Below are positions 1-64,000 of a stretch of 64,000 nucleotides of DNA, piece by piece (position 1 is the stretch's first letter; every line of letters begins with the position of its first letter). The notes under the pieces are model-generated. The model had not been told where the DNA came from, searched no databases, and saw only the letters and a list, made by a program, of their open reading frames with translations. The stretch is from Serratia fonticola (GTDB lineage: Bacteria; Pseudomonadota; Gammaproteobacteria; Enterobacterales; Enterobacteriaceae): NCBI RefSeq assembly GCF_001006005.1, contig NZ_CP011254.1:5828001-5892000 (forward strand), given 5' to 3'. The translations under genes were made by a program, and so were the position numbers.

Positions 1-343
1 CTCCCCGGAAGGTTTCAGTAAAATAGGCTCCGTAAATAAAGCCCAGGGTAATGATGCCCGCCCCCAGCGGATCGATATTAATCTGTGAGAAGCCAATAAA
101 CTCCGTCACGCTGTTGAGGGCAATTTGCAGACCGTAGAAGATCAACAACATCAACACCAGGTCCGGCACGCCACGGATCAAGGTGGTATAGGCACCAAAG
201 ATCGTGGAAATAACAGGGTTTTGCGAAAGTTTACCGCCAGCGCCGATCAAACCAATCACCACCGCCAGCAATACGGAGCTGAGGGCCAGCTCCAGCGTCA
301 CCAGAGCCCCCTCAAATATCAGTTGGGAGTAACCTTGTAGCAT
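1..343 (-). CDS. hisQ: HisQ, histidine/basic amino acid ABC transporter permease (partial)
   Basis: Inner-membrane permease that pairs with HisM and the ATPase HisP to import histidine, lysine, arginine or ornithine delivered by HisJ-type binding proteins. The start ATG is the cat at 341-343, giving a protein beginning MLQGYSQLIFEGALVTLELA. The first 114 residues are present and the rest runs off the left edge. Hydrophobic segments and the stretch GVPDLVLMLLIFYGLQIAL are typical of HisQ. The hisJ-like binding protein gene lies immediately upstream on the same strand, separated by a GC-rich hairpin, as in the classical his transport operon. Identification is by remembered family sequence and is secure for the part visible. 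Confidence 0.93.
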   Translation of the reverse strand, partial: MLQGYSQLIFEGALVTLELALSSVLLAVVIGLIGAGGKLSQNPVISTIFGAYTTLIRGVPDLVLMLLIFYGLQIALNSVTEFIGFSQINIDPLGAGIITLGFIYGAYFTETFRG

Positions 344-389
344 TTACGTCACCCTGTCGTCATTGAGCACGTCATGACACTCCAGCCAG

Positions 390-415
390 AACAGGCCCGG
401 AAAACCGGGCCTGTT
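390..415 (-). terminator. hisJ-hisQ intercistronic hairpin
   Basis: A perfect 11-bp stem (390-400 with 405-415) closed by a four-base AAAA loop lies between the hisJ stop and the hisQ start. No U-tract follows on the minus strand, so it looks like a partial terminator or 3' mRNA stabiliser rather than a full stop. In related his operons such structures let binding protein outnumber permease. Confidence 0.6.
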
Positions 416-439
416 GTCATAGAGAGTACCCGACAGGAA

Positions 440-1222
440 TTAGCCGCCGTAAACGTCAAAGTCGAAGTATTTTTTCGCGAACTTATCGTAGGTGCCGTCT
501 TTGCGCATTTCGGCAAAGGCTTTGTCCAGCGCCGCTTTCAGCTCGGTTTCATCCTTGCGCAGGCCCATACCGGTGCCGACACCAAAGAATTTATCGTCCT
601 TCACCGACTCACCGGCAAACTCGTACTCTTTGCCTGGAGGCTGTTTCAGGAAGCCTTCGCTCGCGGCGACTTCATCTTGAAACGCTGCGTCAATACGCCC
701 AGAAGCCAAATCCGCATACACCAGATCCTGATTCTGGTAAGGCACCACGGTCACGCCTTTTGGCTGCCAATTGGCATTAGCGAAGGCTTCCTGGGTAGTA
801 CCCTGCAATACGCCGATGCTTTTGCCCTTCAGCGCATCGACGGTTGGCAGGATCTTGGAGCCTTTTGGTGCGATCAGGCGTGAGTTGGCCGCAAACAGCT
901 TGTCGGTAAAGGCAATTTCCTGCTGGCGTTTTTCGGTAATGGACAGAGAAGAGATGATAGCGTCGATTTTCTTCGCTTTCAGGGAGGGGATCAGCGCATC
1001 AAAATCGCTTTCCACAAAGATACACTTGGTGTTTATGCGTTTGCACAGCTCGGTGGCCAGATCGATATCGAAGCCAACCAGTTGGCCCTGCGCATTTTTC
1101 GACTCAAACGGCGCATAGGTAGGGTCGGTACCGATTTTCAGCGTGGAAGGTAATGCGGCGAATGCACTGCTAACCGCGCTCAAAGCCAAAACTAAAGGGA
1201 GAACTTTAACAAGCTTTTTCAT
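440..1222 (-). CDS. hisJ: HisJ/ArgT-type periplasmic basic amino acid binding protein
   Basis: Periplasmic solute-binding protein of 260 residues for histidine or lysine/arginine/ornithine, feeding HisQMP. A signal peptide ([20 protein letters not shown]) precedes the mature start [33 protein letters not shown] and the C-terminus [11 protein letters not shown] are diagnostic. The ATG at 1222 follows a GAGGG ribosome site; an in-frame upstream ATG at 1300 would destroy the signal peptide and is rejected. E. coli has tandem hisJ and argT here, but this window has a single gene with features of both: C-terminus and TGMGLRK like HisJ, SDFDALIP like ArgT. A sigma-54 promoter and an NtrC-type palindrome lie upstream, which in relatives belong to argT. 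HisJ is preferred over ArgT only moderately. Confidence 0.9.
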
Positions 1223-1288
1223 AATTACCCTCAAATGGATATTTTTGCCGATGCCACTACGGGCATTACTTTCATCACACACAGGATC

Positions 1289-1304
1289 TGCAGTAATCAT
1301 GCCA
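1289..1304 (-). promoter_or_regulatory. Candidate sigma-54 promoter of hisJ
   Basis: The minus strand reads TGGCATGATTACTGCA, with GG and GC separated by exactly 10 bases as the sigma-54 (RpoN) -24/-12 consensus requires. Transcription would start near 1278, about 55 bases before the hisJ ATG. It closely resembles the nitrogen-regulated argT promoter as I remember it. Confidence 0.7.
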
Positions 1305-1464
1305 CTTTGTCATTAGCGAGCGCGGGGAACGGCCACGCTCTGTTCAAACCTCTTCCCAGAGACAATGAACGACAAAATGAACGGCAAACTCGGGCTTCGC
1401 CATGGTTAACCTACAAGTTACTGAAACAGAGTGCATGGGGAAGCAGGATCATTATGATGCATCA

Positions 1465-1485
1465 ATCGCACTAAATCAGTGCGAT
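1465..1485. promoter_or_regulatory. Candidate NtrC binding site
   Basis: The palindrome GCAC-N7-GTGC at 1468-1482 (ATCGCAC and GTGCGAT arms) matches the NtrC enhancer core. It lies about 185 bases upstream of the expected sigma-54 start point, a usual enhancer distance. It could also act as a hairpin downstream of ubiX, whose stop is at 1520. Confidence 0.55.
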
Positions 1486-1519
1486 GTTGCACAAATGTAT
1501 AAATTTGAGGGTGAATTAG

Positions 1520-2092
1520 TTAATTAACGCCTTGCCAACGCGTGAAGAGATCTTGCGGCAGTTCGATATCAAACTGGTCGATAACCCGATTAACGGTCTG
1601 ATCGATAATATCATCAACGGTTTGCGGACGATGATAGAAGGCCGGTACCGGCGGCATAATCACCGCCCCCATCTCCGCTGCCTGGGTCATCAGCCGCAGA
1701 TGGCCCAGGTGCAACGGCGTTTCACGCACGCAGAGCACCAGTGGCCGACGCTCTTTGAGCACCACATCGGCGGCACGAGTCAGCAGCCCATCGCTGTAAC
1801 TGTTGACGATGCCAGATAACGTTTTGATTGAGCATGGCAAAATCACCATCCCCATGGTTTTGAACGATCCGGAGGAAATACTGGCGGCAATATCACGCGC
1901 ATCATGCACTACATCGGCCAAGACCTGCACGTCACGCAGGCTCAGAGAGGTTTCCAACGCCAGCGTCTGGCGTGCCGCGTTGCTCATTACCAAGTGGGTT
2001 TCCACCTCTTCTACACCACGCAGCACCTGCAATAAGCGCACGCCGTAGATAGCGCCGCTGGCGCCGGAAATACCGATAATGAGTCTTTTCAT
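1520..2092 (-). CDS. ubiX: UbiX flavin prenyltransferase
   Basis: Transfers a dimethylallyl group to reduced FMN to make the prenyl-FMN cofactor needed by the UbiD decarboxylase in ubiquinone synthesis; cytosolic flavoprotein. The protein is 190 residues, near the E. coli length. The N-terminal GISGASGAIYG motif, the HDARDIAASISSGSF segment and RETPLHLGHLRLMTQAAE are family signatures. The ATG at 2092 is chosen over an adjacent in-frame TTG at 2095 because family members start MKRL. It lies between purF and hisJ as in other enterobacteria. Confidence 0.96.
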   Translation of the reverse strand: MKRLIIGISGASGAIYGVRLLQVLRGVEEVETHLVMSNAARQTLALETSLSLRDVQVLADVVHDARDIAASISSGSFKTMGMVILPCSIKTLSGIVNSYSDGLLTRAADVVLKERRPLVLCVRETPLHLGHLRLMTQAAEMGAVIMPPVPAFYHRPQTVDDIIDQTVNRVIDQFDIELPQDLFTRWQGVN

Positions 2093-2187
2093 CAAGCTGG
2101 CCTTTGTCGGGAAATATGCCGTAAGGATAGCCGAAGAGGGGTAGGTTTGGCAGCAACCTTCGTAGATTCGAGGTGGGAATAAGACAA

Positions 2188-2213
2188 TGCACCGTAACCA
2201 ACGCTACGGTGCA
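2188..2213 (-). terminator. purF terminator hairpin
   Basis: A 9-bp perfect stem (2188-2196 with 2205-2213) around an 8-base loop lies about 27 bases after the purF stop. The minus strand continues TTGTCTTATT, a moderately U-rich tail. It probably ends the cvpA-purF transcript before ubiX. Confidence 0.65.
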
Positions 2214-2239
2214 CCGTTTTGGTGAGCTACGCGGGCGCG

Positions 2240-3757
2240 TTAGCCCTCGTTATGCATTTCCAGATTTTCTGCTTCCGTCTGGCCGCGCAACGCTTTGGCA
2301 TCATCATTACGCAGCGTTTCCAGATATTCCAGATAGCTCTGGTCAACGTCTTTGGTCACGTAAATGCCGTTAAACACCGAGCATTCGAACTGGGCGATAT
2401 CCGGGTTCTCTTCGCGTACTGCGGCGATCAGGTCGTCCAGATCCTGGAAAATCAGGCCATCGGCACCAATAATCTGGCGGATTTCGTCCACTTCACGCCC
2501 ATGGGCAATCAGCTCCGTTGCGCTCGGCATATCGATACCGTACACGTTAGGGAAGCGGATCTCCGGGGCGGCAGAAGCCAGATAAACCCGTTTGGCCCCG
2601 GCGTCACGCGCCATCTCTACGATCTGCTCAGAAGTGGTACCGCGGACGATGGAGTCATCAACCAGCAGCACGTTCTTATCGCGGAATTCGGCACGATTGG
2701 CGTTCAGCTTGCGGCGTACCGACTTACGGCGAGCCTGCTGACCCGGCATGATGAAGGTGCGGCCAACATAGCGATTCTTGACGAAGCCCTGGCGATACGG
2801 CTTATCCAGAATACGGGCAATCTCCAGCGCGATATCGCAAGAGGTTTCCGGGATCGGGATCACCACGTCGATATCCAGATCTTCCCATTCGCGCGCAATC
2901 TTCTCACCCAATTTCTGCCCCATACGCACGCGGGCGCTGTAGACGGAGATCTTGTCCATAAAGGAGTCAGGACGGGCAAAATAGACATACTCGAACAGGC
3001 ATGGATTGGTTTTTGGGTTCTCCGCACACTGGCGAGTGAACAGCTGGCCTTTTTCGGTGATGTACACCGCTTCGCCCGGTGCCACATCGCGCAGGAAGTC
3101 GAAGCCCAAGGTATCCAACGCCACACTCTCAGAAGCCACCATGTACTCACAGCGGCCATCTTCCAGCTCACGTTTGCCAATCACCAGCGGGCGAATGCCG
3201 TTAGGATCGCGGAACGCCACCAGACCGTGGCCGATAATCATGGCTACGCAGGCATAAGCGCCACGCAGTTGCTGATGCATCGCGGCAACGGCGGTAAAAA
3301 TGTTGTCGGACTCCAGTGGATAATGCGGGAATCGGTCTAGCTCGGTAGCCAGCACGTTCAGCAGGATCTCGGAATCGGAAGTGGTGTTGACATGACGGCG
3401 GCCACGCTCAAACAGCTGTTGGCGCAGTTCGTGGGCGTTGGTCAGGTTGCCGTTGTGTGCCAGCGTAATGCCGAACGGCGAGTTGACATAGAAAGGTTGA
3501 GCTTCTGAAGCGCTGGAGCTGCCAGCCGTTGGGTAACGCACATGGCCAATGCCCATGTTGCCCTGCAGGCGCAGCATATGGCGGGCTTCAAATACATCTT
3601 TCACCAGACCATTTGCCTTGCGCAGGCGGAACCCATTATGGGCATCAATAGTGACGATGCCAGCGGCATCCTGTCCACGATGCTGGAGCACCATCAATGC
3701 ATCATAAATCGACTGGTTTACCGGCATAAAACCGGCGATACCGACAATACCGCACAT
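2240..3757 (-). CDS. purF: PurF amidophosphoribosyltransferase
   Basis: First committed enzyme of purine synthesis: converts PRPP and glutamine to phosphoribosylamine. The 505-residue protein begins MCGIVGIAG, so Cys2 becomes the N-terminal nucleophile of the Ntn glutaminase domain. The C-terminal phosphoribosyltransferase domain carries the PRPP loop [14 protein letters not shown] at residues 363-376. The start is 21 bases downstream of the cvpA stop, and the PurR box before cvpA should control both genes. Length and sequence match the E. coli enzyme with no visible defects. Confidence 0.98.
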
Positions 3758-3778
3758 GTTGTCTTTTCCTCTAAGCCG

Positions 3779-4279
3779 CTACCGCCCCGGTAATTGGGTT
3801 GGTAAGAAACTCGACGTGCTTTGCAGATAGTCAAAGAACCATCTGATGATGTAACTGAACTGGGGGATCAGCTGTGACTGTTTCCAGTCCGCACTTTGCG
3901 ACAGGGTGGTAAAGGTATCCAGGAAGAACAGTATCGCCGCTACGATCAACACGCCGCGCAGTGCGCCGAAACACACGCCCAGCACCCGATCGGTGCCCGA
4001 TAACCCGGTTTTCTCTACCAATGACCCAATCACATAGTTAACGATAGCGCCCACAATCAGCGTTGCGATAAACAAAATGGCAATCGCAATGCCGTTACGT
4101 ACCAGCTCATCTTCAAAACGGGTGAAGTAGGCTGCAAGGTATGGGTAGAAATGGCTGGCAACAAAGAACGCACATCCCCATGTCACAAGTGACAATGCTT
4201 CGCGAACAAAACCTCGGATCAGGCTCACCAGAGCCGAAAATCCAATCAACGCTATAATGACGTAATCAATCCAGACCAT
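3779..4279 (-). CDS. cvpA: CvpA membrane protein
   Basis: Small inner-membrane protein of 166 residues with about four hydrophobic segments (starting VIIALIGFSALVSLIRGFVR). CvpA is known for a role in colicin V export and envelope stress tolerance; its molecular activity is unclear. It is the first gene of the cvpA-purF operon, which explains the PurR box 58 bases upstream of its start. The ATG at 4279 gives MVWIDYVIIALIG, the usual N-terminus. Confidence 0.95.
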   Translation of the reverse strand: MVWIDYVIIALIGFSALVSLIRGFVREALSLVTWGCAFFVASHFYPYLAAYFTRFEDELVRNGIAIAILFIATLIVGAIVNYVIGSLVEKTGLSGTDRVLGVCFGALRGVLIVAAILFFLDTFTTLSQSADWKQSQLIPQFSYIIRWFFDYLQSTSSFLPTQLPGR

Positions 4280-4336
4280 GAACTATTCCAATGATGAATC
4301 GCCCCTGCATCCAATCGCGGCGAATTCTAACAGAAA

Positions 4337-4352
4337 AAGAAAACGTTTGCGT
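4337..4352. promoter_or_regulatory. PurR operator of cvpA-purF
   Basis: The minus strand reads ACGCAAACGTTTTCTT, matching the PurR 16-bp consensus with its central CG. It lies 58 bases upstream of the cvpA start, where purine-dependent repression is expected. Confidence 0.85.
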
Positions 4353-4393
4353 AGCGGATTTCCCACCACGTAACAAATAAAAAACGGCGATGT

Positions 4394-4517
4394 TACCCTA
4401 TGGATTTCAAGCTGCAGCTAGGCGACAAGCTATCTCATCCTCAGGAGCTTACGTTTAGTAAGTGACTAGGGTGAGATAGCGCAGGTAACAACGCTGCAGC
4501 TTGAAAGACGACGGGTA
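4394..4517. repeat. ERIC element, copy 1
   Basis: A 124-bp imperfect palindrome with outer arms TACCC...GGGTA and a core resembling the ERIC (IRU) consensus: an AGGAGCTTAC half and a TAGTAAGTGACT half. Length agrees with the usual 127-bp ERIC. It is upstream of cvpA and downstream of dedD, between two genes of the same direction. Confidence 0.85.
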
Positions 4518-4614
4518 TTAAAATTGCTAATCGCCGCGCCTACTTAGGATATCCGGCCCCTGAAAGGCACAATTTTAGTGGTGATTTAGCAATCCTCCTC
4601 CTTGAGCACTGTGG

Positions 4615-4650
4615 CCCCTCACCCTAACCCTCTCCCACAGGGAGAGGGGA
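4615..4650. repeat. REP-like palindrome, copy A
   Basis: A CCCCTCACCCTAACC lead is followed by the hairpin CCCTCTCCCACAGGGAGAGG. The same module occurs at 32717-32752 and, split by an insertion sequence, at 32865-32885 and 34007 onward. It starts the 70-bp tandem repeat cluster. Confidence 0.75.
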
Positions 4651-4821
4651 TCGTCCGAGTCGCGGTTAACGGTTGTGACACAATTCCGACTTTCCCGTAC
4701 CTTCTCCAACAGGGAGGGGATCTTCCAAGTCACGGCTAGCGGTTGTGACACAATTCCGACTTTCCCGTACCTTCTCCAACAGGGAGGGGATCGTCCAAGT
4801 CACGGCTAGCGGTTGTGACAC
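4629..4821. repeat. 70-bp tandem repeat cluster
   Basis: The word GGTTGTGACA recurs at 4671, 4741 and 4811, an exact 70-base period. The units 4673-4742 and 4743-4812 differ by a single base; the copy before them is more degenerate and starts in the REP-like palindrome. Each unit carries a shortened form of the palindrome (CAACAGGGAGGGGATC). No gene is visible in 4280-5000; this stretch is entirely repeats and spacer. Confidence 0.85.
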
Positions 4822-4873
4822 TACTCCAGTTCCCTCTTGATATTTTACAAGGGCATAGGAAAAACTACTGGCT

Positions 4874-5000
4874 TATACCCTATGGATTTCGAGTTGTAGC
4901 TAGGCGCCCAGCTATCTCATCCCCAGAAGCTTACTTTAGTAAGTGACTGGGGTGAGATAGTGCAGGTAACAACGCTGCAGCTTGAAAGACGACGGGTATA
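4874..5000. repeat. ERIC element, copy 2
   Basis: A 127-bp palindromic element with TATACCC...GGGTATA ends and the ERIC core halves. It ends at the base directly before the dedD stop codon (5001-5003), so the dedD transcript would carry the ERIC fold as its immediate 3' structure. Confidence 0.85.
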
Positions 5001-5744
5001 TCAACGCGCGCTATACGCCTTCACCTGCCCGCTCAACCCACTGATCCCATTCAGCTCCGCCAGCGAAGCCTGCAGCTTCTGCTTCGAGGCATCTGGGCCA
5101 ACGTAGATGCGGGTGATCTCACCCTGCACCGGCGTGGATGGCACGGTATAAGCCCGGTGCCCAGACAGGCGCAGCGAAGCGACGATCTCATTGACCTTGG
5201 CAGCATTCTTCAACGCCCCCAACTGCACCACATAGGCTTGACCAGCCGGTGCCTTTTCTTCAACCGCAGGTTTGGTTTCAGCCTTCGGCTCTGGTTTCAC
5301 TTCCGGCTTTGGCTCTACCTTTGGCGGTGTTGGCACTGGCTTAGGTTTCACTTCCACCGGCTTCACTTCTACCGGTTTAGATTCCACAGGCTTGGGTTTG
5401 GTTGGCTGAACCGGTTTGGTTTCGATAGGTGGCGGAGCAACAACCGCAGGCTGCTGCGGTTGAGTCGTTTGATTAGCCGCCTGCTGGGCGGAAGCCTCGG
5501 CGGCGGCCTGCTGCTGCTCAACCAAAGCACCAGCCCCCTCCGGTGGAACCGAAGGTAGCGCCTGATTGGCCGGTGGGATCACGTCGATTTCATGAGCATC
5601 CCCCGGTTTGGGCACCAACGGGATCGCCGCAAACTCATCCTCATAATGCTTCTTTTTGCCGTCAAGCAGCCCCGGCAGGACAATCACCCCCAGGGCAACC
5701 AAAATCACGGTTCCAACCAGTCGATTCTGAAATTTACTTGCCAC
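5001..5744 (-). CDS. dedD: DedD, SPOR-domain cell division protein
   Basis: Bitopic inner-membrane protein that accumulates at the division septum by binding denuded peptidoglycan through its SPOR domain. The 247 residues comprise a short cytoplasmic start, one membrane segment (about 9-26, RLVGTVILVALGVIVLPGLL), a long proline/lysine-rich linker full of KPV/KPKP repeats (about 100-170), and a C-terminal SPOR domain (about 168-247, GQAYVVQLGALKNAAKV). The start codon directly follows the folC stop with no gap. An ERIC element abuts its stop codon. Confidence 0.95.
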   Translation of the reverse strand: MASKFQNRLVGTVILVALGVIVLPGLLDGKKKHYEDEFAAIPLVPKPGDAHEIDVIPPANQALPSVPPEGAGALVEQQQAAAEASAQQAANQTTQPQQPAVVAPPPIETKPVQPTKPKPVESKPVEVKPVEVKPKPVPTPPKVEPKPEVKPEPKAETKPAVEEKAPAGQAYVVQLGALKNAAKVNEIVASLRLSGHRAYTVPSTPVQGEITRIYVGPDASKQKLQASLAELNGISGLSGQVKAYSAR

Positions 5745-7010
5745 TCACACTCCCCGCCTCTCGTCTAACGCCGCCATCACGTGGGCAACAGTGTGGAAAG
5801 ACCCACAGACGATCACAATATCCTGAATATCCGCGTCCTGCATAGCCTGACGCCAGGCAGTTTCGACATCGGCAAACTTGCGTGGTTCCGTTAAATACTG
5901 TGCCAGCAGCTCAACGCTGGCCCCGCGCGGGCCTTCCAGCGGCGCGCAGTACCACTCGTCCACCTGTTCGCTCAGGCAGGCCAACGTACCGGCAATGTCT
6001 TTGTCCGACAGCATCCCCACCACCGCGCGAACCACACCGCCATTGCAGGGGAGTTTCGCCAATCGCCCAGCCAGATAGGCCGCAGCATGAGGGTTGTGGG
6101 CAACGTCCAGGATCAACTGCGGGTTCTGCTGCACGATCTGAAAACGCCCTGGCAAAGCGGCCTGCTGTAGACCGGCAAAAATCGCCTTCTCGTCAATTTC
6201 CAGCGCCGAATAGTGCAGCGCAGCCAATGCCGTCGCCGCGTTCGCCAAGGGGACGTTAGGCATAGGGAGATCTGTCAGGCGTGTACCTCCCCCTTCCCAT
6301 TGCCAGCGTTCGCCCTGTTCGCTGAACGACCAGGCTTCATCACGGCGGTACAGTTGAGCGTTGAGATCTTCCGCTACCTGCTGGATGCTATGTGGCATAT
6401 CCGGCTCACCCACTACGGCAGGCTTGCCGCCACGGAATATCCCCGCCTTCTCGCGGCCGATGCTTTCACGATCGTGGCCTAGCCAATCGGTGTGATCCAA
6501 GGCAATGCTGGTCACCACGGCGACGCTTGGCTCAACGATATTGGTCGCGTCCAGACGCCCCCCCAGGCCCACTTCCAGGATCACTACGTCGAGCCTGGCC
6601 TGCTTAAACAGCTGTAACGCCGAAAGGGTGCCAAATTCGAAATAGGTCAGCGAGGTTTCCCCCCGGCCAGCTTCAATCGCGGCAAAGGAGCGGCTGTGTT
6701 CAGTCTCACTCAGCTCTTCACCCTGTATGCGCACCCGTTCGGTGTAACGCACCAGATGCGGTGAACTGTAAACCCCTACCCGCAGCCCGGCAGCCAGCAA
6801 AATGGCCTCTAACGTGCGGCAGGTGGTGCCTTTGCCGTTAGTACCGGCAACGGTAAATACCGTAGGAGCAGGAGTGAGAAGGTCAAGGTGCGCCGCAACG
6901 TGTTGCACACGCTCCAGGCCGAGTTCGATCGCCTGGCTATGCAGACGTTCCAGATAGTAAAGCCACGAGCTCAATGGCGACGTGGCTTGGGGAATTTGGT
7001 GGTTTTGCAT
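5745..7010 (-). CDS. folC: FolC dihydrofolate/folylpolyglutamate synthase
   Basis: Bifunctional cytosolic ligase of the Mur ligase fold: adds glutamate to dihydropteroate and extends folate polyglutamate tails. The 421-residue form starts at the ATG at 7010 (MQNHQIPQATSPL), which matches the length of the E. coli N-terminus; in-frame ATGs at 7019 and 7037 would only add residues. The ATP loop GTNGKGTT is at residues 56-63, followed by the SSPHLVRYTERVR and SIALDHTDWLG motifs. Adjacent to dedD with no spacing, and downstream of accD on the same strand as in E. coli. Confidence 0.96.
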   Translation of the reverse strand: MQNHQIPQATSPLSSWLYYLERLHSQAIELGLERVQHVAAHLDLLTPAPTVFTVAGTNGKGTTCRTLEAILLAAGLRVGVYSSPHLVRYTERVRIQGEELSETEHSRSFAAIEAGRGETSLTYFEFGTLSALQLFKQARLDVVILEVGLGGRLDATNIVEPSVAVVTSIALDHTDWLGHDRESIGREKAGIFRGGKPAVVGEPDMPHSIQQVAEDLNAQLYRRDEAWSFSEQGERWQWEGGGTRLTDLPMPNVPLANAATALAALHYSALEIDEKAIFAGLQQAALPGRFQIVQQNPQLILDVAHNPHAAAYLAGRLAKLPCNGGVVRAVVGMLSDKDIAGTLACLSEQVDEWYCAPLEGPRGASVELLAQYLTEPRKFADVETAWRQAMQDADIQDIVIVCGSFHTVAHVMAALDERRGV

Positions 7011-7165
7011 GAGTCCCATCACTGACTTTGGGTTCATAAATCCGTAAGACGCATCGCCCTGACGACGTCAAAAGCGATGCTCTTCGTTTCCCGCCGCAAC
7101 TTAGCCACAAAATGGCGGCGGAACCCGGCGCAGGCTTGCACCTATACCGGGTCTTTGTCTGCTCC

Positions 7166-8074
7166 TCAGGCGTCGGCCTGATTTTCCTGAGCGATGACCG
7201 GCGCGGCCTCATCGAAATGCGGCTGCGGCTGGTTGGTCAGCTTGGACAGAATGCTGGCCAGGGTCTGACGCATCACCGGACGGCGCACGATCATGTCGAT
7301 AGCGCCCTTTTCAATCAGGAACTCGCTGCGCTGGAAGCCCGGCGGCAGTTTTTCACGTACGGTTTGTTCGATAACCCGTGGCCCGGCAAAGCCGATCAGC
7401 GCTTTTGGCTCGGCAATGTTGATATCGCCCAGCATCGCCAGGCTGGCGGACACGCCACCCATGGTCGGATCGGTCAGTACCGAAATATACGGCAGGCCAC
7501 GCTCTTGCAGCTTGGCCAACGCGGCGCTGGTTTTCGCCATCTGCATCAGCGACATCAGCGCTTCCTGCATACGCGCACCGCCACTGGCAGAGAAGCACAC
7601 CAGCGGGCAGTTATCTTCCAACGCCTGTTCAACCGCACGCACAAAGCGCGCACCGACTACAGAAGACATCGAACCACCGATAAAGGCGAATTCGAAGGAG
7701 GCTGCAACGATCGGCATGCCATACAGCGTGCCCTTCATCACCACCAGCGCGTCTTTCTCGCCGGTTGCTTTCTGTGCGGCAACCAGACGATCTTTGTACT
7801 TTTTGGAATCCTTGAACTTCAGAACGTCTTTCGGCTCCAGTTCGCTGCCCAGTTCCACTTCACTGCCTTCATCCAGCAAGGTATGCAGACGCATACGGGC
7901 TGACATGCGCATGTGGTGGTCGCACTTGGGGCAGACCTCAAGGTTACGCTCCAATTCGGCACGGTAAAGGACCTGACCACAGCTATCGCATTTGGTCCAG
8001 ACCCCTTCAGGAATGCTCACCTTACGGGTTTGCGTAACATTGCTTTTGTTGAGAATTCGTTCAATCCAGCTCAT
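7166..8074 (-). CDS. accD: AccD acetyl-CoA carboxylase carboxyltransferase beta subunit
   Basis: Beta subunit of the carboxyltransferase that moves CO2 from carboxybiotin to acetyl-CoA, giving malonyl-CoA for fatty-acid synthesis. 302 residues starting MSWIERIL at 8074, behind an AGG ribosome site; the longer open frame upstream has no family support. The N-terminal zinc ribbon has Cys29, Cys32, Cys48 and Cys51. The carboxyltransferase domain holds [18 protein letters not shown] and the oxyanion region [18 protein letters not shown]. Sits between folC and dedA. Confidence 0.97.
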
Positions 8075-8305
8075 CGATGACCTTTCTGTTTGAACCTGGC
8101 AGACACCCGTCCGCTGTTCATGCCTTAACAATCCTCCCGAAACACACCCAATGCAAAAATGCCGAGCTAAGCGCAACAGGTACGCTACCAGGGCATTGGC
8201 TTCAGGGTCGTTCGCGGGAACAGACCATAAATGTCGCTCATTAAACCATATCGGCCCGATTGTGTGGACAAAAAACTGGTCGAACCGACGGGTTAAGCGG
8301 TGTTT

Positions 8306-8968
8306 TTACTGTTTTTGTTGGCGGGCAGCCGCGCGTTTATGGCGCCAGATTTCAATAATGCCCGGCAGAATTGAAACCAGGATGATGCCAACAATCAACA
8401 ACTTCAAGTTTTCCTGCACGATCGGCAAGTCGCCAAACAGGTAGCCAGCATAAGTGAACAGCAGCACCCAAAGTAGCGCACCAATCACGTTATAGGCAGC
8501 AAAGTGGCGATAGGACATATGCCCCATACCGGCCACGAACGGCGCAAAGGTGCGCACGATCGGCACAAATCGCGCCAGAATAATGGTTTTTCCGCCGTGT
8601 TTCTCGTAGAACTGGTGGGTCTTGTCCAGATAGCTACGACGGAAAATTTTCGAGTTCGGGTTGCTGAACAGCTTTTCGCCGAACAGCCGACCAATAGTGT
8701 AGTTGACGGCATCACCAATCACCGCCGCAATCACCATCAACGCCACCATGGTATGCACGTTGAGATCGTTGGAAGGCAACGCGGCCAGCGCACCGGCGAC
8801 AAACAGCAGAGAATCCCCCGGCAGGAACGGCGTAACCACCAGCCCGGTTTCACAAAACAGGATCAGGAACAGAATACCGTAAACCCACATACCGTATTGC
8901 GCGACCAGTTCTGCCAGGTGCACATCAATATGCAAAATAAAATCAATCAGAAACTTGATGATGTCCAT
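8306..8968 (-). CDS. dedA: DedA family membrane protein
   Basis: Polytopic inner-membrane protein of the DedA/VTT family, linked to polyprenyl- or phospholipid flipping, membrane potential and division. 220 residues from the ATG at 8968 ([17 protein letters not shown]), the start matching E. coli; the in-frame codons up to 9001 are not conserved. The motifs [17 protein letters not shown] and [18 protein letters not shown], with membrane-embedded acidic and arginine residues, are diagnostic. A hairpin at 8985-9005 separates it from truA. Confidence 0.96.
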
Positions 8969-9048
8969 AAACACTCTCAATTGACCGGGTGTCTCTCTCA
9001 CCCGGCGTTGGCACCCATAAATAACGTATTAATCTGCCAGCCTGCCAG

Positions 9049-9870
9049 TTAATCGTCGGCTAAAAACAGCGGCCCCATCGGTGGCCGGGGTAAGGCAAAC
9101 GACTCTGGATAATCAACCGCGACCAGATACAGACCTTCAGCCCGTGCGGTTGCGGCCGCCAGGCTGCGATCTTTGAGCGCCAACAGCTCGCCCATCCAGT
9201 TCTCATCCTGATTGCCACAGCCAATCTCCATCAGGCTGCCAACAATGTTGCGCACCATATGATGGACAAAGGCGTTGGCCTTTATATCTACCACGATATA
9301 TTCGCCATAGCGCGAAACCTTAACGTGTTTTACGTTTCGCCACGGCGTGCGTGACTGGCATTGCACCGCCCGGAATGAGGTAAAGTCGTTTTCCCCCAGC
9401 AAAGCCTGCGCGGCACGATGCATGCGATCGGCGTCCAGCGGATGATAAAAGTGCGTCACCCCCTGCTGCAAGACCGCAGGGCGATAGCGGTGATTATAAA
9501 TAATGTAGCGATAACGCCGCGCGGTGGCGCTGAAGCGAGCATGAAAATCGCTGCTGACCTCTTTGACCCAGCGTACCGCGATATCCGGCGGCAAGTGGCT
9601 ATTCACCCCCATCGTCCAGGCGGCGTCTTTACGCTGTGCGGCGGTTTCGAAATGCACCACCTGCCCAGTGGCATGCACCCCGGCATCGGTTCGCCCGGCG
9701 CAGAATACGCCGATCGGCGCATCCGCCACCTTGCTTAACGCTTTTTCCAGGCAGGCCTGGACGCTGGTAACCTCTTGCTGACGCTGCCAGCCGTAATAAC
9801 GGCTGCCGTCATACTCAATCCCCAGCGCAATTTTCAGCATTGGCTGGGTTGGCAACTCCACCTCGGACAT
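9049..9870 (-). CDS. truA: TruA tRNA pseudouridine(38-40) synthase
   Basis: Isomerises uridines 38-40 in the anticodon stem-loop of many tRNAs. 273 residues, with the catalytic aspartate at position 62 in the motif [10 protein letters not shown]. Later signatures include [13 protein letters not shown] and [16 protein letters not shown]. The ATG at 9870 overlaps the usg stop by one base (TGATG), suggesting translational coupling in a usg-truA-dedA unit. Confidence 0.97.
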
Positions 9871-10880
9871 CAGTACATCTGCTCCTGCAACAGCCGTTCT
9901 GCGGTTTCGATCGCCATCAACGCGCCGCCAAAGCGCACGTTATCGGCCACCGACCAGAACTGCAGCATCTCGGGGATACCGTAATCATTGCGCAGACAGC
10001 CAATGCTCAGCATATCGCTGCCGGAAGCTTCGGTAACCTGAGTCGGATAATCGTCTTCTTCGCTCAGTTGGATATCTTCAGCCTGCTCCAGCTCGTGGCG
10101 AGCTTCTTCTGCCGCGATTGGGCGCAACGCTTCCAGATGCACCACTTGCGCGTGGCCGTAGAACACCGGCGACTGAACGCAGCTTACCGAAATCGGCAGC
10201 CCTTCATCTTGCAACACTTTACGCACCTGATCGACGATCAGACGCTCTTCGCGCACGCTGCCCTGCTCATCGGTCATCAATGGCAGCAGGTTAAACGCCA
10301 ACTGCTTGGCGAACACGCCCGGCTCTGCGGGGATGCCGTTCAGCAGACGCGCACTCTGGCCAGCCAGATCGTCCACGGCAACCTTGCCGCGTGCCGAAAC
10401 CGACATCAGCGTGGTGACGTGCAAGCGGGAAAGCCCGGCCTGTTCGGTCAGCGGCTTAATCGCCGTCAACAGCTGGCTCACCATACTGTCGGCCACCGCT
10501 ACGATATTGCGATTGCGGTAATCCGCCAGCACCTGTGGGTTAACGCCTGGCACCACCAACGGCACGTCCGGCTCAAGTGCAAAATGGCCGCTGGTGTCGA
10601 TCACCAGGCAGCCCATGTTGCCCGCATCATCAGCGTAACGGGCCGCAGCTTCGCTACCGGCCACAAAAAACGCCAGTTGTGCCTGCGACCAGTCGAATTC
10701 TTCTACGTTTTCCACCAGCAAAGATTTGCCGTTGAAACGCACCGTCGCACCAGCACTGCGTTCGCTGGCTAAAGGAAAGAGTTCACCCACCGGGAACTGG
10801 CGTTCCTGTAGCAATTCCAGCAACGCTTCACCTACTGCGCCAGTGGCACCGAGCACAGCGATATTCCAGCCGTCAGACAT
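9870..10880 (-). CDS. usg: Usg, aspartate-semialdehyde dehydrogenase-like protein
   Basis: Paralogue of aspartate-beta-semialdehyde dehydrogenase found next to truA/pdxB in enterobacteria; no activity is firmly established. 336 residues from the ATG at 10880 ([20 protein letters not shown]), which carries the Rossmann GATGAVG loop. At the place of the catalytic cysteine of true semialdehyde dehydrogenases (SCNT) I see no such motif; the region reads [15 protein letters not shown], so it is probably not an active Asd. One-base overlap with truA. Confidence 0.93.
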
Positions 10881-10982
10881 TGGGTTTCTCCAGAGTATTT
10901 GATTCAAATGCAAACGGGCGATGCAGTCACCGCCCGATAAACTTTACCGCTTATTGCTTAAGGCAACCTTACGCGTTGTCCT

Positions 10983-12104
10983 TTACAGGACGCCGAAGCC
11001 CAGTTTGTGCAGCAGTTCCGCACTGGCGCTGTCATCGCACTGCACCCGCAGTGAAGACCATTCCCGGCGTTCCTGATAATGCTTGCGCAAGCGATCGAAC
11101 TCACCCGGCAGCCCGGCAACTTGCCGCAGCGGCGCATCATCGCGGCGCACATCATACACCAAGTGCATCAATCGTTTTAACTTGCCTTCGTCCAGCGGCC
11201 CATTGAGGCGGATTTCGCTGAACTCTGGCACCGGCAGCAGAGAGGCCAGCTCGATAGCTTGCGGCTGCCCCAGATGCTGGGCAAAGGCTTCAAACACCTG
11301 CGTGGTGCCGCGCGCCTTACCTTCCAGCGTGTAACCGGCGATATGGGCGGTGCCGATATCCACCCGATCCAGCAATGGCACGCTGAGATCCGGCTCTGGC
11401 TCCCACACGTCCAGTACCGTACTCAATCGCTTACCCCGCTCCAACACGTTAAGCAACGCGGCGTTATGTACCACGGCACCCCGGCAGGCGTTGATCAGAA
11501 TGCGATCGTCGGGCAAAGCATCCAGCAGATCCGCGTTGGCCAGATGCAACGATTTATACGGGCCAGTCTTGTTCAACGGGGTATGGAACGTCAGCACGTC
11601 GGCCTCTGCCACCAGCTTTTCCAACGGCCAGAATTCGCCGCTGTCCCCACGATCGGCGCGTGGTGGATCGCACAACAGCGTACGCACGCCCATGGCTTTC
11701 AGGCGAGCATCCAGCCGGGAGCCAACATTGCCGACACCCACTATCCCAACGGTTTTATCACGCAAAGAGAAGCCATCGCGCTCCGCCAACAGCATTAATG
11801 ACGAAAGCACATACTCCACCACCGCAATGGCATTACAACCAGGCGCGGCCGAGAAACCAATCCCCGCCTGTTGCAACCACGCCTCGTCCACATGGTCGGT
11901 CCCCGCCGTAGCGGTGCCAACAAAACCGATCTTGGTGCCAGCCAACAGCTCCTGATTCACTTTGGTCACCGAGCGCACCATCAAGGCGTCGGCTCCGGCC
12001 AGCGCATCGGTTGGGATCGGGCGACCAGGCACGGCCTGTACTTCCCCCAAACGGCTAAATAGATCCACCGCATAGGGCATATTTTCATCAACCAGTATCT
12101 TCAC
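10983..12104 (-). CDS. pdxB: PdxB erythronate-4-phosphate dehydrogenase
   Basis: NAD-dependent oxidation of 4-phosphoerythronate, the second step of the DXP-dependent pyridoxal phosphate pathway. 373 residues starting with GTG at 12104 ([16 protein letters not shown]), preceded by GGAGAGTGAC; an in-frame start further up at 12155 is not conserved. The dinucleotide-binding loop [10 protein letters not shown] and the catalytic region [14 protein letters not shown] are present. About 100 bases separate it from usg. Confidence 0.96.
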
Positions 12105-12318
12105 GTCACTCTCCGACGGGTATAGGTAAGCAGTAACTACAAAATAGTGTGCCACCGAATGGCTTGGAAACCCAAGCTTGTTATGTCCGGTGAAATAACG
12201 ATGTTTTTCTTCTAAGCTTTATTGAGTTCTTTCCGATAATTATCACGCAAGGAGGCGAACCTTCACGTTAGCGACCGGCTAACGGGCAGAAACAAATCGA
12301 AAATCAAGGGCGTTATCC

Positions 12319-12900
12319 ATGAAAAAAGCGACACTTGTTCTGGCGATCGTTGCAACACTCACAGCCGTTGGTAGCGCTCAGGCTGAAAACGTGACTACAC
12401 AAGCATTAGCCACCTGGCCTGCGATAGCGGTGAAAGACTCCGCCAGCCAATTGGTCGTTACGCCCATTGGCAACCTGTATTTCCAATATGCTGAAGGCGT
12501 CAAGCGCTTCAACAGCCAGCAAGGCGTGTTCGACGTGGCTCTCGAAGGCGAAGGAACCGCAATTAAACTGACCGCCAAACTGGTTTCCAATACCCTGACT
12601 CAGTTGGGCACCTCCGGGTCTACCCTGGAAGTGGGAGTTAAACATCACGGCGCTGCGATAACAAAAACCGCTCAAACCACCCTGATTGATACTTCTGCCG
12701 GTATGTCAGGCGGTAACCTGAGTAAACTTGCCAACGCTGACAAGCAGCCTGGTCGCCGCAGTGCGCAAGACCACTTCGATTTCAATATCATCGGTGCGAC
12801 GGCTGATGGCACGACCCCGGTGACCGACTTCAGCACCTTACCGGCGGGCACCTGGAGTGGTGATGTGAACGTTCGGTTCGACGTAACCTGGGCCAGTTGA
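12319..12900 (+). CDS. ecpA: EcpA/MatB-like common pilus major subunit (orphan)
   Basis: Major fimbrial subunit of the E. coli common pilus (Mat/Ecp) type. 193 residues, E. coli EcpA being 195. A signal peptide ([20 protein letters not shown]) precedes mature [13 protein letters not shown]. The segments [26 protein letters not shown] and [18 protein letters not shown] closely follow EcpA. Unusually, no ecpB, ecpC, ecpD, ecpE or ecpR is near; the neighbours are pdxB and an AraC regulator. It may depend on a chaperone/usher elsewhere or be a remnant. The ATG at 12319 follows AAGGGCG. Confidence 0.85.
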
Positions 12901-12916
12901 TGTCGTGTCGGGATTA

Positions 12917-13690
12917 TCATGCCCGGCGGAAACGTTCTGGCGTGGTGCCGGCGATCTGCTGGAACATCACAATAAACGCGGAAGCCGAGCTGTAGCCCAC
13001 ATCTAAAGCCACATCCTGCACGGTTTTCCCCTGCTCCAGCAGGGAGAGCGCATGTAAAAAGCGCAGGCGCTGCCGCCACTCGCTAAACGACATGCCCAGT
13101 TCCTGCTGGCAACGGCGCGAAAGTGTCCGTTCGGTGGTATACACCTTGCTGGCCCACACCGCCAATGAGGTGTTATCCGCAGGACAACGCTCCAGCGCCT
13201 GTAACACTGGCCCCAAAAACTTATCTTGTGAGGTCGGCAGATAGGTCTGTTGAACCGGGGAAATCCGCAGTTGGTCGATCAGCACCCGGCAAAGACGCAG
13301 ATCCTCCTCGCTAGTGGGCTCCAACATTTTGCGCCCAAGGCAATCTTCTACAATGGCGCTGAACACCGGCGATACGTTGATCAAACAGGCCTCTTCCGGC
13401 AACCCGGCGCACAAGGATTTGGCGATATTGATGGTGCGGAACAGCACCGGTTTGCGGTTATGGCTGGAATGCTCCATCCCCGGCGGCAGCCAGACGGCAA
13501 ACTCCGGTGGGGCCAAAAAACGCTGCCCGGCAATATTCAGCGCGATCACCCCGGTTTTGACGCAGATCAGCTGCCCCCAGTCATGGCTGTGCGGCAGATA
13601 TTCGGTGTCCGCATTGGTTTCTTCGCAGCGGAAAAACAGCGTGCGCGGAGCAGCGACGTCTGCGGTGGGATAATTACGGGTTTCGGCCAT
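12917..13690 (-). CDS. AraC-family transcriptional regulator
   Basis: 257-residue regulator with an N-terminal cupin-like sensing domain (about 25-110; HSHDWGQLICVKTG and WLPPGMEHSS) and a C-terminal AraC helix-turn-helix pair (about 155-257; SFSEWRQRLRFLHALSLL, VQDVALDVGYSSASAF). It resembles the NimR/YeaM subgroup, which control neighbouring exporters. It is divergent from the DMT exporter at 13799 and probably regulates it; this is inferred from the layout. No signal molecule can be deduced. Confidence 0.85.
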   Translation of the reverse strand: MAETRNYPTADVAAPRTLFFRCEETNADTEYLPHSHDWGQLICVKTGVIALNIAGQRFLAPPEFAVWLPPGMEHSSHNRKPVLFRTINIAKSLCAGLPEEACLINVSPVFSAIVEDCLGRKMLEPTSEEDLRLCRVLIDQLRISPVQQTYLPTSQDKFLGPVLQALERCPADNTSLAVWASKVYTTERTLSRRCQQELGMSFSEWRQRLRFLHALSLLEQGKTVQDVALDVGYSSASAFIVMFQQIAGTTPERFRRA

Positions 13691-13798
13691 GGTGAAGTTG
13701 TCTTGATTTCGCGAAATGCTGTCTGATTTTGACTATATATAATAAACCGGACACGGGTAGACTAGCCAGCATGTTATTCGTTGTTGAGAATTATTATC

Positions 13799-14692
13799 AT
13801 GAACGTGCTCTTTCCCCTGCTGGCGGTGCTGATCTGGTCGATTAACGCCGTAGTCAGTAAAGTATCGGCAACCGCCATCGATCCAGCGGCCATTTCCTTC
13901 TATCGTTGGGCATTGGCGCTGATCGTGCTCACCCCTTTCGTGCTGCCGGGAGCGCTCCGCAATTGGCCAGCCATTCGCGCCAACTGGTGGAAACTGATGA
14001 TCCTCGGTCTGCTAGGGATGGTCCTGTATCAAAGCCTGGCCTATTACGCCGCGCATAGCGTCAGCGCGCTGTTTATGGGTATCCTCAACTCCCTGATCCC
14101 GCTGTTGACGGTGTTAATCGGTATCTTTGTCCTGCGCGTTGCCCCCACCGTGGGTATCGCACTGGGCAGTATCCTGTCTCTGGGCGGGCTGGTGTGGCTG
14201 GTTAGCGCGGGGCAACCCGGGCTGCTGCTGCAACACGGCATCGGCAAAGGTGAACTGATGATGTTCGCAGCTTCGGCCTCCTACGCGCTATACGGCGTGT
14301 TGACCAAACGCTGGGCGATCCCGTTGCCCAACTGGCAGTCGTTGTATGTGCAGATCGTGTTTGGCGTGGTACTGCTGTTGCCGAACTTCCTGATGGCACA
14401 AGACGTGCAGCTTACCAGCCAGAACATCCCACTGGTGCTGTTTGCCGGTATCCCCGCGTCGATTGCCGCGCCGTTCCTGTGGATCCAGGGGGTAATGCGC
14501 CTGGGGGCCAACAAGGCGTCGATCTTTATGAACCTGGCACCGGTGTTCACCGCGATAATTGCGGTCCTGTTCCTGCATGAACAGTTGCATAGCTACCATC
14601 TGATTGGTGGCGGTGTCGCTCTGCTGGGGGTGATCCTGTCACAGCGCCTGCGCACGCCGTTAGGGCGTAGAAAAAGCACCGTAACACCATAA
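13799..14692 (+). CDS. EamA/DMT-family transporter
   Basis: Inner-membrane exporter-like protein of 297 residues with about ten membrane segments arranged as two EamA repeats (first repeat starting MNVLFPLLAVLIWSINAVVS, second near residue 145). The ATG at 13799 is chosen over an in-frame TTG at 13781. DMT exporters of this size often export amino acids or metabolites; the substrate is not deducible. A divergent AraC-type regulator and convergent tctE flank it; a short hairpin at 14698-14716 separates it from tctE. Confidence 0.85.
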   Translation: MNVLFPLLAVLIWSINAVVSKVSATAIDPAAISFYRWALALIVLTPFVLPGALRNWPAIRANWWKLMILGLLGMVLYQSLAYYAAHSVSALFMGILNSLIPLLTVLIGIFVLRVAPTVGIALGSILSLGGLVWLVSAGQPGLLLQHGIGKGELMMFAASASYALYGVLTKRWAIPLPNWQSLYVQIVFGVVLLLPNFLMAQDVQLTSQNIPLVLFAGIPASIAAPFLWIQGVMRLGANKASIFMNLAPVFTAIIAVLFLHEQLHSYHLIGGGVALLGVILSQRLRTPLGRRKSTVTP

Positions 14693-14697
14693 GACTG

Positions 14698-14716
14698 AGG
14701 GGGAAATACGCCCCCT
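14698..14716. terminator. Hairpin between convergent genes
   Basis: AGGGGG and CCCCCT arms with a 7-base loop, followed by TTTC on the plus strand, lie between the ends of the EamA gene and tctE. It is short, so termination strength is uncertain. Confidence 0.45.
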
Positions 14717-14717
14717 T

Positions 14718-16130
14718 TCACCCCAACAGCTTAAAACGTACCCGCACCAACAGACCGCCTAGTGCGTCAGAACTCAGCAGTTCCGGGCGGGTGCCGTGAT
14801 AAGCGGTAATATCTTTAACCAATGCCAGTCCCAACCCAGCCCCAGGCTGATCGCCAACGTTATCCAACCGACGAAACGGTTGCAGCGCAGCGACCGTCTG
14901 ATCCTGCGCAATGCCTGGCCCGCTGTCTTCTATCTCTAGCAACCCCTGCCCATCCACCATCAATAAACGGGCGGTCACAATCCCCTTGGCTGGCGTGTAT
15001 TTCAGTGCGTTATCCAGCAGGTTGGCGCAAAGCTCCGCCAACAGCAACGCCTCACCGCCCACCCAACACACTCCCGCCCCTTCGTAGCCAAGATCGATCC
15101 GCTTGCTGCGAGCCTGCGGCAGGCGCGAAAAACAGGCGTCGCGTAACACCTGCGCCAGATTAACCGGCTGCAACTTACGCTCGGCCTGATGCTCGTGCGC
15201 CTTCAGCCGCGAGAGGTATAGCAGGCGATCGGTCAACGCAACGGTACTGTCCAGGGTGGCGCTCATCCCTTCCAGACTCTCACGCCATTGCTCGGGCCGT
15301 TCGCTGGCCAATGCCACCCCCACCTGGGTTTTCAAAACCGTGAGCGGCGTACGTAGCTGGTGGGAGGCATCGGCACTAAAGCGTTCCTGACGCGCCACCA
15401 TCAACCGCAGCCGCTCAATATAGCGGTTGAATGCCAGCAGCAGCGGCTGCATTTCCGACCAGGGCAGCACCATCGGCAAAGGCGTCAGTTCCCCCGGATC
15501 GCGCCGCAGCATCATGCTGGACAGCTTGCGTAACGGTTGCAGCAGCTTTTTCAGCAGGATGTAAGCCAGAGTGAGCGTCAATACCACCACTGTCCCCTGG
15601 CTGAGTAGCGCCGCCAGCAGCATCTGCCGCGCCAGATAGCGCCGCGACTCTAACGTCTCCGCCACCAGAATGGTCGCCATCCCCATCACCCCGCCCTCAT
15701 TCACCGGCTGGAACAGCGCCGCCACGCGGATTGGCTGCCCGCGATAGTGCGCATCGTAAAAATGCACCAGGGCCGGATAGAGGTTGGAGCGGGGAATATA
15801 AGGTGGCATCTTGGGCAAATCGTTATAACCCGAAATATTCCGTCCCTCGGGGGAAATTACCTGATAGTACAGCCGGTCGTTCATATTGCGCTCGAAGCTG
15901 TCCAGCACCACATAAGGCACATCTACCTCCAAGCGCTGATTACGTACCACCAGCCGCTCCGCCACCGTGCGGGCCGACGCCAATAAGGTGCGATCGTAGG
16001 CCATCGTCGCCGCACTCATCGCGCTGAAATAGTGGGTATAGATTGAGATCCCACCCAATACCAGCAGCGGCAAACCAAAGAACAGCAGCAACTGATAGAA
16101 CAACGAACGCGGTGCTTTAAACCACCTCAT
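14718..16130 (-). CDS. tctE: TctE sensor histidine kinase
   Basis: Membrane sensor kinase for tricarboxylate uptake, partner of TctD. 470 residues: membrane segment at about 12-32, a periplasmic sensor loop to about 168, a second membrane segment (about 171-193), then the dimerisation helix with phospho-acceptor His257 in SADASHQLRTPLTVLK, and the ATPase domain with NLLDNALKYTP, EDSGPGIA and GAGLGLALVKDI. Its start overlaps the end of tctD by 14 bases, so the two are one operon. The tctCBA operon diverges from it, as in Salmonella. Confidence 0.93.
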   Translation of the reverse strand: MRWFKAPRSLFYQLLLFFGLPLLVLGGISIYTHYFSAMSAATMAYDRTLLASARTVAERLVVRNQRLEVDVPYVVLDSFERNMNDRLYYQVISPEGRNISGYNDLPKMPPYIPRSNLYPALVHFYDAHYRGQPIRVAALFQPVNEGGVMGMATILVAETLESRRYLARQMLLAALLSQGTVVVLTLTLAYILLKKLLQPLRKLSSMMLRRDPGELTPLPMVLPWSEMQPLLLAFNRYIERLRLMVARQERFSADASHQLRTPLTVLKTQVGVALASERPEQWRESLEGMSATLDSTVALTDRLLYLSRLKAHEHQAERKLQPVNLAQVLRDACFSRLPQARSKRIDLGYEGAGVCWVGGEALLLAELCANLLDNALKYTPAKGIVTARLLMVDGQGLLEIEDSGPGIAQDQTVAALQPFRRLDNVGDQPGAGLGLALVKDITAYHGTRPELLSSDALGGLLVRVRFKLLG

Positions 16131-16791
16131 CGCACAGCTCCAGGCTGTAGCCCAGGCCCCGCAACGTCACGATCGCCACGTTGCTCCCCTGGAGTTTCTT
16201 ACGCACGCGATGGACGTAAAGTTCGATGCTTTCGGGATTAGCCTCGTCTGACAGCGTAAACACCTGCTCAAACAATTGCTGCTTGGCGACCGGGCGGCCA
16301 CGGCGATGCATCAAGGTGGTCAACACCGCCAGCTCACGGGGAGTTAACGACAGAGGTTTCTCCGCCAACAAGAAGTAGCCCTCGTCGTGATAGGTCAATA
16401 AACCGTATTGCAATGCCTGTTGCGTCACGCCAACGCTGCGGCGCAGCAACGCCCGGATGCGTGCCTCCAATTCATCCAGTTCAAAGGGCTTGGTGAGGTA
16501 ATCGTCAGCCCCAAGATTCAACCCTTTAACCCGATCGGCCACCTCGGTGCGGGCCGTCAATAGCAATACTGGCAGAGTCTGCCCACGCTTACGCAACCGT
16601 GCCAACAGCTCCAGCCCGTTGAGCCGGGGCAGTGCAACATCGAGCACCACCAGCGCATAGCTTTCATGCAATAACAGATGGTCTGCCGCCACGCCGTCTA
16701 TCGCCACATCCACCGCAAACCCAAGGCCGGTAAGGGCTTTCTGCAACCAATGAGCCAGCTCGGGGTGATCTTCCACTAACAAGAGACGCAT
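16117..16791 (-). CDS. tctD: TctD response regulator
   Basis: OmpR/PhoB-type response regulator of 224 residues. The receiver domain starts MRLLLVEDHPELAHWL with phospho-acceptor Asp51 (VVLDVALPRLNG) and Lys in DDYLTKPFELDELEAR; the winged helix-turn-helix covers about 125-220 (LTPRELAVLTTLMHRRG). It should activate divergent tctCBA when citrate or related acids are sensed. Two direct repeats upstream of tctC are a candidate binding site. Confidence 0.94.
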   Translation of the reverse strand: MRLLLVEDHPELAHWLQKALTGLGFAVDVAIDGVAADHLLLHESYALVVLDVALPRLNGLELLARLRKRGQTLPVLLLTARTEVADRVKGLNLGADDYLTKPFELDELEARIRALLRRSVGVTQQALQYGLLTYHDEGYFLLAEKPLSLTPRELAVLTTLMHRRGRPVAKQQLFEQVFTLSDEANPESIELYVHRVRKKLQGSNVAIVTLRGLGYSLELCDEVV

Positions 16792-16819
16792 ATCACATCC
16801 TGTAAACTTTCCCGGTCGC

Positions 16820-16838
16820 TGAAAGGTAAATGAAAGGT
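16820..16838 (+). promoter_or_regulatory. Candidate TctD box (direct repeats)
   Basis: TGAAAGGT occurs twice, at 16820-16827 and 16831-16838, spaced 11 bases start to start, about one helical turn. This is the usual arrangement for OmpR-family regulators. It lies 77 bases upstream of the tctC start in the tctD/tctC divergent region. Confidence 0.5.
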
Positions 16839-16914
16839 TTATGTTTTAACAATTTGGCAACCCCGTGTCAGCGGGGATTCTCACAAACTGAAACAAAACC
16901 GATGGGGAAACGTC

Positions 16915-17895
16915 ATGAAAACAATAATTACCCGTACGCTTACCGCCACTGTTCTGCTGTTCGCCGCCAACCAGGCGTTCGCCGTGGAAGCGCCAAAACG
17001 CACCGAATGTATCGCCCCGGCCAAACCCGGCGGAGGCTTCGATCTCACCTGCAAACTGATTCAGGTCTCGTTGCAAGAAACCAAGGCTATCGATAAGCCG
17101 ATGCGCGTCACCTATATGCCCGGCGGTGTGGGAGCCGTTGCCTATAACGCCATCGTTGCCCAGCGGCCAGCCGAATTTGGCACCGTGGTGGCGTTCTCTG
17201 GCGGTTCCCTGCTGAACCTGTCGCAAGGCAAGTTTGGCCGCTACAACGTGGATGATGTGAAGTGGCTGGCGGCAGTGGGCACCGATTACGGCATGATCGC
17301 CGTACGCGCCGACTCGCCTTACAAAACGCTGAAAGACTTGATGACAGCCTTCCAAAAAGACCCGAACAGCGTGGTATTTGGTGCTGGAGCCTCCATTGGC
17401 AGCCAGGACTGGATGAAAACCGCCCTGCTGGCCCGTGAAGTTGGCGTAGATCCCCACAAGATGCGCTATGTGGCATTTGAAGGGGGCGGCGAGCCGGTGA
17501 CCGCGCTGCTGGGTAATCACATTCAGGCGGTCTCCGGCGATTTGAGCGAGATGGTGCCTTACCTGAAGGGAGATAAGCTGCGTGTGCTGGCGGTATATGC
17601 CGAAGAGCGCCTGCCGGGAGAGCTGGCAAATGTCCCTACCGCCAAGGAGCAGGGGTTCAATCTGGTGTGGCCGATCATCCGCGGTTTCTACCTTGGCCCA
17701 AAGGTCAGCGAGGCCGAGTATCAGTGGTGGATTGACACCTTCAAAACCATGACGGCAACCGAGGAGTTCAAACAACAGCGCGATCTACGCGGCCTGTTTG
17801 AATTCAACCTGACCGGCAAGGAGCTGGATACCTACGTGAAAAATCAGGTTACCCAGTATCGTGAACAGGCCAAAGCGTTCGGGCTGGCCAAATAA
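16915..17895 (+). CDS. tctC: TctC tricarboxylate-binding periplasmic protein
   Basis: Periplasmic binding protein of the TTT (tripartite tricarboxylate transporter) family, 326 residues. A signal peptide (MKTIITRTLTATVLLFAANQ) ends at AFA, followed by VEAPKRTECIAPAKPGGGFD, the Bug-family carboxylate-binding loop. The ATG at 16915 sits behind GGGGAAACGTC. It is first in the tctCBA operon; a CCCCG/CGGGG hairpin (16861-16876) lies in its leader. The expected substrates are citrate-like acids, as for Salmonella TctC. Confidence 0.94.
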   Translation: MKTIITRTLTATVLLFAANQAFAVEAPKRTECIAPAKPGGGFDLTCKLIQVSLQETKAIDKPMRVTYMPGGVGAVAYNAIVAQRPAEFGTVVAFSGGSLLNLSQGKFGRYNVDDVKWLAAVGTDYGMIAVRADSPYKTLKDLMTAFQKDPNSVVFGAGASIGSQDWMKTALLAREVGVDPHKMRYVAFEGGGEPVTALLGNHIQAVSGDLSEMVPYLKGDKLRVLAVYAEERLPGELANVPTAKEQGFNLVWPIIRGFYLGPKVSEAEYQWWIDTFKTMTATEEFKQQRDLRGLFEFNLTGKELDTYVKNQVTQYREQAKAFGLAK

Positions 17896-17909
17896 CCGGG
17901 GGAATTGGC

Positions 17910-18341
17910 ATGAGCGATCGTATTTTTGCTGCTCTGTGGTTACTGCTGTGCGGCGGCGGCCTGTTTCTCGGTTGGGGCATCCAGAGCGAATACAGCTACG
18001 AACCTTTGGGGCCACGCCCCTTCCCTTTGGCCATCCTGAGCCTGATGGCCCTGTGTGCCGCCTTGCTGCTGTTACGTCGGCCACAGTTAGTCGAGTGGCC
18101 GCATCACAAAGTGCTGCAACGTCTGCTGGTACTGGTGATCACGCTGGTGCTGTACGCCTGGGGATTCGAGTGGCTCGGCTTCCCGCTGGCAACAGCCCTG
18201 CTGACGTTCAGCATTGGTCTGTTGTTCCAGGCCAGCATCAAGGCCGCATTGATTTCCGGCACCGTGATGGGCGTTGCGCTGTTCTACGCCTTTGATTATT
18301 TACTGGATGTCACACTGCCACTCGGCGTTTGGCTGAGCTAA
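17910..18341 (+). CDS. tctB: TctB small membrane subunit
   Basis: Small four-segment membrane protein of the tripartite tricarboxylate transporter, 143 residues. Hydrophobic helices lie at about 5-25, 40-56, 70-90 and 95-140 (LLTFSIGLLFQASIKAALI). The ATG at 17910 follows a CCGGGGGAA ribosome site 14 bases after tctC. TctB proteins vary much in sequence, so the name rests mainly on size, hydrophobicity and position between tctC and tctA. Confidence 0.9.
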   Translation: MSDRIFAALWLLLCGGGLFLGWGIQSEYSYEPLGPRPFPLAILSLMALCAALLLLRRPQLVEWPHHKVLQRLLVLVITLVLYAWGFEWLGFPLATALLTFSIGLLFQASIKAALISGTVMGVALFYAFDYLLDVTLPLGVWLS

Positions 18342-18352
18342 CGGGAGCGATA

Positions 18353-19873
18353 ATGGAAACCTGGATGTATTTATCACAAGGGTTCGAAGTGGCACTGCTG
18401 CCCCAGAACCTGATGATTGCCCTGATCGGCTGCTTCGTGGGCACCATCGTCGGGCTGCTGCCGGGCCTTGGCCCGATCAACGGCGTGGCGATCCTCTTAC
18501 CGCTGGCTTTCGCCTTGAAGTTGCCCGCCGAGTCGGCCCTGATCCTGCTTGCCACGGTGTATATCGGTTGTGAATACGGCGGGCGGATCTCTTCGATCCT
18601 GCTCAACGTCCCGGGGGATGCCGCCGCAATCATGACCGCGCTGGATGGCTACCCGATGGCCCAACAAGGCCGTGCAGGGGTTGCCCTGTCGATCTCCGCC
18701 GTCAGCTCTTTCACCGGCTCGCTGGTCGCCATTATCGGCATTATTCTGTTCGCCCCGATGCTGGCCCGCTGGTCGCTGGCGTTTGGCCCGGCAGAATACT
18801 TTGCCCTGATGGTCTTTGCCATTGCCTGCCTTGGCAGCATGATGAGCCAGAACCCGTTGAAATCCCTGCTGGCGGCCCTGATTGGTCTGGGGCTGGCCAC
18901 GGTGGGGGTGGACGCCAATACCGGCGTGTATCGCTTCACCTTCGACAGCGTACACCTCTCCGACGGCATTCAGTTTATTGTGGTGGTGATCGGGCTGTTC
19001 TCGGTCAGCGAGATCTTGCTGATGCTGGAAAGCACCAGCACGGGCCAGAAGCTGATCCGCAAAACCGGCCGTATGCTGTTTAACCGTAAAGAAGCTGCCG
19101 AGTGCGTTGGCCCTACCCTGCGATCCTCCTTTGTCGGTTTCTTCGTCGGTATTCTGCCAGGTGCCGGAGCGACCATTGCCAGTGCGCTTACTTATATGAC
19201 GGAGAAGCGCATCAGCGGTAACAGCGAGTCGTTTGGCAAAGGGGATATTCGTGGCGTCGCCGCGCCGGAGGCCGCCAATAACGCTTCCGCCTGCGGTTCA
19301 TTTATCCCGATGCTGACCCTGGGCGTACCGGGTTCAGGCACTACGGCGGTCATGATGGGGGCACTGACGCTGTATAATATCACCCCTGGCCCGGCAATGT
19401 TCACCGAACAGCCGGATATCGTTTGGGGGCTGATCGCCGCGCTGCTGATCGCCAACGTCATGCTGTTGATCATGAACATCCCGCTGATTGGCCTGTTCAC
19501 CCGTATGCTGACCGTGCCGCTGTGGTTCCTGGTACCGGCGATCGCTGCCGTTTCCGCCGTTGGGGTCTATGCGGTGCACAGCACCACCTTCGATTTGCTA
19601 CTAATGGTGGGGCTAGGCGTGTTCGGCTATATCCTGCGCAAAATGCACTTCCCGATGTCGCCGCTGATCCTGGGGTTTGTGTTGGGGGAAATGCTGGAGC
19701 AAAACCTGCGCCGAGCGTTGTCCATCAGCAACGGGAACTTTGACATTCTGTGGAGCAGTGCCATTGCCCAATGCCTGTTGGTGCTGGCCGTCGCGGTGTT
19801 GGTGTTACCCCCACTGCTGCGCAAACTCCGCAAGCACCGCCGTATCACTGGGGAAGCGACAGAAGTTGAGTAA
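18353..19873 (+). CDS. tctA: TctA large membrane subunit
   Basis: Large channel subunit of the tripartite tricarboxylate transporter, 506 residues, about twelve membrane segments. The motifs VGLLPGLGPINGVAILLPL and GILPGAGATIASALTYMTEK, and GVPGSGTTAVMMGAL, are TctA signatures. The ATG at 18353 follows GGGAGCG; an in-frame TTG at 18329 overlaps tctB and is rejected. The stop is followed eight bases later by a GC-rich palindrome that may end the operon. Confidence 0.95.
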   Translation: METWMYLSQGFEVALLPQNLMIALIGCFVGTIVGLLPGLGPINGVAILLPLAFALKLPAESALILLATVYIGCEYGGRISSILLNVPGDAAAIMTALDGYPMAQQGRAGVALSISAVSSFTGSLVAIIGIILFAPMLARWSLAFGPAEYFALMVFAIACLGSMMSQNPLKSLLAALIGLGLATVGVDANTGVYRFTFDSVHLSDGIQFIVVVIGLFSVSEILLMLESTSTGQKLIRKTGRMLFNRKEAAECVGPTLRSSFVGFFVGILPGAGATIASALTYMTEKRISGNSESFGKGDIRGVAAPEAANNASACGSFIPMLTLGVPGSGTTAVMMGALTLYNITPGPAMFTEQPDIVWGLIAALLIANVMLLIMNIPLIGLFTRMLTVPLWFLVPAIAAVSAVGVYAVHSTTFDLLLMVGLGVFGYILRKMHFPMSPLILGFVLGEMLEQNLRRALSISNGNFDILWSSAIAQCLLVLAVAVLVLPPLLRKLRKHRRITGEATEVE

Positions 19874-19881
19874 TGCACAAA

Positions 19882-19901
19882 GGGCGCTGCATGCAGCGCC
19901 C
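19882..19901. repeat. GC-rich palindrome, copy 1 (after tctA)
   Basis: A perfect 20-base palindrome built on GGGCGCTGCATGCAGCGCCC. Near-identical palindromes follow the MocR gene (23522-23541) and the mepA stop (52766-52789). Each lies within 20-30 bases of a gene 3' end, so they may act as transcript-end hairpins. Confidence 0.75.
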
Positions 19902-19951
19902 CGATATTGTGAGCTGGTTGAACATCGGGCGGGGTTAACCCGCCCGACTTA

Positions 19952-20581
19952 TTATTGGCGTATAGCCTCAACAGCCTGCTCCAAGGCCGCAATATCATCG
20001 CTGGCCAACAAGGGCTGGATGCTGGCGAACGCCTCGGCGGGCAAATCGTAAATCTGCAACGCGAGTAAACGCTCGATTGTCTCCGCAGAGAACCGCCGTT
20101 TAATCATCCGGGCCGGATTACCGCCAACGATAGCGTAGGGTTCTACATCCGCAGTCACCACGCTACCGGCGGCAACTATCGCCCCTTCGCCAATCGTCAC
20201 GCCAGGCATCAGCATGGCCCGCATCCCGATCCAGCAGCCATCGCCAAGGCTGGTATCACCTTTAGGCAAATAAGACGCCTGGATGGTTTCCATAAAGGGA
20301 TACAGGCTCAGCCAATCAATACGATGGGTATGATTCCCGCCCATCAGGATCACCGCTTCGGCGCCAATACAGACATAATCGCCAATGTGCAACCTGTCTA
20401 GCTGCCCCAGGGGCTCCCACTGTTGGCTGACCGCATCGCCGTGCAAATAGCGCACCACGGAACGTTCAAAGCTGTCATCCCAGCAATGGCTGTAATAACT
20501 GTGGGTTCCCTTGATCAGGATATTGGGGTTGGTTACCGTCTGGTGGAGTAATTCTACTTGTGACCAGTGTTTCTCAGACAT
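19952..20581 (-). CDS. CatB/Vat-like xenobiotic acetyltransferase
   Basis: Left-handed beta-helix acetyltransferase of the XAT class, to which type B chloramphenicol and streptogramin acetyltransferases belong. 209 residues. The motif GNHTHRIDW holds the expected catalytic histidine (His86), and the hexapeptide-repeat region GDGCWIGMRAMLMPGVTIG and DVEPYAIVGGNPARMIKRRF follow CatB closely. Whether it acetylates chloramphenicol, or another substrate, cannot be told from sequence. It is a single gene with an ERIC element 14 bases upstream of its start. Confidence 0.82.
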   Translation of the reverse strand: MSEKHWSQVELLHQTVTNPNILIKGTHSYYSHCWDDSFERSVVRYLHGDAVSQQWEPLGQLDRLHIGDYVCIGAEAVILMGGNHTHRIDWLSLYPFMETIQASYLPKGDTSLGDGCWIGMRAMLMPGVTIGEGAIVAAGSVVTADVEPYAIVGGNPARMIKRRFSAETIERLLALQIYDLPAEAFASIQPLLASDDIAALEQAVEAIRQ

Positions 20582-20594
20582 GGCGTCTCCTTCT

Positions 20595-20723
20595 TATACC
20601 CTATGGATTTCAAGTTGTAGCTAGGCGACAAGCTTACTCATCCCCAGGAGCTTACTTTTTCGTAAGTGACTGGGGTGTGTAAGTGCAGGTAACAACGCTA
20701 CAGCTTGAAAGACGACGGGTATA
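20595..20723. repeat. ERIC element, copy 3
   Basis: 129-bp palindrome with TATACCC and GGGTATA ends and the CCCCAGGAGCTTAC / GTAAGTGACTGGGG core halves of ERIC. It occupies the region directly before the acetyltransferase start at 20581, so it may lie in that gene's 5' leader or promoter. The rest of the gap (20724-20892) shows only a short GGCAGTGT/ACACTGCC hairpin (20757-20786). Confidence 0.87.
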
Positions 20724-20892
20724 TCAATTGCAAGAGCCACGGAACGTAGTGTCTGTGGCAGTGTCTTTCGTTCATAAAACACTGCCCAATCAAGCGATAA
20801 GCGCTCGTTTTAACCTTGGATTAATCATCATTTGCTGTGTGCACCCTGTTGTTTCGCGGCCAATGGTAACAAACTGGCGCAGAAAACCAAGC

Positions 20893-21879
20893 CTACTTGG
20901 CTTTTCTCAGCATCAACACCCCGCCCATCACCAACGCGCTACCCAGTAGCTGTAACTGGTTCATGTTTTCCCCCAACAGGAAATAGGCAATGACCGCGGT
21001 AAATACCAGCTCCAGCGACAGGATCAGGTTGGCCACCGCCAGCGGCAGGGTTTTCAGGCTGATATTGTACAGGCCAAATCCCAGCAGCGTTGGCCCGGCG
21101 GCCAGCGTGAGCAGCAACAGCCAGCCACTCCACTGAATGCCTTGAGCTCCCTGGGACAGAAACCACAGGTCCCCCGCCATACCGTGAAATGCCGCCAAGG
21201 GGAACAACGTCAGCAAGGTGTTGAACAACCATTGGTACACGGCGGAAAAACCAAATACGTACAGGATGGTATTCCACACCGGGTAACGCCGCTCGCTGGC
21301 GATACGCCCGCCGAGGGTATACAGGGTGTAACCAATGCCGGACAGCATGCCGACCATCAGCCCCAACAGATCAAAACGGCTGTTGCCCATGCTGTCGCCG
21401 TTGCTGACCAGGAAGCAGCCGCCCAGGCTGACCACAATCACCAACAACTCGCGCAGGCTGAGGCGTTCGTTGTACATCATCCAGCCCAGGAACACGGTAA
21501 AACCGACCGAGCAATAGGTCAAAATAGTCGCCACCGAGGCGCCATTGAGCGCCACCGACAGCGTCCATAAGCTGTTAAACAACGCCAACAGCAAACCGTA
21601 ACCCGCGTAGAACGGCACCTGTTCACGACGCAGATAGGCCCATTGCGGTTTGAACAGCAGCAATAACGGTAACAACACCAGGGCCACCAGAGCCGCACGC
21701 CAGAAGGCCAGCACAAACGTCGGTAGATGGTAATACTCGGTCAGCGCGCGGATGATGATGGCGGTAAAGGCCAGCAGCATGGCACTGATTATGGCGATCA
21801 CGTAACCCTGGTTGGTTCCCCGCAGGATCCCTCCACTGACCACAACTGGTTCTGCAACAACACCCGACGGTAACGACAT
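20893..21879 (-). CDS. EamA/DMT-family transporter
   Basis: Ten-segment inner-membrane transporter of 328 residues with two EamA repeats (AIISAMLLAFTAIIIRALTE and, in the second half, GLMVGMLSGIGYTLYTLGG). The start at 21879 (MSLPSGVVAEPVVV) is preceded by GAGGGT. It diverges from a MocR-type regulator gene at 22048, which most likely controls it; MocR proteins often regulate adjacent exporters or PLP-related genes. Substrate unknown. Confidence 0.85.
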   Translation of the reverse strand: MSLPSGVVAEPVVVSGGILRGTNQGYVIAIISAMLLAFTAIIIRALTEYYHLPTFVLAFWRAALVALVLLPLLLLFKPQWAYLRREQVPFYAGYGLLLALFNSLWTLSVALNGASVATILTYCSVGFTVFLGWMMYNERLSLRELLVIVVSLGGCFLVSNGDSMGNSRFDLLGLMVGMLSGIGYTLYTLGGRIASERRYPVWNTILYVFGFSAVYQWLFNTLLTLFPLAAFHGMAGDLWFLSQGAQGIQWSGWLLLLTLAAGPTLLGFGLYNISLKTLPLAVANLILSLELVFTAVIAYFLLGENMNQLQLLGSALVMGGVLMLRKAK

Positions 21880-21948
21880 AACACCCTCAAAATTCCACCG
21901 CTTAATCACCTGGCGGAGATTTTAACGCGGCCAGATTTTGCCACCATA

Positions 21949-21983
21949 GCCACTTTACTACGATGTTATGCAGGCCACTTTTA
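21949..21983. promoter_or_regulatory. Candidate MocR operator (direct repeats)
   Basis: GCCACTTTA at 21949-21957 and GCCACTTTT at 21974-21982 are direct repeats 25 bases apart in the divergent region between the DMT transporter and the MocR gene. Spaced direct repeats of this type are known operators of MocR regulators. Assignment is inference. Confidence 0.4.
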
Positions 21984-22047
21984 TCGGAGCCAAGCCTTGT
22001 TACTCTGGGATATAGTGAAAGTAGACTTTTATGACCGGGCCAATTTC

Positions 22048-23502
22048 ATGCACATTCCACTGGATCGTCAGCAGGACATTCCGCTGTATCTACAGATCGA
22101 AGAAGCGCTGCGTCGCGCCATTCTTGGCGGCACCTTTGCCGATGGCGATAAATTGCCGTCAACGCGCAGCCTGGCCGCCGAGCTTTCGGTCAGCCGCCTG
22201 ACGGTGGAAAGTGCCTACGCCGAACTGACGGCCAAAGGATTGTTACAACAGCGACGTGGCAGCGGTGCCTATGTGCGCCACCTGCAACCGGCCCCCATGC
22301 AGCAACGGCCAGCATCCAGCGAGCTATTCCCTGCGGATCGCTTCACCACCACGACGTCGCGACTGGACGGTTATCCGGATATTCCTTTGCCGGAGCACAT
22401 CATCAACTTTGCCGCTGGCGTCGGTAGCCCCAAGGTGTTCCCGCTTGAGGCGTTCCGCAAGATCCTGCTGTCGATCCTCAGCCGTCATGCGGAAGAGGCT
22501 TTCAGCTATGGTGATTATTGTGGTTACTACCCGCTGCGCGACACGCTGAGCCGGATCCTGACCGCGCAAGGTATCCCCACCCGTGCCGAACAGGTGCTGA
22601 TCACCAACGGCTCGCAACATGCCATCAGCCTGATTTTCCAGACGCTATTACGCCCAGGAGATACGGTGATTGTCGAAGAGCCCACCTATGCCGAAGCTCT
22701 GGGATTACTGCGCCTGCATCAGATCAACATTGTTCCAGTGCCCAGCGATCGTCATGGCATGTGCGTTGAGCAACTACCGGAGCTGATCGCCCGGCATCAG
22801 CCCAAAATGATCTACACCATCCCCAATTTCAATAACCCCACCGGGCGTTGTATGAGCGAAGCCCGCCGCAGCCGCTTGCTGGCGTTGGCTCAGCAGGCCG
22901 GGATAGTGATCCTGGAGGACGATTTTGTTGGCGATCTGCGTTACAACGGTAAAAGCCTGCCGTCACTGCGCGCCATGGCTCCCGCTGGCACGGTGATCTA
23001 TGTCAGTACCTTCTCCAAAATGCTGCTACCCAGCATGCGCATCGGTTATCTGGTGGCAGACAGCGAACAGTATCTGCAATTCTCACGGCTCAAACACGTC
23101 GACAGCTTTACCAGCTCCAACCTGATCCAGCGCGCGCTGGACGCCTTTGTCACCGTTGGCAGCTACGACAAGCAGCTGCGCCGGGCGGGAAGGATGTACC
23201 GCCAGCACCGTGATGCGATGGTGGCTGCATTAAGCGAGCACCTGCCGCCGGGCTGTCGGTTTGACATCCCCGCGGGAGGGCTGTTTATCTGGCTGGAATT
23301 ACCACCTGCCGTAAGCACCACCACGTTGATGCCAATAGCCTGGCAACAGGGTGTCACCTTTGCCCGTGGCGAATGCTTTTATGTTGAGGAGCAGCACGGC
23401 GCACATGGCTTGCGGCTGAATTTTGCCGCCAATACGCCGGAGCTGATTACCGAAGGGATCGCCCGGCTTTGCCGGGCGATTGTTGAGGTTATGGGGAATT
23501 AA
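22048..23502 (+). CDS. MocR-family PLP-dependent transcriptional regulator
   Basis: 484-residue fusion of a GntR winged helix-turn-helix (about 10-80; LPSTRSLAAELSVSRLTVES) to an aminotransferase fold I domain (about 110-484), with the PLP-lysine region in TFSKMLLPSMRIGYLV and the ILEDDFVGDLRY motif. Such MocR/PdxR-like proteins sense PLP or an amine. The ATG at 22048 is chosen over a TTG at 21997 because family members start near MHIPLDRQQDIPLYLQI. Divergent from an EamA transporter. Confidence 0.88.
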   Translation: MHIPLDRQQDIPLYLQIEEALRRAILGGTFADGDKLPSTRSLAAELSVSRLTVESAYAELTAKGLLQQRRGSGAYVRHLQPAPMQQRPASSELFPADRFTTTTSRLDGYPDIPLPEHIINFAAGVGSPKVFPLEAFRKILLSILSRHAEEAFSYGDYCGYYPLRDTLSRILTAQGIPTRAEQVLITNGSQHAISLIFQTLLRPGDTVIVEEPTYAEALGLLRLHQINIVPVPSDRHGMCVEQLPELIARHQPKMIYTIPNFNNPTGRCMSEARRSRLLALAQQAGIVILEDDFVGDLRYNGKSLPSLRAMAPAGTVIYVSTFSKMLLPSMRIGYLVADSEQYLQFSRLKHVDSFTSSNLIQRALDAFVTVGSYDKQLRRAGRMYRQHRDAMVAALSEHLPPGCRFDIPAGGLFIWLELPPAVSTTTLMPIAWQQGVTFARGECFYVEEQHGAHGLRLNFAANTPELITEGIARLCRAIVEVMGN

Positions 23503-23521
23503 ATGTCACTACCGCAAAATA

Positions 23522-23541
23522 GGGCGCAGCATGCAGCGCCC
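23522..23541. repeat. GC-rich palindrome, copy 2
   Basis: GGGCGC and GCGCCC arms around AGCATGCA, 20 bases after the MocR stop and 33 bases before the scsD stop, i.e. between convergent genes. Related to the copies at 19882 and 52766. Confidence 0.7.
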
Positions 23542-23573
23542 CTACGGTCGGGTATGTTATTTAACCATTGAGA

Positions 23574-24074
23574 CTAAATACTGGCCCACCAGAGCCGCAG
23601 TTTCATGCCCCAATAGCTGGTCCAGCCGGTGGTGCTCTGCACCACCTTGCCTTGAGAGATCACCACAATGGTCGGCGTTACGCCAATCTGCCACTGCGCC
23701 GATAGCTTGCCCTGCTCATCGTTCACCACCGGCAGTTGCAACTTTTTAGCCGCCAACCACTGCTCAACCTGCTGGTCATTGCCCGAACGCAGCGCCACGG
23801 TCATGACGTTACCGCCGTTTGCCACCAGCTTGGCCACGTAAGGCGTGGTAAAGCGGCAAACCCCACACCAGCTGGCCCAGAAATAGACCAACAAAGGTTT
23901 ATCCTGGCTGAGCTGCGCCAACGACACCTGCTCTCCATCCAGGGTTTCGAGCATTTGTTGGTCAAAGGTCAAGGGAGCCTGCGGGGCCCGCCACCAGTCC
24001 ATGGCGAACGTCACGCCCAGCACGAGCAACAGCAAAATCAGCAGTTCGCGCGCCCAGCGCCGCAACCTAGCCAT
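23574..24074 (-). CDS. scsD: ScsD thioredoxin-like membrane protein
   Basis: Membrane-anchored TlpA/thioredoxin-fold protein of the suppressor of copper sensitivity system, 166 residues. One membrane segment (about 10-25) is followed by a periplasmic thioredoxin domain with the WASWCGVC motif (Cys70 and Cys73) and the cis-proline region IGVTPTIVV. Its start overlaps the scsC end by 8 bases. It probably receives electrons from ScsB and reduces periplasmic thiols. Confidence 0.88.
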   Translation of the reverse strand: MARLRRWARELLILLLLVLGVTFAMDWWRAPQAPLTFDQQMLETLDGEQVSLAQLSQDKPLLVYFWASWCGVCRFTTPYVAKLVANGGNVMTVALRSGNDQQVEQWLAAKKLQLPVVNDEQGKLSAQWQIGVTPTIVVISQGKVVQSTTGWTSYWGMKLRLWWASI

Positions 24075-24783
24075 TTTTTACCTTCGCCAATTGCTGCTTC
24101 ACTAACGCTTCCAGATCCTCATAAGACACCGCGCCCGGCAGCATCTGATCGCCAATCAAGGTGGCTGGCGTTCCCTGCACACCAAACTGTTCCGCCAACT
24201 GCATATTGGTGCGTAGCGTGGTCATACTCTGTTCAGTCGGTGCAACCTGCTTAACCCCGATTTTATCTTGGGCAGCGGCGATGCTGGCGTTGTCATGAAA
24301 GCCTTTTTTCGCCATCAGGCGTTGATGCAACGGCCAGAACTGTTCTGGATGCTGTTCCCAAGCCGTTAACGCCACCCGCGACGAGGCGATCGAGCTTTCC
24401 CCTTTGAACGGCAGCAGCTTCACCACCAGCGCCACATCGGGATATTTGTTGACGATCTTCTCCAACATCGGATCAAACTGCTTACAGTACGGGCAGTTGT
24501 AATCAGTGAAAGCCACCAGCGTCAGCTTGGCATTCTTGGCCCCCAATCGTGGGCTGGCGGGATCGTCGAACAAGATTTTGCTATTTTTCTCAATAGCCTG
24601 GCCGATTTGCTGGTCGTTGGTTTGCTGCTGCCAGGCGTTAACCGCTTCCGCCAGAATATCTGGGTTAGAGACCAGCGTTTCACGGATCAGCTCTTTGATC
24701 CGCACTTCCTGCTCGGCGGTGAAAGGGGCCGCAGCCCAGACCGGGGTGACAATCAGCAGCAGTAACATCAGTAACTTGTTCAT
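24067..24783 (-). CDS. scsC: ScsC DsbA-like periplasmic thiol oxidoreductase
   Basis: Periplasmic copper-binding DsbA-family protein of 238 residues. Signal peptide MNKLLMLLLLIVTPVWA, a helical N-terminal extension (about 22-75), then the thioredoxin domain with CPYC at 97-100 (FTDYNCPYCKQFDP) and cis-Pro in GVQGTPATLIGD. In Salmonella and Proteus, ScsC is kept reduced by ScsB and protects against copper. It overlaps scsB by 4 bases (ATGA) and scsD by 8, so translation is coupled. Confidence 0.92.
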   Translation of the reverse strand: MNKLLMLLLLIVTPVWAAAPFTAEQEVRIKELIRETLVSNPDILAEAVNAWQQQTNDQQIGQAIEKNSKILFDDPASPRLGAKNAKLTLVAFTDYNCPYCKQFDPMLEKIVNKYPDVALVVKLLPFKGESSIASSRVALTAWEQHPEQFWPLHQRLMAKKGFHDNASIAAAQDKIGVKQVAPTEQSMTTLRTNMQLAEQFGVQGTPATLIGDQMLPGAVSYEDLEALVKQQLAKVKNG

Positions 24784-26816
24784 TTTTGGTTTCCTTTGGC
24801 AGTAGACAGGGCTTGCAGAACGGCTTCGCGAGTGAGCAGCGGTGACAACACTTCGCCGTCTGGCGAGCCGGGGCCATAGATTTGGTTAAAGGGAACGGCA
24901 ACGCTGCCGCGCTGTTGCAGGAAGGTCGAGATGCTTTCCGACGGGCGGCTCCAGTCACCGCGCAACGCTACCACATCCTCGGCGCTGAGTGCTTTTTGCA
25001 CCTCGTCGCGCAACAACACGTTGTATTTATTAGCCTTGCAGGTTACACACCAGTCGGCGGTCACATCGACAAACACCCGTTTGTTGTCGGCCAGCGCCTG
25101 TGCGATCGCCTGCTCAGAAAGCGGTTGCCAGGCGATGTTGTCGTGCAATGGCTGTCGCCATTGGTTGGCCGTCAACGATCCCACCAGCAATGCCAAACCG
25201 CCTACCACCAGCACGCTGGCCGTCGCGATCCCCGCTGACCGGGCACCTAACCGTTGCCACACCGCCAGCAATAAACCGAGCAGCAAGATGGCACCGACAA
25301 TCAGAGTCGGCTTCACGCCGATATGGTTGGTCATCAGGCTAAGCAGCCAGAGCGAAGAAACCAGCATTAGCAAGCCCAGCGCCAGCCTCATCCCGTTCAT
25401 CCAGCGGCCAGGACGTGGTAGGCGTAACGCCAGCGCAGGCCAGGCGGCAATCAACAACCAAGGCAGGCTCATGCCAATTCCCAGCGCCACAAACATACCC
25501 CAAAGCACCGGCAACGGAGCCGCCAATGCAAAGGCTACCGCAGTTCCCAGGAAAGGTGCAGAGCAAGGCGTTGCCAGCAGCGTGGCAAACGCTCCCTGCC
25601 AGAAATGACCGCTCAAGCCACGCCCGTTATGGGTGGCCAGCTTGGTATTCAACGAGGAAGAGAGTTGCAGGTGGAACAGGCCGAACAGATTGGCACTGAA
25701 TAGCAGCGTCACCAGCACCATAAAGCCGATAAACCACGGGTTTTGGAATTGGATACCCCAGCCCAGCGCGTGATTGCTCAGGCGCAACAGCGTCATCAGC
25801 AAGGCCAGCGCCATAAAGGACACCACGATCCCCAAGGAAGAGGCCAGAAATTGCCAACGCACGCTACGCCGATCGCGCTGTTCGACCTGCAAGATGGAGC
25901 CTAGCTTCATCCCTAGCACCGGCAGCACACAAGGCATCAGGTTAAGAATGAAACCGCCCGCTAGCGCCATCAACACCGCTTGCCATAAGGGGAAAGCCAC
26001 GGTGGAAGGTAAAGCAAGCGGCCCGCCAATGGTCAGCGTAGCCTCCTGAGCGATTCCACCATCGCTGATAACCAGCCGCAGCTGTTTACCGAGCAGATCC
26101 GGTGCTGCGTCTCCCCAACCATCACTCACGGGAACTCGCGCTTGCAGACTCTCGCCATCACTGCTGACCGTTGGCTTGCCCAGATCGGCTCCTGCTAAGG
26201 TATCAAAGAACAGCTCAGGTTGTTGCCAGCCCGCAGTGCGTTCGGCGCTAATCTGCAACTCACCGTTGCGATAACCGGCACGCAGGCTGTCCACCAACCC
26301 GCTGGCAATCGGCACCTGCCCCATCGCCTGAGCAAAGTCGTGATTGAATTTTGGGTCAGCCGGAGTGGTGAGATCCAGTTTGAACGGATAATCGGTCAAG
26401 ATGCAAACGTTGCTACAGGTGGATAAGGTAAGCCTTCCCTCCAGTTGCTGTGGCACAGCCCCCTTGAACACGATGGGCAGCGTTACCCGCTGCTGATAGC
26501 CCTGCGTCGAAATCCCCGCCACGTCAAAGCGCTGCGGGGTTGGCCAGAACCAGGTTGCCGGTGGTGGGTTACCCTGCCAGGTGATTGCTGGCGCAATGCC
26601 GCCTTCCCCTGGTGAGCGCCAGTAGGTTTTCCATCCTTTTTCCAGCTCAACAGCGAGCAGCACACGGGTTTCGTCCCCGTTGCTGGTGTCGGCACGCAGC
26701 CTGACTTGCGCATGATCGTTCTGCGGGCTTTGCAGCCAGCCGCTATCCGCTGCCTGTGTTGCAGGTAGCCAAAGCACTAACAGGCAAGCCAACGCCAGCC
26801 TGATGATATTCCACAT
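24780..26816 (-). CDS. scsB: ScsB transmembrane electron transporter
   Basis: DsbD-like protein of 678 residues that carries reducing power across the inner membrane to ScsC and ScsD. Signal peptide (to about residue 22), a periplasmic alpha domain, eight-segment beta domain (about 275-560) with paired cysteines in NLMPCVLPVLGMKLG and ATPCSAPFLGTAV, and a C-terminal thioredoxin domain with WCVTCK. The alpha domain is longer than in DsbD and contains CSNVC. Start ATG at 26816. Central gene of scsABCD. Confidence 0.93.
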   Translation of the reverse strand: MWNIIRLALACLLVLWLPATQAADSGWLQSPQNDHAQVRLRADTSNGDETRVLLAVELEKGWKTYWRSPGEGGIAPAITWQGNPPPATWFWPTPQRFDVAGISTQGYQQRVTLPIVFKGAVPQQLEGRLTLSTCSNVCILTDYPFKLDLTTPADPKFNHDFAQAMGQVPIASGLVDSLRAGYRNGELQISAERTAGWQQPELFFDTLAGADLGKPTVSSDGESLQARVPVSDGWGDAAPDLLGKQLRLVISDGGIAQEATLTIGGPLALPSTVAFPLWQAVLMALAGGFILNLMPCVLPVLGMKLGSILQVEQRDRRSVRWQFLASSLGIVVSFMALALLMTLLRLSNHALGWGIQFQNPWFIGFMVLVTLLFSANLFGLFHLQLSSSLNTKLATHNGRGLSGHFWQGAFATLLATPCSAPFLGTAVAFALAAPLPVLWGMFVALGIGMSLPWLLIAAWPALALRLPRPGRWMNGMRLALGLLMLVSSLWLLSLMTNHIGVKPTLIVGAILLLGLLLAVWQRLGARSAGIATASVLVVGGLALLVGSLTANQWRQPLHDNIAWQPLSEQAIAQALADNKRVFVDVTADWCVTCKANKYNVLLRDEVQKALSAEDVVALRGDWSRPSESISTFLQQRGSVAVPFNQIYGPGSPDGEVLSPLLTREAVLQALSTAKGNQK

Positions 26817-26865
26817 AATTGTTCTCCATAAATAAATTAGTCACTCGGTTTAACGAGGGATTAAC

Positions 26866-27234
26866 TCATTCACGGAACACGCATAATCGCAGATGCACCC
26901 TGAGGGTGGGGGGGGAAATAACGCGTACAGGAGGGTACGGCAGGCGTGGAGCGATGATCGGAGCCAGCAGGACCAGCAACATCCCCAGGCCAAACAGCAC
27001 GTTTTCAAACATCACCGGTGGAGAGGCCAACAGCGATTTAGCACTCAGCTCACAAGGGGTCGTGGTGGTGGCCTCTTCATCACCGCTGGCCGAAGATTGG
27101 CTAACGCTGACAGTGGGCAGGCCAAGAGCTAATTGCAAGGTATGCAAACCCGCCATGCGCTGGGTGAGGCACGTCAGTACCACCAGGCAAGCCAGGGTTA
27201 AAAACCATTTTGCAATCCGCTGCCGATTTATCAT
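26866..27234 (-). CDS. scsA: ScsA-like small membrane protein
   Basis: Small protein of 122 residues with an N-terminal membrane segment (about 9-25, WFLTLACLVVLTCLTQ) and a second near residues 78-95 (VLFGLGMLLVLLAPIIAP). First gene of the scs cluster, 49 bases upstream of scsB. The ATG at 27234 follows GAGGGCG; an adjacent GTG at 27237 is also open. ScsA sequences are poorly conserved, so the name depends on size, topology and position; its function is not known. Confidence 0.75.
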   Translation of the reverse strand: MINRQRIAKWFLTLACLVVLTCLTQRMAGLHTLQLALGLPTVSVSQSSASGDEEATTTTPCELSAKSLLASPPVMFENVLFGLGMLLVLLAPIIAPRLPYPPVRVISPPTLRVHLRLCVFRE

Positions 27235-27414
27235 CACGCCCTCAATGCCGTATCTGCGCCTATCTTAGCGGCGCAAATAGGATAAGCAACGATTAGCCTG
27301 TAAAGAAATGTCTGGCGGCGGTATTGATGGCACGAAATTACAGGTATCATAAGCGATTAAGCCTGTGCTTTTCGCCGGGTATGTCGACTTTATACACTGC
27401 GAAGGACTGGTGAT

Positions 27415-28440
27415 ATGCAACCATTAAGTGGACCTGGCGCTCCTGGCGCAGCCGATCACCCTCCGACCGCAGGCAAAATCCCCCCTGCCGACGATCAACC
27501 GCTCTCCCCAGCCCAACGCACCCAGTTGGAAAAACTGATCGTCAAGATCATGGCCCTCAGCCCGGCCAAATCCGCCGAGATCTGGGCCACGCTGCGTCAT
27601 GAATTAGGGGCGGATAACCACAGCGAACTGTTGGCGCGCCATTTCCAACCGGCCGAGCAGCTACTGCAAAACCGCCTTGGCGTGGCACAACAGAGCCATG
27701 CCAGCCGCCAACTGCTGCAACAGCTCACTGAACTGTTGCCACAAGGCAATAACCGCCAGGCGGTCAGCGACTTTATCCGCCAGCAGTTTGGCCATACGGT
27801 GTTAAGCCAGTTGAGCCACCCACAGCTCCAGCAAGTGTTGAACCTGCTGCAAACCGGCGAACTGACAATCCCTCATCCGCAACAAACGGCCACCAGCGAT
27901 CGTTCGCTGCTGCCTGCGGAACATCAGCACTTGCAGCTGCAAGTCACCAAGCTCAGCGCGGCTACCGGCGAGACAACGGCCAAACTCTGGCAGGCACTGT
28001 TCGATCTGGTCGGGGTAAAAATCAACGATCCGTTGCCCGCACGCCACTTCCAACTGCTCAGTCAGTTTATGCAGGTGAAATTGGCGCTCAGCCCACAAAC
28101 GGCGCCGACGCTGCAAAACCTGCTGGCGGTATTGAAACAGCCAGCAGACCAACAGGAGCAGCAACAGCTCAATGACTATTGCCAGCACCGCTTTAACGGC
28201 AACCTCAATACGCCGTTGACCCACGCGCAGCTAAACGACGTGATCCAGCAACTGTTTACCCGCCGTCTGGACAAGGCTGGCCACGCTCCGTCGCTACACA
28301 GTGACGTCCAACAGCCACAGCCATTACTTAACCCGCTAATCGCTGCCCTGCCGCAGCCTTTACAGTCGCTATTCAGTAAGCCTTTGGCGCTGGTTGTCGG
28401 CGTTATCGTATTGGCATTGGTACTGTGGGCGCTGTTTTAA
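27415..28440 (+). CDS. flk: Flk flagellar regulator
   Basis: Tail-anchored inner-membrane protein of 341 residues that, in Salmonella and E. coli, couples flagellar ring assembly to export of hook and filament proteins. A long soluble N-terminal part (QPLSPAQRTQLEKLI, EIWATLRHELG, LLPAEHQHLQLQVTKLSAATGE) is followed by a single C-terminal membrane helix (about 322-341). It opposes scsA and lies between pdxB and fabB as expected, although large blocks are inserted on both sides. No other flagellar gene is nearby. Confidence 0.92.
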   Translation: MQPLSGPGAPGAADHPPTAGKIPPADDQPLSPAQRTQLEKLIVKIMALSPAKSAEIWATLRHELGADNHSELLARHFQPAEQLLQNRLGVAQQSHASRQLLQQLTELLPQGNNRQAVSDFIRQQFGHTVLSQLSHPQLQQVLNLLQTGELTIPHPQQTATSDRSLLPAEHQHLQLQVTKLSAATGETTAKLWQALFDLVGVKINDPLPARHFQLLSQFMQVKLALSPQTAPTLQNLLAVLKQPADQQEQQQLNDYCQHRFNGNLNTPLTHAQLNDVIQQLFTRRLDKAGHAPSLHSDVQQPQPLLNPLIAALPQPLQSLFSKPLALVVGVIVLALVLWALF

Positions 28441-28889
28441 CAGCCGCACTCCGGTGCTTTATCCCGCCCCTGCATCGTCCCCTGCTCAACACCGATGGCC
28501 ACCGGATGGCCATCGCGTAGCCAGAAATCCAGCCCACCAATCAGCTCTTTGACCCGAAAACCGAGCTTGGCCAACTTGTATGCCCCCTGGGTGGAACCGT
28601 TACAGCCGATACCGTCGCAGTAGGTGACATAGACCTTGTCACGATCGAGAGATGAGGTACTGCTTTCATCCATTAAGCGATGGGGAAAGCTCAGCGCTCC
28701 AGGAATATGCCCGGCGGAGTAGAGCGCGCTGGCACGGGTATCGATCACCACAATCTCGCTGACGCCATTGCGCAAATCTTCCGCCACGTCCGCCGAGTCG
28801 GCGTAAAAGCTGAGCTTAGCCGCCAGATAGTCCAGGCTTTGTGCTGCCGCTGCCGGGGGAAAAGCCAATACCAGTGAAGAGACGTTCAT
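28437..28889 (-). CDS. Rhodanese-like sulfurtransferase
   Basis: Single rhodanese domain protein of 150 residues. The loop YCDGIGCNGSTQGAYKLAKL contains the candidate catalytic cysteine, and IVVIDTRASALYSAGHIPGA is the usual rhodanese N-terminal signature. The C-terminus ends CGC. It may carry persulfide or handle thiols. The start is the ATG at 28889 (MNVSSLVLAF). Its 3' end overlaps flk by 4 bases, convergent. It diverges from a MocR-type regulator, which may control it. Confidence 0.85.
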   Translation of the reverse strand: MNVSSLVLAFPPAAAAQSLDYLAAKLSFYADSADVAEDLRNGVSEIVVIDTRASALYSAGHIPGALSFPHRLMDESSTSSLDRDKVYVTYCDGIGCNGSTQGAYKLAKLGFRVKELIGGLDFWLRDGHPVAIGVEQGTMQGRDKAPECGC

Positions 28890-28936
28890 AGTGCAACTCC
28901 AGTGCCTTAAGGTTGATGACAATAGTGCCTGATTTT

Positions 28937-28977
28937 GGTCTTATGTTTGAGACCCATTTTGCCAAGGTGATAAGACC
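28937..28977. promoter_or_regulatory. Candidate operator between rhodanese and MocR genes
   Basis: GGTCTTAT at 28937-28944 and ATAAGACC at 28970-28977 are perfect inverted copies 25 bases apart. An inner partial arm (AGACC) lies at 28950-28954. The pair fills the 92-base divergent gap and the MocR leader. Confidence 0.45.
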
Positions 28978-28981
28978 GATT

Positions 28982-30433
28982 ATGTCTCAGGTATTGCTGA
29001 CGCTATTTCAACAGGCGGATAACGCGACGGGCACACTACGTGAGCGAGTGTGTAATACGTTGCGCACGGCGATCCATAGCGGCACGTTAAGCGCGGGCCA
29101 GCGCCTGCCCTCCTCGCGGGTTCTGGCGGCCGATCTGAGCATCTCACGGGTTACCGCCGAAGCCGCCTATGCGCAGCTGGAAGCCGAGGGATATCTACAT
29201 CGCCGGGTGGGCCAAGGCACCTCTGTCGCTATCCAGATCGCCAAGCCTGCGCCAATACGCAAATCCAGCGGCCAACTGCGGCTCTCACAGCGCGGTTTGG
29301 CGATTGTGCAAACCGGTGGCTGCCGCGATCCACAACAGCCACTACCGTTTGCTGCCGGTTCACCGGATCTGCGCGCCTTCCCGTTGAAGCTGTGGCAACA
29401 GCTCACCGCCCAACGGCTGCGGCTACAGGGGGAAAAGCTGCTGCGTTATGGCGATCCCCAAGGCTACTTGCCGCTGCGTGAAGCCATTGCCGGTTACGTC
29501 GGCCAAACCCGGGGCGTGAACTGCGACGCGGAACAGGTGATCGTCCTGACCAGCTCCCAACAGGCATTGCAGCTGATTGCCACCTTGCTGATCGATAATG
29601 GAGATGTGGTGTGGGTCGAGGAGCCTGGTTACAACGGGGCCAAGAACGCATTTACCAGCGCGGGAGCCAATCTGGTACCGGTGGCAGTGGATGAGGCCGG
29701 GCTGCAGCCAGACGGCTCGTTGCCTCCCCCTCGCCTGATCTATCTGACGCCTTCGCATCAGTACCCCACCGGCGTGGCACTCAGCCTGGAACGGCGATTG
29801 GCCCTATTGGAACAGGCCCGGCGATCGCAAAGTTGGATTATTGAGGATGACTACGACAGCGAGTTTCACTATGACGGCCAACCGATGCCCGCCATGCAGG
29901 GTCTGGATCGCCACGGCACGGTGCTGTATGTCGGCACCTTCTCCAAAGCGCTGTTCCCCTCGCTACGGCTGGCCTATCTGATTGTGCCCCCCGCGTTGGT
30001 GGCAGCGTTCACCACCGCACGTTCGGTATATGACGGCCATTGCGCTCAGTTGGCACAGGCCGTCACGGCAGAGTTTATTCTGCAAGGGCATTTTGCTGCC
30101 CACATCCGTTATATGCGCCAACTCTATCGCAGCCGCCGTGATTGGCTACTAACGCAGCTAGCACAGCACCTGGGGCATTTTGCCACGCCACAGCACGCGG
30201 GCGGCGGGCTTCAGCTCGGCGTTTGGCTACCGGTGGGCCAAGAGGCAGAACTGACCCGGCAGGCGCAACAGCTAGGCGTCATTACTCCCGGCCTGTCCAC
30301 CCAGTATCAGAACGCCAGAGCCAGACGCGACGGCTGGTTACTGGGGTTCTCGGCCCTCACGCCAGGGGAGATTACCCTGGCCGTGGAGCGGCTGAGCCGA
30401 ATTAACCCAGTAACAGCCAACCCACCAACGTAG
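28982..30433 (+). CDS. MocR-family PLP-dependent transcriptional regulator
   Basis: 483 residues: GntR-type winged helix-turn-helix (about 15-80; LPSSRVLAADLSISRVTAEA) joined to an aminotransferase-like domain with IIEDDYDSEFHYDG and the PLP-lysine region GTFSKALFPSLRLAYL. The ATG at 28982 (MSQVLLTLFQQ) is chosen; open starts at 28916 and 28943 would cover the putative operator. It diverges from the rhodanese gene. Its 3' end overlaps the convergent YbiR-like gene by 32 bases. Confidence 0.87.
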   Translation: MSQVLLTLFQQADNATGTLRERVCNTLRTAIHSGTLSAGQRLPSSRVLAADLSISRVTAEAAYAQLEAEGYLHRRVGQGTSVAIQIAKPAPIRKSSGQLRLSQRGLAIVQTGGCRDPQQPLPFAAGSPDLRAFPLKLWQQLTAQRLRLQGEKLLRYGDPQGYLPLREAIAGYVGQTRGVNCDAEQVIVLTSSQQALQLIATLLIDNGDVVWVEEPGYNGAKNAFTSAGANLVPVAVDEAGLQPDGSLPPPRLIYLTPSHQYPTGVALSLERRLALLEQARRSQSWIIEDDYDSEFHYDGQPMPAMQGLDRHGTVLYVGTFSKALFPSLRLAYLIVPPALVAAFTTARSVYDGHCAQLAQAVTAEFILQGHFAAHIRYMRQLYRSRRDWLLTQLAQHLGHFATPQHAGGGLQLGVWLPVGQEAELTRQAQQLGVITPGLSTQYQNARARRDGWLLGFSALTPGEITLAVERLSRINPVTANPPT

Positions 30434-31517
30434 CCCATGCCAGGAAGGGTATCGAATAGTAATGGAACCGCAGCCAGATCTGGCGTTCCCCCGCCATCCG
30501 CAGGGCGATCAGGTTCGCCAGTGAGCCGATCGCCAGGCCAAATCCCCCGGCGTTTACCGCATAGGCCACCAAGGCGCTGGACGGCACATAGTTCAGCAAC
30601 AAAATGGTCGCCGGGACGTTGCTGATCACTTGGGATAAAGCGATCCCCAACACATATACGCTGCCGTCCGCCAGCGAGGCAATCTGGTCAAACAGCGGCT
30701 GCAGCGCTGGCAGTTGGGTCAGCAAGCCAATATTGATAAACATGGCGAGAAATACGAAGATCAGGCTCCAGTCAATCTGCAGCAGCACCTGGCGAGCCAA
30801 CAGCAGAAAACCGGCAAACACCAGTAACATGCCATACAACGGCACGTCCAAATCCAAGCAGATCAGAAAGGCCACATACAGCGCGACACTGGCCAGCAAC
30901 AGGCGCATTTGATAAGGATAGGGTTGGGTGTTAGGGGCTTTGACAATTTTCCGCGCCGGGAAACTGAACCAGGTGACCACCAGCAGGCTCAGCATCATGA
31001 TAATGCCGAACGGTGCCATGCGCCCGATAAACTCCATAAAGGTCAGCGAAGACTTGCTCCACAGCAAAATATTCTGCGGATTGCCAATCGGTGTCAGCAA
31101 CGACCCGGCGTTAACCGCCAGTGCCTGGAAGATGATCAGGCGGCTTATCGGCAGTGAAGAAAGCTTTTTCAGCGTAATGGTCAACGGGATAACGATAAAC
31201 AGCGCCACATCGTTGGTGAGAAACGACGACAGCACCGCAGCAGCACACACCAGAAACAGTGCCAGTGAACGTTCACTTTGCAGGGTGTTCACAATCTGGC
31301 GGCCGATAAAATCGAAATAGCCACTAACCTCAACGCCTTTGGTCAGCAGCATCAACCCCAGCAGGGTCATAATGGTGCGCCAATCGATAAAGCCAGAGAG
31401 TGCCCTCAGCGGCTGTGGCCCAATGGCGTACAGCAGCATCCCCATCAGCAACAACGCATGCAGGAAGCGGTCATGCAAAAATGGCCTCAACAAACTGGTC
31501 AGCGCATTTGAACTCAT
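30402..31517 (-). CDS. ybiR: YbiR-like anion/ion transporter
   Basis: Inner-membrane protein of the ion transporter (ArsB/NhaD/CitM) superfamily, 371 residues with about ten segments. MTLLGLMLLTKGVEVSGYFDF, SSFLTNDVALFIVIPL, AVNAGSLLTPIGNPQNILLW and QVISNVPATILLLNYVP follow E. coli YbiR closely. The substrate is not known. The start is the ATG at 31517 (MSSNALTSLLRPFL); upstream in-frame codons lack conservation. Divergent from apbE. Confidence 0.88.
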   Translation of the reverse strand: MSSNALTSLLRPFLHDRFLHALLLMGMLLYAIGPQPLRALSGFIDWRTIMTLLGLMLLTKGVEVSGYFDFIGRQIVNTLQSERSLALFLVCAAAVLSSFLTNDVALFIVIPLTITLKKLSSLPISRLIIFQALAVNAGSLLTPIGNPQNILLWSKSSLTFMEFIGRMAPFGIIMMLSLLVVTWFSFPARKIVKAPNTQPYPYQMRLLLASVALYVAFLICLDLDVPLYGMLLVFAGFLLLARQVLLQIDWSLIFVFLAMFINIGLLTQLPALQPLFDQIASLADGSVYVLGIALSQVISNVPATILLLNYVPSSALVAYAVNAGGFGLAIGSLANLIALRMAGERQIWLRFHYYSIPFLAWATLVGWLLLG

Positions 31518-31626
31518 GGATTTACTCTTATTTTTCAAGCGAAGGCTGGAAAACGACGTTAGCCGAAGCTCTTGAATTACGCCAGTAAAAAAGCACGTTG
31601 CCCTTTCCATTTATCGTATTTTGTTT

Positions 31627-31643
31627 TATACCCGTCGTCTTTC
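31627..31643. repeat. ERIC end fragment
   Basis: TATACCCGTCGTCTTTC is identical to the outer end of the ERIC copies here, but the rest of the element is missing. It lies in the apbE leader, 20 bases before its start. Confidence 0.55.
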
Positions 31644-31662
31644 CCTGCTTTTAGGATTTTCT

Positions 31663-32694
31663 ATGGCCAATTCCATTGCCAAAAGGCTGCTGCTCAGCGC
31701 GGCGCTGATGCTGCTAGCCGCCTGTAACGATGCCAACACCCGCCCCCAGATCGACATCGAAGGCAAAACCATGGGGACGTTCTATAGCGTAAAGGTCAGC
31801 GGCACTATCACCGAGAGCAAACAACAATTGCAGCAGGAGATCGATGCGCTGCTGGAGCAGGCTAACGACGATATTTCCACCTACCGCCCCGATTCGGTGT
31901 TATCCCGCTTCAACCAGAACACCACTGCCGAGCCGCAGCCCATCCCCCGTGGAATGGCCGATATCATCCTCACCGCTCAGCGCATTGGCCGTGATACCGG
32001 AGGTGCTATGGATATCACCGTCGGCCCTTTGGTTAACCTGTGGGGCTTCGGCCCGGATAAGCGGGCCGTCAAAGTCCCCAGCCAGCAGCAGATCGACGTG
32101 GCTCGCCAGCATATTGGTTTGCAACATCTGAAGCTGCTGAGCGACAGCCGGGGTGAATGGCTGCAAAAAGATCTCCCGGAGATGTATGTCGATCTCTCCA
32201 CGCTAGGCGAAGGTTACGGCGTGGATCAGTTGGTCCAGTTGATGGCGCGCAAAGGCATCACCAACTATCTGGTATCGGTGGGTGGAGCCGTTTCATCACG
32301 CGGCGTGAATGGCCAGAACAAGCCTTGGAGGGTGGCAATCCAAAAGCCCACCGACCGGGAAAATGCGGTGCAAGCGCTGGTGGATTTGCAAGGCTACGGC
32401 ATCAGCACTGCGGGGAGTTATCGTAACTACTTCGAGCAGGACGGTCAGCGCTATTCCCACGTGATCGATCCCGTCACTGGGCGGCCTATCACCCATAAGC
32501 TGGTTTCCGTTACGGTGATTGCCCCTACGGCGTTGGAAGCCGATGGTTGGGATACCGGGTTGATGGTGCTGGGCACGGAAAAAGCGCTGAAACTGGCCGA
32601 AGAGAAAGGACTGGCGGTGTATCTGATCAGCAAAACCGATGACGGTTTCAGCGCGACGATGACGCCGCAGTTTAAGGCGTTTTTGGTGCAGTAA
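31663..32694 (+). CDS. apbE: ApbE FAD:protein FMN transferase
   Basis: Periplasmic lipoprotein that flavinylates threonine residues of NqrB/NqrC or RnfG/RnfD-type subunits using FAD. 343 residues with a lipobox LLAAC (Cys21), then the ApbE domain: GKTMGTFYSVKV, DISTYRPDSVLSRFNQN, AMDITVGPLVNLWGFGP, STLGEGYGVDQL and the YSHVIDPVTGRPI and DGWDTGLMVLG metal/FAD sites. The ATG at 31663 is the first giving a lipoprotein signal. A monocistronic gene followed by a REP-like palindrome. Confidence 0.95.
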   Translation: MANSIAKRLLLSAALMLLAACNDANTRPQIDIEGKTMGTFYSVKVSGTITESKQQLQQEIDALLEQANDDISTYRPDSVLSRFNQNTTAEPQPIPRGMADIILTAQRIGRDTGGAMDITVGPLVNLWGFGPDKRAVKVPSQQQIDVARQHIGLQHLKLLSDSRGEWLQKDLPEMYVDLSTLGEGYGVDQLVQLMARKGITNYLVSVGGAVSSRGVNGQNKPWRVAIQKPTDRENAVQALVDLQGYGISTAGSYRNYFEQDGQRYSHVIDPVTGRPITHKLVSVTVIAPTALEADGWDTGLMVLGTEKALKLAEEKGLAVYLISKTDDGFSATMTPQFKAFLVQ

Positions 32695-32716
32695 AGGGTT
32701 TTGATTCCCATGTTGT

Positions 32717-32752
32717 CCCCTCACCCTAACCCTCTCCCACAGGGAGAGGGGA
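32717..32752. repeat. REP-like palindrome, copy B
   Basis: CCCCTCACCCTAACC lead plus the CCCTCTCCCACAGGGAGAGG hairpin, 22 bases after the apbE stop. Same module as 4615-4650. Confidence 0.75.
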
Positions 32753-32864
32753 CCGATCGAGTTCGCTATTCGTTACAGAAACTTACCTGACCATGGCACT
32801 AAATCAACTGCCTTTTACCCTGCTAACAGATTGATCACGGCACCTTGCCACAACACTGTACCAG

Positions 32865-32885
32865 CTCCCTCTCCCTGTGGGAGAG
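32865..32885. repeat. REP-like palindrome, copy C, left part interrupted by IS110 element
   Basis: The plus strand shows CTCCCTCTCCCTGTGGGAGAG, the inverse of the palindrome in copies A and B, and stops at the element boundary. The continuation GGTTAGGG resumes at 34009. Confidence 0.75.
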
Positions 32886-32900
32886 ATACCGTCTTGTCGG

Positions 32901-33860
32901 CTATCCGGCAAGCGGTATTTCCGCATTAAATGTCTTTCCTGATTTCACCACACCATAGGCCAGTTGCAGCAGTTTTCGCATCGCCGCACACACTCTCTCT
33001 TTGCCCGATTTCCCACGCAACTTCAGTCTTTCTGTTAAGTCTTTAACCACAACATTGTATTGGCTTGCCACCACCGCGGGCATGTATAACGCGCTTCGTA
33101 GCTCACCGTGTCCCACTTTCGATAACCGGCTTTTCCCTTTAAACATCCCCGACTCACATCGCTGTGGATTCAGTCCTGCGTACGCTACCAGGGCCTTGCT
33201 GCTGGTGAACCGACGCAGGTTTCCTGCGAAGGCCAGCAGGCTGGAGCTCAGCATCTCTCCCACTCCAGGGATACTTTTTAGCAACTCGCTGTCCCGTTTC
33301 AGGTCAGGGTTATCATCGATGTGCTGACTGATTTTCTTCTTCGTTTCTCGTATCAGTTCATCCAACGTGGCGATGTGCTCATTGAGTGAAGGGACGATGA
33401 CTGCTTCGGCCACCTCCAGGCGATTTTCTTCCATCTGACGCATCTCTTCCAGGTTCTTAAGATGCCTGACCAACGCGGTCAACTGGCGTTCGCTCAACGG
33501 GGCTGGGAACCACGGGTCAGGCTGATGCAGTGCGCAGTAGCGGGCTATCATCGCTGCATCGCTTTTGTCCGTTTTGTTCCGGGCCAGTTCTGTATTGCCG
33601 AAGGAATGGATACACGCCGGGTTCATCAGACTGACGTGGTAGTTGTTGTCTGCCAGATAAGTGGCCAGTTCCGTACTGTAGCTCCCGGTGGCTTCCATAC
33701 AGACATGACAGTCGCCAAAGCGGCTCAACCAGGCTGCGAACTCGCGGCATCCAGAAGGGGTATTGGCAAACTTTTTGGTTTTATACTTCTGATTGTCCAG
33801 CAGTACGGCGACATCAAATTTGTGTTTGGCGATATCAACGCCGACAGGGGTTCTACGCAT
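32901..33860 (-). CDS. IS110-family transposase (DEDD/serine recombinase)
   Basis: 319-residue RNA-guided recombinase of the IS110 family. The N-terminal RuvC-like DEDD domain shows Asp9 (GVDIAKHKFDVAVL), Glu56 (CMEATGSY), Asp98 and Asp101 (NKTDKSDAAMIARY). A helical linker (about 120-180) leads to the Tnp_20 domain (about 192-280) with SIPGVGEMLSSSLLAFAG and the probable catalytic Ser237 in NPQRCESGMF. Full length with no frameshift, so possibly active. Confidence 0.93.
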   Translation of the reverse strand: MRRTPVGVDIAKHKFDVAVLLDNQKYKTKKFANTPSGCREFAAWLSRFGDCHVCMEATGSYSTELATYLADNNYHVSLMNPACIHSFGNTELARNKTDKSDAAMIARYCALHQPDPWFPAPLSERQLTALVRHLKNLEEMRQMEENRLEVAEAVIVPSLNEHIATLDELIRETKKKISQHIDDNPDLKRDSELLKSIPGVGEMLSSSLLAFAGNLRRFTSSKALVAYAGLNPQRCESGMFKGKSRLSKVGHGELRSALYMPAVVASQYNVVVKDLTERLKLRGKSGKERVCAAMRKLLQLAYGVVKSGKTFNAEIPLAG

Positions 33861-34006
33861 TATGGCACTCCATAACCATGTCTGAAATTTATCGCCGGAC
33901 CATCCTTATATGTGGGTGCTCATAGGCACAGGATACCGTTCGGTCTAGAAGGCGACAGGGAAATAGACAGCCGGGGCACAATCTCTCCCACGGGCTCATA
34001 GGCACT
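33861..34006 (-). ncRNA. Candidate bridge RNA region of the IS110 element
   Basis: The only noncoding part of the element large enough for a bridge (seek) RNA. Two guide-like features are visible. Bases 33918-33939 repeat the joined element ends (GCTCATAGGCAC then ATACCGT) with two mismatches over 22 bases. On the transposase strand, GTGGGAGAG (33984-33992) is complementary to the target half CTCTCCCAC including the CT core. The RNA itself, its ends and its fold are inferred from the family, not seen. Confidence 0.5.
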
Positions 34007-34051
34007 AGGGTTAGGGGGAGCTCACCGGCTATCTCCCGATGATCAGTCGGG

Positions 34052-34105
34052 GATCTTCTCCGCTAAGGCGGAGAAGATCAAGACATAAGGGTTGGGGTGA
34101 GGGGC
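34052..34105. repeat. REP-like hairpin, copy D, downstream of cusA
   Basis: A perfect 12-bp stem (GATCTTCTCCGC with GCGGAGAAGATC, 34052-34079) is followed by AGGGTTGGGGTGAGGGG, the inverse of the lead seen in copies A and B. It lies just after the cusA stop and may end that transcript. Confidence 0.6.
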
Positions 34106-34108
34106 CGA

Positions 34109-37100
34109 CTACTCTGCCTCAGCACCGGGTTTTTCATCCTTGCGGTGCAGCAGCGAATACACCGCCGGGATCACCAACATCGATAACAATGGCGCACTCA
34201 CCATACCGCCAATCATCGGTGCGGCAATCCGCTGCATCACCTCTGAGCCAGCACCACCGCCCCACATAATCGGCAGTAAACCGGCCATAATGGTCGCCAC
34301 CGTCATCACCTTCGGCCTGACGCGCAACACCGCCCCTTCGCTAATCGCCACCATCAGTTGCTGATGACTCAACGGCTGACCGGGCTGACGATGTTTCGCC
34401 AACGCCTGATTAAGGTACAGCACCATAATCACGCCAAACTCCGCCGCCACCCCGGCCAGGGCAATAAAGCCTACCGCCCCCGCCACCGACAGGTTGTAAT
34501 CGAGCAGATACAGCAGCCAGACCCCGCCTATCAGCGCAAACGGCAGCGTCGCCATGATCAGCAGCGCATCGCTCACGCTGTTGAAGGTGACAAACAGCAG
34601 CACGAAGATGATCGCCAGCGTTACCGGCAGCACAATCTTCAACTGGGCGCTAGCGCGTTCCAGATACTCAAACTGCCCGGACCAACTTAGGGAAACCCCG
34701 GCAGGCAGCTTCACCTGCTGTGCCACCACCTGCTGCATCTCTTCCACCGCCGATTTCAAATCGCGCCCGCGCAGATCGACATAGATCCAATCCGAAAGCC
34801 GGGCGTTATCGCTTTTCAGCATCGGTGGCCCTTCGGTGATGCGAATATCCGCCAGTTCTGCCAAAGGTACTTGCCCACCCGTCGCCGTCACCACCGGCAA
34901 TTCACGCAGCTTTTGCAGAGAATCACGGATCTCCCTTGGATAACGGACGTTGATCGGATAACGCGCGCGTCCTTCAATGGTTTCAGCGATGTTTTCCCCA
35001 CCCACCAACGTAGAGACCACCGATTGCAGCTCTTTCACCGAAACGCCGTAACGTGCCGCACGCTGGCGATCGATATCGATATCCACATAGCGCCCTCCAG
35101 CCAGGCGCTCCGCCAGTGCGGAAGTCACACCTGGAACCTGCTTCACCACCTGCTCAATCTGGCTGGCCGCCTGCTCAATATCGGCAATATTGCTGCCGTT
35201 GACCTTGATACCTACCGGGCTTTTGATGCCGGTCGCCAGCATATCCAGACGGTTACGGATCGGCGGCACCCAGACGTTGGCAATACCGGGCACCTTGACC
35301 ACGCTGTCCAGTTCGGCCACCAGCTTGTCCATCGTCATGCCGGGCCGCCACTGGTCGCGGGGCTTAAAGCGAATGGTGGTTTCCAACATGGTTAGCGGAG
35401 CCGGATCGGTTGCCGTCTCCGCTCGCCCAGCCTTGCCAAAGACCGTGTCCACTTCTGGCACGGTTTTGATCAACCTGTCGGTCAATTGCAGCAGCCGTGC
35501 CGCCTCGCGGGCCGAGATCCCCGGCAGGGTCGAAGGCATATACAGCAGATCCCCTTCGTCCAGCGGGGGCATAAACTCGCTGCCCAGGCGGCTGAGCGGG
35601 AATAGGGTCAGCACCAACAGCAGAGCGGAAATCCCCAGAGTGGTTTTAGGCCGTGCCAGCACCGCTGCCAGCAACGGCTGATACATGCGGATCAACCAGC
35701 GATTGATCGGGTTGGCATGTTCGTCCGGAATGCGGCCCCGGATAAAATAGCCCATCAGCACCGGCACCAGCGTGATGCCCAACCCGGCGGATACCGCCAT
35801 CGCATAGGTTTTGGTGAACGCCAATGGCGCAAACATCCGCCCTTCCTGCGCCTGTAGCGAAAACACCGGGATAAACGACAGGGTAATGATCAACAGACTA
35901 CAGAACAGCGCCGGGCCAACCTCCACCGCCGCTTGCTCAGAAATGTGCCAGTAATCTTTTGAGGTGGGCTGCTGGCCGGGATGGCGTTGCCGCCACTGCT
36001 CGAGCACTTTGTGCATGTTTTCGATCATTACGATCGCCGCATCCACCATCGCGCCGATAGCAATAGCTATTCCCCCCAGCGACATGATGTTGGCGTTAAC
36101 CCCTTGATAATGCATCACCACAAAGGCGCCCAGGATCCCCAGCGGTAGAGTCACCATCGCCACCAGCGCCGAGCGGAAGTGGGACAGGAACAAGGCGCAC
36201 ACCACCGCAACCACCAGGAACTCTTCCAACAGCTTGAATGACAGCGTATCGATCGCATGCTCGATCAGTTGCGATCGGTCATAAACCGGCACGATCTCCA
36301 CGCCCGGCGGCAGAGTGTGCTGAAGCTGTTGCAGCTTGACCTTCAGCGCATTAATGGTTTCCAGCGCATTCTTACCGTAGCGCATGACCACAATGCCACC
36401 CGCCACTTCACCTTCACCGTTGAGCTCCGCCACGCCACGGCGGATTTCCGGCCCCTCACGCAGTTCTGCGACCTGTGACAACAGGATCGGCACACCGTCG
36501 CGCGCAGTGATCACCACGTTATTAAAGTCGGCGAGTTTTTTCAGGTAGCCGGAGGTGCGCACCATATACTCAGCCTCCCCCATCTCCAGCAGCGCACCGC
36601 CGCCTTCCTGGTTGGCATCCTGAATGGCGCTCACCACCTGCTGATGGGTAATATTCAGCGCCCGCATACTTTGCGGATTTAATATCACCTGATATTGCCG
36701 CACCATGCCGCCAACGCTGGCCACTTCCGCGACGTTAGGCACGGTTTTCAGTTCGAACTTGAGCGTCCAGTCCTGCAAGGCGCGCAGATCCGCCAGGCTG
36801 TGTTTACCTGTACGATCGACTAGCGCATACTCATAAACCCAACCAACGCCGGTAGCATCCGGCCCCAGCGCCACTTTGACCTGCGGCGGCAGCGAAGACT
36901 GCACCTGACTGAGTGACTCCAACACCCGCGAACGCGCCCAGTAAGGATCGGTACCATCTTCAAACAGAATGTAGACGTAGGCATCGCCGAACATGGAGAA
37001 ACCCCGCACCGTGCTGGCTCCCGGCACCGTCAGCATGGTGGTGGTCAGCGGGTAGGTCACCTGATCTTCGATCACCTGCGGCGCTTTGCCCGGATAGGTC

Positions 37101-37252
37101 GCCCGGACGATCACCTGCACGTCAGAGAGATCGGGCAGCGCATCCAGCGGTGCCTTCTGCAACGCCCATACGCCCCACCCGGCCAGCAATATCGAAGCCA
37201 GCAATACCAACAGGCGATTGCGTATCGACCAGCGGATCACGGAGGCGATCAT
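34109..37252 (-). CDS. cusA: CusA-type copper/silver RND efflux pump
   Basis: Proton-driven inner-membrane RND pump of 1047 residues, the same length as E. coli CusA. Twelve membrane segments and two large periplasmic loops. [53 protein letters not shown] and the metal-path methionine sites in [18 protein letters not shown] and [12 protein letters not shown] match Cu(I)/Ag(I) pumps. Its ATG overlaps the cusB stop by 4 bases. Last gene of the operon. No cusRS is in the window, so regulation lies elsewhere. Confidence 0.94.
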
Positions 37253-38691
37253 TGGAGGCCTCCTTGCGGCATGATCTGGCTGATGTGCGAGCCGTTTTCA
37301 TCCACGCTAAAGTGGAACATCACCTTGCTGCCGATGCCAATCCCGGCGGGTAAGCCACCCGCTGGCAAGGTGAAATCCATGGTCATCGCGGGCCATTGCA
37401 ACTCTGCCACCGGATCGTGCGACAGCGTGACGGTAGCGCCATCCACCGCCTCGACCACGCCCAACGTCTGATACTGTTTTACCCCCGCCTGCCCGGCCAT
37501 CTGTGGCAAGGCGCTGCGCATGCTGGCTTCGGAATCAATCAGGAACTGGCCTGAGGTGACCACCTGTTGTCCGGCTTGCAGACCCTGTTTGATTTCTACC
37601 CAGCCGTCCTGTGCCAGGCCGGCGACCACGTCAACCGGAGCAAAGTGGCCGTTCCCTTCCGCCACCAGCACCCGGTTGCGATCGCCACTGCCGATCAGAG
37701 CCTCCTGCGGGATAGCCAGCACCGGCTTGGCCCCGGCGTTTTGCGCCAGTTGCACCTGCAAATACATGCCCGGCTTCAGACGCTGTTGAGGATTTTTCAG
37801 CACGATACGCGCTTTAAAGGTGCGGGTAAGCGGATCGACGTTAGGCAGCAGCTCGCTGACCTCCCCGGTGAAGCGTTCCCCCGGCCAACTGGCGGAGCTG
37901 GCTGCCACCGCATCGCCAACCTGCAACAGCCCGGCCTGCGCCTGCGGGTAATCAATCACCATCCACACCGGATCGAGACTGGCCAACTCAAACAGGCCCT
38001 GCGTTGCGGTAACCTGCATCCCTTCCCGTGCGTCCAGCTTGTTGATAAACCCGCTCTCTGGTGCGGTAATGGTAATGCGGGTCTGGGGTTGGCCGCTGCG
38101 TTCAACCTGGCGAATGATGGCTTCAGGCATAAACTGCAATGCCAGGCGCTGGCGGGCGGCAGAGGTCAGTGCGCTATCGCCCAGTTTGCGGATCGCCAGG
38201 TATTCCTGCTGTGCAGCACTCCAGTCCGGGATCCACAGCTGTGCCAGCGCTTGTCCTTTCTTTACCTGCTGCTGGCTGGCACGCACATAGAGTTTGTCTA
38301 TCAGCCCGTTGGCCCGAGCGGCAATCACTTGCACGCCGCGCTCATCGGTGGCAACGCTGCCATAGGCATCAAGCTGCAAATTCAATTCACGCAGTTGTGC
38401 AGCCGCTGTACGGACGCCCAGATTCTGCTGCTGGCGGGCGCTGATAGTGACACCACCGTCATCCTGCTGCTCATCGGCATAGCGTGGCACCAGTTCCATA
38501 TCCATAAACGGCGATTTGCCCGGCTTATCAAAACGCTGGCCTGGCACCATCGGATCGTACCAATACAGCACCTGCCGTTCGGCACCGCCGCTAGCGGGTT
38601 GCGCCGCGGTTTTTTCCCCGGCAAACCAGTAACCGCCCATAGCACCACCCAATAAGGCGGCTAACAGCGTCAGGCTAAAACGCATTTTCAT
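37249..38691 (-). CDS. cusB: CusB periplasmic adaptor with fused CusF domain
   Basis: Membrane-fusion protein linking CusA to the outer-membrane channel. 480 residues, about 70 more than E. coli CusB. An N-terminal anchor is followed by the [20 protein letters not shown] metal-binding segment, a barrel-sandwich, hairpin and beta-barrel domain. The extra C-terminus (about 405-475) is a CusF-like domain, with [16 protein letters not shown] giving the His, Trp and two Met ligands. The ATG at 38691 overlaps the preceding stop by 4 bases. A free CusF is encoded in the same operon. Confidence 0.92.
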
Positions 38692-39947
38692 GACTTTGCC
38701 TCCTGCACGGTGAGATAACGGATGGCGGCCCACAGCTGAGCCAATTCACGCGCGGCCTTACCGGCGCTCAGACGGCTGTCGAGCAAGGCCCGACGAGCTT
38801 CCAACACTGAGGAGAGATCGCTTTTACCACTGCGGTATTGCGCCAGTTGCAGTGCCACGCGCTGTTGTTGCAACGGGATCGCTTGCTGCTGTTGACGCTG
38901 CCATTGCGCCTGCGCGGCCTGATACTGCGCCAGCAGCGTATCTAACTGGGCCTGATGGTCGCGGATCAATAACGTCAGTTGGTCGTTGGCTTCCATCGAG
39001 CGGGAAACGTCAGCGGCATAGTCCTTATCCTGCCGCTGGGAGCGGAACAGGGGCAGATCGACGGTAAACATCACACCCGCCATATCCTCATAGCCATCGG
39101 CCCGTTTGCCATACGACACCTCTATCCCCACGTCTGGAATGGCGGCCACCTCGGACTGCGCCGATCGCGCCTTGGCCACATCGGCCTCACGGCTGGCCTG
39201 CACGACTTCCGGATGCTGTTTTATCGCTTGTCGCAACAGATTGCTCTCGGCGGGCAGGCGCTCGAAACGTGGCAACGGGCCACCGATCCCCTCAACCTGC
39301 TGCCCGGTCAACTGGGTTAAGCGAGCCTGGGCGATGGTGACGTCACGCTGTGCCTCACTGAGCCGGTCCTGCATCGCCAACAGCGTCAAGCGAGCATCGA
39401 TGACGTTAGCAGCGGGCGAACTGCCGCTGGCCACTCCGGCATGTTGGGCGGCGATCTGGCGTTCACTCTCCTTGAGCAAGACCGTGGCATCCTTCAGCGT
39501 CTGCTGGCTCAGCGCCAGTTCCAACCAGGCTTGTGCCGTCTGCTGCTGCAAACGGGCACGGATTGTCGCACTGCTGGCTTCGGTTTTATTGGCCTCGGCC
39601 CGTAGGGTATCCGCCTTACGTTGGCGCTTAGTGCTGCTGACATAATCCTGCATGATGCCAACCCGCTCCATGGTCATCCCGTCACGGGTCAAGCGCCGGG
39701 CGTTACCGCCCTGTACCGGCACGTTTTCAATGCCGAATGTAAGCTTGGGATCGGGCAACTCCATCGCCGAATCCGCCATGTTTTGCAGCGCATTCACCTG
39801 ATGCTGGTTGGCCGAAAGCTCGGCGGAATAGCGCTCCGCCGCCGCCAACGATTGCTCCAACGTCAGGCCGGTTGCCTGCGCACTCGCCGTCCAACAGGCG
39901 AGCAGCAGCCAGCCCACCCGCAATGGGTGAGAAAGTAGTCTGGACAT
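38688..39947 (-). CDS. cusC: CusC/CzcC-type outer membrane efflux channel
   Basis: TolC-family outer-membrane factor of 419 residues, long coiled-coil helices (about 45-120, 150-210, 330-400). Signal peptide ends near ASAQATG; an alternative lipobox LLAC at residues 15-18 is possible but the next residue is Trp, unusual for a lipoprotein. The motif LPDPKLTFGIENVPV is common in metal-efflux channels. More CzcC-like than E. coli CusC in sequence. Ten bases after cusF, overlapping cusB by four. Confidence 0.87.
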   Translation of the reverse strand: MSRLLSHPLRVGWLLLACWTASAQATGLTLEQSLAAAERYSAELSANQHQVNALQNMADSAMELPDPKLTFGIENVPVQGGNARRLTRDGMTMERVGIMQDYVSSTKRQRKADTLRAEANKTEASSATIRARLQQQTAQAWLELALSQQTLKDATVLLKESERQIAAQHAGVASGSSPAANVIDARLTLLAMQDRLSEAQRDVTIAQARLTQLTGQQVEGIGGPLPRFERLPAESNLLRQAIKQHPEVVQASREADVAKARSAQSEVAAIPDVGIEVSYGKRADGYEDMAGVMFTVDLPLFRSQRQDKDYAADVSRSMEANDQLTLLIRDHQAQLDTLLAQYQAAQAQWQRQQQQAIPLQQQRVALQLAQYRSGKSDLSSVLEARRALLDSRLSAGKAARELAQLWAAIRYLTVQEAKS

Positions 39948-39957
39948 GGTGCCCCCG

Positions 39958-40278
39958 TTAGTCTTGGCTGGCGCTGATGGCGGTCAGCTGATAGCCACCG
40001 TCAACCTGACGGAAGCTGAACTCCACCGCAGTCCCGGCAGCCAAGGCAGGCAATGGCGGCTGGGGCTGCAGGAAATTCATGGTCATCGGCGGCCAGTTCA
40101 AGGCAGGGATGGCAGGATGGGCGAGCGACACTTTCTGCTCACCCCAGGCCTTGATGGTCCCTTTAGAGTGATAGACGGCGGCGTCTTGGCTGGCATGTTG
40201 GTGATGTTGCATCTCCGCAGCGGAGACGAATGAAGAGAACATCAGAGAGATGAAAACGGCAGTGATCAGATTACGCAT
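39958..40278 (-). CDS. cusF: CusF periplasmic copper/silver chaperone
   Basis: Small periplasmic metallochaperone of 106 residues that hands Cu(I)/Ag(I) to the CusCBA pump. A signal peptide (MRNLITAVFISLMFSSFVSA) precedes a His-rich start (MQHHQHAS). The OB-fold segment LAHPAIPALNWPPMTMNF holds the ligand set His54, Trp62, Met65 and Met67. The ATG at 40278 follows GGAGC; a longer upstream frame lacks a signal peptide. Confidence 0.92.
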   Translation of the reverse strand: MRNLITAVFISLMFSSFVSAAEMQHHQHASQDAAVYHSKGTIKAWGEQKVSLAHPAIPALNWPPMTMNFLQPQPPLPALAAGTAVEFSFRQVDGGYQLTAISASQD

Positions 40279-40348
40279 AACGATAGCTCCATAAAATAGA
40301 CAAAAACAACTCAGGTCGCCGTGCTGGACGGCAAAGCGGTTGGTTTGG

Positions 40349-40777
40349 CTATTCACGGAAGCGGCAGAAGACGATCTCTGCCGGCGGGCCTGCTATCGGA
40401 GGGGTTTGCCAATCGAGGCGTGAGAACTGTGCCTGGGGCTGAGGATCGGCAACCAACAGCTCACTGCTGGCGGGTAATACCGCCGCCAAGGCCAGGTTGC
40501 CGTGATCTTGCTGTGCAGAATCTGGTACGCAGTGCTTTTCACACAGTGGCCCTTCGGCCTGCATCATCTCATTGGCTAGCGGATCGGCGGCCTGCATATG
40601 CATCGTATGCTGTGCGGCTGGCGCAACGGTGGTGAGTTGCAGATTGCAGTGATGGCTGGCGATCGCCAGTTGGCTGTTTAGCAGTAGCCAGCAGACGGCC
40701 AATAGCCATGCTGCGGCCCGCTTCTTGGCGAAGCGCAACCGATGCATAGATATTGAGATGGACGCCAAAGCCGACAT
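40349..40777 (-). CDS. Small secreted Cys/His protein, DUF2946-like
   Basis: 142 residues if the ATG at 40777 is used; ATGs at 40747 and 40882 are also open and no start has a strong ribosome site. A hydrophobic signal segment (about 21-40, AAAWLLAVCWLLLNSQLAIA) is followed by SHHCNLQLTT, a His/Met stretch (QHTMHMQA) and CEKHC, a possible metal-binding set. First gene in the cus operon, 70 bases before cusF. I recognise it only by pattern as resembling DUF2946-type proteins often near copper genes; function not known. Confidence 0.65.
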   Translation of the reverse strand: MSALASISISMHRLRFAKKRAAAWLLAVCWLLLNSQLAIASHHCNLQLTTVAPAAQHTMHMQAADPLANEMMQAEGPLCEKHCVPDSAQQDHGNLALAAVLPASSELLVADPQPQAQFSRLDWQTPPIAGPPAEIVFCRFRE

Positions 40778-40940
40778 GCAAAAATTCCAGAGTAAGAAAC
40801 TGCGCTGAGTATATCGGCAGAAAACCCTCACAGGAACGGAATTTACACCCGCTGACAAAGCCGCCTCGGAACCATCCTGCAAACTGGAAATGCTTTGATT
40901 TCAGTCAACTACACGGCTTAAAAAGCCCGTTAATCATAGC

Positions 40941-40962
40941 AAAAACCGGCTTGCGCCGGTTT
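40941..40962 (-). terminator. mgtE terminator
   Basis: On the minus strand AAACCGGC-GCAA-GCCGGTTT is followed directly by further T residues (TTTTTGC). It lies 7 bases after the mgtE stop. Confidence 0.8.
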
Positions 40963-40968
40963 CCATTA

Positions 40969-41979
40969 TTAATTCAGCCCCAAGGTCCACTGGGCTATTT
41001 TGAAGTAGATGATCAAGCCGGTGCCATCTATCAGCGTGGTGATAAACGGGGCGGAAACTACGGCAGGATCCACACCGAAGCGTTTCAGAGCCATTGGGAT
41101 CACGGAAGAGACAATCGCGGCCCACAACGTAATACAAACCAGGGTCAAGCTCACGATGAGCGTAATCTCATAGCCGATCCCCATCATCCAACCACGGAAC
41201 GCACCAGCACAGGCCAGCGTTAACGCGATCATGATCGAAGTAGTCATTTCCTTGCGCAGCACGCTCCCCACATCGCGCATACGGACCTCTCCCAAAGCCA
41301 TGGCCCGCACAATGGTTGAGGTGATTTGCGTACCGCTGTTGCCCCCGGTGCCCACCAATAGCGGGATAAAGAAGGCCAGGGCAATCGCCGCTTCCAATGA
41401 CTCCTCAAAATGCTGAATAACCGTACTGGTATAAGCTTCGGCGACGAACAGCAACAGCAGCCACACGCTGCGTTTTTTCCACAGTTCGAAAGAGGTCATT
41501 TCAAGGTAAGGCTTATCCAGCGGCAGGCTTGCCCCTTGCATATGGGCATCCTCGGTGTTTTCATCCTCGATAATCTGCGCTATTTCGCGCTCCGTTAAGC
41601 AGCCAACCAAACGGCCATTATCGACCACTGCCACAATATCTAAATTATTATTGTCCACCAGTTTGGCGATATGTTCACGTTCGTCCGTGGGTTTGACATG
41701 GAAGAAGGTGGTTTCCATCATATCCTTGATACGCTCGCCATTATGTTCTTCCTGCAATAAGCGTTTAACAGAAAGAACTCCCACCAGTTTGGTGCCGTCT
41801 TCAATAAAAATTTGTGCGGGAATATCGTCGTTGGAAAGTTGATTAACGAATATTTTCCTGGCTTCGCCAACGTAAAGATCTTGATGCAGAACAAAGACTT
41901 TTTTGTTCATATAACGCGCAACGGCGTCGTCTTCAAAGTTGGCATTTTGGTAAAGGTCTTGCAATACAACATGTGACAT
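40969..41979 (-). CDS. mgtE: MgtE-type magnesium transporter without N domain
   Basis: Magnesium channel/transporter of the MgtE family, 336 residues against about 450 in the typical form. It starts almost directly with a CBS-domain pair (about 20-140; DIVAVVDNGRLVGCLTEREI), then a connecting helix and five membrane segments (about 172-336) including PLLVGTGGNSGTQ and the C-terminal AVVSAPFITTLIDGTGLIIYF. The acidic MgtE N domain is absent. The ATG at 41979 follows GGGAG. An M-box magnesium riboswitch precedes it, supporting the Mg2+ assignment. Confidence 0.9.
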   Translation of the reverse strand: MSHVVLQDLYQNANFEDDAVARYMNKKVFVLHQDLYVGEARKIFVNQLSNDDIPAQIFIEDGTKLVGVLSVKRLLQEEHNGERIKDMMETTFFHVKPTDEREHIAKLVDNNNLDIVAVVDNGRLVGCLTEREIAQIIEDENTEDAHMQGASLPLDKPYLEMTSFELWKKRSVWLLLLFVAEAYTSTVIQHFEESLEAAIALAFFIPLLVGTGGNSGTQITSTIVRAMALGEVRMRDVGSVLRKEMTTSIMIALTLACAGAFRGWMMGIGYEITLIVSLTLVCITLWAAIVSSVIPMALKRFGVDPAVVSAPFITTLIDGTGLIIYFKIAQWTLGLN

Positions 41980-42029
41980 TCTAGATACTCCCGATTGAAA
42001 GATGGAGTCTCATAGAGGCGACAAGACAG

Positions 42030-42205
42030 GACAGCGAAAGCCGATCCCCACGTCTTGGGTTTAGCACTATACAACGTATCCCCAGGGGGAAGTTACCTTA
42101 GCAATGCCTTGATTCGGCTAATGCTTGTTTTACCCTTGGTGGCCTCTCTCGATGCCATTAGAGCGGTAACTTGTGTTCGTATAGGAGCCTCGCCATAACG
42201 AGATC
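42030..42205 (-). promoter_or_regulatory. M-box (ykoK) magnesium riboswitch upstream of mgtE
   Basis: The minus strand holds the conserved M-box core GCGAGGCTCCTATACGAAC (42175-42193), an internal CATCGAGAGAGGCC hairpin, GGGTAAAACAAGCATTAGCCG, and the closing GTATAGTGCTAA (42061-42072). Segments occur in the correct order and spacing for the Mg2+-sensing aptamer. An AAGAC/GTCTT hairpin after the aptamer (about 42022-42056) could be the expression platform; no U-tract follows, so the mode of control is open. Recognised from memory of the consensus; boundaries are approximate. Confidence 0.88.
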
Positions 42206-42434
42206 GTAAAGCTAGATAAAGCGCAGGCATTATGCCGGGTTTTATCTGATAGAGATAAAAAACGGAAATGTTGTTTATACGTCATTTATATGAAAAGCAA
42301 AAAATTAACATAATAAAAACATTGTTATCACAGAATTTTTTAAGTTAAACGAAAAACGCCGCCTCGTTTAATTTAATAATGGCTGTTTTGTTTTTGATAA
42401 ATAATATGCTAGAGGATCGTACTTTCAGGAGTTT

Positions 42435-42451
42435 GGTTTAAGCGTTATTTA
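42435..42451 (+). promoter_or_regulatory. PhoP-box-like direct repeat
   Basis: GGTTTA-N5-TATTTA fits the PhoP consensus (T/G)GTTTA-N5-(T/G)GTTTA with one mismatch. A weaker one, TGTTTA-N5-CATTTA, is at 42272-42288. Both lie in the A+T-rich gap between the M-box and the small ORF at 42665; in such sequence chance matches are likely. Confidence 0.3.
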
Positions 42452-42664
42452 GAATTTCATACGGACATATTCCACAAGCAACGCCATTAATGACCCTGCC
42501 CCTGGCACCTATTATTGATTTTACAAAAATATAAAAATACTGACCCATAATGACATTTCAAGGCGTATTTTCACTCTATCAACGTCGATTAAATATCCTA
42601 TTTACCCCATTAATGACCTGAATAAAGTGCCTATACTGCAATGTAGATAATGAGGAGAATAACC

Positions 42665-42745
42665 TTGGAAAACTTAAAGCGCAGCATCATTGCGCTAACC
42701 CTTTTAACGGTGCTGATTGTGGCCCGTTTCTATTTCTTCAGCTGA
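42665..42745 (+). CDS. Predicted 26-residue membrane peptide
   Basis: A TTG-initiated ORF with an AGGAG ribosome site (42653-42657) seven bases upstream and a TATACT -10-like box at 42632-42637. The peptide is (M)ENLKRS followed by one hydrophobic helix (IIALTLLTVLIVARFYFFS). Too short for usual gene calls. It reads towards fabB and diverges from the M-box/mgtE unit. I do not recognise the family. The strong ribosome site and clean single-helix form argue that it is real. Confidence 0.55.
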   Translation: MENLKRSIIALTLLTVLIVARFYFFS

Positions 42746-42808
42746 CGCTTTATTGAACGAAAGCAGAATATCGAACTGAGGTATTCCATCGTCTAGAAAA
42801 ACAAAAAA

Positions 42809-42834
42809 ATCGGGCACCTATTACGGTGCCCGAT
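42809..42834 (-). terminator. fabB terminator
   Basis: A 10-bp stem (ATCGGGCACC with GGTGCCCGAT, loop of six) is followed on the minus strand by TTTTTTTG. It ends 22 bases after the fabB stop. Confidence 0.9.
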
Positions 42835-42855
42835 TGATAATATGACGCCCTGCGC

Positions 42856-44070
42856 TTACTTCTGCAGTTTACGCATTACCAGCGTGGCGTTGGTGCCGCC
42901 GAAACCGAAGCTGTTGGACATGACCGTGGTCAGCTCACGCTTGGTTGGCTCGGTCACGATGTTCATGCCAGCCGCCTTCTCATCGAGGTTATCGATGTTG
43001 ATGCTTGGCGCAATGAAGCCGTGCTCGACCATCAGCAGGCTATAAATCGCTTCCTGCACGCCCGCCGCACCCAGTGAGTGGCCGGTCATGGCTTTGGTAG
43101 AAGAGATGGCCGGGGTGTTATCGCCAAAGACTTCACGGATCGCGCCCAGTTCTTTCACGTCGCCGACCGGCGTGGAGGTGCCGTGTACGTTCATGTAGTC
43201 GATTGGTGTGTCTACGCCCTGCATTGCCATCTTCATGCAACGCACCGCGCCTTCACCCGATGGAGCCACCATGTCGGCACCGTCTGAAGTGGCACCGTAA
43301 CCGATGATTTCCGCATAGATATGTGCGCCGCGAGCCAGAGCGTGCTCCAACTCCTCAACCACTACCATGCCGCCGCCGCCTGCGATAACGAAACCGTCAC
43401 GCGCTGCGTCATAGGTACGGGAAGCTTTTTCTGGCGTGTCGTTGTAGCTGGTGGACAGCGCGCCCATGGCGTCGAATTCGCAGGCCATTTCCCAGCACAG
43501 CTCTTCGCCACCGCCAGCAAAGACGACGTCTTGTTTGCCCAGTTGGATCAGCTCAACGGCGTGGCCGATACAGTGTGCTGAAGTTGCGCAGGCAGAGCTG
43601 ATGGAGTAGTTCACGCCGCGGATTTTGAATGGAGTGGCCAGGCAGGCAGAAACGCCTGATGCCATCGCCTTGGTCACCATGTATGGGCCAACGCCACGCA
43701 GGCCTTTGGCGCGCATACCGTCAGAACCCGCAACCTGGTTACGTGGAGAACCACCACCGGAACCGACCACCAGACCGGTGCGATCGTTGGAAACCTGATC
43801 GGCTGCCAGGCCGGAATCTTGAATCGCTTGTTCCATGGAGAGATAGGCGTAAACCGACGCGTCGCTCATAAAGCGCATCACTTTACGGTCAATCAGACCG
43901 GTAGTGTCGAGTTTAACATCACCCCATACGTGACTACGCATGCCGGAATCTTTCAGCTCCTGAGAGAAGGTGATCCCAGAGCGGCCTTCCTGCAGACTTG
44001 CCAGGACCTCCTGCTGGTTGTTACCAATGCTGGAGACGATTCCCAGGCCAGTAATCACTGCACGTTTCAT
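42856..44070 (-). CDS. fabB: FabB beta-ketoacyl-ACP synthase I
   Basis: Condensing enzyme of type II fatty-acid synthesis, essential for unsaturated fatty acids. 404 residues. The catalytic Cys161 is in [14 protein letters not shown], and the two histidines are in [10 protein letters not shown] and [10 protein letters not shown]. The glycine-rich [10 protein letters not shown] and C-terminal [14 protein letters not shown] are also intact. FabR and FadR sites lie just upstream, and a clear terminator downstream, so it is a single-gene unit. Confidence 0.98.
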
Positions 44071-44118
44071 TCAAGTACCTCTTCCACAATTTACATTCGG
44101 GATTTTGCAACGCACTTT

Positions 44119-44136
44119 AGCGTACAGATGTACGCC
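44119..44136. promoter_or_regulatory. FabR operator of fabB
   Basis: AGCGTACA-GA-TGTACGCC is a near-perfect 18-bp palindrome matching the FabR site found before fabA and fabB. It lies 49 bases upstream of the fabB start. Confidence 0.8.
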
Positions 44137-44137
44137 G

Positions 44138-44154
44138 AACAAGTCCGATCAGAA
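44138..44154. promoter_or_regulatory. FadR activator site of fabB
   Basis: The minus strand reads TTCTGATCGGACTTGTT, the FadR site form known from the fabA/fabB promoters, directly adjoining the FabR palindrome, the same order as in E. coli as I remember it. Confidence 0.75.
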
Positions 44155-44240
44155 TAATTTTGCATTATCTTTACCCAGTTTGCACCTCGGGGCTACCCCC
44201 GTTAAAATCGCTCTATCCCTTGAGTTACGAGCAACCTACC

Positions 44241-46262
44241 GTGAGCAATGCCCCCATCCAAACCGCAGCGTTAAGCTGGAATGAACAAGGTACACCTGTT
44301 TCGAAACAGTTTGATGACGTCTATTTTTCCAACCAGGATGGGCTGGAGGAAACCCGCTACGTCTTTCTGGGGGGCAACCGGTTGCCACAACGCTTCAGCG
44401 ATCACCCACGCTCACTGTTTATTGTGGCAGAAACCGGCTTCGGTACCGGGCTGAATTTTCTGACCCTGTGGCAGGCCTTTGCCCGTTTTCGGCAGGAGGC
44501 ACCCGCAGCAAGTTTGCAGCGCCTGCATTTTATCAGCTTTGAGAAATACCCATTGCAGTTGGACGACCTGGCGGCAGCCCATGCCCAATGGCCAGAACTG
44601 GCCCCCTTTGCCGATGAACTTCGCGCCCAGTGGCCTTTGCCGCTGCCAGGCTGCCACCGCCTGCTGCTTGCCGAAGGACAGATCACGCTCGATTTATGGT
44701 TCGGTGACGTCAATACCCTGCTGCCGCACTTTGACGCCAGCATGAACGATCAAATTGACGCCTGGTTCCTGGATGGCTTTGCGCCGTCCAAAAACCCCGA
44801 TATGTGGAGCGAACCGCTGTTTGCCACCATGGCGCGTTTTGCCCGCCCAGGCGGTAGCTTTGCCACCTTCACTGCCGCAGGATTTGTTCGCCGTGGGTTG
44901 CAACAGGCCGGGTTTGAGGTCAGCAAATGCAAAGGCTTTGGCCAGAAACGCGAGATGCTCACAGGTCAGCTACCCGCCGACACCCCGACAAGCGTCAATC
45001 CAAGCCCGTGGTTCCTGCGCCCGGCAGCGGAGAATACCGACGACGTCGCCATTATTGGCGGCGGCGTAGCCAGCGCACTCACCGCGTTGGCCTTATTGCG
45101 CCGTGGGGCCAGGGTGACCTTATATTGCGCCGATGCACAGCCCGCAGAGGGCGCATCCGGCAATCGCCAGGGGGCGCTGTACCCATTGCTGAATGGCCGG
45201 GGCGATGCGTTGGAAAACTTCTTCTCCGCCGCCTTCCCCTTTGCCCGCCACCAGTATGACGCCCTGCTGCAACAACAGGTTGAGTTCGATCACCAGTGGT
45301 GTGGCGTCAGCCAATTGGCCTATGACGAGAAAAGCGCGGGGAAGATCGCCAAGATCCTGGCCGTTACCTGGCCGCACACTCTGGCACAACCGGCCGATCG
45401 CGCCACGCTTAGCGCCCTGTGTGGGATCGATACGGGGTTTGGTGGCATTCACTATTCACTCGGGGGATGGCTGTGCCCTGCTGACCTGACGCGTGCCGCG
45501 ATTGCCCTGGCCGAACGGCAGGGATTGGTTTGCCACTATCTGCATACGCTTTCCGATCTGAACCGCAATGATGAAGGTTGGCTGCTGCATTTTGCTGGGG
45601 GTGAAACTCACCAACATGCGACGGTGATCCTGGCTAACGGGCACCAACTCACCACTCTGGAACCTAGCGCCGCTCTACCGGCATATGCGGTACGTGGCCA
45701 GGTTTCACATATTCCCACTACGCCAATCTTGAGTGAGTTAAAGCAGGTGCTGTGTTACGACGGTTATCTGACGCCGGTGAATCCTGGCAATCAGCAGCAC
45801 TGCATTGGTGCCAGCTACCAGCGCGGTGAATCAAACACTGAATATAGCCAGGCAGAGCAAGAAGAGAACCGCGATCGCCTGCTGCGCTGTCTGCCAGAAC
45901 AGAACTGGACGCAAGAGGTGGATATCAGTGGCCAGCAGGCACGCTGTGGCGTGCGCAGCGCTACGCGAGACCATATGCCGATGGTCGGTGCCGTGCCGGA
46001 CTATCAAGCCACTCTGGCGCTGTATGGCGATTTGCAGCAGCAGCGCCAGCGCGGCGAAGCAATTGCCAATGCGCCAATGTATCCGGGGTTGTTTATGATC
46101 GGAGCCTTAGGCTCACGCGGCCTGTGCTCCGCGCCGTTGGCCGCGGAGATTTTAGCGGCTCAGCTGTTTGGGGAACCCTTACCGGGGGATAGCGAGATGT
46201 TGGCAGCGTTAAACCCAAACCGCATGTGGGTCAGGAAGCTACTGAAGGGACGCGAGGTATAG
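44241..46262 (+). CDS. mnmC: MnmC bifunctional tRNA mnm5s2U biosynthesis protein
   Basis: Completes the 5-methylaminomethyl-2-thiouridine modification at tRNA wobble position 34. 673 residues: an N-terminal SAM methyltransferase domain (about 1-250; [34 protein letters not shown]) and a C-terminal FAD oxidoreductase domain ([35 protein letters not shown]). The GTG at 44241 ([20 protein letters not shown]) is chosen by alignment to the family start. Divergent from fabB. Confidence 0.95.
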
Positions 46263-46304
46263 TTCATTTGAGGGGCCAGCGTGATGCTGTCCCCTTTAAA
46301 GCAA

Positions 46305-46586
46305 TTACTCAGTCGGCAACGCTGTCTGATACAGGTTTTCCCACATGCCCAGCACCAACACCTGATCCGGCGGGGAAAGTTCCCCGGCCTTGATGGCCTT
46401 GTCCAGGCTGCTCTGCACCCGCACCTTGAGCTGCTCGGCGCTGTGTTCGGCATGTTCTTCCGATTCCGCCACCGCCAAAGTCAGATGACCGCGCAGGTAG
46501 CCACCGGCAAACAGTTCATCATCGCTGGCGTGCTCTACCATGTCATCAATCAGCGCCAGAATGCGCGCTTCAAATTCTGCGATCAT
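46305..46586 (-). CDS. yfcL: YfcL family protein
   Basis: Small soluble acidic protein of 93 residues of unknown function, conserved next to mnmC and epmC in enterobacteria. The sequence [20 protein letters not shown] and [14 protein letters not shown] match YfcL. The ATG at 46586 follows GAGGAAA. It converges on mnmC and follows epmC in the same direction. Confidence 0.9.
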
Positions 46587-46618
46587 CAAATTTCCTCGTT
46601 AACAAACAGACTCTGGCC

Positions 46619-47164
46619 TCAGAGATCTTCCGGGTAAGGAAAATGCTCGGCCGCCAGCGGAGGCGTATTGTAAAACGATTGCAGCGCCTGAATAAAGCGC
46701 GCAGGTCGTGTGGGTATTCCCCGCTCCAACAATTCCAGCACCCGGGTACGGACTTTACGCTGGAAACCTATGCGATCTGGCTCGCAATCTCCACTGAGAT
46801 TGTCGCAGCTGACGTTGAACGGGAAACCGGCCGCCACGCAGAACATCCACTCCAAAGCCTGCGGATTAATCTCGACCGCTTCGAATTCACTCTGCGTCTG
46901 GGCATCGCGCCCATCCGGGCAATACCAGTAACCGAAGTCCACCAGCTTGCGGCGTTCGGCTCCGGCGATGCACCAATGGGAGATTTCATGCATGCCGCTG
47001 GCATAGTAGCCGTGTGCAAAGACGATGCGGTTATAAGGCAGATCATCATCGGCAGGCAGATAGATAGGCTCATCGTCGCCTTTAACCAGGCGGGTATTGA
47101 ACTCATCGCTAAAACACTGATTAAAGATTTCAATCAGTTGCGGATACTGGTGTGTGTTTGGCAT
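46619..47164 (-). CDS. epmC: EpmC elongation factor P hydroxylase
   Basis: Hydroxylates the modified lysine of elongation factor P, the last step after EpmA/EpmB. 181 residues; GMHEISHWCIAGAERRKLVDFGYWY contains the HExxH metal motif, and GDDEPIYLPADDDLPYNRIVF is strongly conserved. The ATG at 47164 (MPNTHQYPQLIEIF) is chosen over an upstream GTG. Same gene order as E. coli (yfcL, epmC, yfcA). Confidence 0.94.
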   Translation of the reverse strand: MPNTHQYPQLIEIFNQCFSDEFNTRLVKGDDEPIYLPADDDLPYNRIVFAHGYYASGMHEISHWCIAGAERRKLVDFGYWYCPDGRDAQTQSEFEAVEINPQALEWMFCVAAGFPFNVSCDNLSGDCEPDRIGFQRKVRTRVLELLERGIPTRPARFIQALQSFYNTPPLAAEHFPYPEDL

Positions 47165-47180
47165 AAAGAACACTCAAAAA

Positions 47181-47305
47181 TACTCTTCGCCTTTCAAGCC
47201 ACAGCGTTGTTGGCTGCACTTGCACACCCCTGTCACTTACTAAAGTAAGCTCCTGGGGATGAGCAAGCTGGCCGCCTAGCGGTAACTTGAAATTCATTGA
47301 GTATA
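47181..47305. repeat. ERIC element, copy 4 (diverged, inverted)
   Basis: 125 bases with the ERIC core GTCACTTACTAAAGTAAGC followed by TCCTGGGGATGAG, in the opposite orientation to copies 1-3. The outer ends (TACTC, GAGTA) have drifted from TACCC/GGGTA. It fills most of the epmC-yfcA gap. Confidence 0.8.
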
Positions 47306-47355
47306 ACCATAGATTAAAGAAGGTTATTATCTCACTAAGACGCATCATTGGCACA

Positions 47356-48156
47356 CTAAAAATGCAAAGCCAACCACTGTTGGATTTCCGTCCCGTGATT
47401 GTCGTACAGCAATTTGCAGCTCATGATCAAAGATACTATCACGATCATCGGCCGGATCAGCTTCTGACCCTTGGTCAGCACCATGTGCGCGCCAAGACGG
47501 GCTCCGAACACCTGCCCTACCAGCATCACCAGACCAATGCTCCAGATCACTTGGCCGCCGATAATAAACAGCACCAGGCTGCCCAGATTGGAGGTGAAGT
47601 TCAGCACCTTGGCATGAGCGGTCGCCTTGGCCAGGTTAAAACCGCACAGCGTCACATAGGCCAAGGCATAGAACGAACCGGCTCCTGGCCCGAAGAAACC
47701 GTCGTAGAACCCTACGCAACCCCCAGCTACCAGGCCAAAGGGTAACGCCCCCAGCCGACGCTGGCGATCGCTTTCCCCCAACCTTGGCGTCAGCAAGAAA
47801 TAGACGCCGATGCCGATCACCAACAGCGGCAGCATCTGGCGCAGTATATCGGCACGCATATGCTGCACCAGGATCGCCCCGATCACTGACCCCACCAGCG
47901 TCAGGAAGATGGTCAGCTTCTGGGTATTAAGATCGACGGCCCGACGGCGAACAAAGTACAGGCTGGCGGAAAACGATCCCCCAACCGACTGCAATTTATT
48001 GGTCGCCAACGCCTGCGTGGGAGGGACGCCAACGGCCAGCAGAGCCGGTACGGTCAACAGCCCACCGCCACCGGCGATCGAATCGATAAACCCGGCGAAC
48101 ATTGCTACCAAAAACAGTATCCCGAGCAATTCGGGACCTAACACCAGCCCATCCAT
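47356..48156 (-). CDS. yfcA: YfcA, TauE/SafE-family membrane protein
   Basis: Inner-membrane protein of 266 residues with about eight segments, of the TauE/SafE family of putative anion exporters. GFIDSIAGGGGLLTVPALLA and the mirrored second half VGFYDGFFGPGAGSF are family signatures. The substrate is not established. It lies between epmC and the isoaspartyl module; in E. coli it is followed by mepA directly. Confidence 0.92.
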   Translation of the reverse strand: MDGLVLGPELLGILFLVAMFAGFIDSIAGGGGLLTVPALLAVGVPPTQALATNKLQSVGGSFSASLYFVRRRAVDLNTQKLTIFLTLVGSVIGAILVQHMRADILRQMLPLLVIGIGVYFLLTPRLGESDRQRRLGALPFGLVAGGCVGFYDGFFGPGAGSFYALAYVTLCGFNLAKATAHAKVLNFTSNLGSLVLFIIGGQVIWSIGLVMLVGQVFGARLGAHMVLTKGQKLIRPMIVIVSLIMSCKLLYDNHGTEIQQWLALHF

Positions 48157-48419
48157 AAGTCGTCTGCCTGCAAAAGTGGAGCCATACCTGATACCAATTG
48201 CTAGCGGATTTGCCTAGGTGGTTGGTACTCACGGATCTATCGATTTTTCTTTGCCGCACACAGTACGCCTTAAACCAAAAAAAATAAACGTCCTGCCCGC
48301 CAGGAGCCCACTATGCATTTTAAGCATCGACGCTAGGAAAACGGCATTTTTCTTTTAACTTCATATTGATAGCTTGGAGGTATTGAACCCGCAGCCCGAA
48401 GTGAAGAGAGCAAAATACG

Positions 48420-49160
48420 ATGGAACACACCATTGGCATATTAGGAGGCATGGGCCCCGCCGCCACCGCCGACATGCTCAGCAAATTTGTCCATTTCCGC
48501 CATGCTCATCGCGATCAGCAACATATTCCGGTAATTGCCTGCTCGATCCCGGATATTCCCGATCGCAGCGCCTGTCTGCTGAGCGGTGGCCCTTCCCCTT
48601 ATGACTATCTGGAGCGCTACTTGCACCTGCTGGAGCACGCCGGGGCCGAATGCATCGTCATCCCCTGCAATACGGCTCACTACTGGTATGATCGTCTGCA
48701 TGCCGCCGCCAGCGTCGAGATGATCAGCATTCTGGATGCCACCCTGAGTGAATTGCCGAGCGGCTGCAGGGCGGTAGGCCTGTTGGCCACGGATGCCACT
48801 CTGGCCACTGGCCTATATCAGCAAAAGATTGAGCAGCGGGGTTTAACGTTACTGACACCGCATAGAGAGCGGCAACAAGCCGTTATGCAGGCAATTTATG
48901 CGTTAAAAGGTGGGGATGAAGCAAAGGCGCAGGCACTGTTATTTCCACAGATTGCTTACCTGATAGCTTCCGGGGCCGATACCTTGATTATGGGATGTAC
49001 TGAAATTCCCTTGGTGATTGGCCGTCAGACCGCACGGTTTGACTGCCGTTTTATCGATTCCACCGCTGCGCTGGTTAGGGCAGCCATTCGCTGGTATGAA
49101 GGCAAGCAAAGCGAGATTACCCCACCGGCGGTTTACCTGGCCACGTCAACCATTGACTGA
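48420..49160 (+). CDS. Aspartate/glutamate racemase family protein
   Basis: PLP-independent amino-acid racemase of the Asp/Glu racemase family, 246 residues. The two expected catalytic cysteines are Cys83 (IVIPCNTAHYWYD) and Cys193 (LIMGCTEIPLVIG); the start TIGILGGMGPAATADM is typical. Likely aspartate racemase, though specificity cannot be fixed from sequence. It is the only plus-strand gene in an isoaspartyl-peptide cluster, and its 3' end overlaps the convergent hypT gene by 15 bases. Confidence 0.87.
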   Translation: MEHTIGILGGMGPAATADMLSKFVHFRHAHRDQQHIPVIACSIPDIPDRSACLLSGGPSPYDYLERYLHLLEHAGAECIVIPCNTAHYWYDRLHAAASVEMISILDATLSELPSGCRAVGLLATDATLATGLYQQKIEQRGLTLLTPHRERQQAVMQAIYALKGGDEAKAQALLFPQIAYLIASGADTLIMGCTEIPLVIGRQTARFDCRFIDSTAALVRAAIRWYEGKQSEITPPAVYLATSTID

Positions 49161-50072
49161 TGCTGGCTCCCACTCAAAGACCTGGCGCAGATCGCGCCAG
49201 AAGCGTTCGGCAGTTTGGCTCATGCGGGTGTCCATCCGATAGGCATAAGCATAAATCGGGATCACCAACTCGTGATCATCCAGGCAGATCAGCCGCCCTT
49301 GTTCCAACTCCTGAGCTATCGCATAGGCCGGGAGCCAGGCAACGCCCGAGCCGTCCAGCGCTACCTGCTTAAGCAGTTCACTCATCGAAGAAACAAACAC
49401 CGTGGAGAAACTCAGGCTGGTAGATTTGGCCAGCGTCCGGTTGACCAAACGCCCCATATAGGATGCCTGGCTGTAATTGAGCAGCGGGAAATTTGATTGT
49501 TGCAGGGAATAACGCGCCTGCCCCTGTGCATCGCAAGCACACACCGGAAACAGCGAGGATTCGAACAGCCGTATATGGGCGAATGGCAGCTGCAACAGAT
49601 TTTCATCATGGTATGACAGGATAAAATCACTCTGCCCTTCGCGCAATTTGTGAACCGCGCTATCCACATCTATCGCTTCAACCGCGTAGGTAAAATGATC
49701 CGACATCTGGCGCACCAACGCAGGCAGCAACCCCAGAGAAAGTGAATGCGCGGCAGCAATCTTGATTTTATGCTGAATAAAATCGCTGCCGCCGCGCAGT
49801 TCGGTAAGATTGCTTTCCAGTTGCTGCAACAGATTCCTGACCTGAGAGTGGAAAACTTTGCCCTGTTCGGTCAACTGCAACGGCGAGACTGCACGGTTGA
49901 ACAGCTTGACACCGGCGGCCTGTTCCAACGCGATGATGCGGCGGCTAAAGGCCGGTTGCGAGACATTACGCCGCACCGCCGCCTGCGAAAAGTTGCGGCA
50001 TTCCTCTAGCGTCAGAAAGTCATACAGCCATTTGGTTTCTATATTCTGCACAATACGCATGGCGAATCTCAT
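49146..50072 (-). CDS. hypT: HypT/YjiE-like LysR regulator
   Basis: LysR-type regulator of 308 residues. NIETKWLYDFLTLEECRNFS and QPAFSRRIIALEQAAGVKLF follow E. coli HypT (YjiE), the hypochlorite-responsive regulator. The helix-turn-helix is at about 25-45, the effector domain from about 95. The start is the ATG at 50072; an ATG at 50060 is also possible. It follows iadA on the same strand with a gap of about 90 bases. In E. coli hypT also neighbours iadA, which supports the assignment. Confidence 0.87.
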   Translation of the reverse strand: MRFAMRIVQNIETKWLYDFLTLEECRNFSQAAVRRNVSQPAFSRRIIALEQAAGVKLFNRAVSPLQLTEQGKVFHSQVRNLLQQLESNLTELRGGSDFIQHKIKIAAAHSLSLGLLPALVRQMSDHFTYAVEAIDVDSAVHKLREGQSDFILSYHDENLLQLPFAHIRLFESSLFPVCACDAQGQARYSLQQSNFPLLNYSQASYMGRLVNRTLAKSTSLSFSTVFVSSMSELLKQVALDGSGVAWLPAYAIAQELEQGRLICLDDHELVIPIYAYAYRMDTRMSQTAERFWRDLRQVFEWEPASVNG

Positions 50073-50165
50073 TACCTCATCATTAATGGGGTTATTCTAC
50101 CTAGGCAGGCAAAATAACCACCATCAAATCTGCGCTAACGATCCGCTATCTCCCAGCCAGAAAAG

Positions 50166-51329
50166 CTATTCGAAAGTACCTTTTACACAGGCCTTGCCGT
50201 CAACCACCATGCTATGTCCACGGGCATAAACGCGTTCCAGGGTCAATTCAGGGGTCAACACCATTAAGTCCGCATCCTTGCCAACGGCAATTTCCCCCTT
50301 ATCCCCCAGGCTGAGGAAAGCCGCCACGCTGCAGGTAAACGGCTCCAGCGCCTCTGCCAACGAATAGTCATAGCGCTTGACCAGCGTGGCCAAGGTTTCC
50401 AGCAGGCTGGCAAAGCCTGCGACACCAATACCACTCAGGTTACCTTTGGCATCAAATACCGGCTGGCTACCGTTACCGTCTGAGCTGACCGTCAGCTGCG
50501 ACATTGGCACCCCTGCCTTGCGGGCCATATCGATGGCCTGAGCGGGGGCAATAGGCTCCATAATGCCGCTGGTGATATCGATATGGCCACCCTGTCGCGC
50601 AAAGGCCAATGCAGCCTCAAATAGCGCTTCGCTGCGGTTCACATGGGTGGGCAGCAGTTTGCCAATCGGTACGTCGCCGTTTTCCAGGATCCGGTACAGC
50701 GGCTCCAGCAGCTTGTTGCTGCTACCCATATGGAATACGCTGACACCGGCTTTGCCGCCCAGCAATCCACCCACGCGTGCCTGCGCCGCCATATTGGCCA
50801 ATATGCCTTCATTCGGGGCTGATGAACGGTGATCGGATACGGCACATTTCACCCCAATCACCCGGTCGATCAAGGCAACATCACGTTCGACGCTGCCGGT
50901 AATGGTGGGCGACGGGAGCCGATAAGCACCGGTCAGCATATAGGCGGTGATCCCTTCTTCATTCAAGGCCCGAGTCTTGGCCAGCAGGCTTTCCGGATGC
51001 CGGGTAACCGCATCGGTGCCTAGCAGGCCAATCGCGGTAGTAATGCCCGCCTCAACCAGGCGTGAAAGAGCAACCTCTGGCGTACGCGTTGTCGGTCCGG
51101 CTTCACCGCCGCCGCCAATCAGGTGGATATGCTGGTCGATCAAACCAGGGCAAAGCAGTTGGCCATGCAGCTCGATCACTTCACAATCCGGTACGACATC
51201 GCTGGCTATCTCAGACGCGATGGCAATGATCTTGCCTCTGGCAATCAATACGTCCTGAACGCCCAGATCTGCCGGGGCATAAAGGTGCGCACCGCGCAAA
51301 AGCTTAAATTCCGCTGCTGAAAAATTCAT
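50166..51329 (-). CDS. iadA: IadA isoaspartyl dipeptidase
   Basis: Zinc metallopeptidase of the amidohydrolase fold that splits beta-aspartyl (isoaspartyl) dipeptides from damaged proteins. 387 residues. The metal ligands lie in GLIDQHIHL (His67, His69), the carboxylated Lys161 in GVKCAVSDHRSS, the histidine in LPTHVNRS, and the aspartate in VSSDGNGSQP. The ATG at 51329 follows AAGGAATTGACG. Same transcriptional direction as yjiG and yjiH, ten bases after yjiG. Confidence 0.96.
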   Translation of the reverse strand: MNFSAAEFKLLRGAHLYAPADLGVQDVLIARGKIIAIASEIASDVVPDCEVIELHGQLLCPGLIDQHIHLIGGGGEAGPTTRTPEVALSRLVEAGITTAIGLLGTDAVTRHPESLLAKTRALNEEGITAYMLTGAYRLPSPTITGSVERDVALIDRVIGVKCAVSDHRSSAPNEGILANMAAQARVGGLLGGKAGVSVFHMGSSNKLLEPLYRILENGDVPIGKLLPTHVNRSEALFEAALAFARQGGHIDITSGIMEPIAPAQAIDMARKAGVPMSQLTVSSDGNGSQPVFDAKGNLSGIGVAGFASLLETLATLVKRYDYSLAEALEPFTCSVAAFLSLGDKGEIAVGKDADLMVLTPELTLERVYARGHSMVVDGKACVKGTFE

Positions 51330-51339
51330 CGTCAATTCC

Positions 51340-51804
51340 TTATCTAACCAACAATTGCATTACCCAAATCGACAGCAACGCGTTGAGGATGCAGACCCCG
51401 ATGATATGGGGATAGTATTTGGCATTCACTTCCGCCGTGCCCAGGCAGCGCCCGACGTTTTGTACCGGGTTTCCCATCAGATAGATCGCAGGCAGCAGGA
51501 CGGTAACATCATGGCCACTTAGCGTTCCCGCCGTCGCCAGGCTGGCCGCCACCCCCACCGCGCCCCCCATGCTCATCAACGAAGCAAGCAACACCGTAGC
51601 AGCAACGCCTGGCAATCCCCAAACGGCCATCACCGGCTCGCAAACCTGCCCCACCAGATCCAACAGGCCGGTGATCTTGAGCGCCTGAATTATCACAAAC
51701 GCCATAACCACGTTAGGCAGCAGGTTAGTGGTGGCAATAGTGAATCCACGTCGTGCACCGTCAATAAACAGATCCATGACATTTTTTCTGACTTGAGTTG
51801 CCAT
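51340..51804 (-). CDS. yjiG: YjiG membrane protein
   Basis: Inner-membrane protein of 154 residues with about four segments (ATTNLLPNVVMAFVIIQAL, GVAATVLLASLMSMGGAVGV), a SpmB-like/nucleoside-gate half. With YjiH it resembles the two halves of a gated transporter, perhaps for isoaspartyl dipeptides; this role is an inference from being in the iadA operon. Two bases separate it from yjiH. Confidence 0.93.
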   Translation of the reverse strand: MATQVRKNVMDLFIDGARRGFTIATTNLLPNVVMAFVIIQALKITGLLDLVGQVCEPVMAVWGLPGVAATVLLASLMSMGGAVGVAASLATAGTLSGHDVTVLLPAIYLMGNPVQNVGRCLGTAEVNAKYYPHIIGVCILNALLSIWVMQLLVR

Positions 51805-51806
51805 GA

Positions 51807-52487
51807 TTAATTATCCTTATTAACAGTGCGACGTTCAGAAACGGAAATAAAGACCCGCAGCATATTGGCCCCGACAAATTTGAAGAGCAGAATAACCACC
51901 AAAGGTAAGATCACCGAAGTTCCAAGAAAGGCAAATACCGCCACTCCCGATGAAAAATAGTTGGTAATAATGGCGCTACCGCTGGTTTGATAAGCGGCAA
52001 ATATCACCTTTTCCCCCTCGGTAATTTTCCCTTCCTGGCCCAACTCTTTGGTCATCCCTGCCGCCGCATCGGTATTTTGCAGGTTGGCAATCAGAGCCAG
52101 GGAACAAATGCCGGGGATGCCCAGCAGTGGCCGCAGGATCGGCGTCATCAGCTGTTGTGCCGCTCGCAGTCCCCCCAGGCCATCGGTTACCGCGATGATC
52201 CCCAACGATAAGATCACCGAAGGCGTCAGTTCCAGTGCAAACAGAAAACCATCTTTGGCTCCGCTACCCCCCGTGCCGCGAAACGTCAGGTTGGCTTGGC
52301 CAGCAACGCTATTCACGTGGCCAAAAGAACCGTTTAATACGGTAAAATCAAATACCCGCCACCAGCCTTCGCTACCGGCAAATACCCCAGAGAAAAACAA
52401 AATCGTCAGAAAAAAGGAGAGATAGCCCGTCCAAGTGACCTTGGGTTCACCCACTGCTTCAGCTAATGCAGTATCCTGCTGCGCCAT
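51807..52487 (-). CDS. yjiH: YjiH membrane protein
   Basis: Inner-membrane protein of 226 residues with about six segments and SpmA-like/nucleoside-recognition features (GWWRVFDFTVLNGSFG, LRPLLGIPGICSLALIANLQ). First gene of yjiH-yjiG-iadA-hypT. Partners with YjiG; the transported substrate is not established. The region 52488-52765 upstream contains no gene and presumably the promoter. Confidence 0.93.
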   Translation of the reverse strand: MAQQDTALAEAVGEPKVTWTGYLSFFLTILFFSGVFAGSEGWWRVFDFTVLNGSFGHVNSVAGQANLTFRGTGGSGAKDGFLFALELTPSVILSLGIIAVTDGLGGLRAAQQLMTPILRPLLGIPGICSLALIANLQNTDAAAGMTKELGQEGKITEGEKVIFAAYQTSGSAIITNYFSSGVAVFAFLGTSVILPLVVILLFKFVGANMLRVFISVSERRTVNKDN

Positions 52488-52765
52488 AGTTATTATCCCG
52501 TCTTAAATAAAAGTTTTTATCATGGTGCAGAAAATAGCTTTCTGCCCAGGCGTCGTTTTTATTCGAAGTAAAATACCTGCCCTGTCAGTAAGGTTTTTGA
52601 CCATAGCACGGGGAGGATTAACGGGAAAAATGCAAGAATGTCATTCGCTATGCGTTTTATGCATAACTGAAGCGATGCTTAAATATGGGGAGTTAAAAAC
52701 GAAAACGCCTCATTAAGAGGCGTTGATGACAAAGCGGCAATATTGCTGAATAGCTGTTCGATCTT

Positions 52766-52789
52766 AGGGGCGCAGCATGCAGCGCCCCT
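52766..52789. repeat. GC-rich palindrome, copy 3 (after mepA)
   Basis: AGGGGCGC and GCGCCCCT arms around AGCATGCA, six bases after the mepA stop. Same family as 19882-19901 and 23522-23541; likely the 3' hairpin of the mepA transcript. Confidence 0.72.
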
Positions 52790-52795
52790 ACGCTA

Positions 52796-53623
52796 TCAGC
52801 GGTTGGCGAAGTGGCTATCCAACAGCGCCTGACAGGTTGGTGGCAGCGGTGGCGGCTCCTTCTTGACCGGATTGGCATTTGGCTGATGCGGTTTGAACCA
52901 GCTGGCCAACTCGGCACCACAGCCATCGCCCACCGGCGGCGCATCCTGATCCAGACACTCCAGGCTACCCGCCGGGCAACGCAAGCGTACGTGCATATGT
53001 GCACGATGCCCAAACCAAGGGCGGACCTTATGCAACCAAGCGCGATCGGCACCGGCATCCTGGCACAGACGCTGTTTGATCGCCGGGTTAACGAAGATCC
53101 GCGTCACTTCGCTGTCCTGCGCCGCCATCTTGATCAAGGATTCGATCTGCGGCTGCCACTGGCGATCCACCACTTGCTTACCGTCACCAGAGACCAGATC
53201 GATCGGCTGCGGTTTCAACAGTTGCTGAGCGCTCCAACGTTGGTGCGGCAACTGCAACCAGATGTCCACGTCCAAACCGGATTGGTGGCTGGCATGGCCG
53301 CTGCTGAAGCGCCCACCGGCCGGCATTGCCATATCGCCGATCAACACCGTGCCCAGTGTTTTCTGGTTGGCCTGGCTGCTCAGGCGTTGAATAAACGCCA
53401 GCAGGTCAGGGTGGCCAAAATAGCGCCGCTGATCGGGACGCATCACCTGATAATCCGGTGAGTTAAGCGGCAACGGGTGCGCCCCGATGATACAACCATT
53501 GGCGAAACCGCCAACGGCCTGCGCAGTGCCACTGACCGGGTGGTCAATCTTTTGCCACGGCGTTAACGCCAAGGCAGAGCTGGAAGCGATCAACGCAGCG
53601 AAGCCCAGCAGCCATTTTTTCAT
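52796..53623 (-). CDS. mepA: MepA penicillin-insensitive murein endopeptidase
   Basis: Periplasmic zinc endopeptidase that cuts D-Ala-meso-DAP cross-links in peptidoglycan. 275 residues. A signal peptide ([20 protein letters not shown]) precedes the LAS-type domain with [14 protein letters not shown] (His113 and Asp120 as metal ligands) and the second motif [14 protein letters not shown]. Downstream of aroC, nine bases apart, as in E. coli. Confidence 0.96.
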
Positions 53624-53632
53624 CGTAATCCC

Positions 53633-54718
53633 TTACCAGCGTGGTACGTCGGAAATCACATCACCGTTTTGCGCACGCTGGCGCAGCAGGTGATCCATCA
53701 GCACGATCGCCATCATCGCTTCGGCGATCGGCACCGCACGGATCCCGACGCACGGATCGTGGCGGCCACGGGTGACCATTTCTACCGCTTCACCCTGACG
53801 GTTGATCGTACGGCCCGGCACCATGATGCTAGAGGTCGGCTTCAGCGCCAGATGGGCAATCACCGGCTGACCGCTGCTGATACCACCAAGAATGCCGCCA
53901 GCATGGTTGCTCTGGAAACCTTCAGGGGTGATTTCATCGCGGTTTTCACTGCCACGCTTGGTGACCACGGCAAAACCGTCGCCAATTTCTACACCTTTGA
54001 CCGCATTGATGCTCATCAGCGCATGTGCCAAGTCGGCATCCAGGCGATCGAACACCGGCTCGCCCAGCCCAACCGGGACGTTTTCCGCCACCACGGTCAC
54101 TTTGGCACCGATGGAGTCGCCCTCTTTTTTCAGCGCGCGCATCAGTTCGTCCAGAGCTTCCAGCTTGTCCGGATCCGGGCAGAAGAACGGGTTCTGCTCT
54201 ACCTGATCCCAATCTTTCAGCTCGCAGCTCACGTCGCCAATCTGCGCCAGATAACCGCGCACCTGTACGCCAAACTTCTGCGCCAGATATTTTTTGGCGA
54301 TAGCACCGGCGGCAACGCGCATTGCGGTTTCACGCGCCGAAGAACGGCCACCACCGCGATAATCACGCACGCCGTATTTCTGTTCGTAGGTGTAATCTGC
54401 ATGGCCAGGGCGGAACACGTCTTTGATCGCGCCGTAGTCTTGCGAGCGCTGATCGGTGTTTTCGATCATCAGGCCGATGCTGGTGCCGGTAGTGACGCCT
54501 TCAAAAACCCCGGAGAGGATGCGCACCTGATCCGGCTCGCGGCGCTGGGTGGTATAGCGCGAAGTGCCGGGGCGGCGGCGATCGAGATCGTGCTGCAAAT
54601 CGGCTTCTGTCAGCGGAATGCCGGGCGGCACACCGTCTACGATACATCCCAGCGCCACACCGTGAGATTCACCAAATGTGGTGACGCGGAAAAACTGCCC
54701 AATACTGTTCCCTGCCAT
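53633..54718 (-). CDS. aroC: AroC chorismate synthase
   Basis: Last step of the shikimate pathway: converts EPSP to chorismate with reduced FMN. 361 residues, equal to E. coli. [41 protein letters not shown] segments and [17 protein letters not shown] are diagnostic. The ATG at 54718 follows AAGGAGCCG; the in-frame GTG at 54721 is not used. Downstream of prmB. Confidence 0.98.
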
Positions 54719-54802
54719 CACGGCTCCTTACCGTTGGTTGTCATCCCGTTCGCGTGCAAACGGGGCATACAGGCCCGCACTGTGGCGGGCCCAGGTTGTT
54801 GG

Positions 54803-55735
54803 TTAGCTGCGGTAGAGGCTGAAATGATCTTTGCAGTCAATCAGCTGCTGTTTGGTCAGCATGAATACGCCGTCCCCGCCGTTATCAAACTCCAGCCAGG
54901 TGAACGGAATATCCGGATATTGTTCCATCAGATGTACCATGCTGTTGCCTACTTCACAAATCAGCACGCCGTCATCGCTCAGGAAGTCTGGCGCACAGGC
55001 CAGAATGCGGCGTACCAGCTTCAGGCCGTCGCTGCCTGCGGCCAGGCCCAGTTCCGGCTCAAAGCGGAACTCTTGCGGCAGGTCGGACATATCTTCCGCA
55101 TCGACATACGGCGGGTTGGTGACGATCAGATCGTATTGGATCGCGGGGACGTCACGGAACAGATCGGAGCGGATCGGGATCACCTGATGTTCCACGCCGT
55201 GCGCCTGAATATTACGCTCGGTCACGGCCAGCACGTCGGTGGAGATATCTACCGCGTCCACTTCCGCTTCCGGGAAGGCATAGCCGCAGGCGATAGCGAT
55301 ACAGCCACTGCCGGTACACATATCCAGGATATGACGCGGCGGATGGGGGATCAGCGCGCTGAAGCGATCGTTGATCAGCTCACCAATCGGTGAACGCGGT
55401 ACCAACACGCGCTCATCGACATAGAACTCCAGATCGCAGAACCAGGCTTTATTGGTCAGGTAAGCAACCGGGATGCGCTCGTTGACACGGCGGATCACTC
55501 GCTCAACGATGCGGTGACGCTCGCTGGAGGTCAAACGCGCAGTGCGCATATCTTCAGGAATATCCAACGGCAGGAACAGGCTGGGCAAGACCAATTGCAC
55601 GGCTTCGTCCCACGGGTTATCGGTTCCGTGGCCATAGTAGATATTGGCGGCGTTAAAACGGCTTACGGCCCAGCGCAGCATATCCTGAATGGTGTGCAGC
55701 TCATTCACTGCTTCTTCGACGAAAATTTTGTCCAA
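54803..55735 (-). CDS. prmB: PrmB 50S ribosomal protein L3 glutamine methyltransferase
   Basis: N5-methylates a glutamine in ribosomal protein L3. 310 residues when started at the TTG at 55735 ([20 protein letters not shown]), the same length as E. coli; that TTG follows GGAGGGCAAA, a strong ribosome site, so the longer frame to 55801 is rejected. SAM motif [16 protein letters not shown] and the substrate motif VTNPPYVD are present. Divergent from smrB. Confidence 0.96.
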
Positions 55736-55917
55736 TTTGCCCTCCGGCAGGCACGATGATTCATGATTTAGCCCCGTAGTTTGCCATGAAGCCTGCGACA
55801 AATCAGCAGCAATAGCAGCGTAGCAGCATTCTGGTTGGCATTCAGTGCCAGTTTTGCGTCGACAGAAACCTTCGAGCAGGTAAACTAGCGCGATAAATGA
55901 TAGGCGACGAGCGAATA

Positions 55918-56448
55918 ATGAAGAATAAGCCCCCTCTGAGCAAAGATGAATTATTGCTCTTTAGAGAGTCGGTAGCTGGAGCAAAGAAGCTACCGCAGGA
56001 CACCATCGTCCACCCAAAACCTAAAATGAAAACCAAGCAGATCGCGCCGCAGCGCCTGTTGCAAGAGCAGGTGGATGCCAGCTTTTACTTTTCCGATGAG
56101 TTTCAGCCGCAGTTGGAAGATGAAGGCCCAACGCGCTATGTGCGTCCCGGCTACAGCCACTATGAGTTGAAGAAACTGCGCCGCGGGGATTACGTGCCGG
56201 ATCTGTTCCTGGATTTGCATGGCTTGACGCAGATGCAGGCCAAGCAGGAACTGGGGGCGATGATCGCCGCCTGCAAGCGTGAGCACGTGCATTGTGCCTG
56301 CGTGATGCATGGCCACGGCAAACACATCCTCAAGCAGCAAACGCCGCTGTGGTTGGCGCAACATCCGGACGTGCTGGCTTTTCACCAGGCTCCCAAAGAA
56401 TGGGGCGGTAATGCAGCAATACTGCTGTTGATCGAACTGGCAGAATAG
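55918..56448 (+). CDS. smrB: SmrB ribosome rescue endonuclease
   Basis: SMR-domain endonuclease that cleaves mRNA at collided ribosomes and starts rescue. 176 residues: an N-terminal extension (about 1-90) that binds ribosomes, then the SMR domain with [18 protein letters not shown] and the [16 protein letters not shown] catalytic loop. The ATG at 55918 is chosen ([15 protein letters not shown]). The prmB-smrB divergent layout is conserved. Confidence 0.95.
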
Positions 56449-56987
56449 CGACATAAAAAGGCACTTAGCGGTGCCAAATAATCCGCAGTGACGGTTCCAA
56501 TAAAGGGGCAATGAGTTGAGAACGACCTTGACGAACTAGCCCCTACCCATCCTGGCAAAAACTTAAGCTCCCTGCCAAATACCATACTCACTTAAATACC
56601 CCCCCCCTTTTAAGCTGGAGTTTCAAATAAAACATTTGTTTTAAATATACTTGAAACAAAAATCATTGATGTGATTTAAAATTTACAAGAAAGATCCTGT
56701 ATTAACACCAAAAAGTAGACAAGGGGAATATTGTAAGTAGAATGCGCATTTTGTTATACGCAGATAAAGCGTATGAATTGTTATGCGCAGTTAATAACCG
56801 CTGCAAATAGCCGCATGGCAAATATAGCACCTTGAGTTAATAAAATAATAGCATATATCTCCTGCACAATTTTGAGGGTGCTCCCTCATGGTTGACAGAA
56901 ATAAAGTTGGCTGCAAAGCCTTTCCCCACCAACTCGTCTATCAATATTGATAGCCTTTGCATCTCAAATATTATAGGAAGTAATATT
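56449..56987. other. A+T-rich gap before tpsA
   Basis: 539 bases without a supported gene. A GGCAC/GTGCC hairpin at 56460-56475 may end smrB. A run of nine C residues lies at 56599-56607. The rest is distinctly A+T-rich, with TTATACGC-type stretches, and must include the tpsA promoter; no clear box was identified. Confidence 0.6.
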
Positions 56988-59003
56988 ATGACCCTAAAAA
57001 ACAAACAGAAGCCGTTTTTTGCCAAACTTTCGCCAATTTGTTTCTTTAGCCTGCTGGCCTTACAGGGAGTAACCGTTGCCCAAGCCGCTATCGTCTCCGC
57101 CCCTGGTGGCCCATCGCTCGGAGCCAGCTCCATCAAAGGCGGTACGGTCATCGACATTAATAAGCCCGGCAGAGGGGGCGTTTCTCACAATATCTATAAC
57201 CAGTTTGACGTAGACCGTGGTGGAGTGGTGCTAAATAACAGCGCACAAAATTCAACGACCCAAGTGGCGGGTGCCATTAACGGCAACAAGAATATGGCCA
57301 AAGGTGCCGCTAACGTTATCCTCAATGAAGTCAACTCCGCTAAAGCCAGCCAACTCAACGGTATGATTGAGGTAGCAGGCCAGAATGCACAGGTTATTAT
57401 TGCCAACCCATCGGGGATTACCTGTAACGGCTGCGGTTTCATCAACGCCAATCGTGCAACCTTGACCACGGGCAAGGCCACGGTGGCTAATGGCCGCGTC
57501 CTCGATTACGTTGTCAACAAAGGTAAAATTACCATTACTGGCGATGGCTTGCAGAGTTCCAGCGCCAACTATACCGATTTAATTGCCCACACCGTTGCCA
57601 TTAACGCCGACGTGCAGGCTCAGGATCTACGGGTCACTTATGGCCAAAACCGCGTTAATAGCGACAACACCAAAGCCACCCTGCTCTCTGCCGCTCGTCA
57701 GTCTGGCATAGGTCTTGACGTTTCCAACCTGGGCGGCATGTACGCCAACAAAATTACGCTGATCGGTACCGGGAATGGCGTGGGTGTGAACAACGCTGGC
57801 ACCCTCGCCGCTTCTGTTGGTGATGTGGTCATGAACATGAATGGTTCACTCACCAATAAGGGGACTATTTCTGCCCAAAAAGATATCAGGGTGGTATTAA
57901 CCCCAAGTAACAACAGCACATACGTAATAAACAGCCCGGGTGGTTATCTTGAAGCTGGCAATGATATTGACATTAAAAGCTCTTACGTGAAAAACATCAG
58001 GGGGACCATGGTGGCCGATGGCAATATCAACATCGACAGTTCCGCAGCCTTATCTTCAAATGTAGGGGTCGATAATGATAATGGTGAACTTAGCGCAGGA
58101 AAGGGTATCACTATTAGCACCAAAGGCTCCTCAATCAAGAACAGCAGCGGTATCATCAGTGCCGTGGACGATGTCACCCTGGATGCCAAGTATGGTGTGA
58201 ATAACTACGTGGGGAGAATTGTATCAGATGCCGGTGGCGTGACGATTAATACCGCTAACACCCTCTTCAACGACAGGGGGATTATTGAGGCCAACTGCTG
58301 CGTGACTCTGAATGCCTACAAGATGAGCAGTCAATACGGTCTCGTCCAGACCAGGGATGATGTGATTATTAACGTATCCTCTGAGCTGAATAACACCCAG
58401 GGTGAAATTCTGGCAGAAGGCAACATCGCTATAAAAGCGTCAGAGATTAAAAACAACTCAGGTAAAATCATGGCTCAAGAAGCCTTGAATATCGAAGCCG
58501 CCCGTCTGGTTAATAGTGCTTATAACAATCCGCTCCAAGAATACGGAGTATTCAGCGGTGGTGACATGAATCTAAACTTAAGCTCCTCACTCAATAATGA
58601 GTATGGTGTCATCGCTTCTCATGGTGATATCACCATTACCTCTAACTACCTCATAGCCAATAAGCATGGGCATATTCGGAGCGATAAAAACATCACGCTG
58701 AGTGCGGCCAGCATTGGCAATCACAATGGCAATATGATTGCTGCCGAAAATCTGGTGGTTAATGCCTCACGTTTAGATAATGGCTCATCGGCCAGCACCG
58801 CTGGAAACATTGAGGCCGGTGATACTTTAGAGATCAACATGAAGCGCGGCCCGCTTTCCGGTGGTCAGCAGGTCGATGGCAGCTTCTATAATCAAGGGAC
58901 CTTGGCTGGCAAAAACAAGATCAAGGTCAGTACTGATGGGAAATTCAGTAATTACGGCAAACTGATCTCAGACAATACTGTAGAAATCCATAGCAAGCGC
59001 TAA
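56988..59003 (+). CDS. Short TpsA-type hemagglutinin/adhesin exoprotein
   Basis: Two-partner secretion passenger, 671 residues, far shorter than usual FHA/CdiA-like proteins. A signal peptide (cleavage after VAQA, residue 33) is followed by the TPS domain (about 34-260) with NPSGI (140-144) and CNGCGFIN (146-153), then a beta-helix made of short repeats (NSSGIISA, NNSGKIMAQ, NEYGVIASHG) to the end. No pretoxin motif, toxin tip or immunity gene is visible. It ends with a natural stop after GKLISDNTVEIHSKR. The ATG at 56988 follows AGGAAG. Probably an adhesin or matrix factor. Confidence 0.85.
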   Translation: MTLKNKQKPFFAKLSPICFFSLLALQGVTVAQAAIVSAPGGPSLGASSIKGGTVIDINKPGRGGVSHNIYNQFDVDRGGVVLNNSAQNSTTQVAGAINGNKNMAKGAANVILNEVNSAKASQLNGMIEVAGQNAQVIIANPSGITCNGCGFINANRATLTTGKATVANGRVLDYVVNKGKITITGDGLQSSSANYTDLIAHTVAINADVQAQDLRVTYGQNRVNSDNTKATLLSAARQSGIGLDVSNLGGMYANKITLIGTGNGVGVNNAGTLAASVGDVVMNMNGSLTNKGTISAQKDIRVVLTPSNNSTYVINSPGGYLEAGNDIDIKSSYVKNIRGTMVADGNINIDSSAALSSNVGVDNDNGELSAGKGITISTKGSSIKNSSGIISAVDDVTLDAKYGVNNYVGRIVSDAGGVTINTANTLFNDRGIIEANCCVTLNAYKMSSQYGLVQTRDDVIINVSSELNNTQGEILAEGNIAIKASEIKNNSGKIMAQEALNIEAARLVNSAYNNPLQEYGVFSGGDMNLNLSSSLNNEYGVIASHGDITITSNYLIANKHGHIRSDKNITLSAASIGNHNGNMIAAENLVVNASRLDNGSSASTAGNIEAGDTLEINMKRGPLSGGQQVDGSFYNQGTLAGKNKIKVSTDGKFSNYGKLISDNTVEIHSKR

Positions 59004-59062
59004 TCCAGTGCTCATGCTGAACCCCTATCACATCTATTAGCATCGCGAGATAGGTAATAACA

Positions 59063-59095
59063 AGCTGATAGCCATGTTAACAATGGCCATCAGCT
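59063..59095 (+). terminator. Intrinsic terminator between tpsA and tpsB
   Basis: A 13-bp stem with one mismatch (59063-59075 with 59083-59095) is followed by GTTTTTCTTTTTTT. This is a strong terminator form inside what would be an operon, so tpsB may be read by partial read-through or from its own promoter. Confidence 0.85.
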
Positions 59096-59165
59096 GTTTT
59101 TCTTTTTTTACCTATATCCGCACCGCGTCTGATTTAAGAAAAATCATATTAATAAGGAAGTTAAC

Positions 59166-60827
59166 ATGCGTTTTCGCTCTCCCAATGCTTGGCTATTGCT
59201 TATTCTCACTCCACTGGTTCAGGCAGCTGAAAATGGCCAATTTATTGAGCAGCAAATGAGCCACCAGCAGGAACAGGAAAAAGCACGCTACAACCAATTG
59301 GAAACCGTAGGTAAAGACGTTCGCTCCTCTGACAACGGTGGTCTAAGTACCCGCATTGATTTTCCTGAAGAACAACCCTGCTTCACCCTACAACGGGTTG
59401 AACTGAACAAAGACGACAAGATCCCCCATTGGATACCCTTGCGCAAACTGACAGAACAGGCGCAGGGGCGTTGCCTTGGGATCCAAGGGGTGAAAGCGCT
59501 CGCAACCGCCATACAAAATAACCTGATTGGGCATGGCTATATCACTACCAGGGTAATGATCCCTCAGCAAAACCTGGCAGAGGGGCTTCTCACTCTGGAT
59601 ATCCTGCCCGGCACCATTGGCAACGTCAGGCTAACGGACGACAGCGATAAGTACGTCAACTTGCATACCACCTTCCCTGGCAGCCAAGGGGATCTGCTGG
59701 ATCTGCGCGCTATTGAGCAGGGGTTGGAAAACATGCAGCGCATTCCTGATGTCGTTGCCAATATTTCACTCCACCCAGGCAGTAAGCCGGGTGAATCCAA
59801 CCTGGAAATAACCCGTGAACAACCCTCATTCTGGCGTTTAGGCGGTTGGCTGGATGATTCAGGCAGTAAACAAACTGGCCGCTATCAAAGCGGCCTGGCT
59901 TTATATATTGATAACCCGACCTCGATGAACGATCTGTTCTACGTTTCTGCTGGTCGTGACTTGCAGTTCCAATCGAGCCGTCATTCTAATAACGGCTCGT
60001 TGTACTACTCGGTGCCCTACGGCTTCTGGTCATTGGATTTATACGCCAGCCGCAGCGAATATGTACAAAATATCCATGGCATCTATACCGACTTTTCCTA
60101 CCGCGGCAAGTATCGCAACCTTAGCTTAAAAGTGAATCGCCTGTTGTATCGCAACGCGAGCCAAAAAAACACGCTCAGCTTTCAAGTCCTCAAGCGTAAC
60201 TCGCATTTTTACCTGAACGATACGGAACTGCAGTTGCAAAAGCGTAATATGGCCAACTGGAGCGTTGAGCTCAATCACCGCCACTACATCGGCCAGTCCA
60301 TTGTCGATGCCATGTTGAGCTATCAGCGTGATACCGCCTGGTTTGGTGCCGAAAGACCGGTGGACAGCGCTCCGTCAAGCCGTATCGTCAACCTGGATAT
60401 CAGCACCTATACGCCATTTACGGTACAAGATCTCTCAATGAGTTATCAATCCCGCTTTCGCCAGCAATATAGTCCGGACCGCCTGACCACTCAGGATCAA
60501 TTCAGTATCGGTAACCGCTGGACCGTACGTGGTTTTGACGGTGAAATGAATATGATGGCCAATAAGGGCTACTACCTGCGCAATGACCTGAACCTGAACC
60601 TGCCAAAATTGGGGCAGCAATTATACTTGGGTATGGATTATGGCCGGGTGAAAGGTGACGGTAGTAACGACTTTGCCGATGGTCACTTGCTTGGTAGCGT
60701 TGCCGGTATTCGCGGGAGGGTAAAAGCGGTCGGTTATGACGCCTTCGTTGGGGTGCCGCTGTCCAAGCCCGATAATTTCGCCACCAGCCCGGTCAACCTC
60801 GGCTTTACGTTGCAATGGCAATTTTGA
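59166..60827 (+). CDS. TpsB-type outer membrane transporter (ShlB/FhaC family)
   Basis: Omp85-superfamily pore that secretes the TpsA partner. 553 residues: signal peptide (to about residue 20), a plug-helix region rich in Gln/Glu, POTRA domains (about 65-220; CFTLQRVELNKDD, GHGYITTRVMIPQQNLAEGLL) and a 16-stranded barrel. The conserved VRGF motif is in NRWTVRGFDGEMN and LYLGMDYGRVKG is the lid-side motif. The ATG at 59166 follows AAGGAAG. Located 162 bases after tpsA. Confidence 0.9.
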   Translation: MRFRSPNAWLLLILTPLVQAAENGQFIEQQMSHQQEQEKARYNQLETVGKDVRSSDNGGLSTRIDFPEEQPCFTLQRVELNKDDKIPHWIPLRKLTEQAQGRCLGIQGVKALATAIQNNLIGHGYITTRVMIPQQNLAEGLLTLDILPGTIGNVRLTDDSDKYVNLHTTFPGSQGDLLDLRAIEQGLENMQRIPDVVANISLHPGSKPGESNLEITREQPSFWRLGGWLDDSGSKQTGRYQSGLALYIDNPTSMNDLFYVSAGRDLQFQSSRHSNNGSLYYSVPYGFWSLDLYASRSEYVQNIHGIYTDFSYRGKYRNLSLKVNRLLYRNASQKNTLSFQVLKRNSHFYLNDTELQLQKRNMANWSVELNHRHYIGQSIVDAMLSYQRDTAWFGAERPVDSAPSSRIVNLDISTYTPFTVQDLSMSYQSRFRQQYSPDRLTTQDQFSIGNRWTVRGFDGEMNMMANKGYYLRNDLNLNLPKLGQQLYLGMDYGRVKGDGSNDFADGHLLGSVAGIRGRVKAVGYDAFVGVPLSKPDNFATSPVNLGFTLQWQF

Positions 60828-60840
60828 TGGCGTTAATGAC

Positions 60841-60867
60841 AAAGGGCGATGTTTATCATCGCCCTTT
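60841..60867. terminator. Hairpin between tpsB and sixA
   Basis: AAAGGGCGATG (60841-60851) and CATCGCCCTTT (60857-60867) form an 11-bp stem between convergent genes. Tails are only weakly U-rich in either direction. Confidence 0.65.
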
Positions 60868-60883
60868 GAGGGTGGGAACCAGC

Positions 60884-61366
60884 TTAGACTTTGGCCATCA
60901 CCTGTGACGGGCCAACCTGCCATTCAAACTTGCCAATGCTGCCATCCTCGGACAGCTCGACATTAGCGATGGCGGAGGTAGCAAACATTGGCGGGCATTC
61001 CCCAGGGCACAGCTCGGCCACCAGATAACCCACCAGCGGTAGATGGGAAACCACCAGCACCGCACCGATGCCCTCTTTCGCCAGCGCCTGCAGATAGCAG
61101 CTCACCAGCCCAGCATCGCCCCCTGGAGTCAACTCCGGCAGCACTTCTTCACCTTCCGGCAGCGTTAACGCTTCGCGTACCGTTTCCAGCGTCTGCTCGG
61201 CCCGCAAATAGGGGCTGACCAGCACTCGTTCAATATCCACAGACTTGGTATTCAACCAGGCCGCCATCTGACGTGACTCATCACGGCCACAAACGGTAAG
61301 AGGTCTTACCGCATCGCTGGCTGCATCGAGTGCCGCCTCTCCGTGACGCATAATCAAAACTTGCAT
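60884..61366 (-). CDS. sixA: SixA phosphohistidine phosphatase
   Basis: Histidine phosphatase of 160 residues that removes phosphate from histidine phosphotransfer domains such as ArcB and the nitrogen PTS protein NPr. The RHG motif with His8 (MQVLIMRHGEAAL) and the second motif VLVVSHLPLVGYLVAE are intact. The ATG at 61366 is chosen because the longer open frame to 61495 has no family support. Normally between smrB and fadJ, as here. Confidence 0.94.
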   Translation of the reverse strand: MQVLIMRHGEAALDAASDAVRPLTVCGRDESRQMAAWLNTKSVDIERVLVSPYLRAEQTLETVREALTLPEGEEVLPELTPGGDAGLVSCYLQALAKEGIGAVLVVSHLPLVGYLVAELCPGECPPMFATSAIANVELSEDGSIGKFEWQVGPSQVMAKV

Positions 61367-61772
61367 ATTGCACCGCTGTTGTTGACAAAATAACGCTATA
61401 CAGAAACGCCGAGCGTGCTGTATCGCCGAGTTGCACTCAAGAACACAGGCCTGCTTCAAACGATAACGCGCCGTCTCTCTATGGCGGCCGGGCATTTTGC
61501 CTGAAAGTTCGCGTAAAGAAAACGCTGTTTTTTACAACATTTGCGCCCTTACACAAATTCATCGCTGACATAACAACCAATTCAACGGGTTAAATTTTAA
61601 CCTTGTTGCTATGAAATTTTTGGTAGCGCTGAGTGAGCCACCCACCAAAACGCTACGTTACCCCTCCACAATCTCCCTGTACAGCATCCGGGATTGCCCT
61701 AATTGCAAGGAGTGATGGCGATCACAATGCGGCCCTGATCAAACTGTAGCGCAAACCGGGCCGCTATGCTGG
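61367..61772. other. Gap between sixA and fadJ
   Basis: 406 bases without a supported gene. It includes a CRP-like palindrome (61711-61726), a GCGGCCC/GGGCCGC long-loop hairpin (61729-61764) that may follow fadJ, and the A+T-rich region from which sixA must be transcribed. Confidence 0.6.
61711..61726. promoter_or_regulatory. CRP-like site
   Basis: AGTGATGGCGATCACA matches the TGTGA-N6-TCACA consensus with one mismatch in the first arm. It lies 46 bases after the fadJ stop and 345 bases before the sixA start, far from a usual activation position. Confidence 0.45.
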
Positions 61773-63941
61773 TTAACTGCCTTGCGGATAGAAGCGTTCC
61801 CCCTGCTCAGCCATGCGCTGCAGGCGTTCACAAGGAGCAAAATATTCACCGTATTGCTGTTGCAGATAGCGCAGGGTTTTTACCACCTTCTCTGCGCCCA
61901 GCTCATCCATATAGCGGAACGGGCCACCAAGGAACGGCGGGAAACCAATGCCAAACACCGCACCGATATCACCGTCACGTGCGCTGCGGATCACGCCCTC
62001 ATCCAGGCAACGCGCCGCCTCGTTGAGCATCATCATCACGCAGCGTTGGGCGATCACCGCATGTTGAATATGCGCCTTGGCGGTGATACCCAGCAGCGGA
62101 TAGATGCTGCTGTCTGCGCTCTTGCGTTTCTGGCGTGACCTGCTGCCCTCGGCTGGATACAGATAAAAACCACGGCCATTCTTGCGCCCTTTGCGGCCGT
62201 CTTTCAGCACTGCGTCGAACGCCGCCGGAGCGGCAAAGCGTGGCCCCAGTTCCGCCGTCAGGATCGGGATAATCTTGGTGCCGACGTCGATACCCACTTC
62301 ATCCAACAGCATGATGGGGCCCACCGGGAAACCAAAATCGACCAAAGCCTTATCCACCGATTCGATCGGCTCACCTTCCAGCAGACAGCGCGCCGCCTCA
62401 TTAATATAAGGGGCGAGAATACGGTTGACGTAAAAACCGGCGCGATCGGCGACCACTATCGCCGTTTTACCCTGCTTGTGGGCCAGAGCAACGGTGGTGG
62501 CAATGGTTTGTTCGCTGGTAGTGGCATGCGGGATCACTTCCACCAACGGCATTTTATCCACCGGGCTAAAGTAGTGCAGACCAATAACCTGCTGCGGCCT
62601 GGCTGCCTGCGCCGCGATTTGGCCGATCGGCAATGATGAGGTGTTGGAGGCGAATACGGTATGCGGCGCGGCATACTGTTCAATATCGGCCACCATCTGT
62701 TGCTTGAGCGCGATATCTTCAAATACCGCCTCCACCACGATGTCCACCCGCTCAAAACCGCTGTAATCGGTGCTACCTGAAATCAGCATCATCTGTTTCT
62801 GACGCTCTGCCGGACGCATGCGTTTGCTACGTACCCGCTTGCCCAACAGATCCCAGGTGTATTTCAACGCATGGTTGATACCCTGCTCATTCACATCTTT
62901 AATGCGCACCGGTAGCCCACCACGGGTCGCCGTGACGCAGGCGATACCGCCGCCCATCAAACCACCGCCAAGTACGCCGACTCGCTGTAATACATGGGGC
63001 TGAGCATCACCGCCACGCTCTTTTTTCAACGCCGTAGAGGCAAAGAACAGGCTGCGTAATGCGGCAGACTGTGGCGACATTGCCAGTTCACCGAAGGCGC
63101 GGGCCTCCGCTTCATAGCCGCTGGCACTGCCCTGATCCAGACCGGTGCGCACCACCTGAATAATACGTTCCGCTGCCGGGTAGTTACCGTGGGTTTTCTC
63201 CAGGGTCTTCTTACGCACGATGCTGAACAGCAGGCTTCTGCCCAACGGACCGTTGAGCAGGCGTTCCTGCCACGGTAGCGCACGGCGTGATTTCCACCCC
63301 TGTTTTACACGCTCAATAGCGGTTTGCAGCAGAATGGATTGCGGTACGGCCTCGTCCACCAGGCCCATACGCAGCGCCTGACGCGCGCGAACGTGTCTGC
63401 CCGTCAGCATCATATCCAACGCTTTGCTGGCACCAATCAGGCGAGGTAAGCGCTGAGTACCACCAGAGCCAGGCAACAAGCCTAACTGGACTTCCGGCAG
63501 GCCGAGCGCCGTTTTGTCATCCAGCGAGCAGACGCGGCTATGGCAGGCCAGTGCCAACTCCAGCCCGCCCCCAAGGCAAGCACCGTGAATGGCGGCAACC
63601 ACCGGCACTGGGAACGCGGCAATCTGTGCCAGCGTGCTCTGCCCCTTCTGCGCCAGCGTCTGTGCCTCTTGAGCCGTATGGCACGCGGCAATCATGGTGA
63701 TATCTGCACCGGCAATAAAGGAATCTGGCTTGCCGGACAGGATCACCAAGCCTTCCAGGGTGGCAAGCTGCTGTGCTTTGATTAGCACGTCGTTGATCTG
63801 ATCAACAAACTCCGCCTTCAGCGTATTGACCTTCTCCCCCGGCACATCGATGATGATCACACCAATATTGTCCGGGCGTAAGGTCAGATGAAATGCCGAA
63901 GGCTTGGCACGCTGTTCGTGCAATGCGTTCTCGAAACTCAT
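61773..63941 (-). CDS. fadJ: FadJ multifunctional fatty acid oxidation complex alpha subunit
   Basis: Enoyl-CoA hydratase/3-hydroxyacyl-CoA dehydrogenase/epimerase of the anaerobic beta-oxidation complex, 722 residues. The crotonase half (about 1-190) holds [15 protein letters not shown] and [15 protein letters not shown]; the NAD-binding half begins [18 protein letters not shown], with [19 protein letters not shown] carrying the catalytic histidine and [20 protein letters not shown] downstream. The ATG overlaps the fadI stop by 4 bases. Confidence 0.97.
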
Positions 63942-64000
63942 TTGTCCACCTCCACGATCATCGCCGCTCCCAAGCCCCCGGCCGCGCAGGCAGTGGCCAG
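63938..64000 (-). CDS. fadI: FadI 3-ketoacyl-CoA thiolase (partial, C-terminus)
   Basis: The last 20 codons, [20 protein letters not shown] and a TGA at 63938-63940, are the thiolase C-terminal motif with the active-site cysteine region ACAAGGLG. The gene continues beyond the right edge. It precedes fadJ with an ATGA overlap, the usual fadIJ operon. Confidence 0.93.

Follow-up and report, generated by a model that had tools for sequence, protein, structure and literature searches.

The 64,000-nucleotide stretch of the Serratia fonticola genome analysed here (further referred to as the window) carries an IS110-type element that interrupts a sequence resembling a repetitive extragenic palindrome (REP), and the locus raises the question of how such an element is directed to the repeat and where its own sequence stops. 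A first-pass annotation had bounded the element at 32884 and 34008 and had proposed that its noncoding end encodes a bridge RNA. The comparison of copies, relatives and predicted RNA structure presented below moves the right boundary of the element and indicates, on the basis of sequence, that this 1.2-kb IS110 very probably expresses a bridge RNA, predicted to pair both with the REP-like repeat and with the junction of the two element ends, so that insertion would be guided to a CT dinucleotide.

Recombinase and family assignment

The minus-strand gene at 32901..33860 encodes an IS110 recombinase of 319 amino acids with the DEDD residues D9, E56, D98 and D101 and the serine S237. The domains PF01548 (E 1.4e-27) and PF02371 (E 8.3e-23) as well as the model NF033542 were found in it above their cut-offs, and the five catalytic residues align with D11, E60, D102, D105 and S241, which are named as catalytic for IS621 in the available extracts of the literature. 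The nearest solved chains by sequence are those of ISCro4 (9t56) and IS621. A further match of 32901-33860, to the model NF052498 for the TIGR-Tas endonuclease, has an E-value of 2.4e-7 and stays far under the cut-off of that model.

The layout of the element is that of the IS110 group, with 227 bp of noncoding sequence upstream of the gene and 15 bp from the stop codon to the core downstream. According to extracts of published descriptions a long upstream noncoding end separates the IS110 group from the IS1111 group; the IS1111 group is recognised by a downstream noncoding region and by subterminal inverted repeats, and the downstream end of the present element comprises only the 15 bp. On the features tested the element is grouped by its sequence with the IS621-type IS110 elements. 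The best full-length relatives found outside this genome are 61-63% identical (in genome G091 and on Candidatus Fukatsuia plasmids), nearer relatives being represented by fragments only (G002 and G054). No match was obtained by blastn against E. coli genomes, and the scan of genome contigs resulted in one locus, a remnant in Serratia silvae.

Element ends and genomic copies

The interval 32884-34008 is present in six copies in the 6.0-Mb single contig that holds the window, five of them listed with an identity of 100% and the sixth with 99%, and this near-identity suggests recent movement. When the copies were compared, the sequence common to all six continued on the right side through 34089, that is, 81 bp beyond 34008, with a difference of one base in this stretch in a single copy (L006), and on the left side AG followed by ATACCGTC was common to the copies. 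Divergence sets in beyond the REP-like sequence on the left and, in all six copies, after the REP-like flank on the right. Recombination between homologous REPs, or the duplication of longer stretches of DNA, could in principle also have multiplied the element, as the REPs occur many times and its copies are almost the same; however, once the REP-like sequence ends, the six copies have different flanks on the left as well as on the right, and every junction is located at the same CT, which leaves this route hardly any probability in comparison with guided insertion.

The question of the right end concerns the 80 bp at 34009-34088. If the element ended at 34008, where AG and a REP-like string do stand (34007-34016), these 80 bp would belong to the target repeat. 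Nevertheless, they have six matches in the genome, every one adjoining an element copy, and they carry the end CT-T[AG]T[AG]T that is found in 30 of 31 related loci. Moreover, they are absent, together with the element, from the orthologous intergenic site of another genome of the genus (G004, locus L127), which is an uninterrupted REP, CTCCCTCTCCCTTTGGGAGAGGGTTGGGATGAGGGG. An end at 34008 is therefore extremely unlikely. The right-hand flanking gene was found in six of six other genomes of the genus that were compared; no intact REP was seen at the orthologous gap in the remaining five, where degenerate REP-like strings (G002 and G001) or, in three genomes, other sequence is found.

The corrected reading, based on the six copies, the search with the 80 bp and the empty G004 site, puts the minus-strand element body at 32886..34087 (1202 bp), between the cores AG 32884-32885 and AG 34088-34089, which read CT on the transposase strand. 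The right end (32886..32900, minus strand) holds the left donor sequence ACGGTAT before the core, as read from the sequence; it is followed on the same strand, at 32866..32885, by the right target half of the REP-like repeat into which the element is inserted; this half includes the core at 32884-32885 and RT, CTCCCAC, at 32883-32877. The other minus-strand junction (34088..34104) consists of the core at 34088-34089 and the left target half CCCCTCACCCCAACC. The CT core is common to both ends and the target in six of six copies and is also present at the empty G004 site. Among the 31 related loci examined the left-end motif CT-T[AG]T[AG] occurs in 30 and the right end GTAT-CT in 24 (L100 has GAAT-CT).

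As a result, the IS110 element with a CT core, as first proposed, is upheld by the domains PF01548 and PF02371 and by the CT of all six copies, and copies with unrelated flanks were looked for and not found, all six lying in REP-like sequence, whereas the boundary at 34008 has to be given up. Both AG pairs then described as junctions do exist, at 32884-32885 and at 34007-34008, but the latter is not the right end, which is at 34088-34089; positions 34007-34015 are the left target guide, which reproduces the target within the RNA. The noncoding end is one of 227 bp (33861-34087) and not of 147 bases, the earlier boundary having excluded the 5' stem-loop and a portion of the target-binding loop. 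The flanks joined at 34008, which had been taken to restore the REP, looked REP-like because the left target guide copies the target, while the true flanks joined read GTGGGAGAGGGTTGGGGTGAGGGG. For the same reason this class of element sets a trap for annotation, in which the element end can be misplaced inside the element's own RNA gene.

Predicted bridge RNA

The noncoding left end (33861..34087, minus strand, 227 bp) is the predicted bridge RNA gene, with the RNA start near 34079. The fold predicted for 33885-34079 on the minus strand has an energy of -77.4 kcal/mol (z -5.26; none of 200 shuffles as good) and includes a 12-bp 5' stem-loop, a small hairpin, a target loop and a donor loop. 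The predicted stem-loop (34052..34079, minus strand) is GATCTTCTCCGC-CTTA-GCGGAGAAGATC, with 5 of its 12 pairs changed on both sides. The predicted target-binding loop (33966..34033, minus strand) is closed by GATAGCCGG (34033-34025) with CCGGCTGTC (33974-33966), and in this helix 3 four of 10 pairs are changed on both sides; in the donor-binding loop (33890..33957, minus strand) TGTCGCC (33957-33951) would close with GGCGATA (33896-33890). Scored on an alignment of 7 sequences, the window element contributing two copies, the structure is paired in 94% of cells and has changes on both sides in 11 of 43 pairs, against 30-45% paired in slid alignments used as control; having been derived from one of the 7 sequences scored, it is at an advantage in this comparison. 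The number of further pair types was no better than in shuffles (262 of 500 as high), and nothing in Rfam matched 32600-34200 at E up to 1.

Four guides were placed in the two predicted internal loops in the IS621 order, that is, left target guide (LTG), right target guide (RTG), left donor guide (LDG) and a discontinuous right donor guide (RDG), all on the minus strand, and together with the two-loop fold they bear out the earlier suggestion that the noncoding end is bridge-RNA-like. The putative LTG, CCTAACCCT at 34007..34015, is a copy of the left target. The putative RTG, GTGGGAGAG, is the string already proposed as a target guide; it stands on the minus strand at 33991-33983 (33983..33991) and is followed by AT at the handshake positions of the IS621 numbering. 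The putative LDG, ACGGTATC at 33932..33939, is like the right end, and the putative RDG, ACATATAAG at 33905..33913, would pair with the left-end CTTATGT given a two-base bulge and is compatible only with the corrected left end of the element. This is the scheme of IS621, in which, as described in extracts of two papers (PMC11208160, PMC11208158), nine RNA bases of the RDG face seven bases of the donor and positions 159-160 are flipped out. The AU after the RTG would pair with the AT of the donor before the core, like the handshake described in published extracts, while only the first of the two bases GA after the RDG would find a partner in the target. The expectation that guide segments lie in internal loops is borne out by their placement in the two predicted loops. 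The free-RNA fold, in which the guides partly pair with each other rather than lying open, counts against the proposed reading.

The first reading had also described 33918-33939 as a near-copy of the circular junction. The match of 20 of 22 bases is true, but only ACGGTATC in it is the LDG, the rest being the hairpin GTGCCTATGAGC. This apical hairpin is present in both the target loop (34006-33992) and the donor loop (33929-33916, both on the minus strand), and in the aligned relatives the hairpin of the target loop differs. One RNA loop may have been copied from the other.

The candidate sigma-70 promoter of the joined ends, TTGCCG-17-TATCTT, is a weak consensus match of 8 of 12 bases, counted without a control. 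Its predicted -35 box TTGCCG is located just upstream of 32886..32900 on the minus strand and overlaps the gene end, and a candidate junction promoter at the same place was among the three best in only 7 of 12 elements.

Guides and insertion sites across relatives

Conserved RNA structure by itself is no proof of guidance, and the recombinase might recognise the REP on its own with the conserved RNA merely regulating expression, as the small RNAs of ISPpu9 are reported, in an available extract, to regulate the expression of its transposase. This possibility was confronted with the variation of guides among relatives. The guides were cut from the noncoding-end alignment at columns fixed on the window element, without using the targets of the other elements. 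From 31 loci those with no recognised right end were dropped (L074, L079, L083, L095, L097, L098 and L099, the last one also without a left end), which left 24 sites in 13 elements. Over this set the agreement of the LTG with the site of its own element was 5.5 of 7 non-core bases vs 2.3 with the sites of other elements, and that of the RTG 3.5 of 5 vs 1.8; neither the LTG nor the RTG value was reached in any of 100,000 permutations of the 13 elements, and no other site gave a better match than the own one for the left guide in 11 elements out of 13 and for the right guide in 9. A held-out set of 14 elements, taken class-wide from 17 loci after L136, L138 and L141 were dropped for having no left-end motif, gave 6.1 vs 2.7 for the LTG and 3.6 vs 1.9 for the RTG (0 of 100,000 permutations each). 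If there was a choice of right ends, that ending GTAT-CT was used, which in L135 and L148 is located 223 and 314 bases beyond the match, respectively; L100 and L076 were retained with their misplaced left guides, and truncated or fragmentary relatives were excluded from both tests.

At the donor end TAAG is present in the donor guide of 5 of 5 CTTA-starting elements with a candidate and CAAG in that of 21 of 21 CTTG-starting elements, in a count where 7 of 33 rows have no candidate and some rows are near-duplicates. The target guides vary with the insertion sites to the left as well as to the right of the core, a pattern not expected from regulation, and a purely regulatory role of the RNA beside a REP-recognising protein is very unlikely. 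Guidance of the recombinase by the RNA is the preferred reading, and the differing guides of the relatives fit their differing sites.

In the copies of the window element itself the LTG CCTAACCCT matches the left target at 9 of 9 bases in four copies and at 8 of 9 in two (L001 and L002), and the RTG matches the right target at 9, 7, 9, 8, 9 and 8 of 9 bases in L001-L006, respectively. The Serratia silvae remnant, a single case, has T first in both guide and left target (TCTAACCCT), where the guide of the window element has C. Wobble pairing across relatives was also considered: at those sites where 5 or more of the 7 bases match, the LTG has 14 distinct mismatches, namely 5 wobble transitions, 2 other transitions and 7 transversions, too thin a support for a claim, and no literature joining bridge RNA, IS110 and wobble was found. 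The search with the pattern CTTGTAT gave fewer matches than its reversed control.

Supply of REP-like targets

Insertion into REP sequences is already published for IS621 and other elements, Choi (2003) being among the works cited. The six copies of the present element sit at the same CT of a REP-like repeat in otherwise different flanks, the site of L002 being partly degenerate. When no more than 2 mismatches are allowed, GGGAGAGGGTTRGGGTGAGGG has 296 REP-like matches in the genome, 148 per strand, and the exact 14-base target CCYAACCCTCTCCC is found at 239 genome sites (124 and 115 per strand), the reversed control being 0 in both searches; the early proposal of a target guide matched to a genomic REP-like family with many possible landing sites is in agreement with this number. 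The T form accounts for 113 of the exact targets and therefore the C form for 126; L001 and L002 are inserted in the C form and L003-L006 in the T form. The LTG carries U at the sole position where the REP family has these two common forms, and therefore a U-A or U-G pair would accept both.

Two exact targets are located in the window, at 4623-4636 and at 32725-32738. The latter, CCTAACCCTCTCCC, is about 150 bp from the insertion and belongs to a neighbouring uninterrupted REP-like copy in the opposite orientation (32718..32755, plus strand). In close inverted REP pairs, among the matches listed, one member is usually GGGTTAGGG and the other GGGTTGGGG. No literature joining Serratia, IS110 and repetitive extragenic palindromic was found.

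A second IS110 element on the same repeat

Another IS110 element of the same genome (L038, genome positions 968739-969647) has 33% protein identity to the window element and one copy; it was not found in 294 other genomes at E up to 1e-70, and no relative of it was found in viral contigs. Its right end, as read here, is at CT-CTCCCTGTGGGAGAGGGTTAGGG; this is a REP, and the insertion is in the arm of the REP palindrome opposite to that interrupted by the window element. The noncoding end of L038 carries GTGGGAGAG, the same 9-base RTG as the window element, and its guides match its own site at 7 of 9 bases on the right and, with the left guide placed by eye, at 6 of 9 on the left. The 9-mer common to both elements may be partly inherited, because a plasmid relative of L038 (L155) has GTGGGTGAG, one base from it, at the aligned place. 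Taken together, the same RTG on one REP palindrome would mean that two lineages met on one repeat. From this meeting, and from the U guide that fits both forms of the repeat, it might be supposed that a repeat family serves as a common docking platform to which bridge RNAs become adapted, a supposition that is for the moment rather doubtful.

Palindromic surroundings were also observed for other relatives. At the starts of nine G054 contigs (L101-L109) near-relative fragments end GTAT-CT and then TGA in 9 of 9 cases, with a matching inverted string, for example GCGTTCAA, coming next in 8 of them; this near relative apparently homes to a different palindromic repeat. A 45%-identical relative in G782 (L137) has the RTG GCGGGAGAG, adjoins CTCTCCCC, which looks REP-like, and has a second, inverted copy of its own left end within about 50 bases.

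Proposed mechanism and comparison with known systems

In the proposed mechanism the element would be excised as a circle, whose joined ends would form the promoter TTGCCG-17-TATCTT; the bridge RNA would be made from the left end and bound by the recombinase, and is predicted to pair with the REP-like repeat and with the joined ends of the element, after which the recombinase would insert the element at the CT common to the target and the joined ends. According to extracts of the literature, REP homing and RNA guidance are already published for the IS110 family. The present locus contributes a further recombinase of the IS621 type, apparently intact and present in several copies, whose natural guide is directed at a repeat that offers 239 exact targets in one genome, and with a second, distant IS110 in the same repeat it becomes testable whether REPs favour RNA-guided homing.

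The closest described system is IS621 of E. coli, an IS110-family element with a bridge RNA, which is similar in recombinase architecture, catalytic residues and CT core and, as far as the available extracts describe it, in the noncoding end upstream of the gene, the order LTG-RTG-LDG-RDG, the discontinuous RDG and the insertion into REP. In contrast to IS621, the window element has other guides and another REP family, a predicted RNA start nearer the end and a far shorter right end, with the core 15 bases after the match end vs 132 in IS621 copies, and the protein identity between it and IS621-annotated plasmid copies is about 45%. ISCro4 (9t56) is the best solved-structure match by recombinase sequence. 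The IS110s of Candidatus Fukatsuia plasmids and G091 share with the window element a 61-63% identical recombinase, the same end motifs and the same RNA layout, but differ in their guides and matching target sites. Finally, ISPpu9, ISPpu10, ISPa11 and ISPsy8 are similar in their insertion into REP, as it is described in extracts of the published reports (PMC1525189; for ISPa11 PMC11187229).
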